This document shows, in pieces, positions 1 through 64,000 of a stretch of 64,000 bases of DNA. The stretch comes from Apophysomyces variabilis (lineage: Eukaryota; Mucoromycota; Mucoromycetes; Mucorales; Mucoraceae): NCBI GenBank assembly GCA_002749535.1, contig MZZL01000082.1:56360-120359 (forward strand), read 5' to 3'. A model generated the notes under the pieces. The model searched no databases. It had not been told where the DNA came from and worked only from the letters and a program-made list of their open reading frames with translations. Each line of letters begins with the position of its first letter. Position 1 is the first letter of the stretch. The position numbers and the translations under genes are program-made.

Positions 1-33
1 GAAACTATAATGTGTTAAAAATGCCATTGTTAG

Positions 34-1597
34 GGTTGACACTTTATCTACAGATTGGCAAAGACGTCAAAAAAGTTTTTTATGAAGGCGAAATCAGCAT
101 GCCGTCTTTACGCATGCTATTTATTGAACGATTTGGATACTCTTCCAGACAGAATGACTTTCCTAGCATCTATGTCCGTGATCCTTCCATAGGTGTGTCA
201 TACGAGTTAGAAAATTTAGAAGAAGTGAAGGATAAAGCTGTTCTTTCGCTTAATATCAATGGTAAGAATAGTGTTGTTCTGCGGGTTTTGTACATTGAAC
301 TAATGAGGTCCATCCTTAAATAGAAAATGAAGTAATGCAGCAGCGCTGGAAGGAAGAAGTTACGAAGGCAGTGGGAAAGGAAATCGAAGATATGAAACGC
401 ATGCTGGCAGAACAAATGGAAGGGGTGAAACAGCAGGTAGCGAACTCGCCAAAAGCGGATGAAGAAGCACTTCGTAACGTGGTACGCAAAGTGCTGGAAG
501 AACATGGAGCTAGTGTCACAGTAAAAGACAATAAACAATTGACGAGCGAGGAAGATGAGGATCGGGAAGCTGCAGTTGAGAAGGAGCCTATGAAGGTAGA
601 GGAAGACGCAGATACATCGATAGAAACAGCGACAGCTAGTGTACCTGTAGCACCGTCAGCTATTGCGATATCTGCCGATGAGCTACGATTGCAGTTGAAC
701 CAGATTGATACTCTGCGACGGGATATAAGTGTGATGCGCCAGCTTCAGCGAGAAATACGCGAAGAGACCAACTCCGTGATTGGGGAACTGAAAGAGAAAG
801 CACAGAGTTTAAGAGAACAAGAAGAAGAGAGTGCTAATAAGGAATCCCAGAGATCGGTTGCACGCCTTTTTATTGAGGAAGGAAAGGAGAAACTGCTGAC
901 AAGCTCGGATAAAATCACAGCTCGACTGGAAGACCTGCAGGACACGATCGACCAGCTGAAGTTGGATGTAACACAGCGAAAATGCCGTCCATCCGAAGCC
1001 CAAATGACTCATTGCTCGAAAGAGACAAAGGCTTTGGCTGCAGAGATAGAAGAGTTTGGCAATTATATTAAGAAGGTCAAGCCAACGTGGAAAAAGACCT
1101 GGGAACAGGAACTTCAGACCATTGTCAAGGAGCAGCAATCATTAAAGGAGCAAGAAGGATTACTGTTGGATATGAAGGATGATCTGGATGCGCTGTTAGA
1201 AGTTTTCGATCAGCTCGAGAAGATATATGCTTATCAGGCAAAGGCGAAGCCAGTTTTGCGCGAATTCCGAGTAGCCCCTGCGGAGGAAGGGTTTGAAGGC
1301 ATGTCGAGTGTTCTGAAGCAGGTAGCCACCATAGATGTCGACCATGATCGTCGACTTCGCGCACTTGAACAATCTGAAAAGATGAGGCAACGTGAACTGG
1401 CGAATCGCATTGATGATTTCGAAAAGGAGTTGGGCGAATTTGTAGATGCGAAAAAGCTCAAGAAGACGGGAGGAGCACTTGAAATCGACCGACTACGACA
1501 GCAAAAAGATCAGGATTTACTGAAAGCCCTTTATAAGAGCAAAACGGAAGAGAAAGGTCTGGAAGGTCAAAAAGAAGAACAACAAGAGGATCCATAA
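34..1597 (+). CDS. bud6: Bud6/AIP3 actin-interacting polarity factor, 3' part
   Basis: Incomplete at the 5' side: the first visible exon starts after an acceptor ending at 33. Exons are 34-261 and 324-1597, with a 62-nt GT-AG intron whose join reads LSLNIN-ENEVMQQRW in frame. The early part shows the AIP3 signature (LQIGKDVKK, SLRMLFIERFGYS, DFPSIYVRDP, YELENLEEVK). The rest is a long acidic/basic coiled coil typical of the Bud6 C-terminal actin- and formin-binding region, ending in RLRQQKDQDLLKALY. In yeasts Bud6 works with the formin at the polarisome to nucleate actin cables; that role here is by family. The variable N-terminus lies outside the window. The gene converges with the YAE1 homologue downstream. 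Confidence 0.88.
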
Positions 1598-1932
1598 TCA
1601 TGATAATAGCATATCGATTTAAGACAATCAATAATTATACTTTGACTTCCCTGTCTTAATTTTGAACTTTTGGGACTCGTTGATAATAGCCGAAGAATAT
1701 ACAGAGGAACATCACAACGAGAAGAATACTTGTTATTGGATATGGTTGTAGAGCTTTATTTGCTTCTATTCATAAGTATTTTTTCTATTGTATCTTTTGG
1801 AAATATGGGTGCTGTTAAGGAGGGGATACCGTAATCTTCGCAGTGTGGCCATTTTGAGCACATCCGACTGTTTCTATTCCATGGACCAATTCAGCCCGTC
1901 TTCATAAATTAGACCAGCAGTTATCTTTTGGT

Positions 1933-2543
1933 TTACTGTTGTCTAACTTTTTCGATAGCTTCATTCACTTTTTTCTCCCATTGAAGAAGAAATTCGTTTG
2001 GTGATAAATAGTCGTCTGATCCAGCGACTTCCTTCGTATCAAAGTATCCTTTGGTAAAAACATGGTTAACTTCCACTTGGTCAAGCTCATCGTATAACTT
2101 TTGCAATGGTGCCACTATTTCTTCCTTCTTGGCGATATGTTTGTAGAATGCAATATAAGAGCTAAGAAAAAAACATCAATATGACTTGCTCTCCCCCCCC
2201 GGAATGACAGATTCTGTTATATTTGAACCTGAGAACGCCTTGCAATTTTCCAAGTGTTATACCAATTTGGATACCTTCACCGTAGCCATGATTGAACCCT
2301 TGCTGCATGTTCACCTCCTTCCCCTCGATAATGCCCACCTTGTAACCTTCCTAATGCAGAAAACAGTGGTGTAACTCCAACTCAGTTTTCACGATCTTTG
2401 TGATTGAGAGTACGATTGTTCTTTCTTCTTACATTGCCATGATCCTCATGTAGCCGGTCCCATTCGCGTTGTGCAATGCTACGGTCATATGTTGTCTCTT
2501 CGTCGCTCGAAGCCCAGACGTCGTCTCTATCCTCGCTGTGCAT
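1933..2543 (-). CDS. yae1: YAE1-type deca-GX3 protein
   Basis: Three exons on the minus strand: 2543-2433, 2350-2229 and 2161-1933, about 153 residues. All joins keep frame. Exon 1 encodes an acidic start (MHSEDRDDVWASSDEE) and REWDRLHEDHGN. Exon 2 encodes the diagnostic Gly repeat EGYKVGIIEGKEVNMQQG followed by FNHGYGEGIQIGITLGKLQG, the deca-GX3 motif of the Yae1 N-terminal family. Exon 3 is a helical C-terminus (SYIAFYKHIAKKEE). In yeast Yae1 with Lto1 acts as a target adaptor for delivering an Fe-S cluster to Rli1/ABCE1; the role here is inferred from the family. No single uninterrupted ORF covers the gene, so it would be easy to miss. Confidence 0.85.
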
Positions 2544-4693
2544 CGTTAAGCTGAATAATCAAATCCTGCGAAAGAAACTTTAACTACAGCTTTACCGTGA
2601 CTGCAATACACTCGCGCTTTAATTGAATATTTATTTTTTTTTTTTTGTGTGTAGAATGATTAATTGAATATTTATTTTACGCTACTCTAAAAAGCATTTT
2701 TTGGATTCCGCAAAAACTTGAATCCCAGTCCGCAAATAAAAAATAGACACACGCAGACAAATAGGTAAATAAATAATCCTTGATGTTCACATGGCACCAA
2801 AAATGGCTCGTAGAAACTGGCCTTCTTTGAAGGTACCTTGCTAATAGGAAAAAATTAACACTTGGTTGTCGATATGTCGATAATTGACTGCCAAGGCAAA
2901 CAATAGTTAGCAACATTTAGTAGCAGTTTTCGCGATTTAGCTGCACTATCCATGACAACTATCAATGTATTGACATGCTACCTTGTGGAAAGCTTGAGGA
3001 TTACTTGTTACCTCTTATGATCTAAGCTTATGTGATGCATGTGCAAATCGGTAGGCATCGAGGGAGGACCGACACCCCTTTGCCAAGTAAGACAATATTA
3101 TGTGTCACAGAAGTAAAGCAATAAAAAATACACAAACCCAATGTTCGTGACATAATGAAAAGAATTCACATAATGCCATTCGAATTCATGGGCGTTCTTG
3201 ACATTCTGTTCTCTTGTAATAAGTGTTAATCAGCCATCTCAAATCCTGTATTCTTTATTTTCTTTACCAGAGGATCCTGAAGGACGGATGATTGATCAAA
3301 CTATCGCTTTTGACCAGTCCTAGATTGCTCAAGATAGACACGAGGCTTGGTTTGAATCCTAGCGGCATGTTTTTCTTTGTCCCCGTTTGTAGTTTTTGAT
3401 ATGATGTTGAGCGGTTCGAACATTTGCGCCCGTGATCAGCGCCGTTTCCTCGCCTTCCTCCTGCAAATACCAAATCAAACCTTTTATATTTACTGTGGGA
3501 TATATCATCTGTATGGTCCCTCTTATTCTGGCTTATTTACCCATCCATACTCTCCTTGTGTGTGTATGGTCTGTTTGGAAAATGAACAAGCATTGCTAAT
3601 CCTTCTTTCTCAGCGTCATCAACGGATTTGTCTTGCCTCTGCCAATGCATGCATACGCATGAAGACATCATCCACACTATTATTACTTCCTCGCCATTTT
3701 TCACGCAAGGTAGCTACATTTCAACAGCCAATTCTGCCCACTCGTGTGATTTATCATCCTCGGAGATGTCAACTTCAAATAAGGTATTACCAATCATATT
3801 TAATGAATCACTTTCATATTACATATAGCCAGATAAGTCATTCATTTTACAAAAGATGCGCTTTCTTCAGACTGTTATCCCATCTTCATAGTATCTAGCA
3901 GAAAACGGAGTAGAAAATTTCAGAGAATACCGAATCATCGGAGAAAAACTGCCTATGATCAGAGAACGCAGTGCTCAACAATTCCCCGTAATACTTGACA
4001 ACTATAGCACCTGGGGCAATAATTTTTGCATTCTTAGCAATAGGTATGTCGCAAAAGCAGGTTCAAAAGACGCGTAAACGGGTCGTGTCACGATGGAGGA
4101 ACGCGTCTACGCGATTGCCACATGACTGTCTGCTGAAATGACGGTCCCAAAGGTCAGGCAATCCACGACCGCTACCATACTGTAGATCCTTGAAAAATAA
4201 GCGTCTATAACGATAATTTCTTAAACTAGCAGCATTTTTTGAACGGGCAAATAAAAGGATCAACGCATAAATCCCGTTATCAAGTGCTCTGCAGCTCGTA
4301 GCTTAACAGAAAATAAACAAGGTTGATTGCCAGACATCTAGCTTACTTGACCACGAATGAGTCATTCTTGTGGAGTGCTGCTGCGGCAGGCGGAACAAAG
4401 TCATCATACGTGTTTCCCCGACGTTGTCATCTTCATAGCAAAGAACTTTAGCACTGAAAGTCAAGAGAACTTAAGGGACCAGCAAACGATCGGAAGTAGA
4501 AAGGAACGAATTATGTTGTAGGACGCGAAGAATCCAGTCCTTGAGCCTAGCCGCTACAAACCGAAAGATAAAACCATGAATCATACCGTGCTCTTCTGTA
4601 TGTGACTGTGTGAGACATGGGATATTACATGAAACTATATGTAGAGCGGAAAAAGACAGCCCTTTCTTTTCTCTAAGTTCCCTCTCCCTTTCA
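2544..4693. other. AT-rich intergenic stretch with a decayed transposase trace
   Basis: No intact gene is supported in this 2.1-kb gap between the YAE1 homologue and the Nudix gene. It contains homopolymer tracts (T runs near 2635) and short ORFs without recognisable motifs. The only suggestive coding trace is the minus-strand helix-turn-helix relic listed separately at 3264-3473. Promoter sequence for the minus-strand YAE1 gene and for the plus-strand Nudix gene must lie at its two ends, but no defined element stands out. Confidence 0.5.
3264..3473 (-). mobile_element. Possible relic of an HTH transposase N-terminus
   Basis: On the minus strand, frame-shifted reading of this stretch gives TGANVRTAQHHIKNYKRG followed by a broken basic tail. 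This resembles the N-terminal helix-turn-helix of Tc1/mariner or IS630-type transposases in fungi, where an RTAQ-W-V-K-Y pattern is common (from memory of the family, not a search). Stops interrupt it and no catalytic DDE/D motifs follow. It may be a short decayed transposon fragment; chance similarity is possible. Confidence 0.28.
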
Positions 4694-5158
4694 ATGTCTC
4701 CGGCAGGTTCCGATCGTGTCGTCCGAGTAGGCGTGGGTTGCTTTGTCAAGTGTCGTTTTGACGATGGGTTTAAAATCTTACTGAGTAAACGAAAAGGCTC
4801 CCATGGTTCCGGTTGCTGGCAATTGCCCGGTGGTCATCTCGAGTTTAACGAATCTTTCGAAGAATGTGCGCGTCGGGAAGTCCTCGAGGAAACTAATCTC
4901 GAATTAGACAAGATCCAGGTCATCACAACGACAAACGATCCTATGCCAGCTGATAACAAGCACTATGTGACCGTATTCGTCCAGAGTACGGTCGATCGCA
5001 AGGATATCGGACGGTTACGTGTCATGGAGCCTGAAAAGCTAGAAGGAGAATGGGAATGGGTCTCCTGGAAGGATATACATCAGTATAAGCCACTTTTTAC
5101 ACCTATTCAGCATTTCCTGCAACAACCATCACACATCACGTCCGTTCTTCTTCAATAA
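4694..5158 (+). CDS. Nudix hydrolase, NUDT15/NUDT1-like
   Basis: Single-exon gene of about 155 residues. The ATG at 4694 (MSPAGSDRVVRVGVGC) is chosen because the conserved fold starts right after it; the frame is open further upstream but looks like leader. The Nudix box is complete: GGHLEFNESFEECARREVLEE fits GX5EX7REUXEE, giving the Mg-binding helix. The preceding GCWQLPGGHLEF and the tail MEPEKLEGEWEWVSW resemble the NUDT15/plant NUDT1 group, which hydrolyses modified or excess nucleoside triphosphates or NADH. Substrate cannot be set from sequence. No targeting signal is obvious, so it is probably cytosolic. Confidence 0.85.
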   Translation: MSPAGSDRVVRVGVGCFVKCRFDDGFKILLSKRKGSHGSGCWQLPGGHLEFNESFEECARREVLEETNLELDKIQVITTTNDPMPADNKHYVTVFVQSTVDRKDIGRLRVMEPEKLEGEWEWVSWKDIHQYKPLFTPIQHFLQQPSHITSVLLQ

Positions 5159-5770
5159 AATTAAATATATAATAACTGCAGTGCCATGATACTTCCGTTA
5201 GCATCTCGAGCTACTAGCTATGGCCAGAGGCAATATTGACTTGTATAACTAGTCTGCTCATTTAGTAAAAACGGCTATAAACTAGATCAGATAGGCTTGC
5301 TGGATATGGCTTTGGTTTATTAGCTATTTTTGAAAAGTTTCTTTTTTTTTGGCAACAATGCTAGATCAGTGATGATACAGCTCAATGATATACACAAACA
5401 GGAAGCAGATATGGAAGGTTGAATCACTCGAAACGCGCTTAGTAAAGGTTACTGAATTGACTACAGAACCTTGTTAACAAAGGCTTGTATACGGCATTGT
5501 ACGTGAGAGAGTGTGCCTTTCACATTTTCCTTTTGGTACCTTTTGACGCAGTTCATTAGTGAATCGTCATGTTTCTCAGAAACCAATCGAATTTGGTCAT
5601 GACTGCAGCCGCCTCACCGAGCGGGGTTTGAATAAGTAACGCGATGACTAGCTGATTGGCTGAGCTTTTTTGTGTACTGGACGTTTTTCTCTTTTACTTC
5701 AAGAGAAATAGAAAGACCCTTCTTCTGAAAATTTTTTGTTCTTCCTTTTATCACGGGCAGTAAAGAAACC

Positions 5771-6976
5771 ATGGACAACAATATGGCAACCATAGAGGGA
5801 ACGACGACCACCACCAACAACACCGTGTCTTCCACCGCAGACTCCATACCTGTGACTAGTAGTAGTCCCACACCGTCCTCTTCGGTGTTCCAGCCCTATC
5901 AGCAGCAATTGCACGAAGCTATGCTGGCCGCTGTCAACAGTCACGGCGGTGTGTCCACTCTTTCTCATCAAGGTCTTTTGGCAGCAGCAGCAGCGGCGGC
6001 GGCAGCAGCGGCGGCAGCGGTGGCAAACGGTCAACCAAATGATAATGTTGAAACGGAAATCGACCATGCCAAAAAGGATAGTATTCGTGCTGCAAACAGA
6101 GAACGGAAGAAGAAATGGCGGCTGCATAACGAAGAACGAAGTAAGGAAAACAGAAATGTTAATATGAAGCAAAGAATCCACTCATCCTAGATCTTTCCGT
6201 GATATAGACAAGGATAACGATTTGAGATGTCGTGTGAATAAACGAGCCGCCAAACTATTTGGACCAATGGATAGTGAGCGGAAGCAGAAGTGGGTGAACG
6301 AAGAGTTCCAGAAACGACGACAGAAACGGATGGATAAGGAACGTAGGAAAACCATTGTGAACAATGCATTAAGCGTGCCTACGCCAACGTCGCAGGCAGC
6401 AACGGATACTCCGTCATTTTATCAACCCGTCTCAATTGATGCTGCTGCGAAAATTCTGGATTTTCCCTCAGAACTGCAACGTCAGCTGCTGGAACAACTC
6501 AACCATAGTATGATGGTAGGGCGTGTTTGTGAGCTCAAAAAATACCCAGAAGTCTTATGTACGTGTATTGAACGCCTTAGGCATTGACAAACGGCAAATT
6601 GCCTTCTCCACCGGTTGAATATACGGAACAACAGCAGCAGCAACAATCAGTGGAAGGTGAAACTACGAATACCACGTCTTCATCACAGCCGCCGGCGGTC
6701 AAGGAAGAGCAGATGGGAATAATCACGGCAGAAGCAGCAGAACAAGCTTTGAAGACACTAGCTCAAAGTTTATCCGCAAATGCTAGCCTCAGTAGCAGCA
6801 GCGGACAAAACTCACCTCTGGAATACGTCAAGGGGGAAAGTCAAGAGGCGTCGAATGAAGGTCAGGGTGATGACCAACCAAAAAAGGAAGGTGATAAATC
6901 GGAAGAGAAAAAACCAGAATATCCTATGGACGCCGTCCTGACACTGATGCAATTAAATGCAGGGTGGAGACAGTGA
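5771..6976 (+). CDS. DUF3020-domain nuclear protein
   Basis: Three exons, 5771-6140, 6208-6515 and 6581-6976, encode about 357 residues. The first join rebuilds NEERNKDNDLRCRVNKRA, the hallmark of the fungal DUF3020 family, a basic bZIP-like region thought to be nuclear. It is preceded by a Ser/Thr/Pro-rich N-terminus and an uninterrupted alanine run encoded by GCA/GCG repeats (about 5983-6020). The domain continues with KLFGPMDSERKQKWVNEEF and a basic KRRQKRMDKERRK stretch. After the second intron the protein is Gln/Ser/Glu-rich and ends with DAVLTLMQLNAGWRQ, a conserved-looking C-terminal motif. The molecular function is not established; a role in transcription is only suggested by composition. 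Confidence 0.8.
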
Positions 6977-7688
6977 GGAACAGCACTGAAATCCTTGTGA
7001 ATTTCTTTTTGCACTTAAACAATGTATCTCCGTCTGTGGAAAGGGTTCGTGTACTCAAATCATATATAAACATTTTACGCCATGACACCCCTAATAGTCA
7101 AAACTGTCATTGTTTTGCTTCAAATCCACACATGACAAATATATCCTATGGTCGCTAAAAAGGATATTCTAAGAAAATGATTACCAAGCAGCTGTTATGA
7201 CCTGCCACGAAACAGAACGCTATCTAATCTGACGCAAAAGCAATATGCAGCAGCAAACGGATACCTTCTGACTAATACTTACCAACAAATAAACCGAAGT
7301 AGGAGTTTCCCATATATTGCAAACGAATAGTTGCTGCTAAAGATGAAAAACGAAAGGGAAGTCGGACGCCCATGTACAGTGTTTCGGGAAGTAAAGCCGT
7401 ACCTGCTTGAAATTGATTCGCACTGGCCCAAGTGTGAATGATGCGAGTTGAAGAAATAAATGGATGTCTCTGCCGGTTTTTTATCATTTTCTGTACCTTT
7501 CTACTTCATTTGGAAAGTGCTCCTTTACAGCATCAACTCGATAACATAACCTGCTTGGTCATAGAGATCAGACACATTCTCTTAAATACAGAAATTCAAT
7601 GGCCTCAGCACACCAAAATCAGCATCCATTTAACTTGTTATTGGACCACTCAAAATGTGAGCCCAAGTTCTAAACAATAAACAATTTG
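6977..7688. other. Intergenic, nothing recognised
   Basis: AT-rich 0.7-kb stretch between the DUF3020 gene and a decayed SWIM-type ORF. Small open frames here have no recognisable motif or credible splice structure. Confidence 0.5.
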
Positions 7689-8264
7689 TTATTGATGACG
7701 TTGGATTGTAAGATTTACGTTTGCCGATGTTGTCTCTACATCTAAAACGTTTTGAATCGCTTGAAGGCACTGTAGGATTACACGTTTTTGTTCTGCAGTT
7801 AGTGTAGGCATAAGTAAACGTAGTTGTTCTCCAATAGTTTGACGAATGAGAAGGACTTCATCGTTTGTAACATCTTCTCGGAGCGTTTCAACGGGCGTGC
7901 GCACAGGTATTAAGTTTGCTATCTCCAACTTTGGGGGAACTATTTACTAGTTGTAAGCTATTGTTTATGTTCAGGCTATGAGTGTACTTGCCAAGTATTT
8001 CTAGATTGGGTATTACAGAATGCAGTAAATGCATATGCTTACCCAAGCAGACTGACGCCATTGGCAATTACGATAATTGTAAGAAGTCATAGCGTTATTG
8101 CTTACAGTTACATCGTATGTCACGTCTTTCTGCGTGAAGTACCGCACAGTGAACATATAGTCGGCTGATTGCTCGACAATGTCTTCGATGACAGTATTTG
8201 GTATCCCTTGACCTGCTATTTCCCGTCTTTTTGGTTCTCGTTCTTCAGGTCCCATTCGGCCCAT
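7689..8264 (-). pseudogene. Decayed SWIM-zinc-finger protein (transposon-derived family)
   Basis: Two minus-strand blocks. The upper block (8264-8013) begins MGRMGPEEREPKRREI and runs through ADYMFTVRYFTQKDVTYDVT to MTSYNYRNCQWRQSA. Shifting frame by one base at about 8045 continues as CLGKHMHLLHSVIPNLEI, matching the end of a SWIM finger (CxC...CKHMyLL) in which two Cys appear replaced (Tyr, Gly). The lower block (7928-7689) encodes RQTIGEQLRLLMPTLTAEQK and a helical tail. SWIM fingers occur in Mutator-like transposases and in expanded Mucoromycota families. The frame break and lost ligands argue for a relic. No upstream DDE catalytic core is visible. Confidence 0.45.
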
Positions 8265-8947
8265 GTTGAGTTATATAAGGGTCGTAGTATTCTTAATAAC
8301 TATTTCAACGTCGTTGACTAAGATAAAAAGAAGGCGATCTCGTTTTCGCTCATTTGTAAGTGGTTAGGCCAGCTCCGAAGTTGTTTGCATACTTGTTTCT
8401 AGTTGTGGCTGGAAAGCCATGCTTTATCGTTGAAATCAATTGCCTATGAAGTATTATTTACGAAGATAGTTTGATATTATTGATGCAGAGAACAGTGCAG
8501 AATAAAGAGTTTCTTTTTTTATGAACCCTGCAACTTGTTTTTCATGTGTCACTGAGCGCGCTGATTCAATGATGTCTTAGCTCATCTTCTTGCTGATGCT
8601 ATCAAGCAATTGCCCTAGCCAGCAATGATCAATTTTGCTCACAGTTGAGTTCTTTTTTTCTTAGAGTGTTGCTATCCTAAGTTACCATGCATTGTCAAGT
8701 CATTGCTTTCTCATTTATTTCCAGAAAATGACATACACAACATAATTCGAAATAATAGATACAATGTTTCTTTGCACGTCTTTGTCCTTATTCATCTCGA
8801 GTAGAACTGTAGGCTACTTTTAGCTATATCTGTATAGAGATTAAAGCAATTCTAAAATTTTAGGGAAACTTAAAATAGGCGTATTTGAATTCTCCTAAAG
8901 GACAAGCAAGGTTACTAGCGTTCATTCATTTATTCGTGATGCATCAT

Positions 8948-9190
8948 TCAGCCTGAGCTCTGGCTGGTCGGCGTAAAGACTCCAGACGCGATTCCACGTT
9001 CATCCGACTTTCCATATAGGATTTCTCGCATGTTTCTACCTGCATTCACATCCTTATACTACACCTATGGGTCGGTTCCAGTAATATTGTGAATCTCGAA
9101 CTATTCCGCAACCAGTTGCCTAGGTTGTTCTTGGTTTGCCCGCGGATGGTTGTTGCATTCTTTGAGCGGATTCTAGATACTGCAAAAAGT
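8948..9190 (-). pseudogene. Fanzor/TnpB C-terminal fragment, broken
   Basis: Minus-strand reading gives GIVRDSQYYWNR, then after 19 extra bases (9071-9053) resumes in frame as DVNAGRNMREILYGKSDERG and ends at a TGA (8948-8950). Removing the 19 bases rebuilds the RuvC-III motif WNRDVNAGRNM found at the C-terminus of Fanzor and TnpB nucleases. Upstream, ECNNHPRANQEQPRQLV may be the end of the zinc-finger region. No RuvC-I Asp is visible further upstream, so this is a short remnant. It is a different lineage from the large Fanzor gene 1.3 kb away, whose motif is NRDGNASKNI. Confidence 0.6.
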
Positions 9191-10415
9191 CATTAACGGT
9201 TGTATGATAAAAATTTTTTGTGCTTAGTTTGAAATGCGTAGTATCAAAAAATAGGCATAGTTTTTGTTGACCAACTTTTCTCACAAATACAGCTACTTTT
9301 GAAACTATGTTGAACTAAATCATTCGATATTTACGTTTATTAAAAAGAGTTAGAGAGACTCTATCCTGCCTCGTATTGCGTTATGTATCATCTTCTTTGT
9401 TTATGTCGCACCAGTTCATATGTCGCGTTGATTGGACTGCATTAGTAAAATCTGGTTTTAACATCCTTATCGACAATCATAGTCAGAGCAGTTTACACTC
9501 TGCCTTATATGTCCCTTTATATTTAACTTTTCTATATTATTTCTTGAAACTGTTCAGTAACATTCACGGATACTAGATATATCTAGTTTAGTTTTTCTAA
9601 TTCATTCTACGTTTTAGAGTGGATGATTCGTAAACTGCTTCAAAGTATTGATTGTCCAATTGTTGTATCCCATTGTGCATATTAAAGGTATCCCTTCAAA
9701 ATCAGATAAAAAAATAAATACCGACAGAAACACAAGTTTTTTAACCTCTGGTTTTCTACTTTTCTCATAGCTTTTCTTCTATGTCTGATATAGTAAAATG
9801 ACCAATTTTTAATAGAAATTGATACTCTTCTTTTCAGAAGTAAGTTCTTTCGCCATGTTATTTTCATTTAAAACCCGTATGCATGCACGGAAATTTGTTG
9901 AAATCGCCTCTTTCCCTAGTTCCGTAAAACTCTTTCTCATAAACGCAGTTAGATTAATCACTTCCATCCTTAACAAGCATGGTTTAAGCGATTTTTCTTG
10001 CAAGATTATCATGTATTTCAAACCTTAGCAGCATTTAAACATACCATAATTGGATTAACTCTAAGATCAAATGTGCTCCTTCATGGGCATATCTTTGTTA
10101 CGTTCTGCGATGCAGATCATTGTCTTACCATCGCTCGATTAACTGACTTAACAATCTTTGCGTAATCTGTTCCATTTTATTCAAGTCTCTTCACTGTTTT
10201 ACCGATCTTTCGTTATTAATCATTATGCTAAAAGATGAATAGCCTGATTTGACTTTATTAACACCAAGTTTAAATTGAATGTAATGCATAAAAGATGCAT
10301 TATACCAGAGACGGATCAATTAACGAAGTTGTATCTGTAGTTGGACTATACCAACGGAGTATCTACAAAAAATCAGTCACCGATATAGTGCAGTGCTTGT
10401 ACTTACTAGGTAATT
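9191..10415. other. AT-rich spacer downstream of the Fanzor gene
   Basis: No gene supported. The part nearest 10415 is the 3' flank of the minus-strand Fanzor ORF and is the natural place to look for its guide RNA and right element end. Confidence 0.45.
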
Positions 10416-10428
10416 GCCCTTCACGGGC
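10416..10428 (-). other. Small hairpin spanning the Fanzor stop codon
   Basis: A GCCC/GGGC stem with a five-base loop surrounds the TGA stop of the nuclease ORF on the minus strand. TnpB and Fanzor guide RNAs typically overlap or follow the end of the ORF, so this could be part of such an RNA, but a four-pair stem alone is weak and no full RNA structure was derived. Confidence 0.25.
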
Positions 10429-13400
10429 CATGCAGAAGTCGAACCGGGGTTGGCTGACTAGCAAATTGTTGTGCAAGCTTGTAATTGCTTGAGTACTGAG
10501 AGCTGAACACCGGGATTGGACTTCCATCACTTGAGACAATCACGGATACGCGTTTGAGTGCAATGTTCTTCGACGCATTGCCATCCCGGTTCATAGTGTT
10601 ACAGCCGTTGACAACGGTAACACAGTTGGGGTTCACGCAGCAGACAGCTCCATTACACTTCCTGACCTTGCCGTCCTTCCCTCGGTATTTCTGTAACTGT
10701 AGAGGCTTGAGACACCAGTGGCAGGTCTTACTAGTGTTGTATTCGTTCACAATAACTACCAATCCTTTTCGTCTTTGTACTCCACGTAACCGTTTGAGTC
10801 CCCTGCGAGCATGTCCTCGAATGCGAGAATTGGTGGGCTGCCAATGGCCGTAAAAATGAACAGGTTTTTGAAAAATCATGTCTGGGGGGAAGTGCATACG
10901 TTCGATGTCAGCATACTTGTGGTATGCTTTATGGGTAAACACCTCTCTAGTACGCTTTTCACGTTCAATTCTCCTGTTGTCAGCTTCGGTCCCCTCTTTC
11001 TCAGCATTCTTGGCTCGTTCTCTGCGCAGACGATGTCTGTTCGAGCGCGAGTGATGGTTGACAGCTGATGCTCGGAGACTCCAGGTATTGTAAATATCGT
11101 GCCGTAGCTCTGTCGTTGTGTTACTGGTAAAGTCCTGTATCCGTTGTATCATCCATGCAGATGTCGTACTTGTCGACACACCGGTAATCCGGGTACCGGG
11201 ATCCACGCCGCAAACAGGGATCGAATTCTTCTCAAAAAGTGGCTTCACGAGAGACAGCATCTAAAATAGTTATCAATCTTTCATAATCTCTTCAGATTAA
11301 AGTGTACTTACCTGTGGCATATACCCTTCGGTGATCTTTGCTTTGGCGGATGACGTTGCTTGGCTACTGTGCTTTTGCTTTTTGCGCTTTCGTTTTCGGG
11401 AGCGACTTGTTGAAGCGCTGCTTTTCTCTTTGCCCTTCCCTTTTTTGCTTACTGCTCTCATCGCCTTGTTAAGGACGTAACGATCTCGTCGAGCTTGCTT
11501 GAGCTTTTCTTGCAGGACAATGGCAGTATTTGGTTTAGATCGGATTTGTTGGCGGGTTTGTTTCAGTTTTCGGTATGCCGTGCTATTTGTACGGCCATGA
11601 GCTGATATGCTGTGATTCATCCGCTCTTTTTCCAAGGCACCTATTTCCTTTTGTATTGGCTTCAATTGTTGCTCCAAACTGAGTATGCTTGCTTGTGTGC
11701 GATCAATTCTTTCCTGCAACTGAGCTTTGCTGAGTGTGAGTGTTATCTCGGGTTCCACGAATCTTTGATTATTTCGACGTTCTTGAATTGCAGATACCTA
11801 AAATCGTTTGTATCAATTAACAATGCCTTCGACTCGTATTATTCACTTACTTGATGTGGTATGTTTCGGTTGATAGTCCCTACGACTCGTACAGTCCACT
11901 CGTTCACAAAGACAAGTCTCCAACGGAAAAAGAAATGACGCCGATTCATCATGCGGTGTATTTTGTCCATCTGGAAAAATGCTTTAAAGACGGTTTCTTT
12001 TTCAGTCCTCGCTTGAAGCCCACTAGTGATGAATTCCCCTTGTCTGTTTGTAGGTATATCAAATGCATCAATCATGATTTTGTAGATGCCGTCTGCTTTC
12101 ACTGGCAAAGCCCATTTGTTACTTGTTTCGATCGTCAGCTTGTTGACACGGTCTTGCATGCCCAAGATAGTACTGACTACGTTCGATAATGCCGCAATAG
12201 GCAATACGGTAAGTATATGCTTTGCTGGAGGTTCATCAGGTTCATTTCTGCGTGGTGTGTATGGTTTCAGGAAGTTGGCAACTTTGGCAGCCACTTGTTG
12301 CTCAGCTATGGTCAATATAGTACCCATATGAACAGCGTCCGCGACGTCTTTTGCACTTATAGTACGTTTGATCAGGGGGATTCGACCAGCATACGAACAA
12401 TTGCAACTAGTGTACGAATAGTACGAGCACTGGTTTCCTTACTGGTTATTGGAGCTTGGCTACTAGTAGTAGCTGCCGTATCTTCGTCATCTTCAGAATC
12501 ATTGACCAGGTCATCCTCTGCTTGATCAAACCTAAAAGCTTCGTACTCATCGTCAGCTTTTTGACTTTTAATTTCCTTTTCATTCAATTTCTTCTGGTCC
12601 TCTGTTCGATCTTTTCGAGGTAAATTATCAGCAATCTTGCGTTGAATAGCTTCAACCACATTATCGGGACGACCATTCATGTATGCTTTCTTCAGTTCCT
12701 TGGTCCAGTACGATCGATTGCACCGTCTTTGTACATTAGACCTTAAACCTTTTCGCTGTTCTTGGCGATCCTTCTTTTCTTCGGCTTTTTTCTTCACAAG
12801 CTGCATGTATTTGGACATGCGACGGGGCGCTAAATTTACACGGAGCAACAGACGGATGACATTGGTAAGAGATCTTGGATATAAGGAACCACTGTAGATA
12901 TTGTTCGCCGCAGTATACAACGCCCTAAAAGAATCGGCTTGAAACTGTGACGCTACAGCATCATCGTCGGGATCGACCAGGGAGGATAGCACACCATTTA
13001 TGCTAAACCATGGTTTAGGTCTGCAGCCGAAAAAAAGAATTAGCAAGATTACTATAAAATGTAAAACGTACATCTGCTCTGTGTATATACCACCAACTGT
13101 GCTGTAGAACATGTTTTGGAACTGAGCAAAACTGAATATGTTTGCATCGACACCGGCGTCTGCATTAATAAAAGGCAGAGAGACTATACTATGTTTAGCT
13201 TTATGATTGCCAAAGTCGTAATCAGCAGGGAAAACGTCTGCTAGGTTGATTTGAGTACTGTAATTGTCATATCCAATGAATTGGTACACGTCGCCGCGAA
13301 GTACCTAACGAGGNTAATTGTCATATCCGATGAATTGTACACGTCGCCGCGAAGTACCTAACGAGAAGATGTTTAACTTCCCGATAGTAAACATGTCAAA

Positions 13401-14149
13401 CGACAAACCATATCCGTAAAATGAGATAAAACAGTTTGCATATTGCGTATCACTCTCGAATTTGATTCCTGTGTCATTAGCAAGCGGGATCTTACAGTAT
13501 CAAGATCGATATCTGGGCGAACAAGTTTTCGCAAAGTTGTGGTAGCCACACGAATGTACTCTTGATGGTTATCGTCTTCGTCATCGCTTTGCTCCTCGTC
13601 TTCACTTGGCTCGTCACCACTTCTGTTACCACCTTCACTATCATCACCATGTTTATCACTTGCTTTTCTCTTGGAATCCTTGATTGATGCAGCTTGTATT
13701 TCGTGATCAGTGATCTTTTTCAACTGATTGCGATAAAAAAAATCTTGCCATATCGTTCCAGAGCAACACAAGTTTATCCGGGCCTTTGAAATGTTGTTCG
13801 GGAGCAGATGGAGAAGCCTTTGTACCGTATTTCTCTTTCAAGGTTTTGAAAAGATGATCCGAGCTTCCGCTGCTAGTTATCAAACCTTTAGGCGTCTTGT
13901 TTCTGTTCATGAATTTCTCTTTGAATTTTTCTAAAGCAGCTCGAGTTGGATTTTTGTTTTCTTGTAATTCTGGAAAATTCCAAATGTATCCTCTTATTGC
14001 TGTGATATTATGTATTTAGATGATGTTCAAGTAAAAACAATAATCATTGCTTACATTTCTTTTCGTAATTCATCCTTAATAACTTCTTCTGTCACACCAA
14101 GTGGTGCACGTTGTTTTTTCTTCCTTGGCTCTCCCACGACATTTTTCAT
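10421..14149 (-). CDS. Fanzor RNA-guided nuclease homologue (TnpB-like, RuvC), intron-containing
   Basis: Minus-strand exons read as 14149-14055, 13992-13409, 13304-13072, 13020-11851, about 11782-11312 and 11260-10421, roughly 1,130 residues if two homopolymer frameshifts (A8 at 13735-13742, G5 at 12375-12379) are sequencing errors. The last exon carries the nuclease: RuvC-I CGVDPGTRITGVS (Asp codon 11203-11201), VNEYNTSKTCHWC with the alternative Glu seen in Fanzors (10744-10742) plus first zinc-finger Cys pair, a second Cys cluster (AVCCVNPNC), and RuvC-III MNRDGNASKNIALK (Asp 10585-10583). The preceding exon is a basic coiled coil with a Lys/Arg/Ser stretch resembling a nuclear signal. 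Fanzors use an RNA encoded near the ORF end to cut DNA; activity here is inference. Fanzors occur in Mucoromycota, where databases may label them Cas12f1-like TNB. Confidence 0.85.
13261..13365. repeat. Direct repeat around a single N (probable assembly join)
   Basis: The 53 bases 13261-13313 recur as 51 bases at 13315-13365, with only a base change and small deletions between them, separated by one N at 13314. The repeat lies inside the Fanzor gene at the acceptor of its third exon. A single N between near-identical sequence is what an unmerged overlap between two contig ends looks like. If the repeat is collapsed the gene reads continuously across it. Confidence 0.75.
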
Positions 14150-14203
14150 GGTCGCAGCAGGTTATATGAAAGGTGATTTTTCGATTGTGGTTTCAGGACC
14201 CGG

Positions 14204-14707
14204 TCACTTCGGAGAGGTAAACCTTGCAATATATAATGGAACCCAACGACTGGTTCTCGCATGAGAGTCCACTTTATGAAGAAGCGACATGTTATAGTCT
14301 GACTGATTGTTTCCAATCACTTTAGGTTTGCTCTGCGTGGAGAACAGGTACACCCGAATGTTGTACATTTTGGCAATAGCAATCAGACGTAGAAGGCCAT
14401 TTGCGGGAATGTTTTGGTTATCAGATAATCGTAGGGATACAGCATGCTGCTTGTCACCTAAGCAGCGCACTACAGCTACAGACAATGCACCCTCTAATGG
14501 AGAGGTGTTGAAACGCTTAGACACGGTTTGTATACCCCTTGCTTGCAACCATTGTAGCGCCTTGCTTCGGTTCTCTTTTGATATTGGTCGCCCTCTAGCC
14601 CCAGCAATCACTGTTTGCATGTACTGTTCATAGTTTTTAGTGGGGCTACGACTGATGGCATCGCCCATACTAAAACCTGGGTTTCCTACAAAGTTCAAAT
14701 ATGGCAG
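14204..14707 (-). CDS. OTU-like ORF next to the Fanzor gene
   Basis: One open exon bounded upstream by a plausible acceptor (after 14708) encodes about 166 residues. SVAVVRCLGDKQHAVSLRLSD, then GLLRLIAIAKMYNIRVYLFS and a final SRWVPLYIARF, recall the pattern of OTU cysteine-protease domains (Gly-Asp-His-Leu-Arg block, surface-strand block, hydrophobic-W-x-P-L end). The canonical DGNCLFRA catalytic block is not seen, so it would be inactive or 5'-incomplete. OTU-like domains ride in several eukaryotic transposons, which fits the surrounding mobile DNA. It lies directly upstream of the Fanzor gene on the same strand. The assignment is tentative. Confidence 0.33.
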   Translation of the reverse strand: MPYLNFVGNPGFSMGDAISRSPTKNYEQYMQTVIAGARGRPISKENRSKALQWLQARGIQTVSKRFNTSPLEGALSVAVVRCLGDKQHAVSLRLSDNQNIPANGLLRLIAIAKMYNIRVYLFSTQSKPKVIGNNQSDYNMSLLHKVDSHARTSRWVPLYIARFTSPK

Positions 14708-15469
14708 CTACAATATTTTTAACGTTAGTGTGCAGTGCTTGTTTTCTGTCGTTTACTTTACCATATAACAAAAAAAATAGTACAATAAAAAGGATAACTA
14801 AATAAGTATTTGAGAGTGCATAGACAGTGAAGTGTTAAGAATAAAAATCAACTGGTGAAATACGACATATTTAAACAGATCATTTCATTGTGAATACTTC
14901 TCCTTAGATTGTGTAACAGTACAATATAATTCAAGACAATGAATCATTCTGCAGTCGGCGTGTCAAATACTGAATGTGATCACTGATAAAACAATCATTA
15001 TATTCGATGGCGTAATTGATGTTTTTCCTTATGCAAACATCAAAAGGGGTTATCGTAAATCTCCATAATACTGTAGTTTATACAATAAGTACATATCCGA
15101 TTTCTTAGCACTATGAAAAGTGCCCATAAACGAAACTTCTATGGTTTATCTGTATTCACTTTACTATATACACTCAGTGAATAAAGGAACGAGCCAATAG
15201 AAGGTTCCTGCAAGAAAGAAAGAGAAGTGAGACATTGAAATTCTTTGTGTAATTTATCTTTGATATATAGAATGAGCTTTTCCTTTTTATTTTCTACGTA
15301 TGTGGTCTATTGCTTTCATTATATATACCTTTATATTTCAGCTACAAATCTTTTAAGAGAAATAAAAGAAGATTGATAGGATCGTTACAGCAAATAAACA
15401 AAGCTCTCTGTTGTCATTTGTAGTTCTTTTGTTCCTGTTTAGTTTTGGTTAAAGGTGGACCGTAGTTGA

Positions 15470-15772
15470 TGTAATAGCATGGCCTATGGCCAACGTCGCT
15501 ATCTACTTACGAAGAACGAATGCGTAAGTATAGAGGGTATGGGCGAGGAAGCGGTGTTGTGGGATGTGTGTCAGGAATGGTAACTGTTATTGAGAGTATC
15601 AGAAACGTGAGGATCCTGAGATTTTAGGATCCGTTTTTATATACAACGTCTGTGCGTGGAGAGTAAATGTACAAATAAATGAAGTACAAAAGATCGCTAT
15701 CTTAATCCTCACCTATACTGGCCAATCCGCACACAATGTCATAAAGATCTATCTGTAACATGCACTTCTACA
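15470..15772 (+). repeat. LTR-like repeat, copy 1
   Basis: A 303-bp unit beginning TGTAATAGCA and ending in CTACA (TG...CA, with TGTA/TACA inverted ends). It contains a TATA-like TTTTTATATACAACG near 15635 and AATAAATGAAG shortly after, in the order expected of an LTR promoter and polyadenylation region. It matches 17097-17398 in opposite orientation with many C/T and A/G differences. No clear target duplication flanks it, so it is either an old solo LTR or one arm of an inverted-repeat element. Confidence 0.65.
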
Positions 15773-17096
15773 GATAAAGTGTGTATATAATGTAAGGTTA
15801 GCATGTATTTTTCGATATCCGTCTAGGGGAAAAAAAAAAAGATTAGTGCTTCGGCTAGTGAGTGACAGAGATTGCGATATTTCTGAGCTATCTGAGCGTC
15901 TGTCAATGCAAAAATTGAAATAGCTTGAGAAAAGTATCAAAAGCTGCGACTCAGCTTGGTGACAGAGCCAAAAATTCAGCAGGAGGACTGTGACTCATGT
16001 CACAAATTCGGTGACTCCGGCTGATGATACCGTATGCAAGAAATAGTCTTATTTTTCTCATCTTCTTGGCAGCTTTGCTTATTCTAGCTGTGAGAAAATA
16101 TGCATAAATTTTCTTTACTTACGTTATAGGCTTAGCTTCAAATGAGATTTTAAGGAGTGGCAAAGATGTTCGTCAAATTTAGTATATATAGCCACAAAGA
16201 AAAAGTATTATCCTGTATTTTGCATATTTCACATTTATCAACTGTAAGACAAATTCCTTATGAAAACTATTCTCAAACAGAGCAGCATTGCATATAAGCC
16301 CTCATGTGCTATGAAAGCTTTTATTGTAAAGATTAGAATGCTTAATGATGAAATCGGCAACAGTTGTAACAAATATGATCAGGTGATTCTCCTTTAAAAA
16401 GTTCCAGAAAACCGATTGAGCTTTTTTCTTTGACATCTAAGAATAAAATAGATATGAAAAAAAGAGTAGGTATGTTCGCTTTTTCCATACATCCGTTTCT
16501 CTTTTCTTTTACAACGGCGTACCATGTTAGTTATTGATTGTGAAGAAGATGACGATCCACCTCTATACTATTAGAATGGGATTTACCTCGGGGACTCCTC
16601 CCCCAGATTATTTGAGCGCCGTTATAATAAACTAGGCGCTGTTTGACATATTAACCAGTAACGATATCAAGAGAAAATGGAGCAACAAACCATATGTAGC
16701 ATCTCACTAATTAATAAAGTGCCCGAGAAAATTCCCTATTACAATATATATGGGAAGTCAAGACCACTCTGTTTGCTGGAGTGGCTTCAGCAGAGCCCAT
16801 GACCAGAATGGTGTATCAGTTCCTCAACTTATAGTAAGTATCAATAGTTTTGTAGAAAAGGAAAGGCTAATCTATTGGTATCCGTCAGCTATCTATATAC
16901 CATAAAGCTTGCATGATTAACGTGATTCAACACTTTCAATCAGCAGTTTGTTAGAAAGTTCTTTTTTTCTCTCGTAAGTAATTTATAATAGCTCTTATAA
17001 CAATACTAACCTTATCTCTAGTTCCGCGCCATTGGCGCCCAGACAGTTAAAGGGCTGTTAAACAGCCCCTTCGTTGGGTATGGTGTGTGCCAAAAG
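15773..17096. other. Interior between inverted LTR-like repeats, no ORF
   Basis: 1.3 kb of AT-rich DNA with no open frame longer than about 60 residues and no protease, reverse transcriptase or integrase motif seen. The part abutting the second repeat (minus strand from 17096) begins cttttggcacacaccat, which could be a degenerate primer-binding site (TGG followed by complement of a tRNA 3' end); this is a guess. Confidence 0.4.
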
Positions 17097-17398
17097 TGTA
17101 GCAGTGCATGCTACAGATAGGTCTTTATGACCTTGTGCGCGGATTGGCATGTATAGGCGACGATTAAGGCAGCGATCTTTTGTACTTCATTTATTTGTAC
17201 GTTTACTCTCCGCGCACAGACGTTGTATATAAAGACGGATCCTGAAATCTCAGGATCCTCATGTTTCTGATATCCTCAAAACGGTTACTATTCCTGAATC
17301 ATATCCCAAAACAGCGCTTCGTCACCCTCACCCTCTATACTTGCGTGTTCGTTCTTTGTAAGTAGATAGCGACGTTGGCCATAGACCGTGCTATTACA
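17097..17398 (-). repeat. LTR-like repeat, copy 2 (inverted)
   Basis: A 302-bp unit on the minus strand, TGTAATAGCACGG ... GCTACA, alignable end to end with 15470-15772. The TATA-like TTTATATACAACG and AATAAATGAAG elements are conserved. Where the copies differ, copy 1 often has T or A where this copy keeps C or G, consistent with deamination-driven decay of copy 1. Flanking AAAAG and AACAG might be a worn 5-bp target duplication, which would make it a solo LTR. Confidence 0.65.
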
Positions 17399-18957
17399 AA
17401 CAGATAGCGCTGCTAACTGTCACAGTTTAAGACATAAAGGTCTGACTTTTATGCCTTAGAAAGCCTCTCCTTTTGCCTTCTCTTTAGAATCTGTTTTGTT
17501 ATCTGATCGAGGTGCATTATTTTGTTTTCTTCAGGATTTTGTTATTACAAATGCTTGATTGAATATGTTTCATTATTGAAGCTGATTGAGATGGTCGCAG
17601 CACTCTATGGGTTCCGTCTCCATAAGCCTATAGGGCTAACCTTTCAATTTCGCGCTTATGCATAGTATGTAGTTGCGCTGCAGATTCTTTGTCTGATTCA
17701 TATGAATCAGTCTAGCAAGCAGCTTGCTGCTGTCTGTTTCTTGCTTCGGATTGCTACGCTTCAATCCAATGGCTCCAGAAAATTAAACCAACATTGCAAT
17801 TGCAGAACGCTCATGAACATCAGATCCAATCCCACATTCCCGGCTACGGGCACTAGCTCCTGACTCTGGCGCTCAATCTTAGTATGCTATTACGTCTTTG
17901 TTGCTATTTCCGTCTTTTTCCCTTGCCATCCAAACTCAATCCAATCATTTTCAGCCATAAATTGGTTCTGTGAAATAAAAATGCTGCTATTGACGGCTGC
18001 AGTCCGTTCCGAGCCTCTTTGTAGCGGGGTCTTTTTTAGCTCTTTATAAGGCTCGGGCTATGAGAAGGTGGCGAGGCCGAAAAAGAAAAAGAAATCATTT
18101 ACGGAAAGATAAAGACCGTATCGGTGAATGGAGATTCTGTGTGCCAAAACCCTCGTTGCATTGCGGTAAGACTGGGCCACGCTACCCAAAGCCGGGATGC
18201 AATGGCTGTGGTAGCGATCGGTATTACAGCAATTTCGAACGTGAAAAGTGCCTCCCCGCTGCCCCCATTCTGTCCATAGATCAGCCAATTCAATGCTGAT
18301 TTAAAAAATCTCGAGACGTCCATTCTGTCAGCTGGCTGACACAAAGGAACGGCACCTGGCACAGGCCAAGACCACTGCCTCGACTGGTAAGTTTCAATTG
18401 GGCTTTCACGCTATTTAAACAACTAACTATTTTTGCTGTCATCCATTTTGATATTGCTGCATTGGTTTGTTTTTAGCATGATATAATATAATGGTCCTGT
18501 TTCTTCTATTTAGCAATAACCGGAAAGTAGATCCCAGAGGTAAAAACAGATAAAAACGCTCTATGTAGGAATAGTGCTGCAAGAATGTAATGGAAAGTTA
18601 CTGGGAAGCACATCAAGTTTCTCGGCGTTAGATCCTTTATTTGAGCATCTTGCGTAGCAATCCATGCCAGGAGCAGACATTAAGCCGTTTCTTATAGTTA
18701 AATAATGCATGTGTCAGTTCTTCGCTTTAACAGACCTGCGCTACTCTCAGGTTATGATACATGCATCCTTTTGACTGTAGTGCATTTTTCCGTTTGGAGC
18801 GTCAGCATCTCGAAAGTTCGAGCCAGACAGCCCTGTGCTGCCCAATCAGATCTTAGGAAGCCAGTGACGTCATATTTCTGAAGAGTGGTCGCGCAGCAAA
18901 AAAAAAAAGTTTCGTCTCCTTTCTTCTCTTTCGTTGTTTTTCTTCTTTTCTTTACCA
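17399..18957. other. Intergenic, no supported gene
   Basis: No gene recognised. Overlapping ORFs on both strands at 18058-18362 lack known motifs and look like chance. The last part is the promoter region of the SR-protein gene: pyrimidine-rich (ctcctttcttctctttcg) just before the start codon at 18958. Confidence 0.45.
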
Positions 18958-19872
18958 ATGAGAACTACACTCTTTGTTGCTGGCTTTGGCTCTAGAACGC
19001 GTGCAAGAGATCTTGCATATGAGTTTGAAAGGTACTTTTCAACACCAACGAGACCGCGGATACACACGTCGTCGGAACGAGTAGAGTGACGCGGCGAAAA
19101 AAAAATAATGTGTTGCGATACGATTTGACGACCAACCCTCTTTTTGCTGACGACTAACGAAAACATCCTTCTGTTGCCGTTCTATCAACCCAATAAAGAT
19201 ATGGCCGCCTTGTCCGTTGTGATATCCCGGCACCCAAAAGTTACTCTTCCAAACCGTAAGTAGAGACCTCTTTTTTTCCGTCATTTCAAACAAGATGAAG
19301 ACTCATCTTACTTTTTTGGTGGGGCGCAGCTATGCTTTTGTAGAGTTTGAAGATCCACGTGATGCCGAAGACGCTTTTCAGGAGATGCATGGCCGACGTA
19401 TTGACGGCTATACCATCAGTGTACAGGTAACAAAAATTATTGGTTGATAAGACTTGTTCCAAGTATATAATTTTTTTTTATTTCTCCTATCCGTCAATAG
19501 TGGGCCAGAAATGCTCCTAGCGCCTCGTGGCGTTACGATCGCTCACCACGCCGTCGCCGTTCTCCTAGCCCTCGCCGACCTGCTCGACGCGTGTCTTACG
19601 GACGCAGCCACAGCAGATCGCGCAGCCCACCGTTCCGTGGTGGTCGTTCGCCCTCGCCTCGTGGACGCTCTCCTCCTCCACCAGGCTACGAGCGTCGTTA
19701 CGAGTCTCGCTCACGCTCTCCTCCAAGACAACCTGATGAACGTTACCCTCCCGAACCTGTAAGAGATTCGAGATCACGTTCGCCTGTTGCAGAAGCCCGA
19801 CGTGACTCGAGATCCCCCTCTCCCAAGGAAAAAAGATCACCTTCGCCCAGATCCGGTAGCCCTGAACATTAA
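18958..19872 (+). CDS. SR-type splicing factor (RRM + RS domain), Srp1-like
   Basis: Four exons (18958-19031, 19199-19255, 19330-19426, 19501-19872), about 199 residues, all joins in frame. The RRM runs from residue 4: LFVAGFGSRTRARDLAYEFE (RNP2), then YGRLVRCDIPAPKSYSS, YAFVEFEDPRDAEDAFQEM (RNP1) and DGYTISVQWARNAPSASWR. The C-terminal half is an RS domain rich in SRSRSP, SPSPR and RGR repeats. SR proteins bind exonic enhancers and recruit U1/U2AF; phosphorylation of the RS domain controls location. The RRM most resembles fission-yeast Srp1 and filamentous-fungal homologues. The four-exon structure with splice-site-bounded RRM segments is consistent with the intron-rich genome. It converges with the Zn-cluster gene 230 bp downstream. 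Confidence 0.9.
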
Positions 19873-20102
19873 GGAAATATTATCTACCACCTAGCCGAAA
19901 ATAAGATATCTTATGTTCTATTTTCTGCTATACGTCCTTTTTTTTCTGCTTCATAACTTCCCCTTTCCTTTTCTTCCCTTCAAATTTGTGTCAAACTCGA
20001 TTAACGATGTTTGTATTGTACACGAAACGAATCAACACAGTCGGCTTTTTTCTTCGCAAAAATATGTTTAATGGATATAGTAGGTTTAGCGTCCATGATT
20101 TC

Positions 20103-22018
20103 TCACGCCTGCGTGTATTCCTTGTGCGCATAACCATTTTGCGCGAGAGTTTTCTGTACACGAAGTACAAAAGGTCGAGTCCGTGCGATGTCACGGACAG
20201 GAGTTTTAAAAATCACATCCATCAACTGAGATAGGCACGCCAATGATCTGTCTTTCAGGGCTGTGTTACTGTCAACATGGTAAAGCAACACTTCGCACGC
20301 CTGTTTCAGTTCATGCACGCATGGTCTAAAGTAGCAATCGATCTGGGTTACCCACGTATTGAAAAGATCAACCAAGGCAAACGCCGCTGTAGTACAGCGT
20401 TCGACTGAGATGGGTGTGGGAAGATATGTCTGATGAAGTAAAATCCAATGTCCGTGATACTTGATCCAATGCATGTACAGACACCGTGATCGCCAGACGG
20501 AATATGCTGTATCATCTACGATATGTTCTAATGGCGGTAATGACTCTCGGAAGGTAAGGAGGGATTTTTCGATGCGTTCGATTTCCTTGTAAGGCACTTG
20601 TTGGGTGTCATTAGCAAAACAGACTCGCCGAATAGTACGTGTAATCTGATATGCCTTGAACTCGAACCATTGGAAAAGATTTTGATGCTCATCATCGTCA
20701 CCAAACGGGTTGAAGCAAGTGGTGGTGCTAAAGTGATCGTCTAAATCTACCTCGTATGGCTTGTTGCGAAAATGTGACACATTTGTGTCTAAGAAATACA
20801 TAAACCAGAGTAAAGCACGAGCGTATCGTGTCACATTGGCCACTGTCAATCCTGGTATAGGCATCATGCCTATCTGTGCACGGGCTATCGAGCCTAAGGC
20901 ATCTTCACGATACAGTCTGAGTGCTGAAGCCATACGTATCGCCATCCCTGCATAAATATAGATCATATCGGTGTTTCCATTTTCTACATGGTATAACACG
21001 AGATTTGAAATAGCATGGCATGTCGTTAAACTTGGAGCGTCGAAAAAGAGGGTGGATAGGAGATGTTTTGCCCAGCGATAATATTGCTGTGCCAACTGTG
21101 TACAGGCCTCTTTCGTCATTTCCAAAGAGCCGAATACGTGTGGATGCCAGACATAGGCGTGGGGCAACATGTGGCAAATCATGGAAGCAAAAAGAAGTTG
21201 GAGTGACGGCTGGGCAGAGGCCAGGGGACGGGTTAATAATTCTTCCGCAAACAATTCGTCAAAATACTGGATACCACCGTGAAGAAGGCAAGTTTTGTAT
21301 AAATTTAGCAAGGCAAGCACCACATCGGTAGGCAGAATTGGTGGTATTTGAGAATAGTCTGCTCCATAATCTTCTTCTCCCAGAGACGGTTCTGGTGGGA
21401 GCAAACTTGTAAAGTGGCTTAACTTGATCGTGGTGAAAATGGCGTTATTCCTCGTGAGCCAAATGGGTGTTGCCACAACCGAGTATGTCGGGGATGAAGG
21501 ATACGAGGAAGGAGGAGGAACAGCGTTATCCAAAGCAAAGCGGACAATACATGAGTAGATCTCTTCTACATGTGCCATGTTTGTTTCGATACAGAGACCA
21601 GCGCCGTTGCGGTATTTTCGGATATCCCATGCATTAAGCGCATCTGTCCGAAGACCGGTGCTTTTATTTTCTGCCACCAGCTGCTCGAGCAAACCAAACT
21701 CATCCATTAATGACTGAATTTGTTCTTCCAACCCGCTGAAGCGATCTCGTAGCGCAGTACTTTCCAGGTCACCAGGGCCGTCAAGATATTGACACGGTGT
21801 ATCAGCCGCCAAACATTGTTCACACTCTGGACGAGTACGAGAACATTTGGATCTTTGTTTCCGACATCTACCCGGGCGCACGGAGAAGTCTGTTATTATG
21901 TATTCCTTGCTGCATTTCACACTTGCCTTTGACATGATAAGGCTACTCGAACTCTACGTCTAATTTGTTTAGGCTCATTGTTATGTTGAGGGTTTACAAC
22001 TGCAACAGCACTCTCCAT
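20103..22018 (-). CDS. Zn2Cys6 fungal transcription factor with Fungal_trans domain
   Basis: Two exons, 22018-21927 and 21867-20103, about 618 residues. The 59-nt intron splits the zinc cluster and starts with GCAAGT, a GC-AG donor (AAAG|GCAAGT). Joining restores SCQRCRKQRSKCSRTRPECE and the rest of CX2CX6CX6CX2CX6C ending PCQY. A short coiled-coil dimerisation segment follows (LRDRFSGLEEQIQSLMDEFG). The long middle region matches the fungal-specific transcription-factor domain in character: YRWAKHLL, GMAIRMASALRLYRED, RALLWFMYFLDT. The basic RRRVRVALS before the first Cys fits DNA contact. Target genes cannot be inferred. Without the GC donor the first Cys pair would be lost, so an annotation limited to GT introns would misplace the start. 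Confidence 0.88.
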
Positions 22019-22986
22019 GACTATCGAGAAAAAAGGAAAGAGGAAAACGAGATACTTAGAAAAGGATTTTCGGTTCCAACATCCGCTGAAAAGAGAGTTT
22101 GCCTTGAATTGCCGGAATTTCAACTTCCGCCAATAAATAGATAAAAAAAAAGCTTGTGTGTTATACCTACCATTGAACCCTTCTTCTTTTCTTTCCTTCT
22201 TTTGCCCCTTCTATACGGCTGATTCTCCTAAAAAGTTCATGAGAATAACGCTCATTGTACACATTGGCCATTAGTGCAGCATAACATATAGCGAACTATC
22301 CTAGGTTCGCACATGCAGGACCAAGAGAACGTTGACTGCCGTTCCAGTAAGATGAAGGTCACTTACCTTGAGTTATTTTGTTTACCAACATATTGCGTAT
22401 TCTCGGCTTGACTCTTTTGGTTAAATGAGCCAAAACCTTGCTATCTTCAAGCATCAGGTGCTACTATTATGTAGCTTGACATCATACCCCTGGGATGTCT
22501 GCAACTAAACACTGCTCCACAGCTGTCGATTGGCTTATGAAAAGAAACTAATTTCCTTGTATGTATAATGAGTCAAGATCGAAACAATACGAGCGACTTT
22601 TTCATTGGATAAGTATCAAGCGTCGGTGAAGCTATCTTTTTTTTTGAACGTCCGGACATCAAATGCTTTTTATTTTTTTTTTGCCCATTAACCTGATACT
22701 CAATTCTGTATCAGGCATTTAATAGTAGCACAGGAAGGCCACCTCAGCTTTAAAAGTATGATGTAAAATTCCTATTAACACAATGGATAATCTCTACTCT
22801 TATGCGGCGTTTGCTGGTGTACGAAACGAATTTTGCGCTTGTAACCACAGCTTTTCGCATCTTAAAAAATTCGCGCTGTTCGCCAAAAGAACGATTGATC
22901 TGATCCCTTGCCATAAAAAGGCGCATGCTGGGTCTGCTAACAAATTCTATGATGAAAGACTAATGCGACAGCAGAGATCATAAGCT
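22019..22986. other. Intergenic upstream of the Zn2Cys6 gene
   Basis: AT-rich, with poly-T/poly-A tracts near 22630-22680. It should contain the promoter of the minus-strand Zn2Cys6 gene. No gene or repeat recognised. Confidence 0.4.
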
Positions 22987-23868
22987 TTAGCAAGCCGTTG
23001 TCTGCACTTCGTCCTTCCTTTCCTTTCCCTTTGGTAATGCACGTTTGTAATAGCTACGCATCTTCTTCCAGTCTTTAGCGTATTCCTGCTTTATTTTCTC
23101 TTTTCCGCTATCATTCGTTCAATTATTTTATTTGTCTTTGCTTCTCTCATTGGAGCTAAATGGCACCCATACGCATAGCAAGTGGTTAAGAGTCGTGTGG
23201 AGAATATTAGTTTCCCATAAATTTTTGGATTTGGCTTGCATATCCTTGGCCAGCACTTGGAATGGTCAATGATAAACGTCACTATGTCTTTGGCTATTCT
23301 TTCAGATCTTTGATATTGGGATTCTTGCGATATCGGATGCAGTCGGGTATTTTGCTCTCACACAGCGGTCAAGTATTTCGCGCTCAGAAACTGGATGTGC
23401 TGTTACGTAATAAGTCTCTTCATATCATCAGGAACAGCCTTTTTGTTAAACATAACCCTCGTGTCTTCAGGCAACGGCGCAACTTGAATGTATCCACCCT
23501 TGTCCAAGAGACAAGTGTCGCGAATGACCGCTTCTGGTAGCAATTCTGCTACCGCAAATATCGATAGTTCTTGGTTAATGTGCACATTTGTTGCCATCAA
23601 GAGAGTAGGAATTGGTTTTGGTGATAGCATAATAAATCACCGTACGCGATATGGAGCCCACGAGCAGCATATTCCAGCATGGTTGCGCGAACAATGACTG
23701 AGATTTCTGCCGTATGGTTGGCGCGAGTCATGGTAGCGGCAGCTTCTTGATGTGCTTGCGGTAAATCTTATCGAAGTATTCTTTTGATGGGCACACTGCA
23801 TGTTCGGAACTTCGGTTCGGCGTTGTTGCCTGTATTCTCTCCATCGACTGTCTCTTCTGCCGAGGCAT
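22987..23868 (-). pseudogene. Decayed ORF of unknown family
   Basis: Minus-strand segments in changing frames suggest a once-continuous protein: MPRQKRQSMERIQATTPNR and SKEYFDKIYRKHIKKLPLP, then TMLEYAARGLHIAYGDLL, then LLMATNVHINQELSIFAVAE with LPEDTRVMFNKKAVPDDMKR, then after stops AKDIVTFIIDHSKCWPRI and GCHLAPMREAKTNKIIERMI, and finally EYAKDWKKMRSYYKRALPKG before a stop at 22987. Several stops and frame changes break it. The composition is protein-like, but I do not recognise the family. It could be an old transposon gene. Confidence 0.35.
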
Positions 23869-26794
23869 GACCACTAGCTTCCAACTGCTCCTCCCTTTCT
23901 ACTACTGATTGATCAAAGTGCGCCTATTAAGGTTTCTTTTGAAACCGCCAGCTTTTCGAACGGACCTTGCTTATTTCCATCATCCGATTCGTTTTTCGTC
24001 AATATCTTCTGTTCATTTCGCTCAAACAAGAGTCAAGTGCTTGCTTAAGATAACTAAAACAATTCTTCTTTGGACTCAACGAAAGTTTCAGCTTTTCTTT
24101 TCCTTGGAACATTGGAAGTTTGCACGTGGGAATATCTACATTCTAAAAGGTAGTTTGAATCCACATTGTCTTTTGGCATGATTCGGTCATCGTAACCGAT
24201 GGAAAAAGAAGAAATGAGGAAGAGATAGAAGAGGACAGCAGTTCAAGTAAGTGGAATTGTTAGTTATTGTAGTTCCAATTTCTAGTCTACCCTACGGACA
24301 AATCGAACCCAGTGATCGTTTTGCAAGGATAATGAATTCCAGCTGTTTCATCTGACCCTCTCAATGCAGGTTCCTATTTCGGTAAACGGCTCCAATGGCA
24401 TGAAATTGGGACAACCCGATAAATTGCAACGAAGATGAAGCTTCGCAGAAAGTTGTGTATTAAAAGAGCAAGGTTAGTAGCTTGAGGTGACTGGTATCAC
24501 ATTGTCTTAAGTATGAGAAGCAACAATGTCTATCTGTCAAACTCGGAAATGGAATGGATTAATCGACAATTCACGTTTATAAAAACACGTTTACTTTTAG
24601 TGTGCACCGTTTACCATGCATAAATTGAGGATCATGCTTCGAATAGAAGCTCACGTGCCCTATGTGAGCCAGGTCTATCTCCAGAACCAACAGTGTCTTT
24701 CAAAGTAAATCTTCCCGCGCTATTCATGGTGACAATAGTCATTTGTAATAGAAAGAAATGGATAACCAGTGACCTGCAAAAACAAGCATAGTCTATGGAT
24801 ATGTCTTAAAAGGAGCTGGTTGAATAGGACCGGTTCAGTTGATAAGAATATATTCTATCCTTTCGCATGAACTACGCACTGGCCATGCGTTACACGAATA
24901 TGCCTGTAGTGTTGTGCAATCGTTGTTTCTTGTTCAATCATCTTCCTCACCTGATCCGAGATCAATAACGTATTCCTTACAATTCTACTTGTACATCTGT
25001 ATGGTTTGCATGCTCAAGCATCTTTTCTCTTGGTTTATCTCTGTTTCCTCTTTGCAATCGTCGCGCAGATTAAGATGGAATGATCTTTTAATTCGGAGAT
25101 GTTTCAGGGTCAACCTGTGAACTTTCCTCATTTTGGTTGTTTAATGGCAAAGTTTCTTGCCAGATTTGCATATTGTCTTATTCTTTAGCAGAAACTTGAT
25201 CCTTCATTGAACGCAAAAATCATTTAGAGTAGCGTAAAGGGTCGTTCATAAAAGAGCATGTTGGTTTAGGAGATTTTAGGCTTTCAGTGTGCTTTATTGA
25301 CACTCGTAGCTTCGTTATTATACTATCCTCATGGAGAGGGCGATATGCAAATACTGAAAGACTGCGCGATCGTGGTTTTCTTGCATATCAATGTGCTATT
25401 TGCTAGCTCTTTGTCACAACTCGTCCAGCTCATAAAGCATTGCTACCAGAAACATTTCTTTTGCGCTTTACGCCACTTGAAATGCTTATATGTAACTAGA
25501 GTTCTCCCATTGTCCCTTGCTATTGAAGAAAGAACCATTCCATAACAATGTTAAGTGTTATCGACTATTAGATTATGATTGTAGTAGAGGATAATAGGGC
25601 TACAATTCCAGAGTCAAGGTTAATACAACTGAAAAAGAGTTCTTCTTTATTCTTCTGAGCACAGACTAATTAAATAGTTGGCTTTCAATTCTACTTCTAG
25701 TTTGTATTTTTCAGCTAAGTTTATAACATGCAGTCCATCATTGGAACTTTTACGCAACATACCTGGCAAATGGTTACTGCAAATTTTCAAGACGTAACTA
25801 GTTTATGAGGATGGTTTGAACACAGAATAGTACGATTATCACAATACCAAAGTCAGCAGTATCTGCCTTATTCTTCAATTTTGCCATGAAATTAATCTCT
25901 TCATTGTGTGCTTTGTGCGTCTTTGCTCGTTCGGATGTACTCGACTTCTGCTGCAGGCGGATCTGGTGATGATTGGATAAGACCAGCTGACCAGGTCAAG
26001 CTTAATTTCAATGACCTTTAGTTAACAAGAAGCTTTTTCCAATAAAGGTGCTTCCATTTGTTCTACACCGTTGGGTCCAACGTACTTTCCATTTATACGC
26101 ATCTTGACAATGAATCGGATGTTGTTCGATACTAAGCACGCTGGCTAAGTCATTTTTCATGAATCCCCATTATAGTTTTAATGAATCGTACGTGTTTGTT
26201 TACTTGTTGTAGTTAGTATCACATGCTAAACAGAAGAATAAAGGATGCAGACTTTTCTAAGGTTCCACAAAAAAAGACGGATCTATTTTCATAGCGTGGC
26301 GGTTGTTGAAAGGGCATGGAAATTAGCATGATGAGCATAGTGAGCAACATTGATATCACAGTATTAACGAACAGAACATTACAGTGACTTGATAGGTTTA
26401 TTGCAAGATGGTCATCCGTTTGTTTAGCAACTCGTTTCTGTAAAGAATTGCTTTTGTTTTCTTGATCGATAGTGAGTAATGGCGCTCATTGTGCGATTTT
26501 ATGCACCTGCTCTATTTATCCAATGAGGAGAATATAAAAGAATCAGCGAGTCACAGTAAGTGAATCTGTACCTAGCCAAATCGCGATCGGCGCTTTGTAG
26601 CTCTCGTATCTTATTATTGACATCTCGTCATATAAAAAGGAACCTGTATTGTAACCGTGTCGCTGGCCATCGGTTAACCAATGCTGCAAGACGATCATAG
26701 TAATACCTATCCAATTCATGACCATGAAACAGAGGTATAAAAAAACAGCCGATGCTGCCCTGAAACAGCCGTTGACCCTCTACTCAAACTTCAG
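23869..26794. other. 2.9 kb without recognisable genes
   Basis: AT-rich DNA with short ORFs only (for example 23909-24181, 24839-25120, 25297-25545, all plus). None shows a known motif, and their rich Phe/Leu/Ser composition is typical of translated AT-rich noncoding sequence. The right end should contain the promoter and perhaps a first exon of the coiled-coil gene that follows. Confidence 0.45.
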
Positions 26795-29344
26795 GATTAC
26801 CCCGATGAAGAGGCAATGCAGCAAGCCATGGATGAATGGCTAGAGACATACGGCATGGAATCGCGGGGAACTGTTACCTTTGAGCAATGGTTGGAAGTTA
26901 TTAACCACTACGAAGATTATTATGGAACAGTTGTCCTTACGCAACCTGATCGAGCTGCTCTTGAACCATACTTTGCAGACAACTATAACTTGGAAATGTC
27001 ACCGAAGAATTTTGTGGATTTGGTTAAAGCTATCAGAGAAAGCAGACAGGAGAATTTCCCTGTGGACGATCATAAGGACAATGATACATTTCCCTCCCAG
27101 TCTGTTTCTCCCGAGCCATCGACAAGTGCAACTGCGTTTGCCGTTCGGCAAAGATCTTCCAATATGCTTAGCTATGGGCCATCGCGGCCACGGCCAATGG
27201 TACGAAGAAGATTTGATCAAGATAATGAGGAAGACCATGATTCCGTGAATACAAACGATCATAGCGCTAGTGAAGATCATCCATCCATTCCGGATAATTA
27301 CGACTCGGTAAGTCTAATTCAACAGAAGAAATAGGAAGATAAAAATCTATCCAATTTACTAACTATTTAAAGAGTTTACGAGATGAAGGAATAGACCAAA
27401 TATCCTCGCCACAGGTCGGCGACAGGTTGTCTTATAATCCGAGAGGCATGGTGGCTGATCAAGCATTTCATCGAAAATCAAACTACCTATCTCACGATAT
27501 AGTTCAATCACATGAAGAGGACACACTTGACGTTGATCAACGCAGTGTAAGACATCATAGATAGGAAACACCACTAATAAGTAACTATAGACTGAATATG
27601 ACACAACTCATGTCTCCCAGTATAAGCGCCAGTTACAGGAAGCTGAGAGCGATAAAGCAAAACTGAGACGCCAAGTTCAAGACTTACAAAGGCAACTGCG
27701 CGAAACAACAGCAAACTATGAAAATATGGCAATTCAGCAACAAAGCAGTATGTCCAGACTCCAAGATCAGCTGAATAGTATGAAGCAGGACATGGCTACC
27801 CAAAAATCAGATATATCACAGTACCGAGTAATGGAGGAAGATCTGCAGGAACAGATTGCCGATGTACGACTTCTTATTCATTTCACGTAACTCATATACT
27901 GCCATAGCTTCAGCAGCAAATCAGGTTGTATGAGTCTGATAAATCGAAACGAACGCAAAACTACGATAAGATGAGAGAAGAATCGGCTAAGAAAGATGGT
28001 ATCTTCTGAATAGCAGAAGAAGACTTTGACTGAAACATCTCATTTAGAGGAATTGTCAAAACTTCGCAAAACGATTACACAGAAACAGGAACAATTACGA
28101 AGTGCGGAAGCCAACTTTGCGCGGGCAACAGAGGAAATGAACGGCCTTATGCAGGAAAATAAGGAGCTTCGTCTTTTACAAAGACAAATGGAAGATGAAC
28201 TGGAAAACATGCATAGCATACAAAAGGATTGCGAGGATCTACAAAACGAAAACGAAACTTTGAAAAGTCTTATTGATCGACTAAAGTTTGATCTGGATGA
28301 ATTAAGGAGCCGTGCTACAACAGAAGAAAAAGGGGGAAAGGCTAAGGTCTACCCTGAATGTGCTATTGCTTTTTTCTGACAGATATTTAGACGCTTCATC
28401 TCGAACTTTCCGGCGGACAGCAAGCTTTGGAAGATGGGGAAGAATATGACGAAATTGGTGAAGAACTTCTTCTGGAAGCAAAGGTATGTGTAACTAAAAT
28501 TCTGGCTTATAGCTAATTTTCTATTTAGATAAAGGAAGCTTTGATGGTTACAGAGAAACTTAAAGATACGGAACAAGAACGAGATGATTACAAACTAAAG
28601 GCAACTTCGGCATTACGAGAGCTTGACGAATGTAAAACTAGCATTGATCTCTCTGGCTACATTACTTACGAATTGCTCATAGTACATAGACAGTACTTGA
28701 AGTCAAAGGAGGAGCTTCAAAGAGATAATCATGTATTGCACGAAACTATTGAAAGGCTGAAGAAGCAAGTTGATAAGGCCAAATGTGATCAAGAAACCCA
28801 GACAATAATAGCTGCTGTTACGGAACAGGGTGTTCAGCACGAAGGAGATCATCACCCATGCGTTGATTGTATTTCCCGATCTAACGAGTACGAGCAATTA
28901 AACGAAGAAGTCTGCAAGCAATCAAATATGATCCAACAAATGCATTTGATGGCGCGAAATTCGAGGTACATGGGTGTTGGAGAAGAAGCAAGTTCTGCGA
29001 TCACGAAATGTAAGTGTGTATTAATATTTAGAGCCAGGCGCTAAGTTTAGTAAATCTGATATTTAGTGGAGGCTTCTTTTCAGTCTACCTCTGTCAAGCG
29101 ATCGTGCGATCCTTATCCAGCATACAAGCAGTATCTGTGGTATACAATGGCCTATCTTGTAGGATTTATAACGTCGGCGTGGCTGATAGACCAAAGCTTG
29201 CAGTATGGACTGTGGGAATACCCAGCTGCGATTCCCCTAAGCAGAAATCCTTCGTTACCATGGGGTGGCCAATCTTTGGATTCTTTCCTTTACTGGTTGG
29301 AAGGACTGATACTAGACAAAGAGGACTTTATCCGTCCAGTTTAA
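26795..29344 (+). CDS. EF-hand-like, coiled-coil protein with C-terminal membrane segment
   Basis: Multi-exon gene: 26795-27307, 27373-27546, 27591-27863, 27908-about 27997, about 28014-28346, 28391-28483, 28529-29009 and 29067-29344. The start is uncertain; the frame is open a little before 26795 (VDPLLKLQDYPDEE) and the first Met inside is at 26816. The N-terminus (AMDEWLETYG...FEQWLEVINHYEDYYG) looks like a degenerate EF-hand pair. A Ser/Pro/acidic linker follows, then hundreds of residues of heptad coiled coil, then a single membrane segment (WYTMAYLVGFITSAWLI) and a tail of about 50 residues. This order resembles LINC-complex KASH5/Kms proteins, which link microtubule motors to the nuclear envelope, but the tail is long and lacks PPPX. 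The join near 28000 is unresolved (frame shift or tiny exon). Confidence 0.6.
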
Positions 29345-29681
29345 CGGCACTGACTTGCTTTCTTTACTCCACTAAGCTATACTGCTATTATAAACAGTTT
29401 GTACATATATCCCTGCAGCGCATTGCTATCACACATAGTAACTAATCGAAAATCAGTGAGAGAAAGAATGATAAAATAAATTTGCTGATTGATCAAGAGA
29501 AAAATTCGAGGGAACCCTTAGGTTCTTAATTATGGCATGCGTATGCGCCTTTTAGTCCGTAACAGTGAGTAATAAGTATGCTCTTCTACGCGTAAATGAG
29601 TAGTAGAAAACACTGACAGTCAGGTTAAAAAAGCAATGACACGCATATGTCATAGGTTGAATTACTTATCCATGAATTAGT

Positions 29682-30179
29682 ATGAAATTCGTCTCCAAGA
29701 TCATTCCTCTGCTAATCCTAGTATGGCAGATTGTATTATCGCGAAGCAGCGGCGAAGTTATATACTCAGATGACATCGTCCTTCAACAGCCCTTCCTACC
29801 TCTTGTCCCATACAGTACCTCTTCCAAGACATTCCATGAGAGAACAATCAAAAAGGCCGTCATTAATGCTGATTGGTTCGCTTGCCACGTTTTTCTTTTT
29901 ATTTGTTTATTATTTCACGTTATTTCCCTTCTTCACCTCTCTGGATTGTTTTTATTTAATACCATTATATCAATACCTTCTGTGAACAAAGCATCAGATT
30001 CAGGCTCTAAATACAATGAGCGGTCACATATAACAACTGTAATGGCGCATAACAAGCTATTGCATGGAGGCTTTAAGGAAAGAAAACATACAGATGACTA
30101 CAAAGTAGATCTAACAGTACAAAGTTCTCGCAAGCTAGTATCATCGAACAACTGCTATCGCAGAGCCAGAAATTTTTGA
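29682..30179 (+). CDS. Hypothetical small membrane/secreted protein
   Basis: An open frame of 165 residues starts with a signal-like segment (MKFVSKIIPLLILVWQIVLS) and has a second hydrophobic stretch (CHVFLFICLLFHVISLLHLS). A second frame over the same DNA also encodes a hydrophobic segment, and no family is recognised. It may be a real small protein, an exon of a larger one, or chance. Confidence 0.22.
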   Translation: MKFVSKIIPLLILVWQIVLSRSSGEVIYSDDIVLQQPFLPLVPYSTSSKTFHERTIKKAVINADWFACHVFLFICLLFHVISLLHLSGLFLFNTIISIPSVNKASDSGSKYNERSHITTVMAHNKLLHGGFKERKHTDDYKVDLTVQSSRKLVSSNNCYRRARNF

Positions 30180-30213
30180 CATCTTCTTCACTCTACAAGA
30201 GAAAGGCCAAAAG

Positions 30214-30570
30214 AATGACCCATCTTAAACTGTCAATAATTGAAGCTGCTCGTGCTGGTACAGCACTTCAAGATGGATAGGGTCTTTGGACCATCTGTTG
30301 ACACCAGTACACTGACGCGAATTACTGCTGCGGATAAATGATCCCAGTATTCTTTGACCAATCGCTTATACTATCCAAGCGGCTGGGTTTTCTGGGCTTC
30401 ACATTCAGCGCACAAATGGTACCCATAAAAACAAGCTCCTTATTGAGGCAGACAAACAGGTAAAGGACGTATCGAAGCCAAAATCCTGTCGCTGAATAGC
30501 AAGCCTATCTTGGACTACAACAACCATGCTGCTAGCCATCAAAGACGCCACATTACATATCCGCTACGCA
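30214..30570 (+). mobile_element. Possible decayed Tc1/mariner-like transposase fragment
   Basis: Frame-hopping translation gives MTHLKLSIIEAARAGTALQD, then VDTSTLTRITAADK, then AAGFSGLHIQRTNGTHKNKL. The order (helix with IIEAARAG, a TSTLTRI recognition-helix-like block, then a spacer) recalls the paired HTH region of Tc1/mariner transposases. Many stops and frame breaks are present, and no DDE catalytic block can be followed. It sits just before an inverted repeat. Confidence 0.28.
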
Positions 30571-30802
30571 CATGTAGACTTAGCAGCATCAAGATCGATC
30601 AAAGCTGTTTTTCTTTTCTTACGAGCAAAATTATTACATAAATGTATCTCCTACTAAAACATCATCGACGAAAAGCACACAGTTATATACTTTTTTATTG
30701 ATGTAGATTGGACAAGACAAAACCCTGGAAATCGACAGTTTAAAAATGTTCAAGCGTATTTTCTGTGAAATGGTCAAGGTAAGAGTGAGCTTATTCAAAT
30801 TT

Positions 30803-30980
30803 GGACATGGGAACGTCTATCCGCACCAGTTACTCAGCTGGTGAAACGTTGCACTGGATGGTTGGAATAAACCGGGCTGTTTGGGGATGTGCGGGTGATC
30901 TGCCGGAAAATAAACCGGGTACCAAGCGGAATCTCCGGTACAGTTAACTGGTACGAATAGACGGCCATCTCGGACATACC
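30803..30980. repeat. Inverted repeat pair
   Basis: A 19-base arm CGTCTATCCGCACCAGTTA near 30814-30832 is matched in inverse orientation near 30944-30963, with two mismatches that are both C/T transitions. Similarity extends weakly outward (GGACATGGG against GTCCGAGATGG). This may be the stem of a foldback element or worn transposon ends. Confidence 0.4.
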
Positions 30981-31284
30981 CCGGATATTTTGTTCGCGAT
31001 TATCAATTTCAATCAACCAAAAAAGGAACTATGAACCTGTCGGACACAAGAAGATGCTAAATCAAACAAAGCCTCTTTGAATACAGTGAATACAAACATA
31101 GCAATACATGTATGATATTTGAAAGAGAGATGTTCAAAAACAGCCCGGTTCACTTATCGCGCGTTTGTGCTTGCATAAAAAGTGCAATGACTCAATCAAG
31201 ACGACAATGCGCCACCGTCGTTTAAATCGGGGTTTAAATTAATTCTACACATTGACATGTGCTTATGAAGCGAGTTTGACCCAC

Positions 31285-32473
31285 ATGCCCTCCCCTCCTA
31301 AACCTTGGGAAATCAACGGCGCTGCGACAGGTTCGGCAACGCCTGCGGTGGCAGCAACAACTTCACTTGCAAACACACCAACAACAACAGCAACAAGTAA
31401 TACAAATGCACCCTCAGTGCCTTCTCGCCCATCAAACATGACAACTGCTACAACAGGCCTGGAAGGTACAGGGTATAGCACAGGTAAGAAGAGGGGAAAA
31501 AAAGAAAAGAGTGAAATTGCATGGCGTCTTGCGTTTGCCTCGTCATTAAACCATGTCATTAGGCTACGGCGGCATGGGTTATGGTAGTAGTCCGTACAGT
31601 CGGTACGGCGGTGGTTACGGATCCTATGGGTCCTACGGTGGCATGGGATCATACGGTGGCATGGGTTCCTATGGTGGGATGGGATCCTATGGAGGAATGG
31701 GTTATATGGGATATAACCGGTTCGGAAGCGGATATTCACCCTATAATCGTTTTGGCGCTGGCGCTGGGGGCATGTATGGGCCACCCGACGAGTTCAGTCT
31801 GACGCAGCGCATGGAAGCCAGCACGCGTGCGACGTTTGAAGTCATTGAATCCATTGTGGGGGCGTTTGGTGGGTTTGCTCAGATGCTTGGATCTACTTAC
31901 ATGGCAACCCACTCAAGTTTTATGGCCATGGTCGGCGTGGCCGATCAGTTTGGTCAATTACGGCATTATCTTGGGAATATCTTCAATATCTTCGCCTGGT
32001 TTCGTTTCGTTCGACGGCTGCTTTACAGACTAGTAGGTCGAACGCCCCCAGCTGATGCTGAAGAACAGCAGAATAGTGTGGAATTACCAGAAGATCGCGG
32101 ACAACAACAAGAAGTTGCGGAAACGCAACCTGGTGTATCTCGACGACACTATATCTTGTTCTTCGCAGCCTTTGTTGTCGGCTTGCCATATATCATCTAT
32201 AAACTCATGCAGCGGGCAAACAGGCACCAGCAACAGCAACAAGCATTTTTCCAAAACCCTGATTATCCAGTTATCCAGCAAACCAAATTAGGGAGGGCAC
32301 TTTACGATTTCACAGCTGAATCGCCCATGGAACTTAGCCTTCATCAAGGAGATATGGTACATGTCTTATCTACGGTAGATCCAGTCACAGGAGCGCCAAG
32401 TGAATGGTGGCATGGTCGTCTGGAAGACGGATCCTCTGGAGTCTTCCCCGCTGCTTATGTCCAGTTACTGTAG
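31285..32473 (+). CDS. PEX13: Peroxin PEX13
   Basis: Two exons, 31285-31483 and 31563-32473, about 369 residues; the start MPSPPKPWEING is the classic PEX13 N-terminus. It is followed by an Ala/Thr/Asn-rich linker, then a Gly/Tyr/Met repeat region (repeated GMGSYGGMGSYG) that includes the intron, a conserved region (MEASTRATFEVIESIVGAFG...FAWFRFVRRLLYRL), two membrane segments (near GGFAQMLGSTYMATHSSFMA and YILFFAAFVVGLPYIIYKL), and a C-terminal SH3 domain (ALYDFTAESPMELSLHQGDM ... WWHGRLEDGSSGVFPAAYV). PEX13 forms part of the peroxisomal docking/import pore with PEX14 and binds PEX5; the Gly/Tyr-rich repeat is the type reported to make a permeable meshwork. The ORF is intact. Confidence 0.95.
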
Positions 32474-33121
32474 ATGTGTTGCCTTCCGTTTCCTAAACTC
32501 ATATCACAACCATCGATGTATATGTATACCATTTTACAAAACCTAGGATAGGTCCTAGCTTGGTTATTATTCTTATTAGTTGGCTTTTGGTGTGTTCTCG
32601 GGTTGATCCTATAAAATGTCTCTACTCTCTGTAACTCTATCCACGAACGCTTTTTACTTGCAGACACCCAAGAATTAAACTTCGCGCCGATAACCTCATT
32701 GTAAATTTGTGGGGCATCGCTTGTTTGTTTATAACAGCTAGTCGCATCCGCTGCATTAAGATTTAACAGCACAGGCTAATTCCACCTTACAGAAACAATT
32801 GCTCGGATAAAAGGACGACAGTGGGGCAACGAAGATTGTGGGTTGGTCTCAGTGCGAATCGAGAAAGACCTCCAACTAGAGCACACGCTGTTCGTCTAAA
32901 GCTTTAATGAGGAACCCATTACTTTGCAACAATCGCATTCAGCTTTTCCCTTTATATGCTCTCTCTATTACTGTACGTGAATCGAATGTGAATAGTCGGT
33001 GCGGATAACGGTTGCCCATGTAATTCATGATTAGTGAAGTCGTGAAATTAAGCAAGGTTTAATGGCACTTGTCTTGAGGGAGAAAAAAAAAGAACAAAAA
33101 ACCTTAATGAACTGAAGATAT
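32474..33121. other. Intergenic between convergent genes
   Basis: 3' regions of PEX13 (plus) and the RanBP3-like gene (minus). No gene recognised. Confidence 0.5.
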
Positions 33122-35048
33122 TCACGCGTTCTCTTTTGGTTCAATGGATGATGGGGGCACACAAGCTGCAATTTGGTCGCGAAGTTCTTCAGCTGCTGCT
33201 GCGTTGCTAACCTAAAAGATAAAACACACTAATTAGTTTTCTACTGCCGATACATTATACTACTTACTCTAAGCGCATAATTAACTAATTTAGTCTCAGT
33301 TTTTCCATCTTTTGTCTCGGTCTCGAATCCAGCAAAACGTACGAACTTTTCCTGCATGATAAACACTTGCATGCCAGGAAAGATCTTGACGTTTAAAATA
33401 AGTCGGAAGACAGAGTCCGCACGCATCACGAGACGAGTTGTTAATGAGTTATCTTGCGCCCTATCAGATGTATTGATTCTCAATGTGCCCGCACCACGCT
33501 CTTTCCAATTGCTCGTCACAGTATCCAACACTAGCAGTTTGGCCTTTGTCTGATAAATAGTCCTCTCATTTTCCTCGCCTGTCTTAACTGTTGTTCCCTG
33601 TTAAATAACAGTCAGAGTCGTCAAGCAATTACCTTCTTTGGGCTTAACATTTAGTGGTTTTGATTTTACAGCATCACCGAATTTGATGGGCTTGATTGGA
33701 CCTGACGTACCGGTCTCCGAAGCGCTATAATCCTCGTCAAAACCAGTACTTTCTTCATTATCCTCGGTTGTTCTCTGATCTCGTTTTTCTTGCAGGCCAG
33801 CTTCTTCTGCTTCTTCGGTACTAGTTGCCGGTGAAGAAGATATGTTGGATGGGGATGATAAGGCATTGGTTGTTGTGCTAGCTGCAGCAAGGACAAAAGG
33901 TGATACCGATGCTTTAGCAAACGAACCGAAAGACGGCGATGCTGTAGACGGTGATGTCGAAGAGGCCGGCGCAGTCTTCTGTGAAAATGCACCGAAACTA
34001 CTGGCACCAAATCCTCCAAAGCTGGGCTGCATTGTTACATTATATCAGCAATAGCGGCTCCACATTTGCTTTGAATTACCTTGCTTGGCACTGAGGAAGT
34101 AATATGGCTAGATGCCCAACCTTTTGTACCGAAACCCGACGTAGTACCAAAGGCATATTTCGGCTTCTCTTTAGTCTCGGTGCTCGTTTTCGCTTTGCCT
34201 TGATTTTCTTCAGGTTCCTCGGCAAATTCACCCCAGTCATCTTCGTCATCTTTGCCACCGAACCGAGAGAGATTGGCTGAGGCTATATTTTCTGCTACCG
34301 AGTCTTTCTTCTCTGTGGAGCTAGACATCTCAAAGGTATCGCGAGCCTTTTTCCGTGGAGATGCCTCTTCATCATCTTTAACATCTTCTCCATTCGATAT
34401 GGGATGTTCACTGGCTTTTTTATTGCTATCCTGTGTATCCTCCATCGCCAGTCGTTTCCTTTCGTTGTATTGAGACATTGGTGCATCTACCGAATGATTG
34501 TCTTCCTCTCCCTCCGTATTTACTGTCTCTTCGGTTTCTTCCTCGTAGATCTGATTTTTTTCTTCTTCGGTATTCATTTCGTCCGTAGTCGACATATCTT
34601 TAAGATTTCGACGAATAGTGCTCATCGATGCAGCTGTTTCTTCCACGCGTTTCCTAAATATAGACACTTCTATCAATACCCTGTTCCTCTAGTTGACGAA
34701 CTGGAAAGTTATCCGGGTAACATACGTCTTCTTCGAGGCAGAAACATCAGATGCTGTTTCTTCTACAATTTGCTACATCAACAAAACGCGTAAATCCAGT
34801 GAAATTGCAGGGAAGATTTTGGTACCTCAGCTTCTTCGGTAAGCTGTGGTTCGGCTGATTGCGCCCGCCCTCTTTTCTTGTTGGAGATGGTGTCCTCTAT
34901 ATTCCAGGCATGAGTTCGTAACTATAAATCTCTGAAGCGAGCTGTTCAATCTAGGTGCCCTATGTTCGCTCCGTAGAAGGCAGATCGTGAAGATTACTGG
35001 TGTGAATAGCTTACCAACGTCGCTAATGGAATCGGGTGGTGAAGACAT
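33122..35048 (-). CDS. Ran-binding protein, RanBP3/Yrb2/Hba1 type
   Basis: About eight exons on the minus strand, including 34660-34080, 34026-33633, 33587-33268 and 33211-33122; the first junctions (MSSPPDSISDVG..., exon near 34924-34827) are approximate. The N-terminus has HAWNIEDTISNKKRGRAQSA, a likely nuclear signal also seen in this family. An acidic Ser/Glu-rich middle contains FG-type pieces (FGGFGASSFGAF, FGTTSGFGTKGW). The C-terminal RanBD1 domain reads KTGEENERTIYQTKAKLLVL, WKERGAGTLRIN, RLVMRADSVFRLILNVKI and ends with KLVNYALRVSNAAAAEELRD. Such proteins act with exportin (Crm1) and Ran-GTP in nuclear export. The chain of in-frame splice joins makes the gene convincing. Confidence 0.82.
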
Positions 35049-36832
35049 TGATATTTTCAAGAAATAGCTCAAACAAAGTGAAGAAAATGCACCAAGAAAC
35101 CTCCGGTTTGACGTGTAAATAGTGGCTGCAATTCCCGGCTTATTTGCACCCCTTTATGTGCACAATAACTCACTTGTAGTCACACTTTCATGCAAAGACA
35201 ATGACTTTGCATCTACAGATCAACAGGGAAATATTTTTATTCCCAAACTATCAGTAAACCTGTAAGCCAAACAACAAATTCATTAGGTTAGGCTGTATTT
35301 ATTGAATGGCATAGACATACAAGGATTGGGTGGCCCCAACGCAAAAAAAAGCATCTCTTCCAAAATCTATTAACGATGTGGATGTAGGTAAGTTATGAAT
35401 GAGGTAAACGTTCGTGCACTATCCTTATTTGCCGCTTGAAAAACAATCCTAACAATAGCAGATACGATTTTAGCATTCCAAGAGTAGGGCGATGATGCCC
35501 CGCGTGGACAATGCATATTTTATCAGGAAACTGGCTATGGAAGGTGGCGACAGATCCTTGGAAAACAAAACACAAAAAGCACTAAGTTTTTTAGTTTTCT
35601 TCTGCAAATAAAATTCGGGATATACCTAATTTTACTCTAGATTTCAAGCTCACGGCTATCCTAACGCCTCATGGATCAATCTCGAAACAGGTGTTGCAAA
35701 TCATCGACGGGCTTACCATAATTCTTAACCATCCAGAAAAGTCAACCACTCGATTGACAATGTATATCTTATTCAGCTTCCTTGCCCTTTTCTTATTATA
35801 ATTAATAGGCCATTGCTATGCTTTGGCTCTTGTCTACGAGAATCCTGCGATATCAGACTGTTCGTGGCATGCATGAGCGAAGCATAAGTTTGGCAATACA
35901 ACTTTAATTACTCGAAGGAGCAGACCCTAAACGATATAATGTATGATATTGTGCAGATTTGCGAAGCCGCTGTTACATCGAATGCCATTGTTCCGGTAGC
36001 TATGATTTACTGAGAAATGACTAAATTTCAACTTTTGCAAAGAGAATAGAAAAAGATGCAAGGTACAGTTTCCCGTTCGCAAACTAATTACGCAACAAAT
36101 TGGAAATTTATACTACGCCTTTGCTTAGTTATTGAAGCAATTTTTGAGATGAATAGAGACGTTGCTTATATTCCAGTTAATGTGAGGGTAAAATTCTTGG
36201 AAAGATCCGCAAGAGCTGCTCCAAAAGACTTCCAGAATGCTCGTGAATATCATTCGTTTAGAAAACGTGCAACTTATCTCACTTGTTACTGGTATTCTCC
36301 TATTTAATTTTTATTCCCACAATGTTTGGTAAGGACGATAGTGTGACTCACCATTTATTTTCTTGCCATAGCGCACTTTCTTCTACCGAAGAATGCGACC
36401 GGAGATTTTTGTACAACTTTACCAGGAGACCGGTTGCTAAATGCGGACCTTTGTTGTCTCTCGTACCGGTTATACGAAGCGACAGACAAAATAAAAGTGT
36501 GACCCATAAACCAACCATTTGTAGTGGTGAATATACAGTAATAGTACGAAGACATTATAGGGAATAAAAGGATTTGATGCGAGTCTTTTTTTTGTTATGT
36601 CCAAGACTTTTTTTGATGACGTTCGTTGAGACTGCTCGACCTCGTGAGGGCACTCGGTGTGCGAAAAGACGAAAATACCTTTCTCCCTTTGCGACATCAA
36701 CAGCGCCAATCTATCGACGTCTGCATTTGAAGAAGAAGAAAAAATCAACGTCTTTAATTCTATCAGCAACTCCATACGAACAAGATTTTATATACTTAGA
36801 CAGCTTATATATTGCAACATCATCGCCATCTC
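35049..36832. other. Intergenic with degenerate coding traces
   Basis: 1.8 kb without a supported gene. Around 35650 one frame reads HGYPNASWINLETGVANHRR and then breaks, which could be a decayed gene, and several frame-broken segments continue to 36300. No family recognised. The right end, with CCAATC near 36706, should hold the promoter of the 4E-T-like gene. Confidence 0.4.
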
Positions 36833-39698
36833 ATGATGTCTGAGCCTGAGGACACGAGTAATACAGAAGTAGATGTTAAACTACCATTATCACCGAAAGA
36901 CAGCTCGGTTACCCGGTATTCGAAAGAAATATTGCTTGCCTTGCACGATAGTCCGCTTGTCACAAAGCCAGAGGGTATGCCACCCTTGTCATCCTGGTTT
37001 GGGTAAATGCGCATTGACAACCACTTTTAATACGGCGACACGGCTCATAATCGAGAATTGCTAGTGATGAGACCAATGCTCCGATATCTAAAAACATATT
37101 AAATGGCATCATCATATCTCGTGCGTCAGGTATTTTATGTTATATGTATCAAAACACATTTTAATTAAGTCGTGCTCGCCCCTATGCACTCCTTAGACAA
37201 GAGCATTATACTCGGCCCAACCAAGACGAACTTTGCTTCATCATTGTATGGTGGCCTAAAGCGGTCTGACGAGGCATCAAGCTCAACACCTACAAAGTCT
37301 CATGTACAGTCACCGTCCGTCAACCGGCAGCGACATGTAATGTGGATGGCTTTTAAAGCTACCAGCTCATGATATTTGTTGTTGCTATGTAGAATGATGA
37401 AACCAGATTACGAGAACACCACACCAAAGAACATCGAATACTTCGAGGCACAGCATATCCGGGAGAAAAGGGATTTCACCGGGATCGTGGCATTGAGAAA
37501 CAGGAGCGACGATCGCATCCATTTAACGGGCAATATACATTGTCACCGACCTCCGCAACTAATAAGCGTCATCACCATGACCGGTACGGCAACCGAGTGG
37601 CTGGAACGAACGAGGGTGCCAAAGGACGGCGTGATAGTACGTAGTTTCGAAAGGGATATGCAAATAATATGGAGCTTATTCTATGCTTATAGACGTAAAA
37701 GAGCAACAATCATCTACACGACCTATTACAGGAAAGGCCAGTCATAGTACACCAACCTCTGACGACAGGACATCTGAAAGACTGCCAGAATGGATGGACT
37801 ATAATCCTAACTACGAGCCTGAAAAAGGAGATTCGGGGTTATCAAGAGAACTTGATATGAAGGCTGAATTTGCCAATGATCTGGAGGCATGGAAATCTAA
37901 TATGAAGCAAAGAGATATGAAATCTTCGGACAATTCTTCTACAAAAAAAGATGACTTTGGGGCATTAGCAAGGTTTACACAGAGTAATACAACACCAAAA
38001 GGTGAGCTGGGATTATGGTGAAAATAAAAGTGTCTGACATTAATGGGATGGATAGATACGCCGCCGTCAGGTAATATCGATGAACTACTGGCTATTGGAT
38101 CGATTGATTTAACGAGCGCTTTGGGCACGCCGCAACATGATGGGTTAATATCCTCCTTCTTTGATGCGTCCAATCCGTCCTCACCCTACATACCTCGTCG
38201 GGAGCCATCTAAGGGCAGCTCACGATTTGCCAAGTTCTTTGCTCAGCGAGAAGAGTCCGCTCATGAACAACGTACAGAAAACGCAACCTCAGCACAGCCG
38301 CGCTCAATTAGCTTGGAAGATCTTTTCCAAGGTCAAGGGGGACAGCAGATGCCATTGACCGAAAAACCCAAGTTAGAAAGCACGTTAAATGGTATGGATG
38401 AAACTCGTAAGGGAAGCCCTAGTCCTGCAGGCATTCGTATGCTTTCGGAAGCTGAAGTTCTGCAGACACTGGGAGCACAGAAATCACCAAGCCAAGAACA
38501 GCCAAAAACGACGACAAACGACAACGCAATGGGCTTTAATAGAGTGCTCCAGATATTATCTCAGCCAAAGGTATCATTTTTCATGCGTAGCTTATCAATT
38601 GGTTTCTCATTGCTGTATAATTAGCCTACTGTTCCTCCACAGCCAAGCAGTGGCTCCGAGTTGGACCGGCTATTGTCACGACATGATATCGACGAGCCAA
38701 AAGCCAACGGTAGCGAAAAGGAAACTGGACCTTCTAGAAAGGAGACAGAGCTGGCTCCAGCTTCAGAAAGATCTGATGCTAGCCAAGGAGGTCTATCATC
38801 GCCTGCTTCACTACGTTTGAACGCTCTTTCACCCAAACCAATGGAGGACATTTCTAGATCACCAACGCAAAAGCCTACAGAACAAGCACGCACAGAATCT
38901 AATGAGGAACTTACACCAAAGCCGAAGGCGGTAAGCAATCTTTTTGGAGGCAATCTCCCTACGTCAGTATTGCGTCAGATGAGTGCTCGATCTTCGGAAG
39001 GACGATCGCCGTCAATGGGCTCTAATAAGTCAACAGCATCGTCCATTGCTGGAAGACACGGCTCGAATACTGCATCACCTTCACTGTCAAGTCGTTCACC
39101 AGCAACAGCTAAATTAACAATGACATCGAATGTCGTCTCGAATTCGCAACAGCAACCCGCATCTTCTCCTGGAACTTACCCATACACTAATGCATACCAA
39201 CGTATGCCTCCTTCTAGCGGATATCCTTTACCGGGCGGTGGTATGTCGATGGACCACCCAGTGAGATCATTTGATCAGTTATTGCAGTATGGCGAGGGGG
39301 TTCCCTCTGTTGCTTTACAGAATGCAGCACGATCTGGCATGAACGGACCGGTTAATCCAATGATGGCACCTCCCATATCCTACGCTCAACAGCAGCCTAT
39401 GGAACAGTTTATGCCACCTCATATGATGCCGCCAATGATGCCGCCAATGCCTATGCGGCCTATGATGCCGCCTCACCATATTCCACCTCATTTGCAAGGA
39501 CGCTTTCCAGCGCAGAGAGATATACTTCCACCAAACGAATCCTTTGGAATGAACATGGCGAATATGTTGCCGCATGTTGTGACCAATGGTAAATATTATT
39601 GGGACGTAAAAGACAGCAAGACTAATTGGATTCTGATAGCTGGTGCGGGAATACCACCCCATATGTTTGCGAAGAACCAAGGTTGGGATCGTCAGTGA
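36833..39698 (+). CDS. 4E-T-like eIF4E-binding protein (disordered, Pro/Met-rich)
   Basis: Seven exons (36833-37002, 37065-37129, 37170-37336, 37393-37636, 37693-38001, 38056-38570, 38643-39698), all phases matching, about 841 residues. The N-terminus has RYSKEILLALHDS, which contains a canonical eIF4E-binding motif YX4L-hydrophobic (YSKEILL). Later blocks include SSRFAKFFAQREES, resembling the SRF-x-FF block of 4E-T/EIF4ENIF1, plus AIGSIDLTSALGTP and long Ser/Pro/Gln-rich disorder ending in a Met/Pro run (HMMPPMMPPMPMRPMMPP). 4E-T proteins hold eIF4E in P-bodies and repress or shelter mRNAs. Orthology is inferred from motif and architecture only; a fungal protein with an unrelated origin and the same motif is possible. 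No single ORF shows the gene. Confidence 0.6.
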
Positions 39699-40224
39699 AA
39701 GGCAAAGATAGGAAAAAAGAAGGGGAAAGGATTGGTTAATTGGCAATCTGTATACGGCAGTTACCTCGATGCTTTAGGAACCAGAGACGTTTTATTGAAA
39801 AACAAAGAAAGAAGAAGAGGTTCATTTGGATTTGAACAGGTTCATTTGCATTTGTTTGAGAGTATTTTGAGCCAACGCCTTTAAATAACTTTACAAAAGC
39901 TGAATACTATGTTTGCATCAGCGAGAATGAAGTATGGCTTAGCATAATAATTAGTACACACTACTTTGGGATCGTGGGTTCCAACAGGGAAATTTCCAGC
40001 AAGATCGATCCCAAAGAAACGTTCATTGTGATTTGATTGGTAGCTGAGCTTAGCCCGTCGTTTTGACTGACAGAAAGTGAAAGAAAATATATAATAGCAA
40101 CAAAAAGGGACTCTCCAAACACTTCTATATAAGAAAGTTTGCTCTACACTTTCCTATATAGAACCCTTCTTTTTCACATATATCGTATATTTTTTTCTCT
40201 CTTCTTTAATAAGACACAAACCGC
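39699..40224. other. Intergenic, nothing specific
   Basis: Short AT-rich spacer between two same-strand genes. The last 60 bases are pyrimidine-rich (tttttctctcttctttaat) upstream of the Hikeshi start codon. Confidence 0.5.
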
Positions 40225-40950
40225 ATGTTCGGCTGTATTGCTGCTGGTCGCCTGGTACACTAAAAACAAAATAAGAGCCTCTTTGTCTGGTTCTGCGAAA
40301 GAAAAACATTTAGACCATGTTGTCTCATACCGATTAGGTGCAAACCAATCTTCAACAAGTCGATGTCAACAAATACGTGTTTGAATTGTCCGATGCTCAA
40401 ACAATCAACCACCTGGTCGTCTTCTTACTCGGAACAATACCATTTGAACCTGGATTTGCAGCAACCGTTCATTTACTGTGGCCAAATAAAGAATGGCAAT
40501 TCCTTGGCATGTAAGGACAACAAGAAACAAAAGAGAAGCATTACTTTGAAATTCTTCATTCTCGGCTTTCCTTGCCTAACGCCCTCTATTGCTTCTAGAA
40601 TATCGAATGAAAAGCCTAGTGCTATTTTCCGTCTAAGGACCACACAGCCGAATACGGAAACATTCCCTATTGGTAATGCCACCTTGGGTATCTCGATTGA
40701 ACCTCTGGAAGCGGTTTTGCAGCAACAACAAACACAGCAAATGCAACTTGTGGTCAAGTCAAATCAAATGAATCAGGCGGCTCAAATAGCTCAAAAGATA
40801 TTGGAAAATTTGTACAACTACGTTACTTCATTCATGCAAGATTCAAGTGAAGGTGTCCTGCCACTCAAAGCTTTTCAGACATGGTACGACAATCTGGGAA
40901 GGAAACTGGCAAATGATCCAAACTACCTGTCAGACAAGATACAGCAATAA
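40225..40950 (+). CDS. OPI10: Hikeshi/OPI10 family Hsp70 nuclear import carrier
   Basis: Three exons, 40225-40254, 40338-40510 and 40599-40950, about 184 residues. The tiny first exon gives MFGCIAAGRL, the start signature of Hikeshi, and the second reads VQTNLQQVDVNKYVF and NHLVVFLLGTIPFEPGFAAT, then KEWQFLG. The third gives IISNEKPSAIFRLR, ATLGISIEPLEAVLQQQQ and LENLYNYVTSF, ending with FQTWYDNLGRKLANDPNYL. Human Hikeshi imports Hsp70 into the nucleus under heat stress; yeast Opi10 affects inositol-regulated phospholipid synthesis. Intron phases are consistent at both joins. Confidence 0.9.
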
Positions 40951-41014
40951 ATAAAAAAAAAAAAGTAGAAAAGAAAAAGGGGAAACCACTTGGTTTTTTG
41001 TTGTAAACACACTC

Positions 41015-42650
41015 TTAGTGAGCATGAGATAGTTCAACTGCAAAACTGACAGCCACCTTTGCAAATTCCTTCATATGATCAAACGACAATCTGTCAATGG
41101 TGTCCTGGGCCGTATGAATTTTTTGGTTCGATTCCTCAAATTCGCTTTCGATCGTAAAAGCAGAGGGGAAACCTTCTTCGCGCCACGACGCGTGATCTAA
41201 AAGAGAAAGAAAGGCGCGTTTTTAAGTTCATCTGGGTTCTTTTTGACAACCTTCTTTCGTACCGCTGCATGCATATCCACATTTAGTGCGCACATAAGGA
41301 ATATCAGCATACTGATCCACAAGTGCTTGCAAGAAGTCAGTAAGCTAAAGAAGAAGAAAAAAGAAAGATAAGACAAGGTTTTTTTTTGATAGGTGGCACA
41401 ATTCCTGTTACCTTCTCATCGACATGATCGGTCACCACACCGATCACTTCACCCTTGCTGCCGATGTAACCAGTCATATCATTTTGCAGCATAGCAACTA
41501 CATGCTTTCCTTGTCTCTTGTATTCCTTAGCAACAGCCTGACTACCTAATAAGCCAGCCTCCTCAGCGCTGTACCAATGAAATTCCACGGGACGTTCCGG
41601 TTTGAATCCATTATCAACCAAACTTCGGAAAGCTTCAAAGATAGTAACGGTACCACTACCATCATCCTTGTTGTTTGTATTGCAAAGGGGGAAAAATAGT
41701 AAGTTAATATTTGGGACATGTGATGCTTCTTTCTTTTTTACAGAAAAAACAAACTTACATCGGCTCCGGGAGAACGGACCCATAATGGCTGCCACATGTT
41801 AACCGAATCTTGATGAGCACCCACAATAACAACTTCATTGCTTAAATCCTCCCGACTTCCTTCGAAGCGGGCGATAATGGAAGATTGTGCCCACTGTTAA
41901 CAAAAAAGAAAAAAAGGTGAAAATGGATCGATCCCGAACGGGTGAATTTCCTGTTTTGGTAATAATGATCCGAAAGGGGATCGCTTTCCTTTTTTCCTTC
42001 TCTTACGTACAGGATGTGCGAATGGCGCAACCGATACATGGTCAGCTGAGGACGCCACGGATTTCACTTGTTCTAGAAGCCATTCACTGGACTTCCTACC
42101 TGAATCTGACTTGTAATAACGTGTCTCAAATTCTGTGAATCGAGTCAACAGTTTTTTCATCGTATCGGTAGTGAGATTGCCAATAAATGGTTTGACCTCA
42201 TCCTGGTACTTAACATGCGTGGGAATGGCTAAGCCAGACCAAAGAAAAAAGAGAAGAGATATGAACAACAGTGACGTGTTATTCAAATGCATAAAGTCTT
42301 GTTATTGCATCTTTCTTTTACCAGAAGAGTATGATGAAGTCCTCAAGGTTTCAGGATGATCGGTGATATCCATAAAGCGGATACCGGCTCTCATCAATGC
42401 AAACTTGTCTTCTTCAGTCATCCATTTGGCTGGTGAATCTTCACTATAAGAGAAATTACACAAGTAAGAGACCGGTTAAAGAGCATATCTTAGACTCGAA
42501 TTCGTTGCTTTCTAACCTATATCGCACAAGACGTCGTTCGGGTTCATTGTCCCTGAAGATTGGGAATTGGTCAAAGTCGCCAATGGGGGTAGCCGCCACC
42601 ATTAAAGTGGAAGCCAAGATGGGCAACAAAGCAAGTGTGGGCACTTTCAT
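41015..42650 (-). CDS. Secreted M28 zinc aminopeptidase (leucyl aminopeptidase-like)
   Basis: Eight minus-strand exons: 42650-42517, 42443-42322, 42228-42011, 41893-41759, 41666-41412, 41344-41263 and 41196-41015, with short introns. The N-terminus [20 protein letters not shown] is a signal peptide, so it is probably secreted or vacuolar, with a propeptide following. Metal-site motifs of clan MH are all present: [11 protein letters not shown] (His, Asp), PGADDDGSGTV (bridging Asp), [13 protein letters not shown] (catalytic Glu and metal Glu), MLQNDMTGY (Asp) and CSDHASW (His). Such enzymes remove N-terminal residues from peptides during extracellular digestion. Splice joins are in frame and no break was seen. 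The gene converges tail to tail with Hikeshi 65 bp away. Confidence 0.9.
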
Positions 42651-43034
42651 GGTTTCAGGAAGGAAAGAAAAGAGAAAGGTTTGAAAACGACCAAGGAAAA
42701 AAAAACAAAAGTGGATTTTATAGAGGAAATTGCGCAGCGGAAGTAACGCCGTTCGTGTTCCCTTCCCTCTTTAGCCTTTGCTCGGCCAAACCCCATCTTA
42801 CTATGACGACTGAATACTAAGATAAATCAAAGTAAAATAAAGCGGATTTTAATGTTGTTTTCTGGTTCAGGTGAGGAATATAGTTCAAGGGAAACAAAAA
42901 GGGGGAATGTAACTAGAAAAGAGGAAGTAGATGAGGCATAAGCATCATGTCATTTTTAATAGACGAGTGAGTTTAGGTGCATCTCTAGGAAAGAAGCGTC
43001 AGTTGGATACAGTACAAAATCATGGGTGACTGAT

Positions 43035-45757
43035 TCACCTTGCCAGTTCAGATGCCTCCATTCTTCGTGCCAAGGAAAAATCAACACAGCTATCTCGGAA
43101 TTGCGCCAATGTATCAGTGTATTGCGAATAGAACTATGTTACATAAGTAAATACCTCATTTCATCTTTTAGCCTTGCCTCGTTCGTTTCTTTCTTACCTT
43201 GATACCTTCGACTAGATTAGTACGGATCTCCTTGAACTTGGTAAATGCTTGTTCAAGATTCTGAATGGCTCGCTCTCGTTTGCCAGCTGCAGGACAACTC
43301 TGAGCAATCAGTGAAAATTGCTCATATAATTGACGTAATTTAGCGAATCGATCGGCCTGTGCATCCAAAAGTTGCTGAACTTGCAATTGTGATGCCTCGT
43401 ATTTCTTCAATTCAGCAACATAGACATCCTCAAACTGTTCAGGTTCAATCTTCACGATGGGCGATCCACCCGTCAATTCAGATGCTTTAGTTAACAAAGC
43501 ATTGGAAATATCATCCGATGCATTGAGCTTCAGTGTTTGATCCAGCAGCATATCTCGTTCACTGTCAGCACGTTGACAATCTTTCAATACGTCGCGCAGA
43601 TGCTTGATGAGTTCCATGAGTTGATCATATTGTGGGTCATCATCTGGTATCTTTGGTAAATTGCTCCTTATTTCGGAAATGGGTCGTGACAACATGTCGA
43701 TAGCCTTTCCCCAATTGTTTACTTTGGCACGCACGATTCGATCTGCTTTTTGAGCTGCTTGAAGTGTGTCATGGTACTTTGCTCCTTGTGCTAGCAACGT
43801 TCCAGTCAATTGCTGTGATGCTGGACGAGTCCACACTATCGAAAGCATAAAAAGAAGACAAAACAACAAGTCAACCATCAGCCTGATACAAAAGCTACTA
43901 ATTGTAATCTTCTTTTTCTTCCAACACTTACAGTTGCCATATTGTCTTCTTAAGATATCATCTTGTTCGTTTTCCTCCTCCAACACATTGAATCCGTTGT
44001 CTACAAGTTCCGCATTCTTTTCAGACATCTGCTGGATCTTTGTAAGCATGTCACGGAGCGCCTGTCCCCCACCCTCATGTTGAACTTCTTCTGCATATTC
44101 TATAAGTGAACTTGGTAATGATTCCGGATCCACAATATCAACGGAGAATGGTAAACCAAGATCTGCAAGCAACCTTATCCGTTTGAATGAAAAATGAAGA
44201 AAAGAAAAGGATTAATCATCTATCATGATACATCATCCCGTTGTAGATGCTCTTTCACAAGAGGCAAGACTTACTTTGTGCTCTCGTCACGCAATACTCT
44301 ACAATGAGCTACAATTTCTCTGTTCACAATCTCATATTTTCGATCGGCATACACGCTTGCTGCTTGATGTACTGCGAAAGGCACTAAAGCTTCAAAAAGC
44401 GGTCGGACGGCCTCGGTCTTTAAACGGTTGGCAGGGTCCAGTACATCGGGGGGAATAGCTGGTTTGACCATTTCTGATCTAAGAAGAGGAGCCAACTTTC
44501 CTTCTTCTGGTACTGTTTCAAGGTATACTACATCGTTGTCTTTCTCAGCGCGCATCAGATCTCGCTCGATCGACTCTTGCAATTGTTGGATATCATTTAA
44601 CAGCGATCGAGGTACATGAACAACAGCACCTCGCAAGAATCCAAATGTGGATGCAATCGAGTTCAATGCCTTGCGGTTATGCGACTCGGCCAGCCGAAGT
44701 CGGGCAATCTCTTCGCCATATTTAGCTTGCGAAATGCACTCGTTGGCTTTCTGAAACTGAGCCGCCGCGGCAAAATAAGAAGCCTTAATTTGAACGTAAG
44801 TCTGCCATTCTGTAGGAAGGATGCCCATTTCGATAGCTTCGTAGAAATCGGCCACCTTGATGGCTAATCTGGCAATCGTGCCATGTTTCATATGCTCCAT
44901 CACTGCCTTTTGCCAGACGCATTCCTGAGCCTGAGCAAGCATCAACGAAATAAATGTATCCAGACTCTCATGCGACAGATCAGTGGGAGGAACTGCACGC
45001 ATGTTGGGCAAGATATCAGTCTGGATGTACTTGAAACATCCGGCTGCATGCTAGAAACACGTTTGAGTTATGCTTATTGTTTGCAAACTTACTGCGCAGT
45101 CGTTGATTGGCTTACCTGGAAATAATTGCATGCTTTTCGGATGCCTTCTGTGGAAATTCTGCTCTCGTTACATCCCAAATGGCTGTAAATAGCGCCCATC
45201 GTAAATAGGACACATGCCTTTTCGTAGTTTAGATTGCTATGAGTCACTTGAATAATTCCCAAAGTTAAAACTTATTTCTTTGCCGTCTGTAACGTTTCTG
45301 TGAAACCCCTTACTTGCTCCTTCGGTCGTGTCGAACGCAGGGTACCAGGCAAATGATAATCCAACCTACATGATGCATTCATATCGAAATTCTTTGTCAA
45401 CTACCCTCGTTCGACCAACATCCTTACATCCACAGGGAATCGGGAACCGATAAACACAAGTTGAGAATAGTAACTATAACCAGAAAGCAATTAAGGTTAC
45501 AAACTCTGGAAGAACTTGGGTCTTTTTTTTTGTTCTATTGCCTACATGAACAGTCGATCCAGAGCTGCCATGTCTGTATATTCACCATGGAGACAGTCGT
45601 GACGCAATGTATCTAAGGTTTCCAGATCGGAATCGTAGTTGGAAGCATCTTCGGCGTAAGCATTGACGATGTATTGAGATAGAGCTGGCGTAAAAGCGAT
45701 CGGATCGGTGCGTTTAAGAGGAATGGACAGGTGAAGGGGCAATTCAGCCGGAACCAT
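43035..45757 (-). CDS. bro1: BRO1-domain ESCRT accessory protein (Bro1/Rim20/ALIX)
   Basis: Multi-exon minus-strand gene. The start [20 protein letters not shown] at 45757 is the conserved BRO1 N-terminus; the first exon ends near 45546. Next comes [16 protein letters not shown], then the long BRO1 superhelix ([16 protein letters not shown] region; [39 protein letters not shown]). The second half is the V-shaped coiled domain ([14 protein letters not shown] ... [20 protein letters not shown]) ending [21 protein letters not shown], and a last exon (43133-43035) reads [20 protein letters not shown]. Bro1 brings ESCRT-III and a deubiquitinase to endosomes, while Rim20 works in pH sensing; which one this is cannot be settled here. 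A terminal Pro-rich tail is short or absent. Confidence 0.88.
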
Positions 45758-46350
45758 ATCTACAGGCTCTTCTTTGGCTGGGAAAAAAACAGAACGAAGC
45801 AACGTGGAAGGATACAACTTGCTTGTGTAAAACCGGAGTAGGAAAAAGGGAAGACTGATGGTGCGACCGTACGGGGTCATGCTTCTGCTGGTACTGCAAT
45901 TCACGTCGGCTTCGCACGTCACGTACTTCATGTGAAGTGCCAAAAAAGAAATAAAAAATGGAGATATACTTTTTTTTTGGGTTTGCTTGCTTTTATAAGT
46001 AACGTAGAAAAGAAAGAGATAAAGTAAATCAAAAAAAGCAAAAAATATCAAAGCGTGCGAAATTCACAGAGAGACTACATACACACATCATCACTTTCTT
46101 CCCCTCCCCCCACCTCCCGATAAGCGGGCATCAGAAAAATAGAGATGAAAAAAAAAAGGTCTGCAAGCTGCTGTCATGTGTCGTACTCAGTCTTTTGAGT
46201 TTCATATGCCAACGTACCAAAAAGGTAGTCGGTCGGGGACGGGAGGACAGGGTGTTTGTCCTGTAAAAATGAAAATGATACTGTTGTTCAATGGCACAAA
46301 AAAATTCTATTGATGAATAAGCTTATTTTTTTATTAAACAACAGAGTAAT

Positions 46351-48543
46351 TTAACCAGTTGCCGCATACGGCACTACGTTTATTGTAGAAGTAGGCCCCT
46401 CTGAATAGACCACTGACTTCTGTGGCTCAGACGGTTTGGAAACTAATGGAATCGCAGTAGTATCATGAATAAAGGGGGTAGTTGCAGTAGATGCTGATGT
46501 AAAATCTGTTGCTACCGAGCCGCTATTTACCATCTGCGCCACCGTGGCAACCGTGTGATCATCAATGTCATCTTCGTCATCAGTAGATAAACTTTGTTGA
46601 TCGTCTGCCTGTTGAAGACCGGCTGTGTAGGCCTGCATTTCGCGTGCATACCGGGCCTTGTCCAGCTCAGCTTTCTGTAACCACGGTATTCGGTCTTCGT
46701 CACTCATTTCACGCCACTGTGAGGCGATGGCTTTGCTGATGGGCCCCACGGTCGAGCCCGGAAAATGTCGCGCGACTTGCGGCCGCACAGCAGCCAAAAA
46801 GAACAGGAATCCCGACATCGGATGTTTTGGGGCAGTTGGATGCCTGTGTCTCTTTTTTTTACGACCGCGTGGATCGCGGGGTCCATCGGGTGTTGATTTG
46901 GGTCGTTTTTTGGAGGCGTCCAGCGCCTTAAGTATGACAGTATTGGAGTCCTTGTTTTTACGTTTCCGACCGGCCTTAGATAATCGACGTGCCTCGGCAA
47001 GTTCGGCTTTAGACCTCCGTGTATATATAAAGTCAGGATGATTCCTAAGGTGATCTTGTTTCAGTAGCATGGCTTCATGGATATACTCCTGTCGTTGCTC
47101 CTAAAAGTTTTATATATAGAGATACAAAAATGTACATTGTCAGACATTACAAAATTGACAGCTGATTGTTTAACGAACCATAGGGAGAACCTTCCATCGG
47201 TCACCGATCTCTTTACTGATTTCAGCAACAGTCATTTTAGGCGAGATCTGGAGTAATTTCCGTCGCATGTCACGATTAAACAATAAATACGCATTAGGTG
47301 GTCGTTTGATGCGTTCTTGCTGCGGAGGCTTTTCTTTTTTGGCATTTTTACTCATGTCATCAAACGATGCTAGGGCTTCGGCTTCTTCGGCGCCCAGCTG
47401 GGTTGCCACGCTGATGCGAGCTTTAGCGGAAAGACAGGTAGATGGTCTGCGTGATTCTTCTGGATTTTCGGGGTAATATGGTTCGACAGAGGAGGAAGGT
47501 GAGGTGGCGGTCGATTTCGAGATATTTGGGCTAAAGCTCGGAATGGAAAAACTAGGAGGGGAGTTACCGTCAATGGTGATGCTTCCGTGCGTGGGTATGA
47601 GATCGTCGTTATTTTGCTGTTGCGACTGTTCATGCATGTGCTTCATTGACAGAAAAGAGGGAAACGCGGAAAATGGTCGCGGTTTACTTTTACTCATGGC
47701 TTCCTCGGTTTCTTCTTGTTGTGCCTTGAGAATGGCTTCAGGCGACACAAGATGCGTCGGAAGGCCGTCCGTGTGTATCTTGCGGAAAGCTTTCCTCTGT
47801 GGGGATTTGATTATTTCCTCATCCAAATCGTCCAATTTAGAGTTAATAATAATGGCTCGTTGATGGTACTCCTTTTTATGTGTCTATTATTCCATGATTT
47901 AAGTAAAACCTCCAACTTAGAATATGAGCACAGACATACTTGGGAAAGTGCTTGCCAGCGTTCATCTAGGAGCTTATTTACATCCAATGATCTCATGTTC
48001 AATTCCTCTTCTGAAAGCTGGGGTCGTTGATCGGCACAAAAGAGGTGAAAACCATTTGTACCCCTCTTTTCGCCGGGCGTATTACCCGTGGGTGAATTTA
48101 TTTGCTCGGGGTCGTTGAGTGAATCCATGACTTCTTTTGCTTGTGGAGTCGTCACAATGGGCGGGAGATAATAGGAGACATGAGGATGCGTTTCGACCGT
48201 AGGTGTTGGAGGTGACGTTGCAGCTTGGCCAAAAGACGACATGGTTCCTTCAAATGAATATTGTGTAGTACCAAGGTCATTATCATCTCTTGGAGAGTAG
48301 AATTCTCTAAGACGACGACGGCTTTCCTGGGAAAAAAAAAAAATAAAAACGAGATGATGACTTCATTTAATATCCTTGGTCCATTATATATCAACAAAAA
48401 GTTACCGTTTGGGTCATACAACCCACACCGTCTTGAAATTCCGAATGTTGAGAAAAGGTGTTGTAGTCGTTGTACGTGGGTTGAAATACATGCGGCATTG
48501 ATTTATGTGTCCCTGGGTACAGTTGTGTTTGGCGCTGGGACAT
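46351..48543 (-). CDS. Three-HMG-box DNA-binding protein
   Basis: Four exons, 48543-48406, 48326-47940, 47871-47179 and 47100-46351, about 655 residues, all in phase. HMG box 1 (about residues 125-190) reads RGTNGFHLFCADQRPQLSEE and WQALSQEYHQRAI across an intron and looks degenerate. Box 2 (about 360-430) reads RIKRPPNAYLLFNRDMRRKL, EISKEIGDRWKVLPMEQRQEY, close to the sequence-specific SOX/MATA type. Box 3 (about 500-570) reads PKHPMSGFLFFLAAVRPQVA and WREMSDEDRIPWLQKAELDK. A basic GRKKKRHRH patch lies between boxes 2 and 3. Such proteins bend DNA and regulate transcription; some fungal ones govern mating or filamentation. A sexP/sexM mating-type identity is not supported, since those have one box. 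Target genes unknown. Confidence 0.82.
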
Positions 48544-49428
48544 AATCTGGGGGGAGGAACAAACGTAAATAAATATTTTTCTTGACAAGTTCCAAAGTAA
48601 ATGACGAGAAAGAATGCAATCACAAACACACACGCACACACCTGTGGGAGAGGGAAACACTAAATGAGTGTTGCGATCGTGTGAGCCAAGTTAAAGAGAA
48701 CAGGAGAGTATAGCGTGAAATAAGAAATGTAGACTAATGGATGTATATATAGGGTAGCAAAGCAAAGCCAATGTGATGTAATTGATATAAAAGTAAAGGG
48801 AAAAAAAATAAAAAGAGAAAGAGAGAGAAAGAGTAAAAGAGAGAGAAGGATTAAGAAGGTACAAGGGCGGGAAAATCTGTGCTGGATTTGGGAATCAGCA
48901 GTGGCGTATGTATTTCCTAAAAGATGCAGTCCTTTCCAGTTTCATCATCCAAGAAGACGTTTACTTCGTCTTAACAAAACTGAGGAAAAAAAAGGTCATA
49001 TGTTTATCCCAATATCATAAGGTCATGTGGGACGGGATTTCTGATGATCACTCCTAGACGTTCGCTGCCAACCTTCCTTAATCGACCTTTCCTATTTCGT
49101 TTTGACCAGCGCCTTACGACAATTAACGATTACACAAAGACGGTACAAAATGCAACCCCGTGGATTATCGCCATTTCTATTGGTGCCTGATCGATCAGAT
49201 GGGAGAGATAGGATTGTCGGTGGTGTGTTTCTTTCTGATCCAACCCCTTGCCATCTACTACAATTGTCTCACCATTCGAAAACACCCATATTCCTACTGA
49301 ACCAGATGGAAAGCATTTTCATTCTTCCTGGAATTTTTTTTCCTACTCTAAACATTGAACTGGTCATATAGCGAACCTGCACTGACCACCCCACAAGAAA
49401 GGGGGCCAAAGAAGGGAGAAAGGGGTCT
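48544..49428. other. Intergenic with purine-rich tract
   Basis: Promoter region of the minus-strand HMG gene. It contains a GA-rich stretch (48805-48850, aaaagagaaagagagagaaa) and a TATA-like tatatatagggt at about 48743, which is plausible for the HMG gene's start region. No gene recognised. Confidence 0.4.
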
Positions 49429-50533
49429 CTAGTAGTCTGTGTGCACAAAGAAATCAGAACCCTGGTCTTGGGTAAAAAAAAAAACTCGCATCTTACCGAG
49501 TGATGACGGATGCAGCAATACTCCGCTTTGGTTTAAAATGGAAAGGCGCTGATGACAGCGTTTGTCTTGATGAATGGTTAATCCGTGGAACTCTGGGTAT
49601 TCAAAACATTGATAACCTGCGCGTATGGCAAGTAAACTAATCGCTGACTGGTCCTGGCGGTGATTTGATCGGGAAGAGTTGGCTGGTGCAATGCAATTGA
49701 CGTCAAGACCGCATTGAAACCACGGATCAATTAACTTTTGAACGATCTCAACATCATCAGCATTGAATCCCAGCGCGGCTCCGTTGCAATTCTCCATCTT
49801 CGCAAATTTTTCTCGGGGTTCTTTAAAGTACTCAAACAGGCCGTCATGATTAAATTTCGCGTCCATCAGACCTGTACTACGTGGTGACCAGAACCCGTGT
49901 CTTCGGATATAGGCTGGTATGGTACGGACAAACCTCGTATTCGGGACATCACCAGTGTCAAGCCACACAATGACGCCTCCGTATTGCTCCTGTGTTTCTT
50001 TCACCGCACCCGTTTTCCACGCGTACTGACCCCGCTCATTCTTTACGTCCCAAAAAGGCGGATAAATCGCATAATTGAACTCAATCAAATCATCTATATA
50101 ATCATGCTTTTGCAGATTTTGCAGGATCTTTCGTTGTGTCGCCGATATACCCAGGTCATAGACCCTTATCCGTGGAAACTCCTTCTGTTGCACATATTGT
50201 CGAACCTCTCGAAGTGCGTACAACATGCTTTCAAGCGCACAGAAGTGGTTGGCGCTGGCAGCAGTGACAAAAGTATAATTATACGCTGGCGTGTCTGTCA
50301 CAGGGTCCGAATGGTGGGCCTCCGCACCCGTCGTTTTGCAATGATCGTCATTCAACACACATACATCCGCTATTGTCGGCATCAGATAATGTAACTTTCT
50401 TAGCTTATGCTTCAATATTACCAAGCTCATCACGTTCAGTAACTGCTTTACTTGACTGTCTCACAATGAGCATCAAACATATTATACACAATGCTGAAAT
50501 TGCTTGGAGGATGAAAGACCTTTTAACCGGCAT
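49429..50533 (-). CDS. Type II membrane protein, DUF1647-like putative glycosyltransferase
   Basis: Two exons, 50533-50422 and 50369-49429, about 350 residues. The start MPVKRSFILQAISALCIICL gives a short basic cytosolic end and a signal-anchor membrane segment, so the rest faces the Golgi/ER lumen. The domain begins with YNYTFVTAASANHFCALESM, then RIRVYDLGISATQRKIL, DLIEFNYAIYPPFW, YAWKTGAVKETQEQYGGVIVWLDTGD and ends with CHQRLSILNQSGVLLHPSS. These blocks match the DUF1647 pattern (nHf..., YDLGls, YAWKp, WlDs), a family treated as nucleotide-sugar transferases without proven chemistry. The WLDTGD motif could be the DXD-like metal site. Donor and acceptor are unknown. Confidence 0.72.
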
Positions 50534-52973
50534 GATGTAGAACAATCATAGATTTGTTGGAGCCAATATAAATAGAAAGTAAGGCAATGCAATGGCAAAC
50601 GATGACAAACGGGGAAATGTCGATTTTCCCCGTCTGACACTTTCACAAGAACTCAGAATTCGTTGCTGAGTTTCAATAGGCTGCAATGTATGTACACCAC
50701 TGTAACAGCCAATTGCAACTATTCACGGAGGCCTTTAGCTTCTGGATATGATATCGTTATTATATAGTCACTTAAATTCGCATTCAATTCAAAATGATAG
50801 ATTGCGTTTGCGAAACTCTGGAACACTGTTTGTTGACTGCTGTCTTACGCTACTCTAGACAAATTTTACGTACCAATGAATGGTCAAAGTTGGGTTAAAA
50901 AGGAATAAGTATAAGTAACTCGTTCACGAGTAATACGGGAAGTATTTTTGACTTGCATGAACTTGTTGCACAACCAAGCTGATTCCGGAAACAGACTATA
51001 TAAGTAAAAGATGCACATCAGGAACTTCAGTTATTCACCATGTATAAGCAAGTGGAGTGCATACCGGGGATGTCTAGAAAACAAAGTCAAAGGGTGAAAA
51101 AGCTGATGTCCCCTTCTGTTGCATAGCTTGAGTCAGTGAAACGGATTAGTCAGTCATTGATAGGAATCGATAAATATCTAGACAAGGAAACAGAAGACAA
51201 CAACGCCTTTACGTCAATGGATGATGCATGAAAGGAGGACAACGTCTTCAAATGGAAGCCAAAGAGCAATCCTTAAGACAAGGCATGTCAGAGGTAATAC
51301 AGACGCTATTATCTAATCGCAGTGAAATACCCATTCAGCAGCAGAAATTTGCCCTATGAATCAGTGCCATATAGTTGATATAGGGTGCGAAGACATGTTC
51401 AAAGGTTCGGAATATATAACGGTTTATACCACACAATATTGTAAGCGGAGCATGTCGAATATGTTGTTTTATAAACATGACAACTTCTTCCGATATAACG
51501 AATTAGGATCCTAGAAGAATAGTTCATTACCTGAAACATACGCGGCAGGCACATGATATAGACTTTATCTACCGAAAAATATACGATGACAAAGCTATTT
51601 TAGAGCTGCTGATTTTATGTTCTGGTCTTTTATTTCTTTAAAACAAAAAAGAAAGAAACATGCAAAGGCGTTTTGAAACAATACACAACGCTTTGGGAGT
51701 TTCAGCGCATCGTTTGCTTCCTTAGTTGCGAGAAAGTACCTCTAGCTTAAGCGGCCATTAGAAATGAAACGGTACCTGAACGATTTGATTTATGTAGATT
51801 GCCAAACATTACTATTAAGTATGATTTGTTTAGAAACTACCAGATGAGAAGATTTCGGTAGCTAGCAAGGTCAAAGATTGTTTCCTTTACCCTGTCCTTT
51901 CTTTTTCAAGAGAAAGTGTCGCCGCTGAATCCCGATCCCTGGGATTCGGACTTTTTTTGTGTCGTCCCTGAGATGGATGAACGAATCGGAGCGATTATGG
52001 GACTGGAAGAAATAGAAGAAGACGATGTTTGAGAGTAGATGACCACGAAACATCCTCTATCGAATCGTCGCCCTAGAATAAGTTTTAGAGGTAGAATTGT
52101 TTTGCCGTCGTCCGTCAGGCACAAGAAAATACAAATAGAGAGGAAGTTGATACAATAAAAGAATCATCTTTTACGATCCTTATTTTATTGTCTCATCGTT
52201 CTGATCCGCTGCAAGTTTGACCGATTAACTATGTTACAGTGATTCGGAATAAAACTCAGATCCAAGTGTCATCGTCTTTTGCGTCGGACTTTACATTACC
52301 CTTTCTCAGATTGAGTCGATCCCTTCCGATCAAGAAGAAGCTTCTAGCGACGATGTCTAGCGATCTGATTTGGCTGGATATCTGAAAAATTTCCAGAGAA
52401 TTCTTTTATGCCCAGACTACTTCGGATATCTCAGGAATGAAAAGATATAAATAAGAATCAAATCACAAATAAAGGACGTCATCTTTTGCTCCTCTCATAA
52501 TTTATCCATTGATATTCTATTGTTAACACCTTGTGGGTTGCCTGATCGATTTCACCAATCAAGTAATCAGGAATCAGCCTAGGAACCGCGAGAACGACAA
52601 AAGTCTCAGTTACAAATTTTAAACCCCGCCACATTTGTCGTGTCAATCCCGATCTGAAATAGTCCGCACAAGATCTTCAAGGATGATCGACGAGTGCAAT
52701 GAATAAAATAAACGATAGATAAAAGGATGATGTTTATTCTGTCTTGTCTGTCTAATATTTATATCTTTTGATTCTAGCTACATTATATAATCCTTGTCGG
52801 CAATGGGATGCAAAAGGAAACCAATTGAGAGCATTACGTCAAAGTCGATAACCGAGAGTACTTCTTGTAGTTCATGATATTTTTGGAAGAGGGCCGAAGA
52901 TTACTATCTTAAGCTCTTGACCGTGATTGGTGGAACGGTTTGTGTCACGACACATTTTGTGGGTTTGCAAAAA
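50534..52973. other. 2.4 kb without a supported gene
   Basis: AT-rich sequence. Small frames at 51871-52124 (minus) show only low-complexity Ser-rich translation. No transposon motif, RNA gene or repeat family recognised. The left end must contain the promoter of the DUF1647-like gene. Confidence 0.45.
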
Positions 52974-53045
52974 TGGAGACGCCGGGGTTTGAACCCGGGG
53001 CCTTCTGCATGCAAAGCAGACGTGATACCACTACACCACATCCCC
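52974..53045 (-). tRNA. tRNA-Ala (TGC)
   Basis: The minus strand from 53045 reads a seven-pair acceptor stem (GGGGATG with CGTCTCC, two G-U pairs), a D arm GTGTAGTGGTATCAC, an anticodon arm TCTGC-TTTGCAT-GCAGA with anticodon TGC, and a T arm CCGGG-TTCAAAC-CCCGG, followed by discriminator A at 52974. The TTCAAAC loop and full stem pairing are diagnostic. TGC reads GCA alanine codons. No intron. Internal A and B boxes of polymerase III are intact. It is an isolated gene about 1.4 kb from the DDE-element pair. Confidence 0.95.
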
Positions 53046-54389
53046 ATTCGATGGGTGACACGGTGCGTGATTATTTCTGACCATCCCTGACCATCCCAAG
53101 AAAGTAAAAAAATACGGAAATGAAGCGCTTGCGTATACTCGATTCTACGGAAAGTCTTGGTCTTCTTCCCGTCTCTTCGGTTATGTGCACCACGTTCTTG
53201 GAGGTACACGACACTTGGGGTGGAGTTCGTGCACAACGTATTTGGCTGGGACACAACGTCTGGCAGTTGTTGGTACACCGCGTCTTTTGAGGTACACTAC
53301 CTTTACGAACCAAAAGATAGACACACAACAGACTCTAATAGTGCACAACTTTCGTGAATGATGAACCTACCACTTGACCTTGACCTGGGTAAAACCGGTG
53401 TTATACGACGCTATCATCTCTGCATTTTATTATTCTATTCTAACATATATGCTGTTGTCTTTTAAGTCAAGATAGTATAATTTATAATTATTTTCTTTTG
53501 TTCATTATTGCTATCTTCTGTTTCATCCATTCTTTTATTAATTTTCTTTTCTAAAGATCTTGTCTTACTAGTATGAAGTTTAGTAGAAGTTTCTCTATTA
53601 ATAAAAAGATGAGGGCTAAGAGAATGGAAAAGTGCAGGAGCAACATCCAAAAAATCCTTTTTGTACCTCAAGCTCTGTTTACACTCTGAAATTTGTCTTG
53701 ATCAAGTTATATTGTTGTCATTAGATTGCTGAGAATTATTGAAGCATATAATTGACAGAAGTTTATTGTGTATTTTGCTGGAGTCTTTTTTTTTAGTACC
53801 CTTCTATTATTGTATTTCCTTCTTTCGATCATCTTTATTTTACTATTCTCTTTTAAAATTCTTTAACACTCTTCTTATGGTTAAGATTATCTTATTGTAT
53901 CCTTCTCCTTTTATCAATTGTGATTACATTGTATCCTTTTCTTCTAAGTGTTATATTTATTGTGCGCCCCTTCCCTTCCTATGTATATTTGTATTCTCTT
54001 TATTTGTACCCTTCTGTCATAAGACAAAGCACCGCATGTGTCATGGGAGTCAATTGGGAAATCTAGGCGGGCCTGAAGTGTTCGGGGTGGTATGGGCGAA
54101 TAGCATTTGCATATAGTGCAAGAGCCAGCCAGTGAAAATGTGATATAGTGCATTTGAGCTACTGCTCGACCAATAAACAGTTTATATAGTGTTTTCATTT
54201 CATCCAATAAAATGATCACATAGTGATTCCCCTTTCTGCTTCTGCTTATCCAGTGAAAACCCTGCATTTAAGTCTGTGTTTAAAATTCAAATAAGGTTCG
54301 AAAAAATTCTAAGGATAATCATCTAAACATTGCTCTTTTTTTCCATTAGCGTCAACTTATCCAACTTAAGCTGAATATAATTTTCAAAA
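53046..54389. other. AT-rich flank of DDE element copy 1
   Basis: No gene is supported. The sequence is strongly AT-rich with pyrimidine-biased runs. CCAAT boxes occur near 54170 and 54203, and a cluster of ATATAGTG repeats precedes the element gene (listed separately). Confidence 0.45.
54111..54225 (+). repeat. Spaced ATATAGTG direct repeats
   Basis: ATATAGTG occurs at 54111-54118, 54143-54150 and 54184-54191, and ACATAGTG at 54218-54225, spaced 32, 41 and 34 bases apart and interleaved with CCAATAAA and CAGTGAAAA words. They lie 165-280 bases before the ATG of the DDE element gene, so they could be regulatory or transposase-binding subterminal repeats. Confidence 0.45.
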
Positions 54390-57300
54390 ATGAAGAGAGG
54401 AAGACCTATTGGACAAAAGAATTCCCCTGACCATCGTGCAGGACGTCCTCGCAAAACTCAGGAAACAGAATCGCTTAGACAAACAAAGCTCTCATTCATG
54501 TCAGCCACTGGAAAATATTCTGAAGCTTCTTCATCAGCGTCAAATGCTCCTACAACTATATCTAAGTCCAACGATCAGCCTGTAGAGGTATAATTCTTCA
54601 GTTAAAGTCTATATTTAAGCTAATCTATTTTTATTAATCTAGAAAAGTGGAAGTGATGGAGAGGTAGCAATAGAAAGGCATAGCCTTAGAGAGCTTTTGT
54701 CGGAGATTGAGCAAGACAGTGTTATCATCGATGCTCAAGATGGAGAAGTAGCTGCTGAGGATGAAGAATCAGACAGTGAGGAGAACGTCATTGAAGATGA
54801 TACTAAATATGATGAAGCTCGCGATAGAGTGCTAGAAAGATATTTCTTATCTTTGCAAGCACGGCTTAAAAGAGAGAGTTTTCCAAAAGAATACCAACTT
54901 GGTACATTCTGGGTCGAACCACCATTAGCATTTTTCACTCTTGATAAGGGCCAGATTGATCCAACTGTCCTTTACTATCCTTGAGTGTTTCTTTGGTTGC
55001 CGCATCATATAAAGAAAGATTTATTATACCCAGCCTGTAATACCAGACTGTTGGTTAAAGGCTACAACAAAGGTCCTTGCGCATGCCATGTTGTTGACCT
55101 AGAAAGGTATGCAGATAAGTACATGTTCAGCTAACTAATACATGTACTGTTTCAACACCGGACCAGTTGCTTTTATATCCTATCAATTCGTTATATCTGT
55201 GCAAACAGTGTCTGTAGGCGTACCATAAGTGCTCATGCTGAGCAGATAATGAAACAGCTTCCTAAACATCTCATTGCAGAATTTCCAGCATACCTCACAC
55301 ATCGATGTGCAATATCCAAAGCTGTAGGAAACCTGCTCTAACCTGCTGTTCAAAATGGCATGGGTATTAAACGTTTCCAGCACACTTTACGTGAACTACA
55401 CACACTTTGTCGTGACAGGCTGGAGCTTCAGTATCTGAATGCTATAAACTACTGTCATATGAAGCCAACAATTGCTGATACCCTATGAGATACCAACGAG
55501 TATGCACCCTTTTCTTCATTCGATGAGAAGAAAGGTTATGCTGGTTTTGTTCCTTCAGCAGCTTATTTGCGCTTGGTGTATACCACTATTTTAGACAAGC
55601 TTAGACCGTTAATGGACAAGCAAATGATGACTCTTGGTGGGCAGATTCTCAAAGGGGACCACTCCTTTAAGATCATCAAGAAGCTGGCAAAAGTCGGAGA
55701 AGCTTCAGTATTCAGTGCTCTTTATACTGTTTACAATGAATATGAAGAGATCCGTATGCAGCAACTTGTGCCGACCAAGTCTCTAATGCACCTTCGCACC
55801 TCTTTCGAAGAAATGGCAAAATCATACCGACTCTGCGGCCACAAATTTCCTGAAGTGTTCTTTACTGATAACGTCCAAGGAGATCGCCAATTTTTGGAGA
55901 ACGTTTTGCCGTCCCTTTGTCGTAATATAGGGGTCAATGACTATGTGATACCGCAGCAATCTGCTGAAAGTTGCAACCGTTACCTGGACCTTCCGAGTGA
56001 TATCCATTTAAAATATGCACCAAAAGCCGAGGAAGCAAATATGCTTCTTAATAGCATAATGAAAGATACTGCCAACGATACCACCATCGTCGTTGGATTC
56101 GACTGCGAATGGAATTACAACCAAAGAACACGAATACCTGGAAAAGTAGCTGTCGTGCAGATTGCGTATAAAGACATTGTGTATATCATACCAATACATG
56201 CATTACAGGGTGTTCCGACATCGCTGAAGACGTTACTCCAAAGCTCTCTGGTTTTGAAGTCTGGGCGAAACGTGGGAGGGGATCTCCAAAAATTAAAGCG
56301 AGATTATGGTGTGAACTATTCTGGAGCACTAGAACTTGGCTCTTTCTGCAAAAGGAGAGGTACAATTAACAATGGAACGGCTAGTCTCTCCAACATTTGT
56401 AAGGCTGTTCTCGGTGCTGGCCTCAACAAACAGAACACTGTCCGATTAAGCAACTGGGAATCTGCTCAGCTCACAGAGGCGCAACTTCATTATGCAGCAT
56501 TAGATGCCTGGGCGTCTGCAGAAATATTTAATCGTTTGAAGCATATAAGTCCTATCGGCCAAATAATTCCTACACCTCAGCCTGGCATGTTTGTCGGTTT
56601 TTACCCCAAGTCCTCCAGAGTATGTGTGGCATACGGCCAAGTAGCTGAAGCACACGACATCTTACATAAAGTTTCAGTTACTGCCGAACATACCATTATG
56701 TGCATTAACAGAGTGGTCATACCGGGAGCAATTATTCCAGAGCACAAGATACCCTTGGCTGAACTTGGAGCACCCCCTTTCAATATAGTTGTCAAGATAT
56801 CACATTTGAAGTCTGCAGCACAACCTATGTGTGAGCTACAAGCAATTCCGCAAGCATCTTCGTTACCAGCTACAAGTTCGAGATACCCGAATCAGACACT
56901 GTCAAACCGCTCTGGTCAGCGTAATCATACTGAAAATCCTAGGATTCTCAAAGATATCTTTCATTTAATGGACATGATCAAGATACCAAAGCATCACGGG
57001 TTAGCAAAAGAGTTCTCCCGCCGATTTCGGGACGCATTGCTTGTTCCTGATCCAGAAGATCGGCAAAGAATAGAGGCATACCTTGAGACACAGAATACCA
57101 GTTGGGACTACGCAATATCTACTCGACCAGCCTGGGTTTTCCGTCGAGTAAAGCGCATGATCCCCCCCACAGAAGAATTATACCCTGTAGTTGAAAACCT
57201 TTTCCGAGAATATGGTCCACTTCGGTGTGCGAGGACAGGGCAACCACTTTTTGACGATGAGGCCCAAAGACAAGCAGCTCATGTGCTTAGAGCCATACAG

Positions 57301-58630
57301 CATGGGCAAGTATCAGATCCACCAGGTATAACGCTGTATTTTAAGATGGGGCAAGACAAAAACCGCTTGCCGTTATATAGATGTAGTAGGGGGACAAATT
57401 CATTGGAAGGAGGTGTGCATCAAAACATCATCCGCAAGTTTGTCTCCTTTGGTGCTGGACCTCATCTGACCGATTGTGCACTTGCAGATTATCGGCTGCG
57501 GCATAACATTGATGTAAGTTCATTAATAAGTTTTCAGTCTAGGGAAACTATGCGCAAAAGCAGAATATTAATGGTTCTCTTAGGTTGGCAGCGTTAACAG
57601 ATACAATCGTGTGCATAAAAGCCATTATGAGCCATGGCTTATCGAAAATATTCAGCGTTTACGCCATCGTCTGGGGCTCCATCATATTGGTCATATGCAA
57701 ACAACCGATAGCTGCATTTATAGTCTGGATCTCAGAACAGGGCATGAAACCTTTGGCATCACGTCCTTTTCCCAAGAACTTGCGCAATCGTTTGGTATAG
57801 CCACTGCAAATATCTGCAGAGTTGAAAACGACGATGTTATCTTCAATGAAGAAAGTACATTATTTTCTAGGTGTATCAGTACATATATGGTGTTTGAAAC
57901 TGGATCAACAAGCAATCCTCGTGGCCAGCTATATCACTACCTTGCAGCAAAACAGGGAACAGTATATGCAGTGATACCTGTACATACCCGCGAAGAATAT
58001 CAAGTTTTTAAATCTATACTTTCAGATATCCAAGCTTCAAGTAACCAGCTGGACTGGATAGTTTTTGCTCAAACCTGGAACAGAGATTATGCCAATGGCA
58101 TTAACGTCTTTTATAAGACTCCAGAACATCTGAAGGCTCACTTTAGTGTTTTTAATGAAAGACAGATTGCAGTTAGAAGTATGGATCAGAGCATAGGAGT
58201 TTGCGAGACCATGCTGGAAGAGCTACAGTCCCCAGGTCGAGCACATGATATCTTACCAGCGCATACTCCATCACCAATATCTTTTGCGGATAGTTCCACT
58301 AGTATCAATACTACGCCTTCAATTATACCAAATCCAGTCAATTTAACAAGTGCCACCCCACCAAGAACAAACCTACGGCCAATGCTTTTACCCCAAAGTG
58401 CATCTGCTTTATCTGCTCGTTTGCCCCAAGAGGTCATGGTATTACCAGCTTCAAATGTGCCCACTCTACGCACGATTTATCCGCAAGCAGTCGTAAATGT
58501 GAATCATGAAAGAACACGATTCGATACCCGAGACTTGCCAAAAAAGTCTACAAGGGTTTGCAGCAGGTGTAGGAATTCTTCTTGCAAGGGCTCCTCTCGT
58601 AGGTTACGTTGTAGGATGTTTCAAAATTAA
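54390..58630 (+). mobile_element. DDE transposon gene with inserted 3'-5' exonuclease domain, copy 1 (broken)
   Basis: Starts MKRGRPIGQKNSPDHRAGRP, two AT-hook-like repeats. Introns include 54588-54642 and 57514-57583. An acidic stretch is followed by a zinc-binding DUF6729-like region (FWVEPPLAFFTL, VFLWLPHHI, FYILSIRYICANSVC, EFPAYLTHRCAISK), then a DDE-type core: KGDHSFKI (about 55657) and FFTDNVQGDR (about 55867). A DEDD exonuclease follows: VVGFDCEWNY (about 56095), a GGDLQKLKRDYG Asp and LHYAALDAWASAEIF. The core resumes (NPRILKDIFHLMD, WVFRRVKRMIPPTEELYP) to RGTNSLEGGVHQN, with the probable catalytic Glu, and ends with a zinc knuckle RVCSRCRNSSCKGSS. Stops at about 54982 (TGA), 55338 (TAA) and 55487 (TGA) break the front part. 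Terminal repeats were not defined. Family name not established. Confidence 0.72.
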
Positions 58631-59103
58631 GCAGCTACATCTATATCTACATCTAATTAGACTTTTATATATCATTATTATTACTCGTTTGTATAATCCA
58701 TATTTAACTGGTCAAAAGAAAGCTTTTATCTGCCAAGTTTCCATCATAATTACTTATTAATATTAGAAATGGATAGTCTTATGAACGGCTGAGACTATAT
58801 ATAGGATTACATTATTGATAATTGTTTTACATAGTGTTCATTGTGGATTGCAATTTAAAGAACAGATAGGAAGCGAAACAGTATGTCTTAGTTTATTGCT
58901 AATTTTCCGGTGCAAAAGTTAGCTACGTCATTACTTTAAAGTCTAAGGTTTGACGTACTGAAAACAAAGTAAATTAATTCCAGGTAACCCCACCTATGTT
59001 ACCCGGGCCGAATTACCAGCTTAAAAGAGATGTACAGGGGCAGTATTCAAAACTGTTTTTCATCTTAGATCAAAAATAATATTTGTATAACAGCATTGCA
59101 ACT
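58631..59103. other. Spacer between the two DDE element copies
   Basis: AT-rich. At 58983-59003 GGTAAC and GTTACC flank cccacctat, an inverted pair that could be an element end; a related GTTACC-GGAGCCC word recurs after copy 2 near 62702. Evidence for terminal inverted repeats is weak. Confidence 0.35.
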
Positions 59104-62100
59104 ATGAAAAAAAAAGGAAGACCCACTGGCCAAAAAAAACAAGCCAACCCATCGTGCAGGGCAGCCACCAAAACGGTGTGAGACAGTTCCATCAAACTAA
59201 AGAAAACTTGAATTTGTATCATCCCAAGCAACGGATAATACAATAGCATCTTCTTTTATCGATAGAAACACCAATGAATTAGAGGATATGGGTCCCTCTG
59301 GACAGGTTCTATTAACTATTGCACACACTAAAAATTGACCACTCGATTAGGATCATGTTAGCACTAATCTAACTTCGACAGCAACAAAGAGCCTTGGCGA
59401 TTTAGTTCTACAAGAAGAAGACAATGTCAGCAATGAGAAAAATAGTGATAGCAGTTGTGCTAATAACATGCAAGCTCGTTCTGAAGATTCCATTATTGAT
59501 GAGACCGATCTTATTGAAGATAACCAATGGTACGATGATGAGAACGTTGTAGAAAATGATGATGACTATCATCAGACTAGCGATAGAGAAATGGAGCAAT
59601 ACTTTGCTTCAATACAAAGTCGTCTAGTGCTGGAGGGGTATCCATATAAATATAAGATTAGTACATTTTGGATCAATCCACCAGCACCATTTTTTACTCT
59701 GAGGAATAATAAGCTAAATCCTACTATGCTATATTATCCTCGAGTATTTCTATGGTTGCCACACCATCTACTCGATGCCAGTATAACTTTGCGGTGTCCA
59801 ACCTGCAACCACTTGTTGGAGGTGAAGGCATATAACAAGAGCCCGCGTGCACGCCGAGTGGTAGACATAGATAGGTGCATTGTGTAAAATGTTGCTCACG
59901 GACGTCTATATTGCTAACGTTGTTGGAACCAGCCATTTCTATATTATGTCTATCCGTTATAGATGCACTTCAAGGAACTGCAATCTAACAATTAACTCAC
60001 ATGATGCGCGTATCCTATCACAGCTTCCCAGCCATCTAGCGGCAGAATTTCCTGCCTATCTGACACATAAATGTGCTGTGTCAAAGATTGTAGGAGATCT
60101 ATTACGACCATGCATGCAAAGTGGAATGGGTATTGTACGTTTCCATCGTACACTCCAAGAGCTTCACTATTTGCGTTACGATCGTCTAAAGTTACAATAC
60201 CTTAACGCCATTAAATCTCGGCGTAAATTCCCCAAGCTTGTTGACATGTTAAGCTCCAATTCCTCACCATTGCCTTTCTCAAGGTTTAGTGACCGTGCAG
60301 GTTTCGCCGGCTATGTTCCATCAGCTGCTTATTTTCACCTGATCTACACAGCTATTATAGACCAACTAAGACCATTGATGGATAAGCAGATGTCAGTTAT
60401 CGGCGGACAAGTACTAAAAGGAGACCATTCCTTCAAGATAATCAAACATATGGGGACGATCGGCAGTGCTCCGATATTTACTGCCTTATATACAGTTTGC
60501 AATGAATATGAAGAAATCTGACTTCAACAGCTTGTTCCTACAAAGTCCTTATCTCATCTGAAGTCATGCTTTCAGCAAATGCTTAACTCTTACCGCTTGT
60601 ATGGGCACAAGGAACCAGAGCTATTCTTCACAGACAATGTACAAGGTGACCGTAGATTTCTCGAAGGAGTCTTGCCATCGCTTCAACACAATATTGGATC
60701 GGATAACGCTATTGTAAGCGAACAAAGGTAATGGTGATACATTGGTGAAACATTATCTTACAGCTGTCCATCTCATTGAACCAACAGGAACCCGCGAATC
60801 CTGAAAGATATCTTCCACCTGATGGATATGATAAAGATCTCTAGACGTCATGGATTAGCAAAAGAATTTTCGCGTCGTTTATGTGATGCGCTCCTGGTTG
60901 TTGATCAAGAGGACCGGCTTTTGGTAGAAAGACATCTTGCGACAAGGAATTTAACTTGGGATTATATGCTCTCTACCAGGCCATCATGGGTATTTCGCCG
61001 CGTTAAACGTGTGGTCCCGCCTGTAGAAGAGTTATATCCAGTGGTAGAGAATCTTTTCAGAGAATATGGGTCNGTATTTCGCCGCGTTAAACGTGTAATC
61101 CCGCCTGTAGAAGAGTTATATCCAGTGGTAGAGAATCTTTTCAGAGAATATGGGTCGATACAATGTCCCACAACAGGATATCTATTGTTTGATGAGGAGG
61201 CTTGGAAGCAATCTGCCAATGTTTTAAAGGCTATTGAGCAGGGACAAGTGTCTGACCCACCAGGCTTTTCTCTCTATTTCAAGATCAGGCATGACAAAGA
61301 CAATCTGCCTTTGTACAGATGTAGTCGCGGTACAAACTCTTTGGAAGGAGGAGTGCATCAAAACATTATACAGAAGTTTATGTCTTTTGGCGCAGGCCCT
61401 CACCTTACAGATTGTGCTCTTGCAGATTACCGTCTACGCCATAACATTGATGTGAGTATACATAATAAGTGTCTTGATGGAACGCACCCAAATGTTTAAG
61501 TTTGCATTAAACTTTACTGACTAATACCTTATTTAAAGGTTGGAACTGCTAATAGATATGGTCGTGTTCATAAGGGTCATTACGAACCATGGCTGACGGA
61601 GACCATCCAAGCTCTAATAAGGGAACTCGGTGTAAATGATGACAGTAACGATCGAGTGGTAGCAACTATGCAAAATACAGAGAGATATACGCCTATTGAA
61701 ACGTTTGCCATCGGAGCGTTTCTGCCTGATCTGGCCGATAGTCTTAATATCACTCTCGTTGAAACACAAAGAGATGAACATACTCAGCCAATAGCAGATC
61801 TCTCAAAGCAGGCAAGCACAACCTTGGTTCTTTCCAGCAGATCAACTGCAAACCCAAAGAAGCAACTATATACCTACTTGGCAAACAAGCAAAGATCAAA
61901 GTATGCCATAGTGCCTGTGCATACCCAGCAGGAGTTAGATCTCTTCCGACACATGATGGAAATCTATCATCAGCGACAGAACCAAGTAGATTGGATATCG
62001 ATTGCGCAAAGCTGGAACAAAGACCATGCTGACGGTGAAACCATATTTTACAAGACGTCAGAACACATCAAGAGTCACTATAATGTATGGTTTGAAAGAA

Positions 62101-62510
62101 AAGTGGCAACGATAACAATACTGTCCAGCCGAGGCATCTGCAGTACTATGCATCAACATCTACAGTCGCCTAGTCGTGCTCGTATGATTGAACCAGCACA
62201 TACTCCATCACCCCTGACAATACCTGCCTTGTCACAAATACCATCACCTCAACCAAACACTTGGCCTGGATTCACTTTGCTGCCACAACAGCCACAACAC
62301 ACAGCAACTTCTAGAACATATACCCTTCCAAGAATCTCACCAAAACTAGTATATCCGTATACCAACTCAGATTCTAGTCAAACATCTGATATCCTCATGG
62401 GTATTCCGAAGAAATCTACGCGCACATGTAGTATATGCAGAGACCCTTCTTGTAAGGGTTTCTCATTGAAAACACGCTGCCAACAATATAGAAATCCGTC
62501 AGATACATAA
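59104..62510 (+). mobile_element. DDE transposon gene lacking the exonuclease domain, copy 2 (broken)
   Basis: Alignable with copy 1 along its length: a frame-shifted start near 59104 (GRPTGQK), acidic part, FWINPPAPFFTLRNNKLNPT, zinc-binding region (RCPTCNHLLEVKAYN; FYIMSIRYRCTSRNC), DDE-like KGDHSFKI (about 60420) and LFFTDNVQGDR (about 60630), RGTNSLEGGVHQN (about 61330), and a final zinc knuckle RTCSICRDPSCKGFS. Where copy 1 has about 980 bp between NIGVNDYV and NPRILKDIF, encoding the exonuclease, this copy has about 60 bp. The intron after RLRHNID is kept at the same position. Breaks include a frameshift near the start, TGA in place of Arg after YEEI (about 60518), and a local duplication around N at 61073. 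Confidence 0.68.
60990..61156. repeat. Direct repeat around a single N (probable assembly join)
   Basis: The 83 bases 60990-61072 and 61074-61156 are the same sequence except for two adjacent bases (GG against AA at 61013-61014 and 61097-61098), separated by one N at 61073. In protein terms a 28-residue segment is duplicated in frame, which the sister copy does not have. As at 13314, this looks like an unmerged contig overlap rather than biology. Confidence 0.78.
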
Positions 62511-64000
62511 ACTAGTCATATATATATTTAACCGTTTATAACTTGCTGTAGTAAAAGATATCCTGTTTTTGATATTCTCGTTTTCTGTTATACTAATAAG
62601 ATGTTATTACCAGAAGCAGGTTTCCTGCTCGCACTATCGTGCTCGCAGTTTAAGACCCTTCCAAAACTGTAAAAATTAAATCAGTTGCCCCCCAGACATG
62701 TTACCGGAGCCCTTTTAAAAACTAGATATAGTGAAAAATTAAAGTTGGTTTAGGGTTTAAAATTTGACCCAGCTTAATCAGATTTCTGCTGGGTAGGCCT
62801 CAGTAAACTGGGTTCTGGGCTATAAAATTGACCTGCCTAATATGGCCTACCTAAGTTGGCCCATAGGTTAATGAGCCTTTCTTAGTATAATAGTGAAATG
62901 TCAAAAGTGAGATCAAAATAAAAAAAGGATAACCGATAGAATCAGTGAGACTAAGATAATGTTTTTTATTTTCAAGTACTTTTCTTTTATAGTTTTTTAA
63001 TTGAATGATTGAGACTATATAAGTGAAATCTCTTGTAAACTAATAACATAAGAAGAAAAGTTTTCATCTAATTGTCTGTAATATAAACCAATGGTACAAT
63101 TGAAGAATCAAGTGTTATTGGTGTTAAAATATGACAATGATAGTTCCTGGTGATCGGTAAGAAAGCTAGGAACAAAAAGTTCTTTTTTTCAGATACCAAA
63201 AGTCAGAATCAAAGATGAATATGTGATCTCGTGTAACATGAAAAGTTTTACAAGTTCACCTGGCTATAGCTGAAACATTGCCAAGATTCAGAAAATATAG
63301 CTAAGTCACTTTGAAAAGGATGTCTGATATAACAATATGTTTCTAAGTAAAAAGCAAAAGAAAATGTTTCATTAGTAGATTTTATTAAGGGAAATACCTA
63401 AGGTATTATTTGGATCATTAAATAAATTGTCAGAATGGATCGTCAGTATAGTTTATAAAAATGAGTAAAAGAGAAATGACAAGATCTTTCAATAGATCGT
63501 AAAATAAAATAATCAAAGTAAATTCTGGTTAACGATGGTATCTTAATAATCAATGGAGGCGCAGATATGAGTATAAGGCTGCTTTGTGAAGATTTAAAAA
63601 CTTCGAATAACCTGTCGTTTTATTGACAAAAAAATGAGGTATTTATACTGGTTTGGAAATACAAAAAGACAAAAGAATGCAAATAAGGTTGAATAAAATG
63701 GAAGTTGAAGTCAAGAATAAATTGGATAAAAAGAAAGATTAAATCAGGAATAAGATTGGATAAAAATATAAAATTCAAATGAAATAAGGTTGAATTGAGA
63801 TACAGTTGGATAGAGATAGAGGTAAAAGTGTTGAGTAATACTAGGGTTGGATCAGAATAGAGTTGGAAGATAAGCTAAGGATATATAGTGATAAGGATCG
63901 GAAAGGACGTGTATGTAGCAAAGAAATTGTGGTGTACATTGCCGAAAAGTCCCTTTAACCTGAGGATAAGTTATTTTCTAAGAAAACACTTGTACCATCC
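62511..64000. other. AT-rich end of window, no genes
   Basis: No ORF is supported. After the element end, 62690-62880 carries alternating GC-richer words (gggtaggcctcag, ctgggttctgggct, ggcctacctaagttggccc) that look like worn transposon-end subrepeats. From 63600 the sequence becomes purine-biased and quasi-repetitive. Confidence 0.45.
63690..63880 (+). repeat. Degenerate GGTTGGATAA-type repeat
   Basis: Words of the form (A)AGGTTGAATAA, ATTGGATAAAA, GTTGGATAG and GGTTGGATCAGAATAG recur every 15-30 bases with purine-rich spacers. The period is irregular, so this is a decayed minisatellite or simple-sequence-rich region rather than a clean tandem array. Confidence 0.45.

Follow-up and report, generated by a model that had tools for sequence, protein, structure and literature searches.

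The analysed window is a stretch of 64,000 nt of the Apophysomyces variabilis genome (GCA_002749535.1, contig MZZL01000082.1, forward-strand positions 56,360 to 120,359), which was assembled from short Illumina reads. It contains a dispersed element, delimited by blastn among its copies (Table 1), whose only recognisable gene lies on the minus strand, comprises six exons, and corresponds to a protein of 1310 aa, about twice the usual size of Fanzor1. Fanzors are eukaryotic RNA-guided nucleases.

Table 1. Positions, within the window, of the features of the putative giant-Fanzor element.
Feature	Position	Strand	Remark
Whole element, putative giant-Fanzor transposon family	10348..16034	-	5.69 kb as assembled; from blastn among copies
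3' tail, 73 nt	10348..10420	-	between stop codon and right end; candidate scaffold of a guide RNA, position as in SpuFz1
26-nt block	10392..10417	-	just past the stop; nearly invariant among divergent copies
Exon 6	10421..11260	-	RuvC/zinc residues in single open exon; stop 10423-10421
Intron 5, 51 nt	11261..11311	-	GT..AG
Exon 5	11312..11797	-	mapped from sister-copy gene model
Intron 4, 53 nt	11798..11850	-	GT..AG
Exon 4	11851..13020	-	single-base length difference near 12380
Intron 3, 51 nt	13021..13071	-	GT..AG
Exon 3	13072..13357	-	holds N13314 assembly join and ~52-bp duplication
Intron 2, 51 nt	13358..13408	-	GT..AG; unspliced, an apparent frame change
Exon 2	13409..13999	-	frame broken near 13960 and 13742 by single-base length differences
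Intron 1, 55 nt	14000..14054	-	GT..AG
Exon 1	14055..14668	-	mapped from four unbroken copies; in-frame stop 14204-14202 in the window copy
Dispersed repeat, 303 bp	15470..15772		inside the 5' non-coding part of the element

The gene model was derived from four sister copies in the same genome, which are 99.6-99.9% identical and carry unbroken genes of 1310 aa each. In all four, these six exons can be spliced into one continuous frame, as an earlier note made from the window's sequence alone had proposed. The gene span given there (10421..14149) was too short with respect to the open frame of the sister copies, which extends 171 codons further upstream to 14668 and thereby passes through an ORF at 14204-14707; Met172 at ~14149, the start assumed before, is still a possible alternative to Met1. 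In the N-terminal 171-aa extension, nonsynonymous changes were in deficit in copy L029 (P 0.006), borderline in L038 (0.051), and not in deficit in L021 and L036. An OTU protease had been considered for the first ORF by eye only; Pfam gave no support and the idea was dropped.

It had also been suggested that, were its frameshifts due to sequencing errors, the window copy might be competent. The frame change near 13400 is no such error; it is intron 2 (13408-13358). In exon 3, a 52-bp duplication surrounds a single N at 13314, which looks like an unmerged contig overlap, that is, an assembly artefact; the window contains just one further N, at 61073, which is of the same form. This duplication is the only break that is clearly artefactual. 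Besides it, the gene contains several single-base indels and, in exon 1, the in-frame stop, which is due to a substitution when compared with the eight other copies shown; these breaks speak against competence of the window copy. Homopolymer indels are not typical of the Illumina platform. Diverged from its sister copies by 3.5%, the window copy is most likely dead and, being broken, unsuited to represent the family.

All three RuvC residues that had been noticed in the window, within GVDPG, NEYNTSKTC, and NRDGNAS, lie in exon 6 (11260-10421, minus strand). The RuvC-I Asp of GVDPG is D1051 (11203-11201), the RuvC-III Asp of NRDGNAS is D1257 (10585-10583), and the relocated Glu, E1204 (10744-10742), is indeed positioned six residues ahead of the first of the four zinc Cys (C1211/1214/1239/1244, spanning 10723 to 10622). 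A RuvC-I DPG combined with a Glu placed six residues ahead of the zinc finger has been described as the Fanzor1 fingerprint (PMC10711439), and the window copy, like the unbroken ones, has both GVDPG and E-YNTSKT-C. The Fanzor1 pattern D-X(125,275)-[TS][TS]-X-X-C4-X(5,50)-RD (Bao and Jurka 2013) reads here as D1051, 155 residues, TS 1207-1208, four Cys, 11 residues, and RD 1256-1257. In SPu-1, a conserved Gly is found 36 residues ahead of the alternative Glu (G500/E536; Bao and Jurka 2013); in the present family, G1169 lies 35 residues ahead of E1204, both being invariant in alignments A1 and A6. The same alignments contain a second invariant Glu, E1151, in an A-x-x-E-R context 60 residues ahead of the first Cys; prokaryotic TnpB is recognised by a canonical Glu located ~50 residues ahead of its zinc finger. 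The window copy, the reference copy L024, and nine of 14 other copies compared retain the complete set (D, E, four Cys, and D), while L032, L034, L036, L039, and L040 have each lost one catalytic or zinc residue.

When a profile of the family's C-terminal part was compared with 177,635 PDB sequences, the top ranks went to Fz1 of Parasitella (E 3e-5) and Fz of Spizellomyces (3.4e-5), followed by two Cas12f (E 0.004-0.005). This ranking of Fanzor1 proteins, together with the full D-E-D set, supports the Fanzor-type RuvC nuclease identity assigned earlier. The Spizellomyces Fanzor was also the sole PDB match of exon 6 alone at E <= 1 (E 0.0028) and the best of six matches at E <= 10 of a full-length profile, via its C-terminal part only (E 0.0069). 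The Fanzor/TnpB profile search recommended in the earlier note was less clear, as matches to single models were weak: guided_TnpB scored 15 bits, its cut-off being 100, and PF07282 (TNB) was borderline, with 24.0 bits for the exon protein against a curated cut-off of 26.3, and 26.5 bits in the genome scan, where neighbouring in-frame residues were included. At E <= 0.01, PF07282 was detected in 2/6 members of A1 and 6/10 of A2. Pfam yielded no match for the 1031 residues preceding exon 6, and the profile search none between the ~1000 N-terminal residues and solved Fanzors; this part presumably forms the RNA- and target-binding lobe. In a protein-database search with the full-length 1310-aa sequence, none of 8000 scored candidates reached E <= 0.001, and the structure predicted for exon 6 from ten sequences was poor (pLDDT 48). 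The 1310 aa of the four unbroken copies exceed the usual Fanzor1 length of 600-700 aa, which is stated for the majority and is hence typical rather than defining (PMC11423790).

About 20 copies are dispersed within this single fungal assembly. Both element ends were present in 12 of 20 fetched copies (blastn, the window copy included), of which L034 stops a few bases short at the right end; in this comparison no left end was seen in eight, in the case of L023 because of a contig end. The flanks differ among the two-ended copies (12/20), as is characteristic of a eukaryotic DNA transposon. The 303-bp dispersed repeat recurs in inverted orientation at 17097-17398. No transposase gene was found within the element, so that movement presumably occurs in trans. 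Nor was there, judged by ORF lengths only, any room for an IS607-type serine recombinase in the 1.37-kb part upstream of the Fanzor gene in L024, which has no ORF >93 codons; the missing recombinase-sized ORF makes Fanzor2 identity less likely, even if Fanzor2 is also known outside IS607. No long target site duplication (TSD) was seen at the element borders, and a 9-bp terminal inverted match did not exceed chance expectation (P 0.06 from shuffles, 0.07 from internal pairs). A joined-flank search for empty sites returned three older repeats, 79-84% similar, that align to the flanks of L021, L022, and L027; all three show, by eye, TA at the left border. No TSD was called because the border or its vicinity contains indels, between a few and about 250 bp in size. 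Rfam gave no match at the gathering threshold over 10000-16500. As to a viral source, two pattern matches (exon query) and 16 (profile query) among viral contigs were followed up, none of which tblastn confirmed, and such an origin is therefore unsupported.

Evidence for selection was sought in exon 6. Simple dN/dS was below 1 in all 15 copies (range 0.17-0.65). In a neutral simulation covering four of the 15, two showed a nonsynonymous deficit: the window copy versus L024 (13 of 28 changes nonsynonymous, neutral expectation 20.3, P 0.005) and L029 (7 of 19, P 0.001); that of L036 (P 0.29) and L038 (P 0.13) was not significant.

The 73-nt tail is the candidate guide-RNA scaffold by analogy with SpuFz1, which has a scaffold of ~75 nt in this position. 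Within it, the 26-nt block differed in only 2 of 312 alignment cells, versus 51 of 518 in the last 44 nt, which are thus more variable than the element mean of 5.2%. The block has 23 genome sites at <=3 mismatches, the reversed control none. Neither the tail (z 0.6 to 0.9, four of four sequences) nor the last 200 nt of the element folded better than shuffles. The 5' splice-site word GTAAGT sits inside the block. Downstream of it, a branch-like CTGAT, a T run, and CAG/TAG together resemble, by eye, a 44-nt intron. The tail could be such a mini-intron instead of a guide-RNA scaffold.

With SpuFz1/SPu-1 of Spizellomyces punctatus, the family shares D-E-D, the Glu at its six-residue spacing from the zinc finger, the C4 zinc ribbon, RD, its multi-copy nature, and, approximately, the distance from stop to right end (~75 versus 73 nt). 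TA occurs at its border, and SPu-1 has putative TA TSDs. In contrast, SPu-1 encodes 633 aa in one ORF and has 33-bp TIRs, whereas the present family has 1310 aa, six exons, and no convincing TIR. Parasitella parasitica is itself a mucoralean fungus. Its PpFz1 (PDB 9cf0), the best PDB match of the C-terminal profile, shares G-x-W ahead of the alternative Glu; it is matched only in its C-terminal part, and its protein is shorter than the 1259 aa of the PDB construct, which include an MBP tag. PpFz1 is described as having a RuvC insertion, FRI (PMC11423790). Bao and Jurka (2013) report Fanzor1 genes from MuDR-like or unclassified Mucorales elements (ROr-4, PBl-3, MCi-2, MCi-4, and MCi-5), MCi-2 having a 3' part of 6 kb that codes for Fanzor. 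A Harbinger transposase is carried by some MCi-5 copies and a partial Crypton transposase by MCi-2A; these mucoralean families have TSDs of 6, 9, or 11-12 bp, unlike the family described here, for which none was seen.

The A. variabilis genome also contains sister families of 1257 and 1287 aa with DYG rather than DPG in RuvC-I. Full-length homologues, both annotated "hypothetical protein" and without Pfam match, occur in Mortierella alpina (1346 aa) and Actinomortierella ambigua (1467 aa); they resemble the present family in G-x-D, alternative Glu, C4, RD, and size, but have GTDYG, not GVDPG, and 23% identity. When used alone against PDB, the Mortierella protein matched LINE-1 ORF1p only (E 0.013) and no Fanzor. 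For the four long proteins of A6, NCBIfam matches were limited to two unrelated ones (E 0.048 and 0.097). All eight relatives examined outside the family have D-Y/F-G (DYG in L047-L051, P0010, and P0011; DFG in P0012) and hence lack the DPG half of the Fanzor1 fingerprint; the alternative Glu is present in all seven non-family relatives in which the region is readable. The post-stop region of the sister families is different and contains a hairpin around GTCGCTATGAC, two pairs of which are compensatory when two sequences are compared. As the hairpin formed in the predicted structure of L048 and was absent from that of L047, and as neither tail clearly folded better than shuffles (z -0.76 and 0.06), it is suggestive only.

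The most probable explanation is that a multi-copy DNA transposon of a mucoralean fungus has left a decayed copy at this locus, and that its family encodes a giant Fanzor1-type protein in which the ~1000 N-terminal residues precede a split RuvC nuclease with a zinc-ribbon TNB domain. RNA-guided DNA cleavage would be expected from homology. The guide RNA would stem from the element's 3' end, the last tens of nt providing the scaffold and flanking host sequence the guide. Loaded with it, the protein would cut guide-matching DNA beside a short motif (TAM), probably ending in TA; cutting of the excised or empty site would cause the element to be copied back. Such a homing step is known from TnpB work. 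Active members would be the unbroken copies, not that of the window.

Alternatively, a Fanzor descendant might have recruited its large N-terminal part to another job, as a non-guided nuclease or an accessory to transposition, the 26-nt block being a splicing or transposition signal. This would agree with the N-terminal part resembling neither Pfam families nor solved Fanzors, with GTAAGT in the block and the intron-like appearance of the tail, and with the lack of folding support for a tail structure. We consider it unlikely, as most copies retain the nuclease and zinc residues, four other long proteins are homologous over their full length (21-25% over 1056-1218 columns) and keep D-E-D, and the post-stop region of the sister families differs and includes a conserved hairpin. 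Stops in 12 of the best 20 exon-6 matches and the eight fetched copies lacking a left end (L023 at a contig end) could point to a defunct relic without present protein function, its open copies being recent duplicates or assembly artefacts, since near-identical repeats may be consensus-filled from Illumina short reads. However, the four open copies are 8 to 25 substitutions apart and their 1310-aa frame is never broken, exon 6 shows a nonsynonymous deficit, and two database proteins of 57-58% identity retain the same motifs, so that this explanation appears quite improbable. Five short GT-AG introns, the alternative-Glu arrangement, the many dispersed copies in one fungal assembly, and exclusively fungal named database relatives (Apophysomyces, Radiomyces, Mortierella, and Actinomortierella) make contamination by, or recent bacterial transfer of, a prokaryotic TnpB extremely improbable, despite PF07282 being found in 6/14 prokaryotic control genomes.

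Returning to the giant Fanzor1-type transposon, it may tentatively be speculated that Mucoromycota possess a separate giant-Fanzor lineage (about 1250-1470 aa), mostly invisible to Pfam and characterised by D-Y/F-G, which the DPG family of the window would link to ordinary Fanzor1. The published Fanzor1 set is mostly 600-700 aa long and near-exclusively DPG. If D-Phi-G is ancestral, a eukaryotic lineage not covered by the published DPG fingerprint would exist, and its N-terminal lobe of ~1000 aa would have no recognised fold. A multi-copy family of double size that includes recent unbroken copies and has full-length DYG relatives in other fungi suggests that part of Fanzor diversity escapes searches by motif or Pfam, and concrete proteins are now available to address the role of the extra ~600 residues and the effect of the DPG-to-DYG change on cleavage.

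In the four element copies with unbroken genes (L022, L024, L025 and L027), to which gene modelling was confined, six exons joined across GT-AG introns of 49–54 nt yield an unbroken frame of 1310 aa. These copies are separated by 8 to 25 substitutions. Short reads can be assembled into chimeric copies of a repeat, a caveat that applies both to this near-identity and to the condition of the window copy. According to the accessible part of the genome paper, the assembly was made from Illumina data with SOAPdenovo2, and A. variabilis is described there as a mucormycosis agent (PMC5604411). An earlier note had the gene begin at Met172 and omitted an upstream ORF that exon 1 also takes in; Met172 is still possible as an alternative start, since two sister proteins have their starts at about position 150 of the 1310-aa protein. 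The three nuclease motifs claimed there are real, and all lie within one open exon (exon 6). When used alone, this exon matched the PF07282 TNB zinc domain weakly (24.0 bits; cut-off 26.3), and the Spizellomyces Fanzor was its only PDB match at E ≤ 1 (E 0.0028). The window copy retains D1051, E1204, C1211, C1214, C1239, C1244 and D1257 (numbering of L024, the reference copy). Of the 14 other copies compared, 9 keep the complete set of catalytic and zinc residues, and five have each lost one of them.

Features of the window
Feature	Position	Strand	Remark
Window copy of the element	10348-16034	minus	ends of best copies
Conserved 26-nt block	10417-10392
Exon 6	11260-10421	minus	three nuclease motifs
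Single N	13314		with 52-bp duplication
ORF within exon 1	14204-14707		omitted earlier
303-bp dispersed repeat	15470-15772		in 5′ non-coding part of element
Inverted copy of the repeat	17097-17398		88%; just outside element
tRNA-Ala (anticodon tgc)	52973-53046	minus
Another mobile element	55489-62510		apparently two adjacent copies
Single N	61073		with 83-bp duplication; in second copy of that element

The window copy diverges by 3.5% from the unbroken group; a stop codon interrupts the frame of its exon 1, and its exons 2 and 4 show length differences of a single base. This copy had been proposed to be possibly competent if its frameshifts were sequencing errors. The exon 1 stop counts against this, as does the length difference in exon 4, which recurs in L029 and L036 and is absent from L022 and L038 (the four other copies displayed) and thus speaks against a random read error. 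A frame change near 13400 corresponds to intron 2. The duplication at the first N looks like an assembler overlap, because the second and last N of the window accompanies a duplication of the same kind. Most likely, the window copy is dead. Selection was assessed against L024, with four of 15 copies simulated and P values uncorrected for repeated tests, and the signal is partial. In the window copy, nonsynonymous changes made up 13 of 28 in exon 6 (neutral expectation 20.3, P 0.005), 41 of 65 in the middle part (47.7, P 0.05) and 13 of 21 in the N-terminal extension (14.9, P 0.24). The P values for exon 6, middle part and extension were 0.001, 0.025 and 0.006 for L029, 0.29, 0.026 and 0.39 for L036, and 0.13, 0.083 and 0.051 for L038. 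For exon 6, a simple dN/dS ratio stayed below 1 in all 15 copies.

The assembly searched genome-wide totals 38.7 Mb and comprises 126 contigs. With the exon as query 109 matches were obtained, and the 20 best-family places, the window copy among them, were fetched and compared pairwise. Both ends were present in 12 of these (in one, L034, the right end lacks a few bases), and the best copies start with TACGGTATCATCAGCCGGAG and end with GATACTCCGTCGGTAT. TA closes the left flank in nine of the 11 tabulated copies (L034 excluded); no long target-site duplication was seen at the copies, and terminal inverted similarity was not above chance. The 1.37-kb part ahead of the Fanzor gene of L024 holds no ORF longer than 93 codons; thus, no transposase was found. 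When the 5′ half served as query and 40 of 95 candidates were scored, 46 matches came up, and identity reached 99–100% in the top five. Left ends at C64:425633, C4:88406, C6:932, C70:597319, C110:56280, C81:84752, C43:225947, C76:127360 and C120:73123 (contig:position) are not followed at short distance by a same-strand nuclease exon among the matches of the exon query. As several of the nine reach into the gene, they may be truncated copies or carriers of other cargo. The 303-bp repeat has further copies elsewhere in the genome, and the other mobile element of the window contains one ORF with a 3′-5′ exonuclease domain (PF01612) and another with DUF6729.

Only 73 nt lie between the stop codon and the right end. 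Among the window copy and 11 other divergent copies, the 26-nt block differs in two of 312 cells and the other 44 nt after it in 51 of 518, the element mean being 5.2%. The block ranks 14th lowest of 5180 such stretches, the lower ones listed falling in exons 1 and 2, and a genome search located it 23 times (17 exact, five with one mismatch, one with two); a reversed-pattern control gave none. In SpuFz1, as described in part of PMC10432273, a guide RNA scaffold of 75 nt occupies the corresponding place between stop and right end, and the guide consists of 14–15 nt of flank. By this analogy, a guide-RNA role for the 3′ tail is plausible. Folding of the 3′ end was no better than that of shuffles, and the tail, which by eye reads as a 44-nt intron, is possibly just that.

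If the tail does act as a guide RNA, the element would in the end be copied back into empty sites, as in TnpB work. Gene, catalytic set and copy history are established. The preceding steps would follow Fanzor1 biochemistry as found in parts of PMC10432273 and PMC11423790: the 3′ end would yield the guide RNA, and DNA matching the guide would be cut beside a short motif.

A C-terminal profile, built from two copies of the window's family and four sister-family members, ranked Parasitella Fz1 (3e-5) first in the PDB, ahead of Spizellomyces Fz (3.4e-5), Cas12f (0.004) and a kinesin-like protein (0.064); a full-length profile reached Spizellomyces Fz at no better than E 0.0069, via the C-terminal part. 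Nine database proteins were found with the C-terminal profile: four from Apophysomyces ossiformis, one from Radiomyces spectabilis and four unnamed, two of which carry GVDPG at 57–58% identity over the exon. The same genome holds two further families (10 and 12 equal-scoring matches), whose spliced representatives L047 and L048 (1287 and 1257 aa) are 23–25% identical to the 1310-aa protein over about 1070 columns. RuvC-I reads GTDYG in L047–L051 and GVDPG in the window's family. The two further families are high-copy giant Fanzor families with conserved islands 3′ of the stop. After the stop, L047 and L048 have in common AGGTGCGT and a GTCGCTATGAC hairpin in which two pairs are compensatory; the predicted structure of just one of the two shows this hairpin. 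Among 8000 candidates scored, the L047 query found three proteins, none with a functional name: two from Mortierella alpina (1346 aa, E 2.9e-92, and a shorter one of 842 aa) and one from Actinomortierella ambigua (1467 aa, E 1.5e-71). The two long proteins, which match nothing in Pfam at E ≤ 0.1, have GTDYG, the alternative Glu, C4 and RD, and the 1346-aa protein alone gave no Fanzor match in the PDB; the 842-aa protein has GTDFG, and a pattern search did not find the Glu-zinc motif in it. A PF07282 scan of the A. variabilis genome returned at least 73 matches (150 of 164 candidates scored), at least 57 of them over the cut-off; as just eight of these 57 belong to the window's family and 49 lie outside, the genome is generally rich in Fanzor-like genes.

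Fanzor1 proteins mostly comprise 600–700 aa (part of PMC11423790), and their RuvC-I motif is near exclusively DPG (part of PMC10711439). The word "Fanzor" is absent from the accessible part of the A. variabilis genome paper (PMC5604411). Literature searches gave nothing on Fanzor in Mortierella, the PpFz1 structure paper alone for Mucorales and no paper with giant Fanzors in its title, a 2023 Fanzor survey lying outside the search. MCi-2 elements, with 6-kb coding parts according to an excerpt of Bao and Jurka, may include similar large proteins. Given these elements and that survey, we make no claim to a separate kind; rather, the window's family extends the known Fanzors as a variant.
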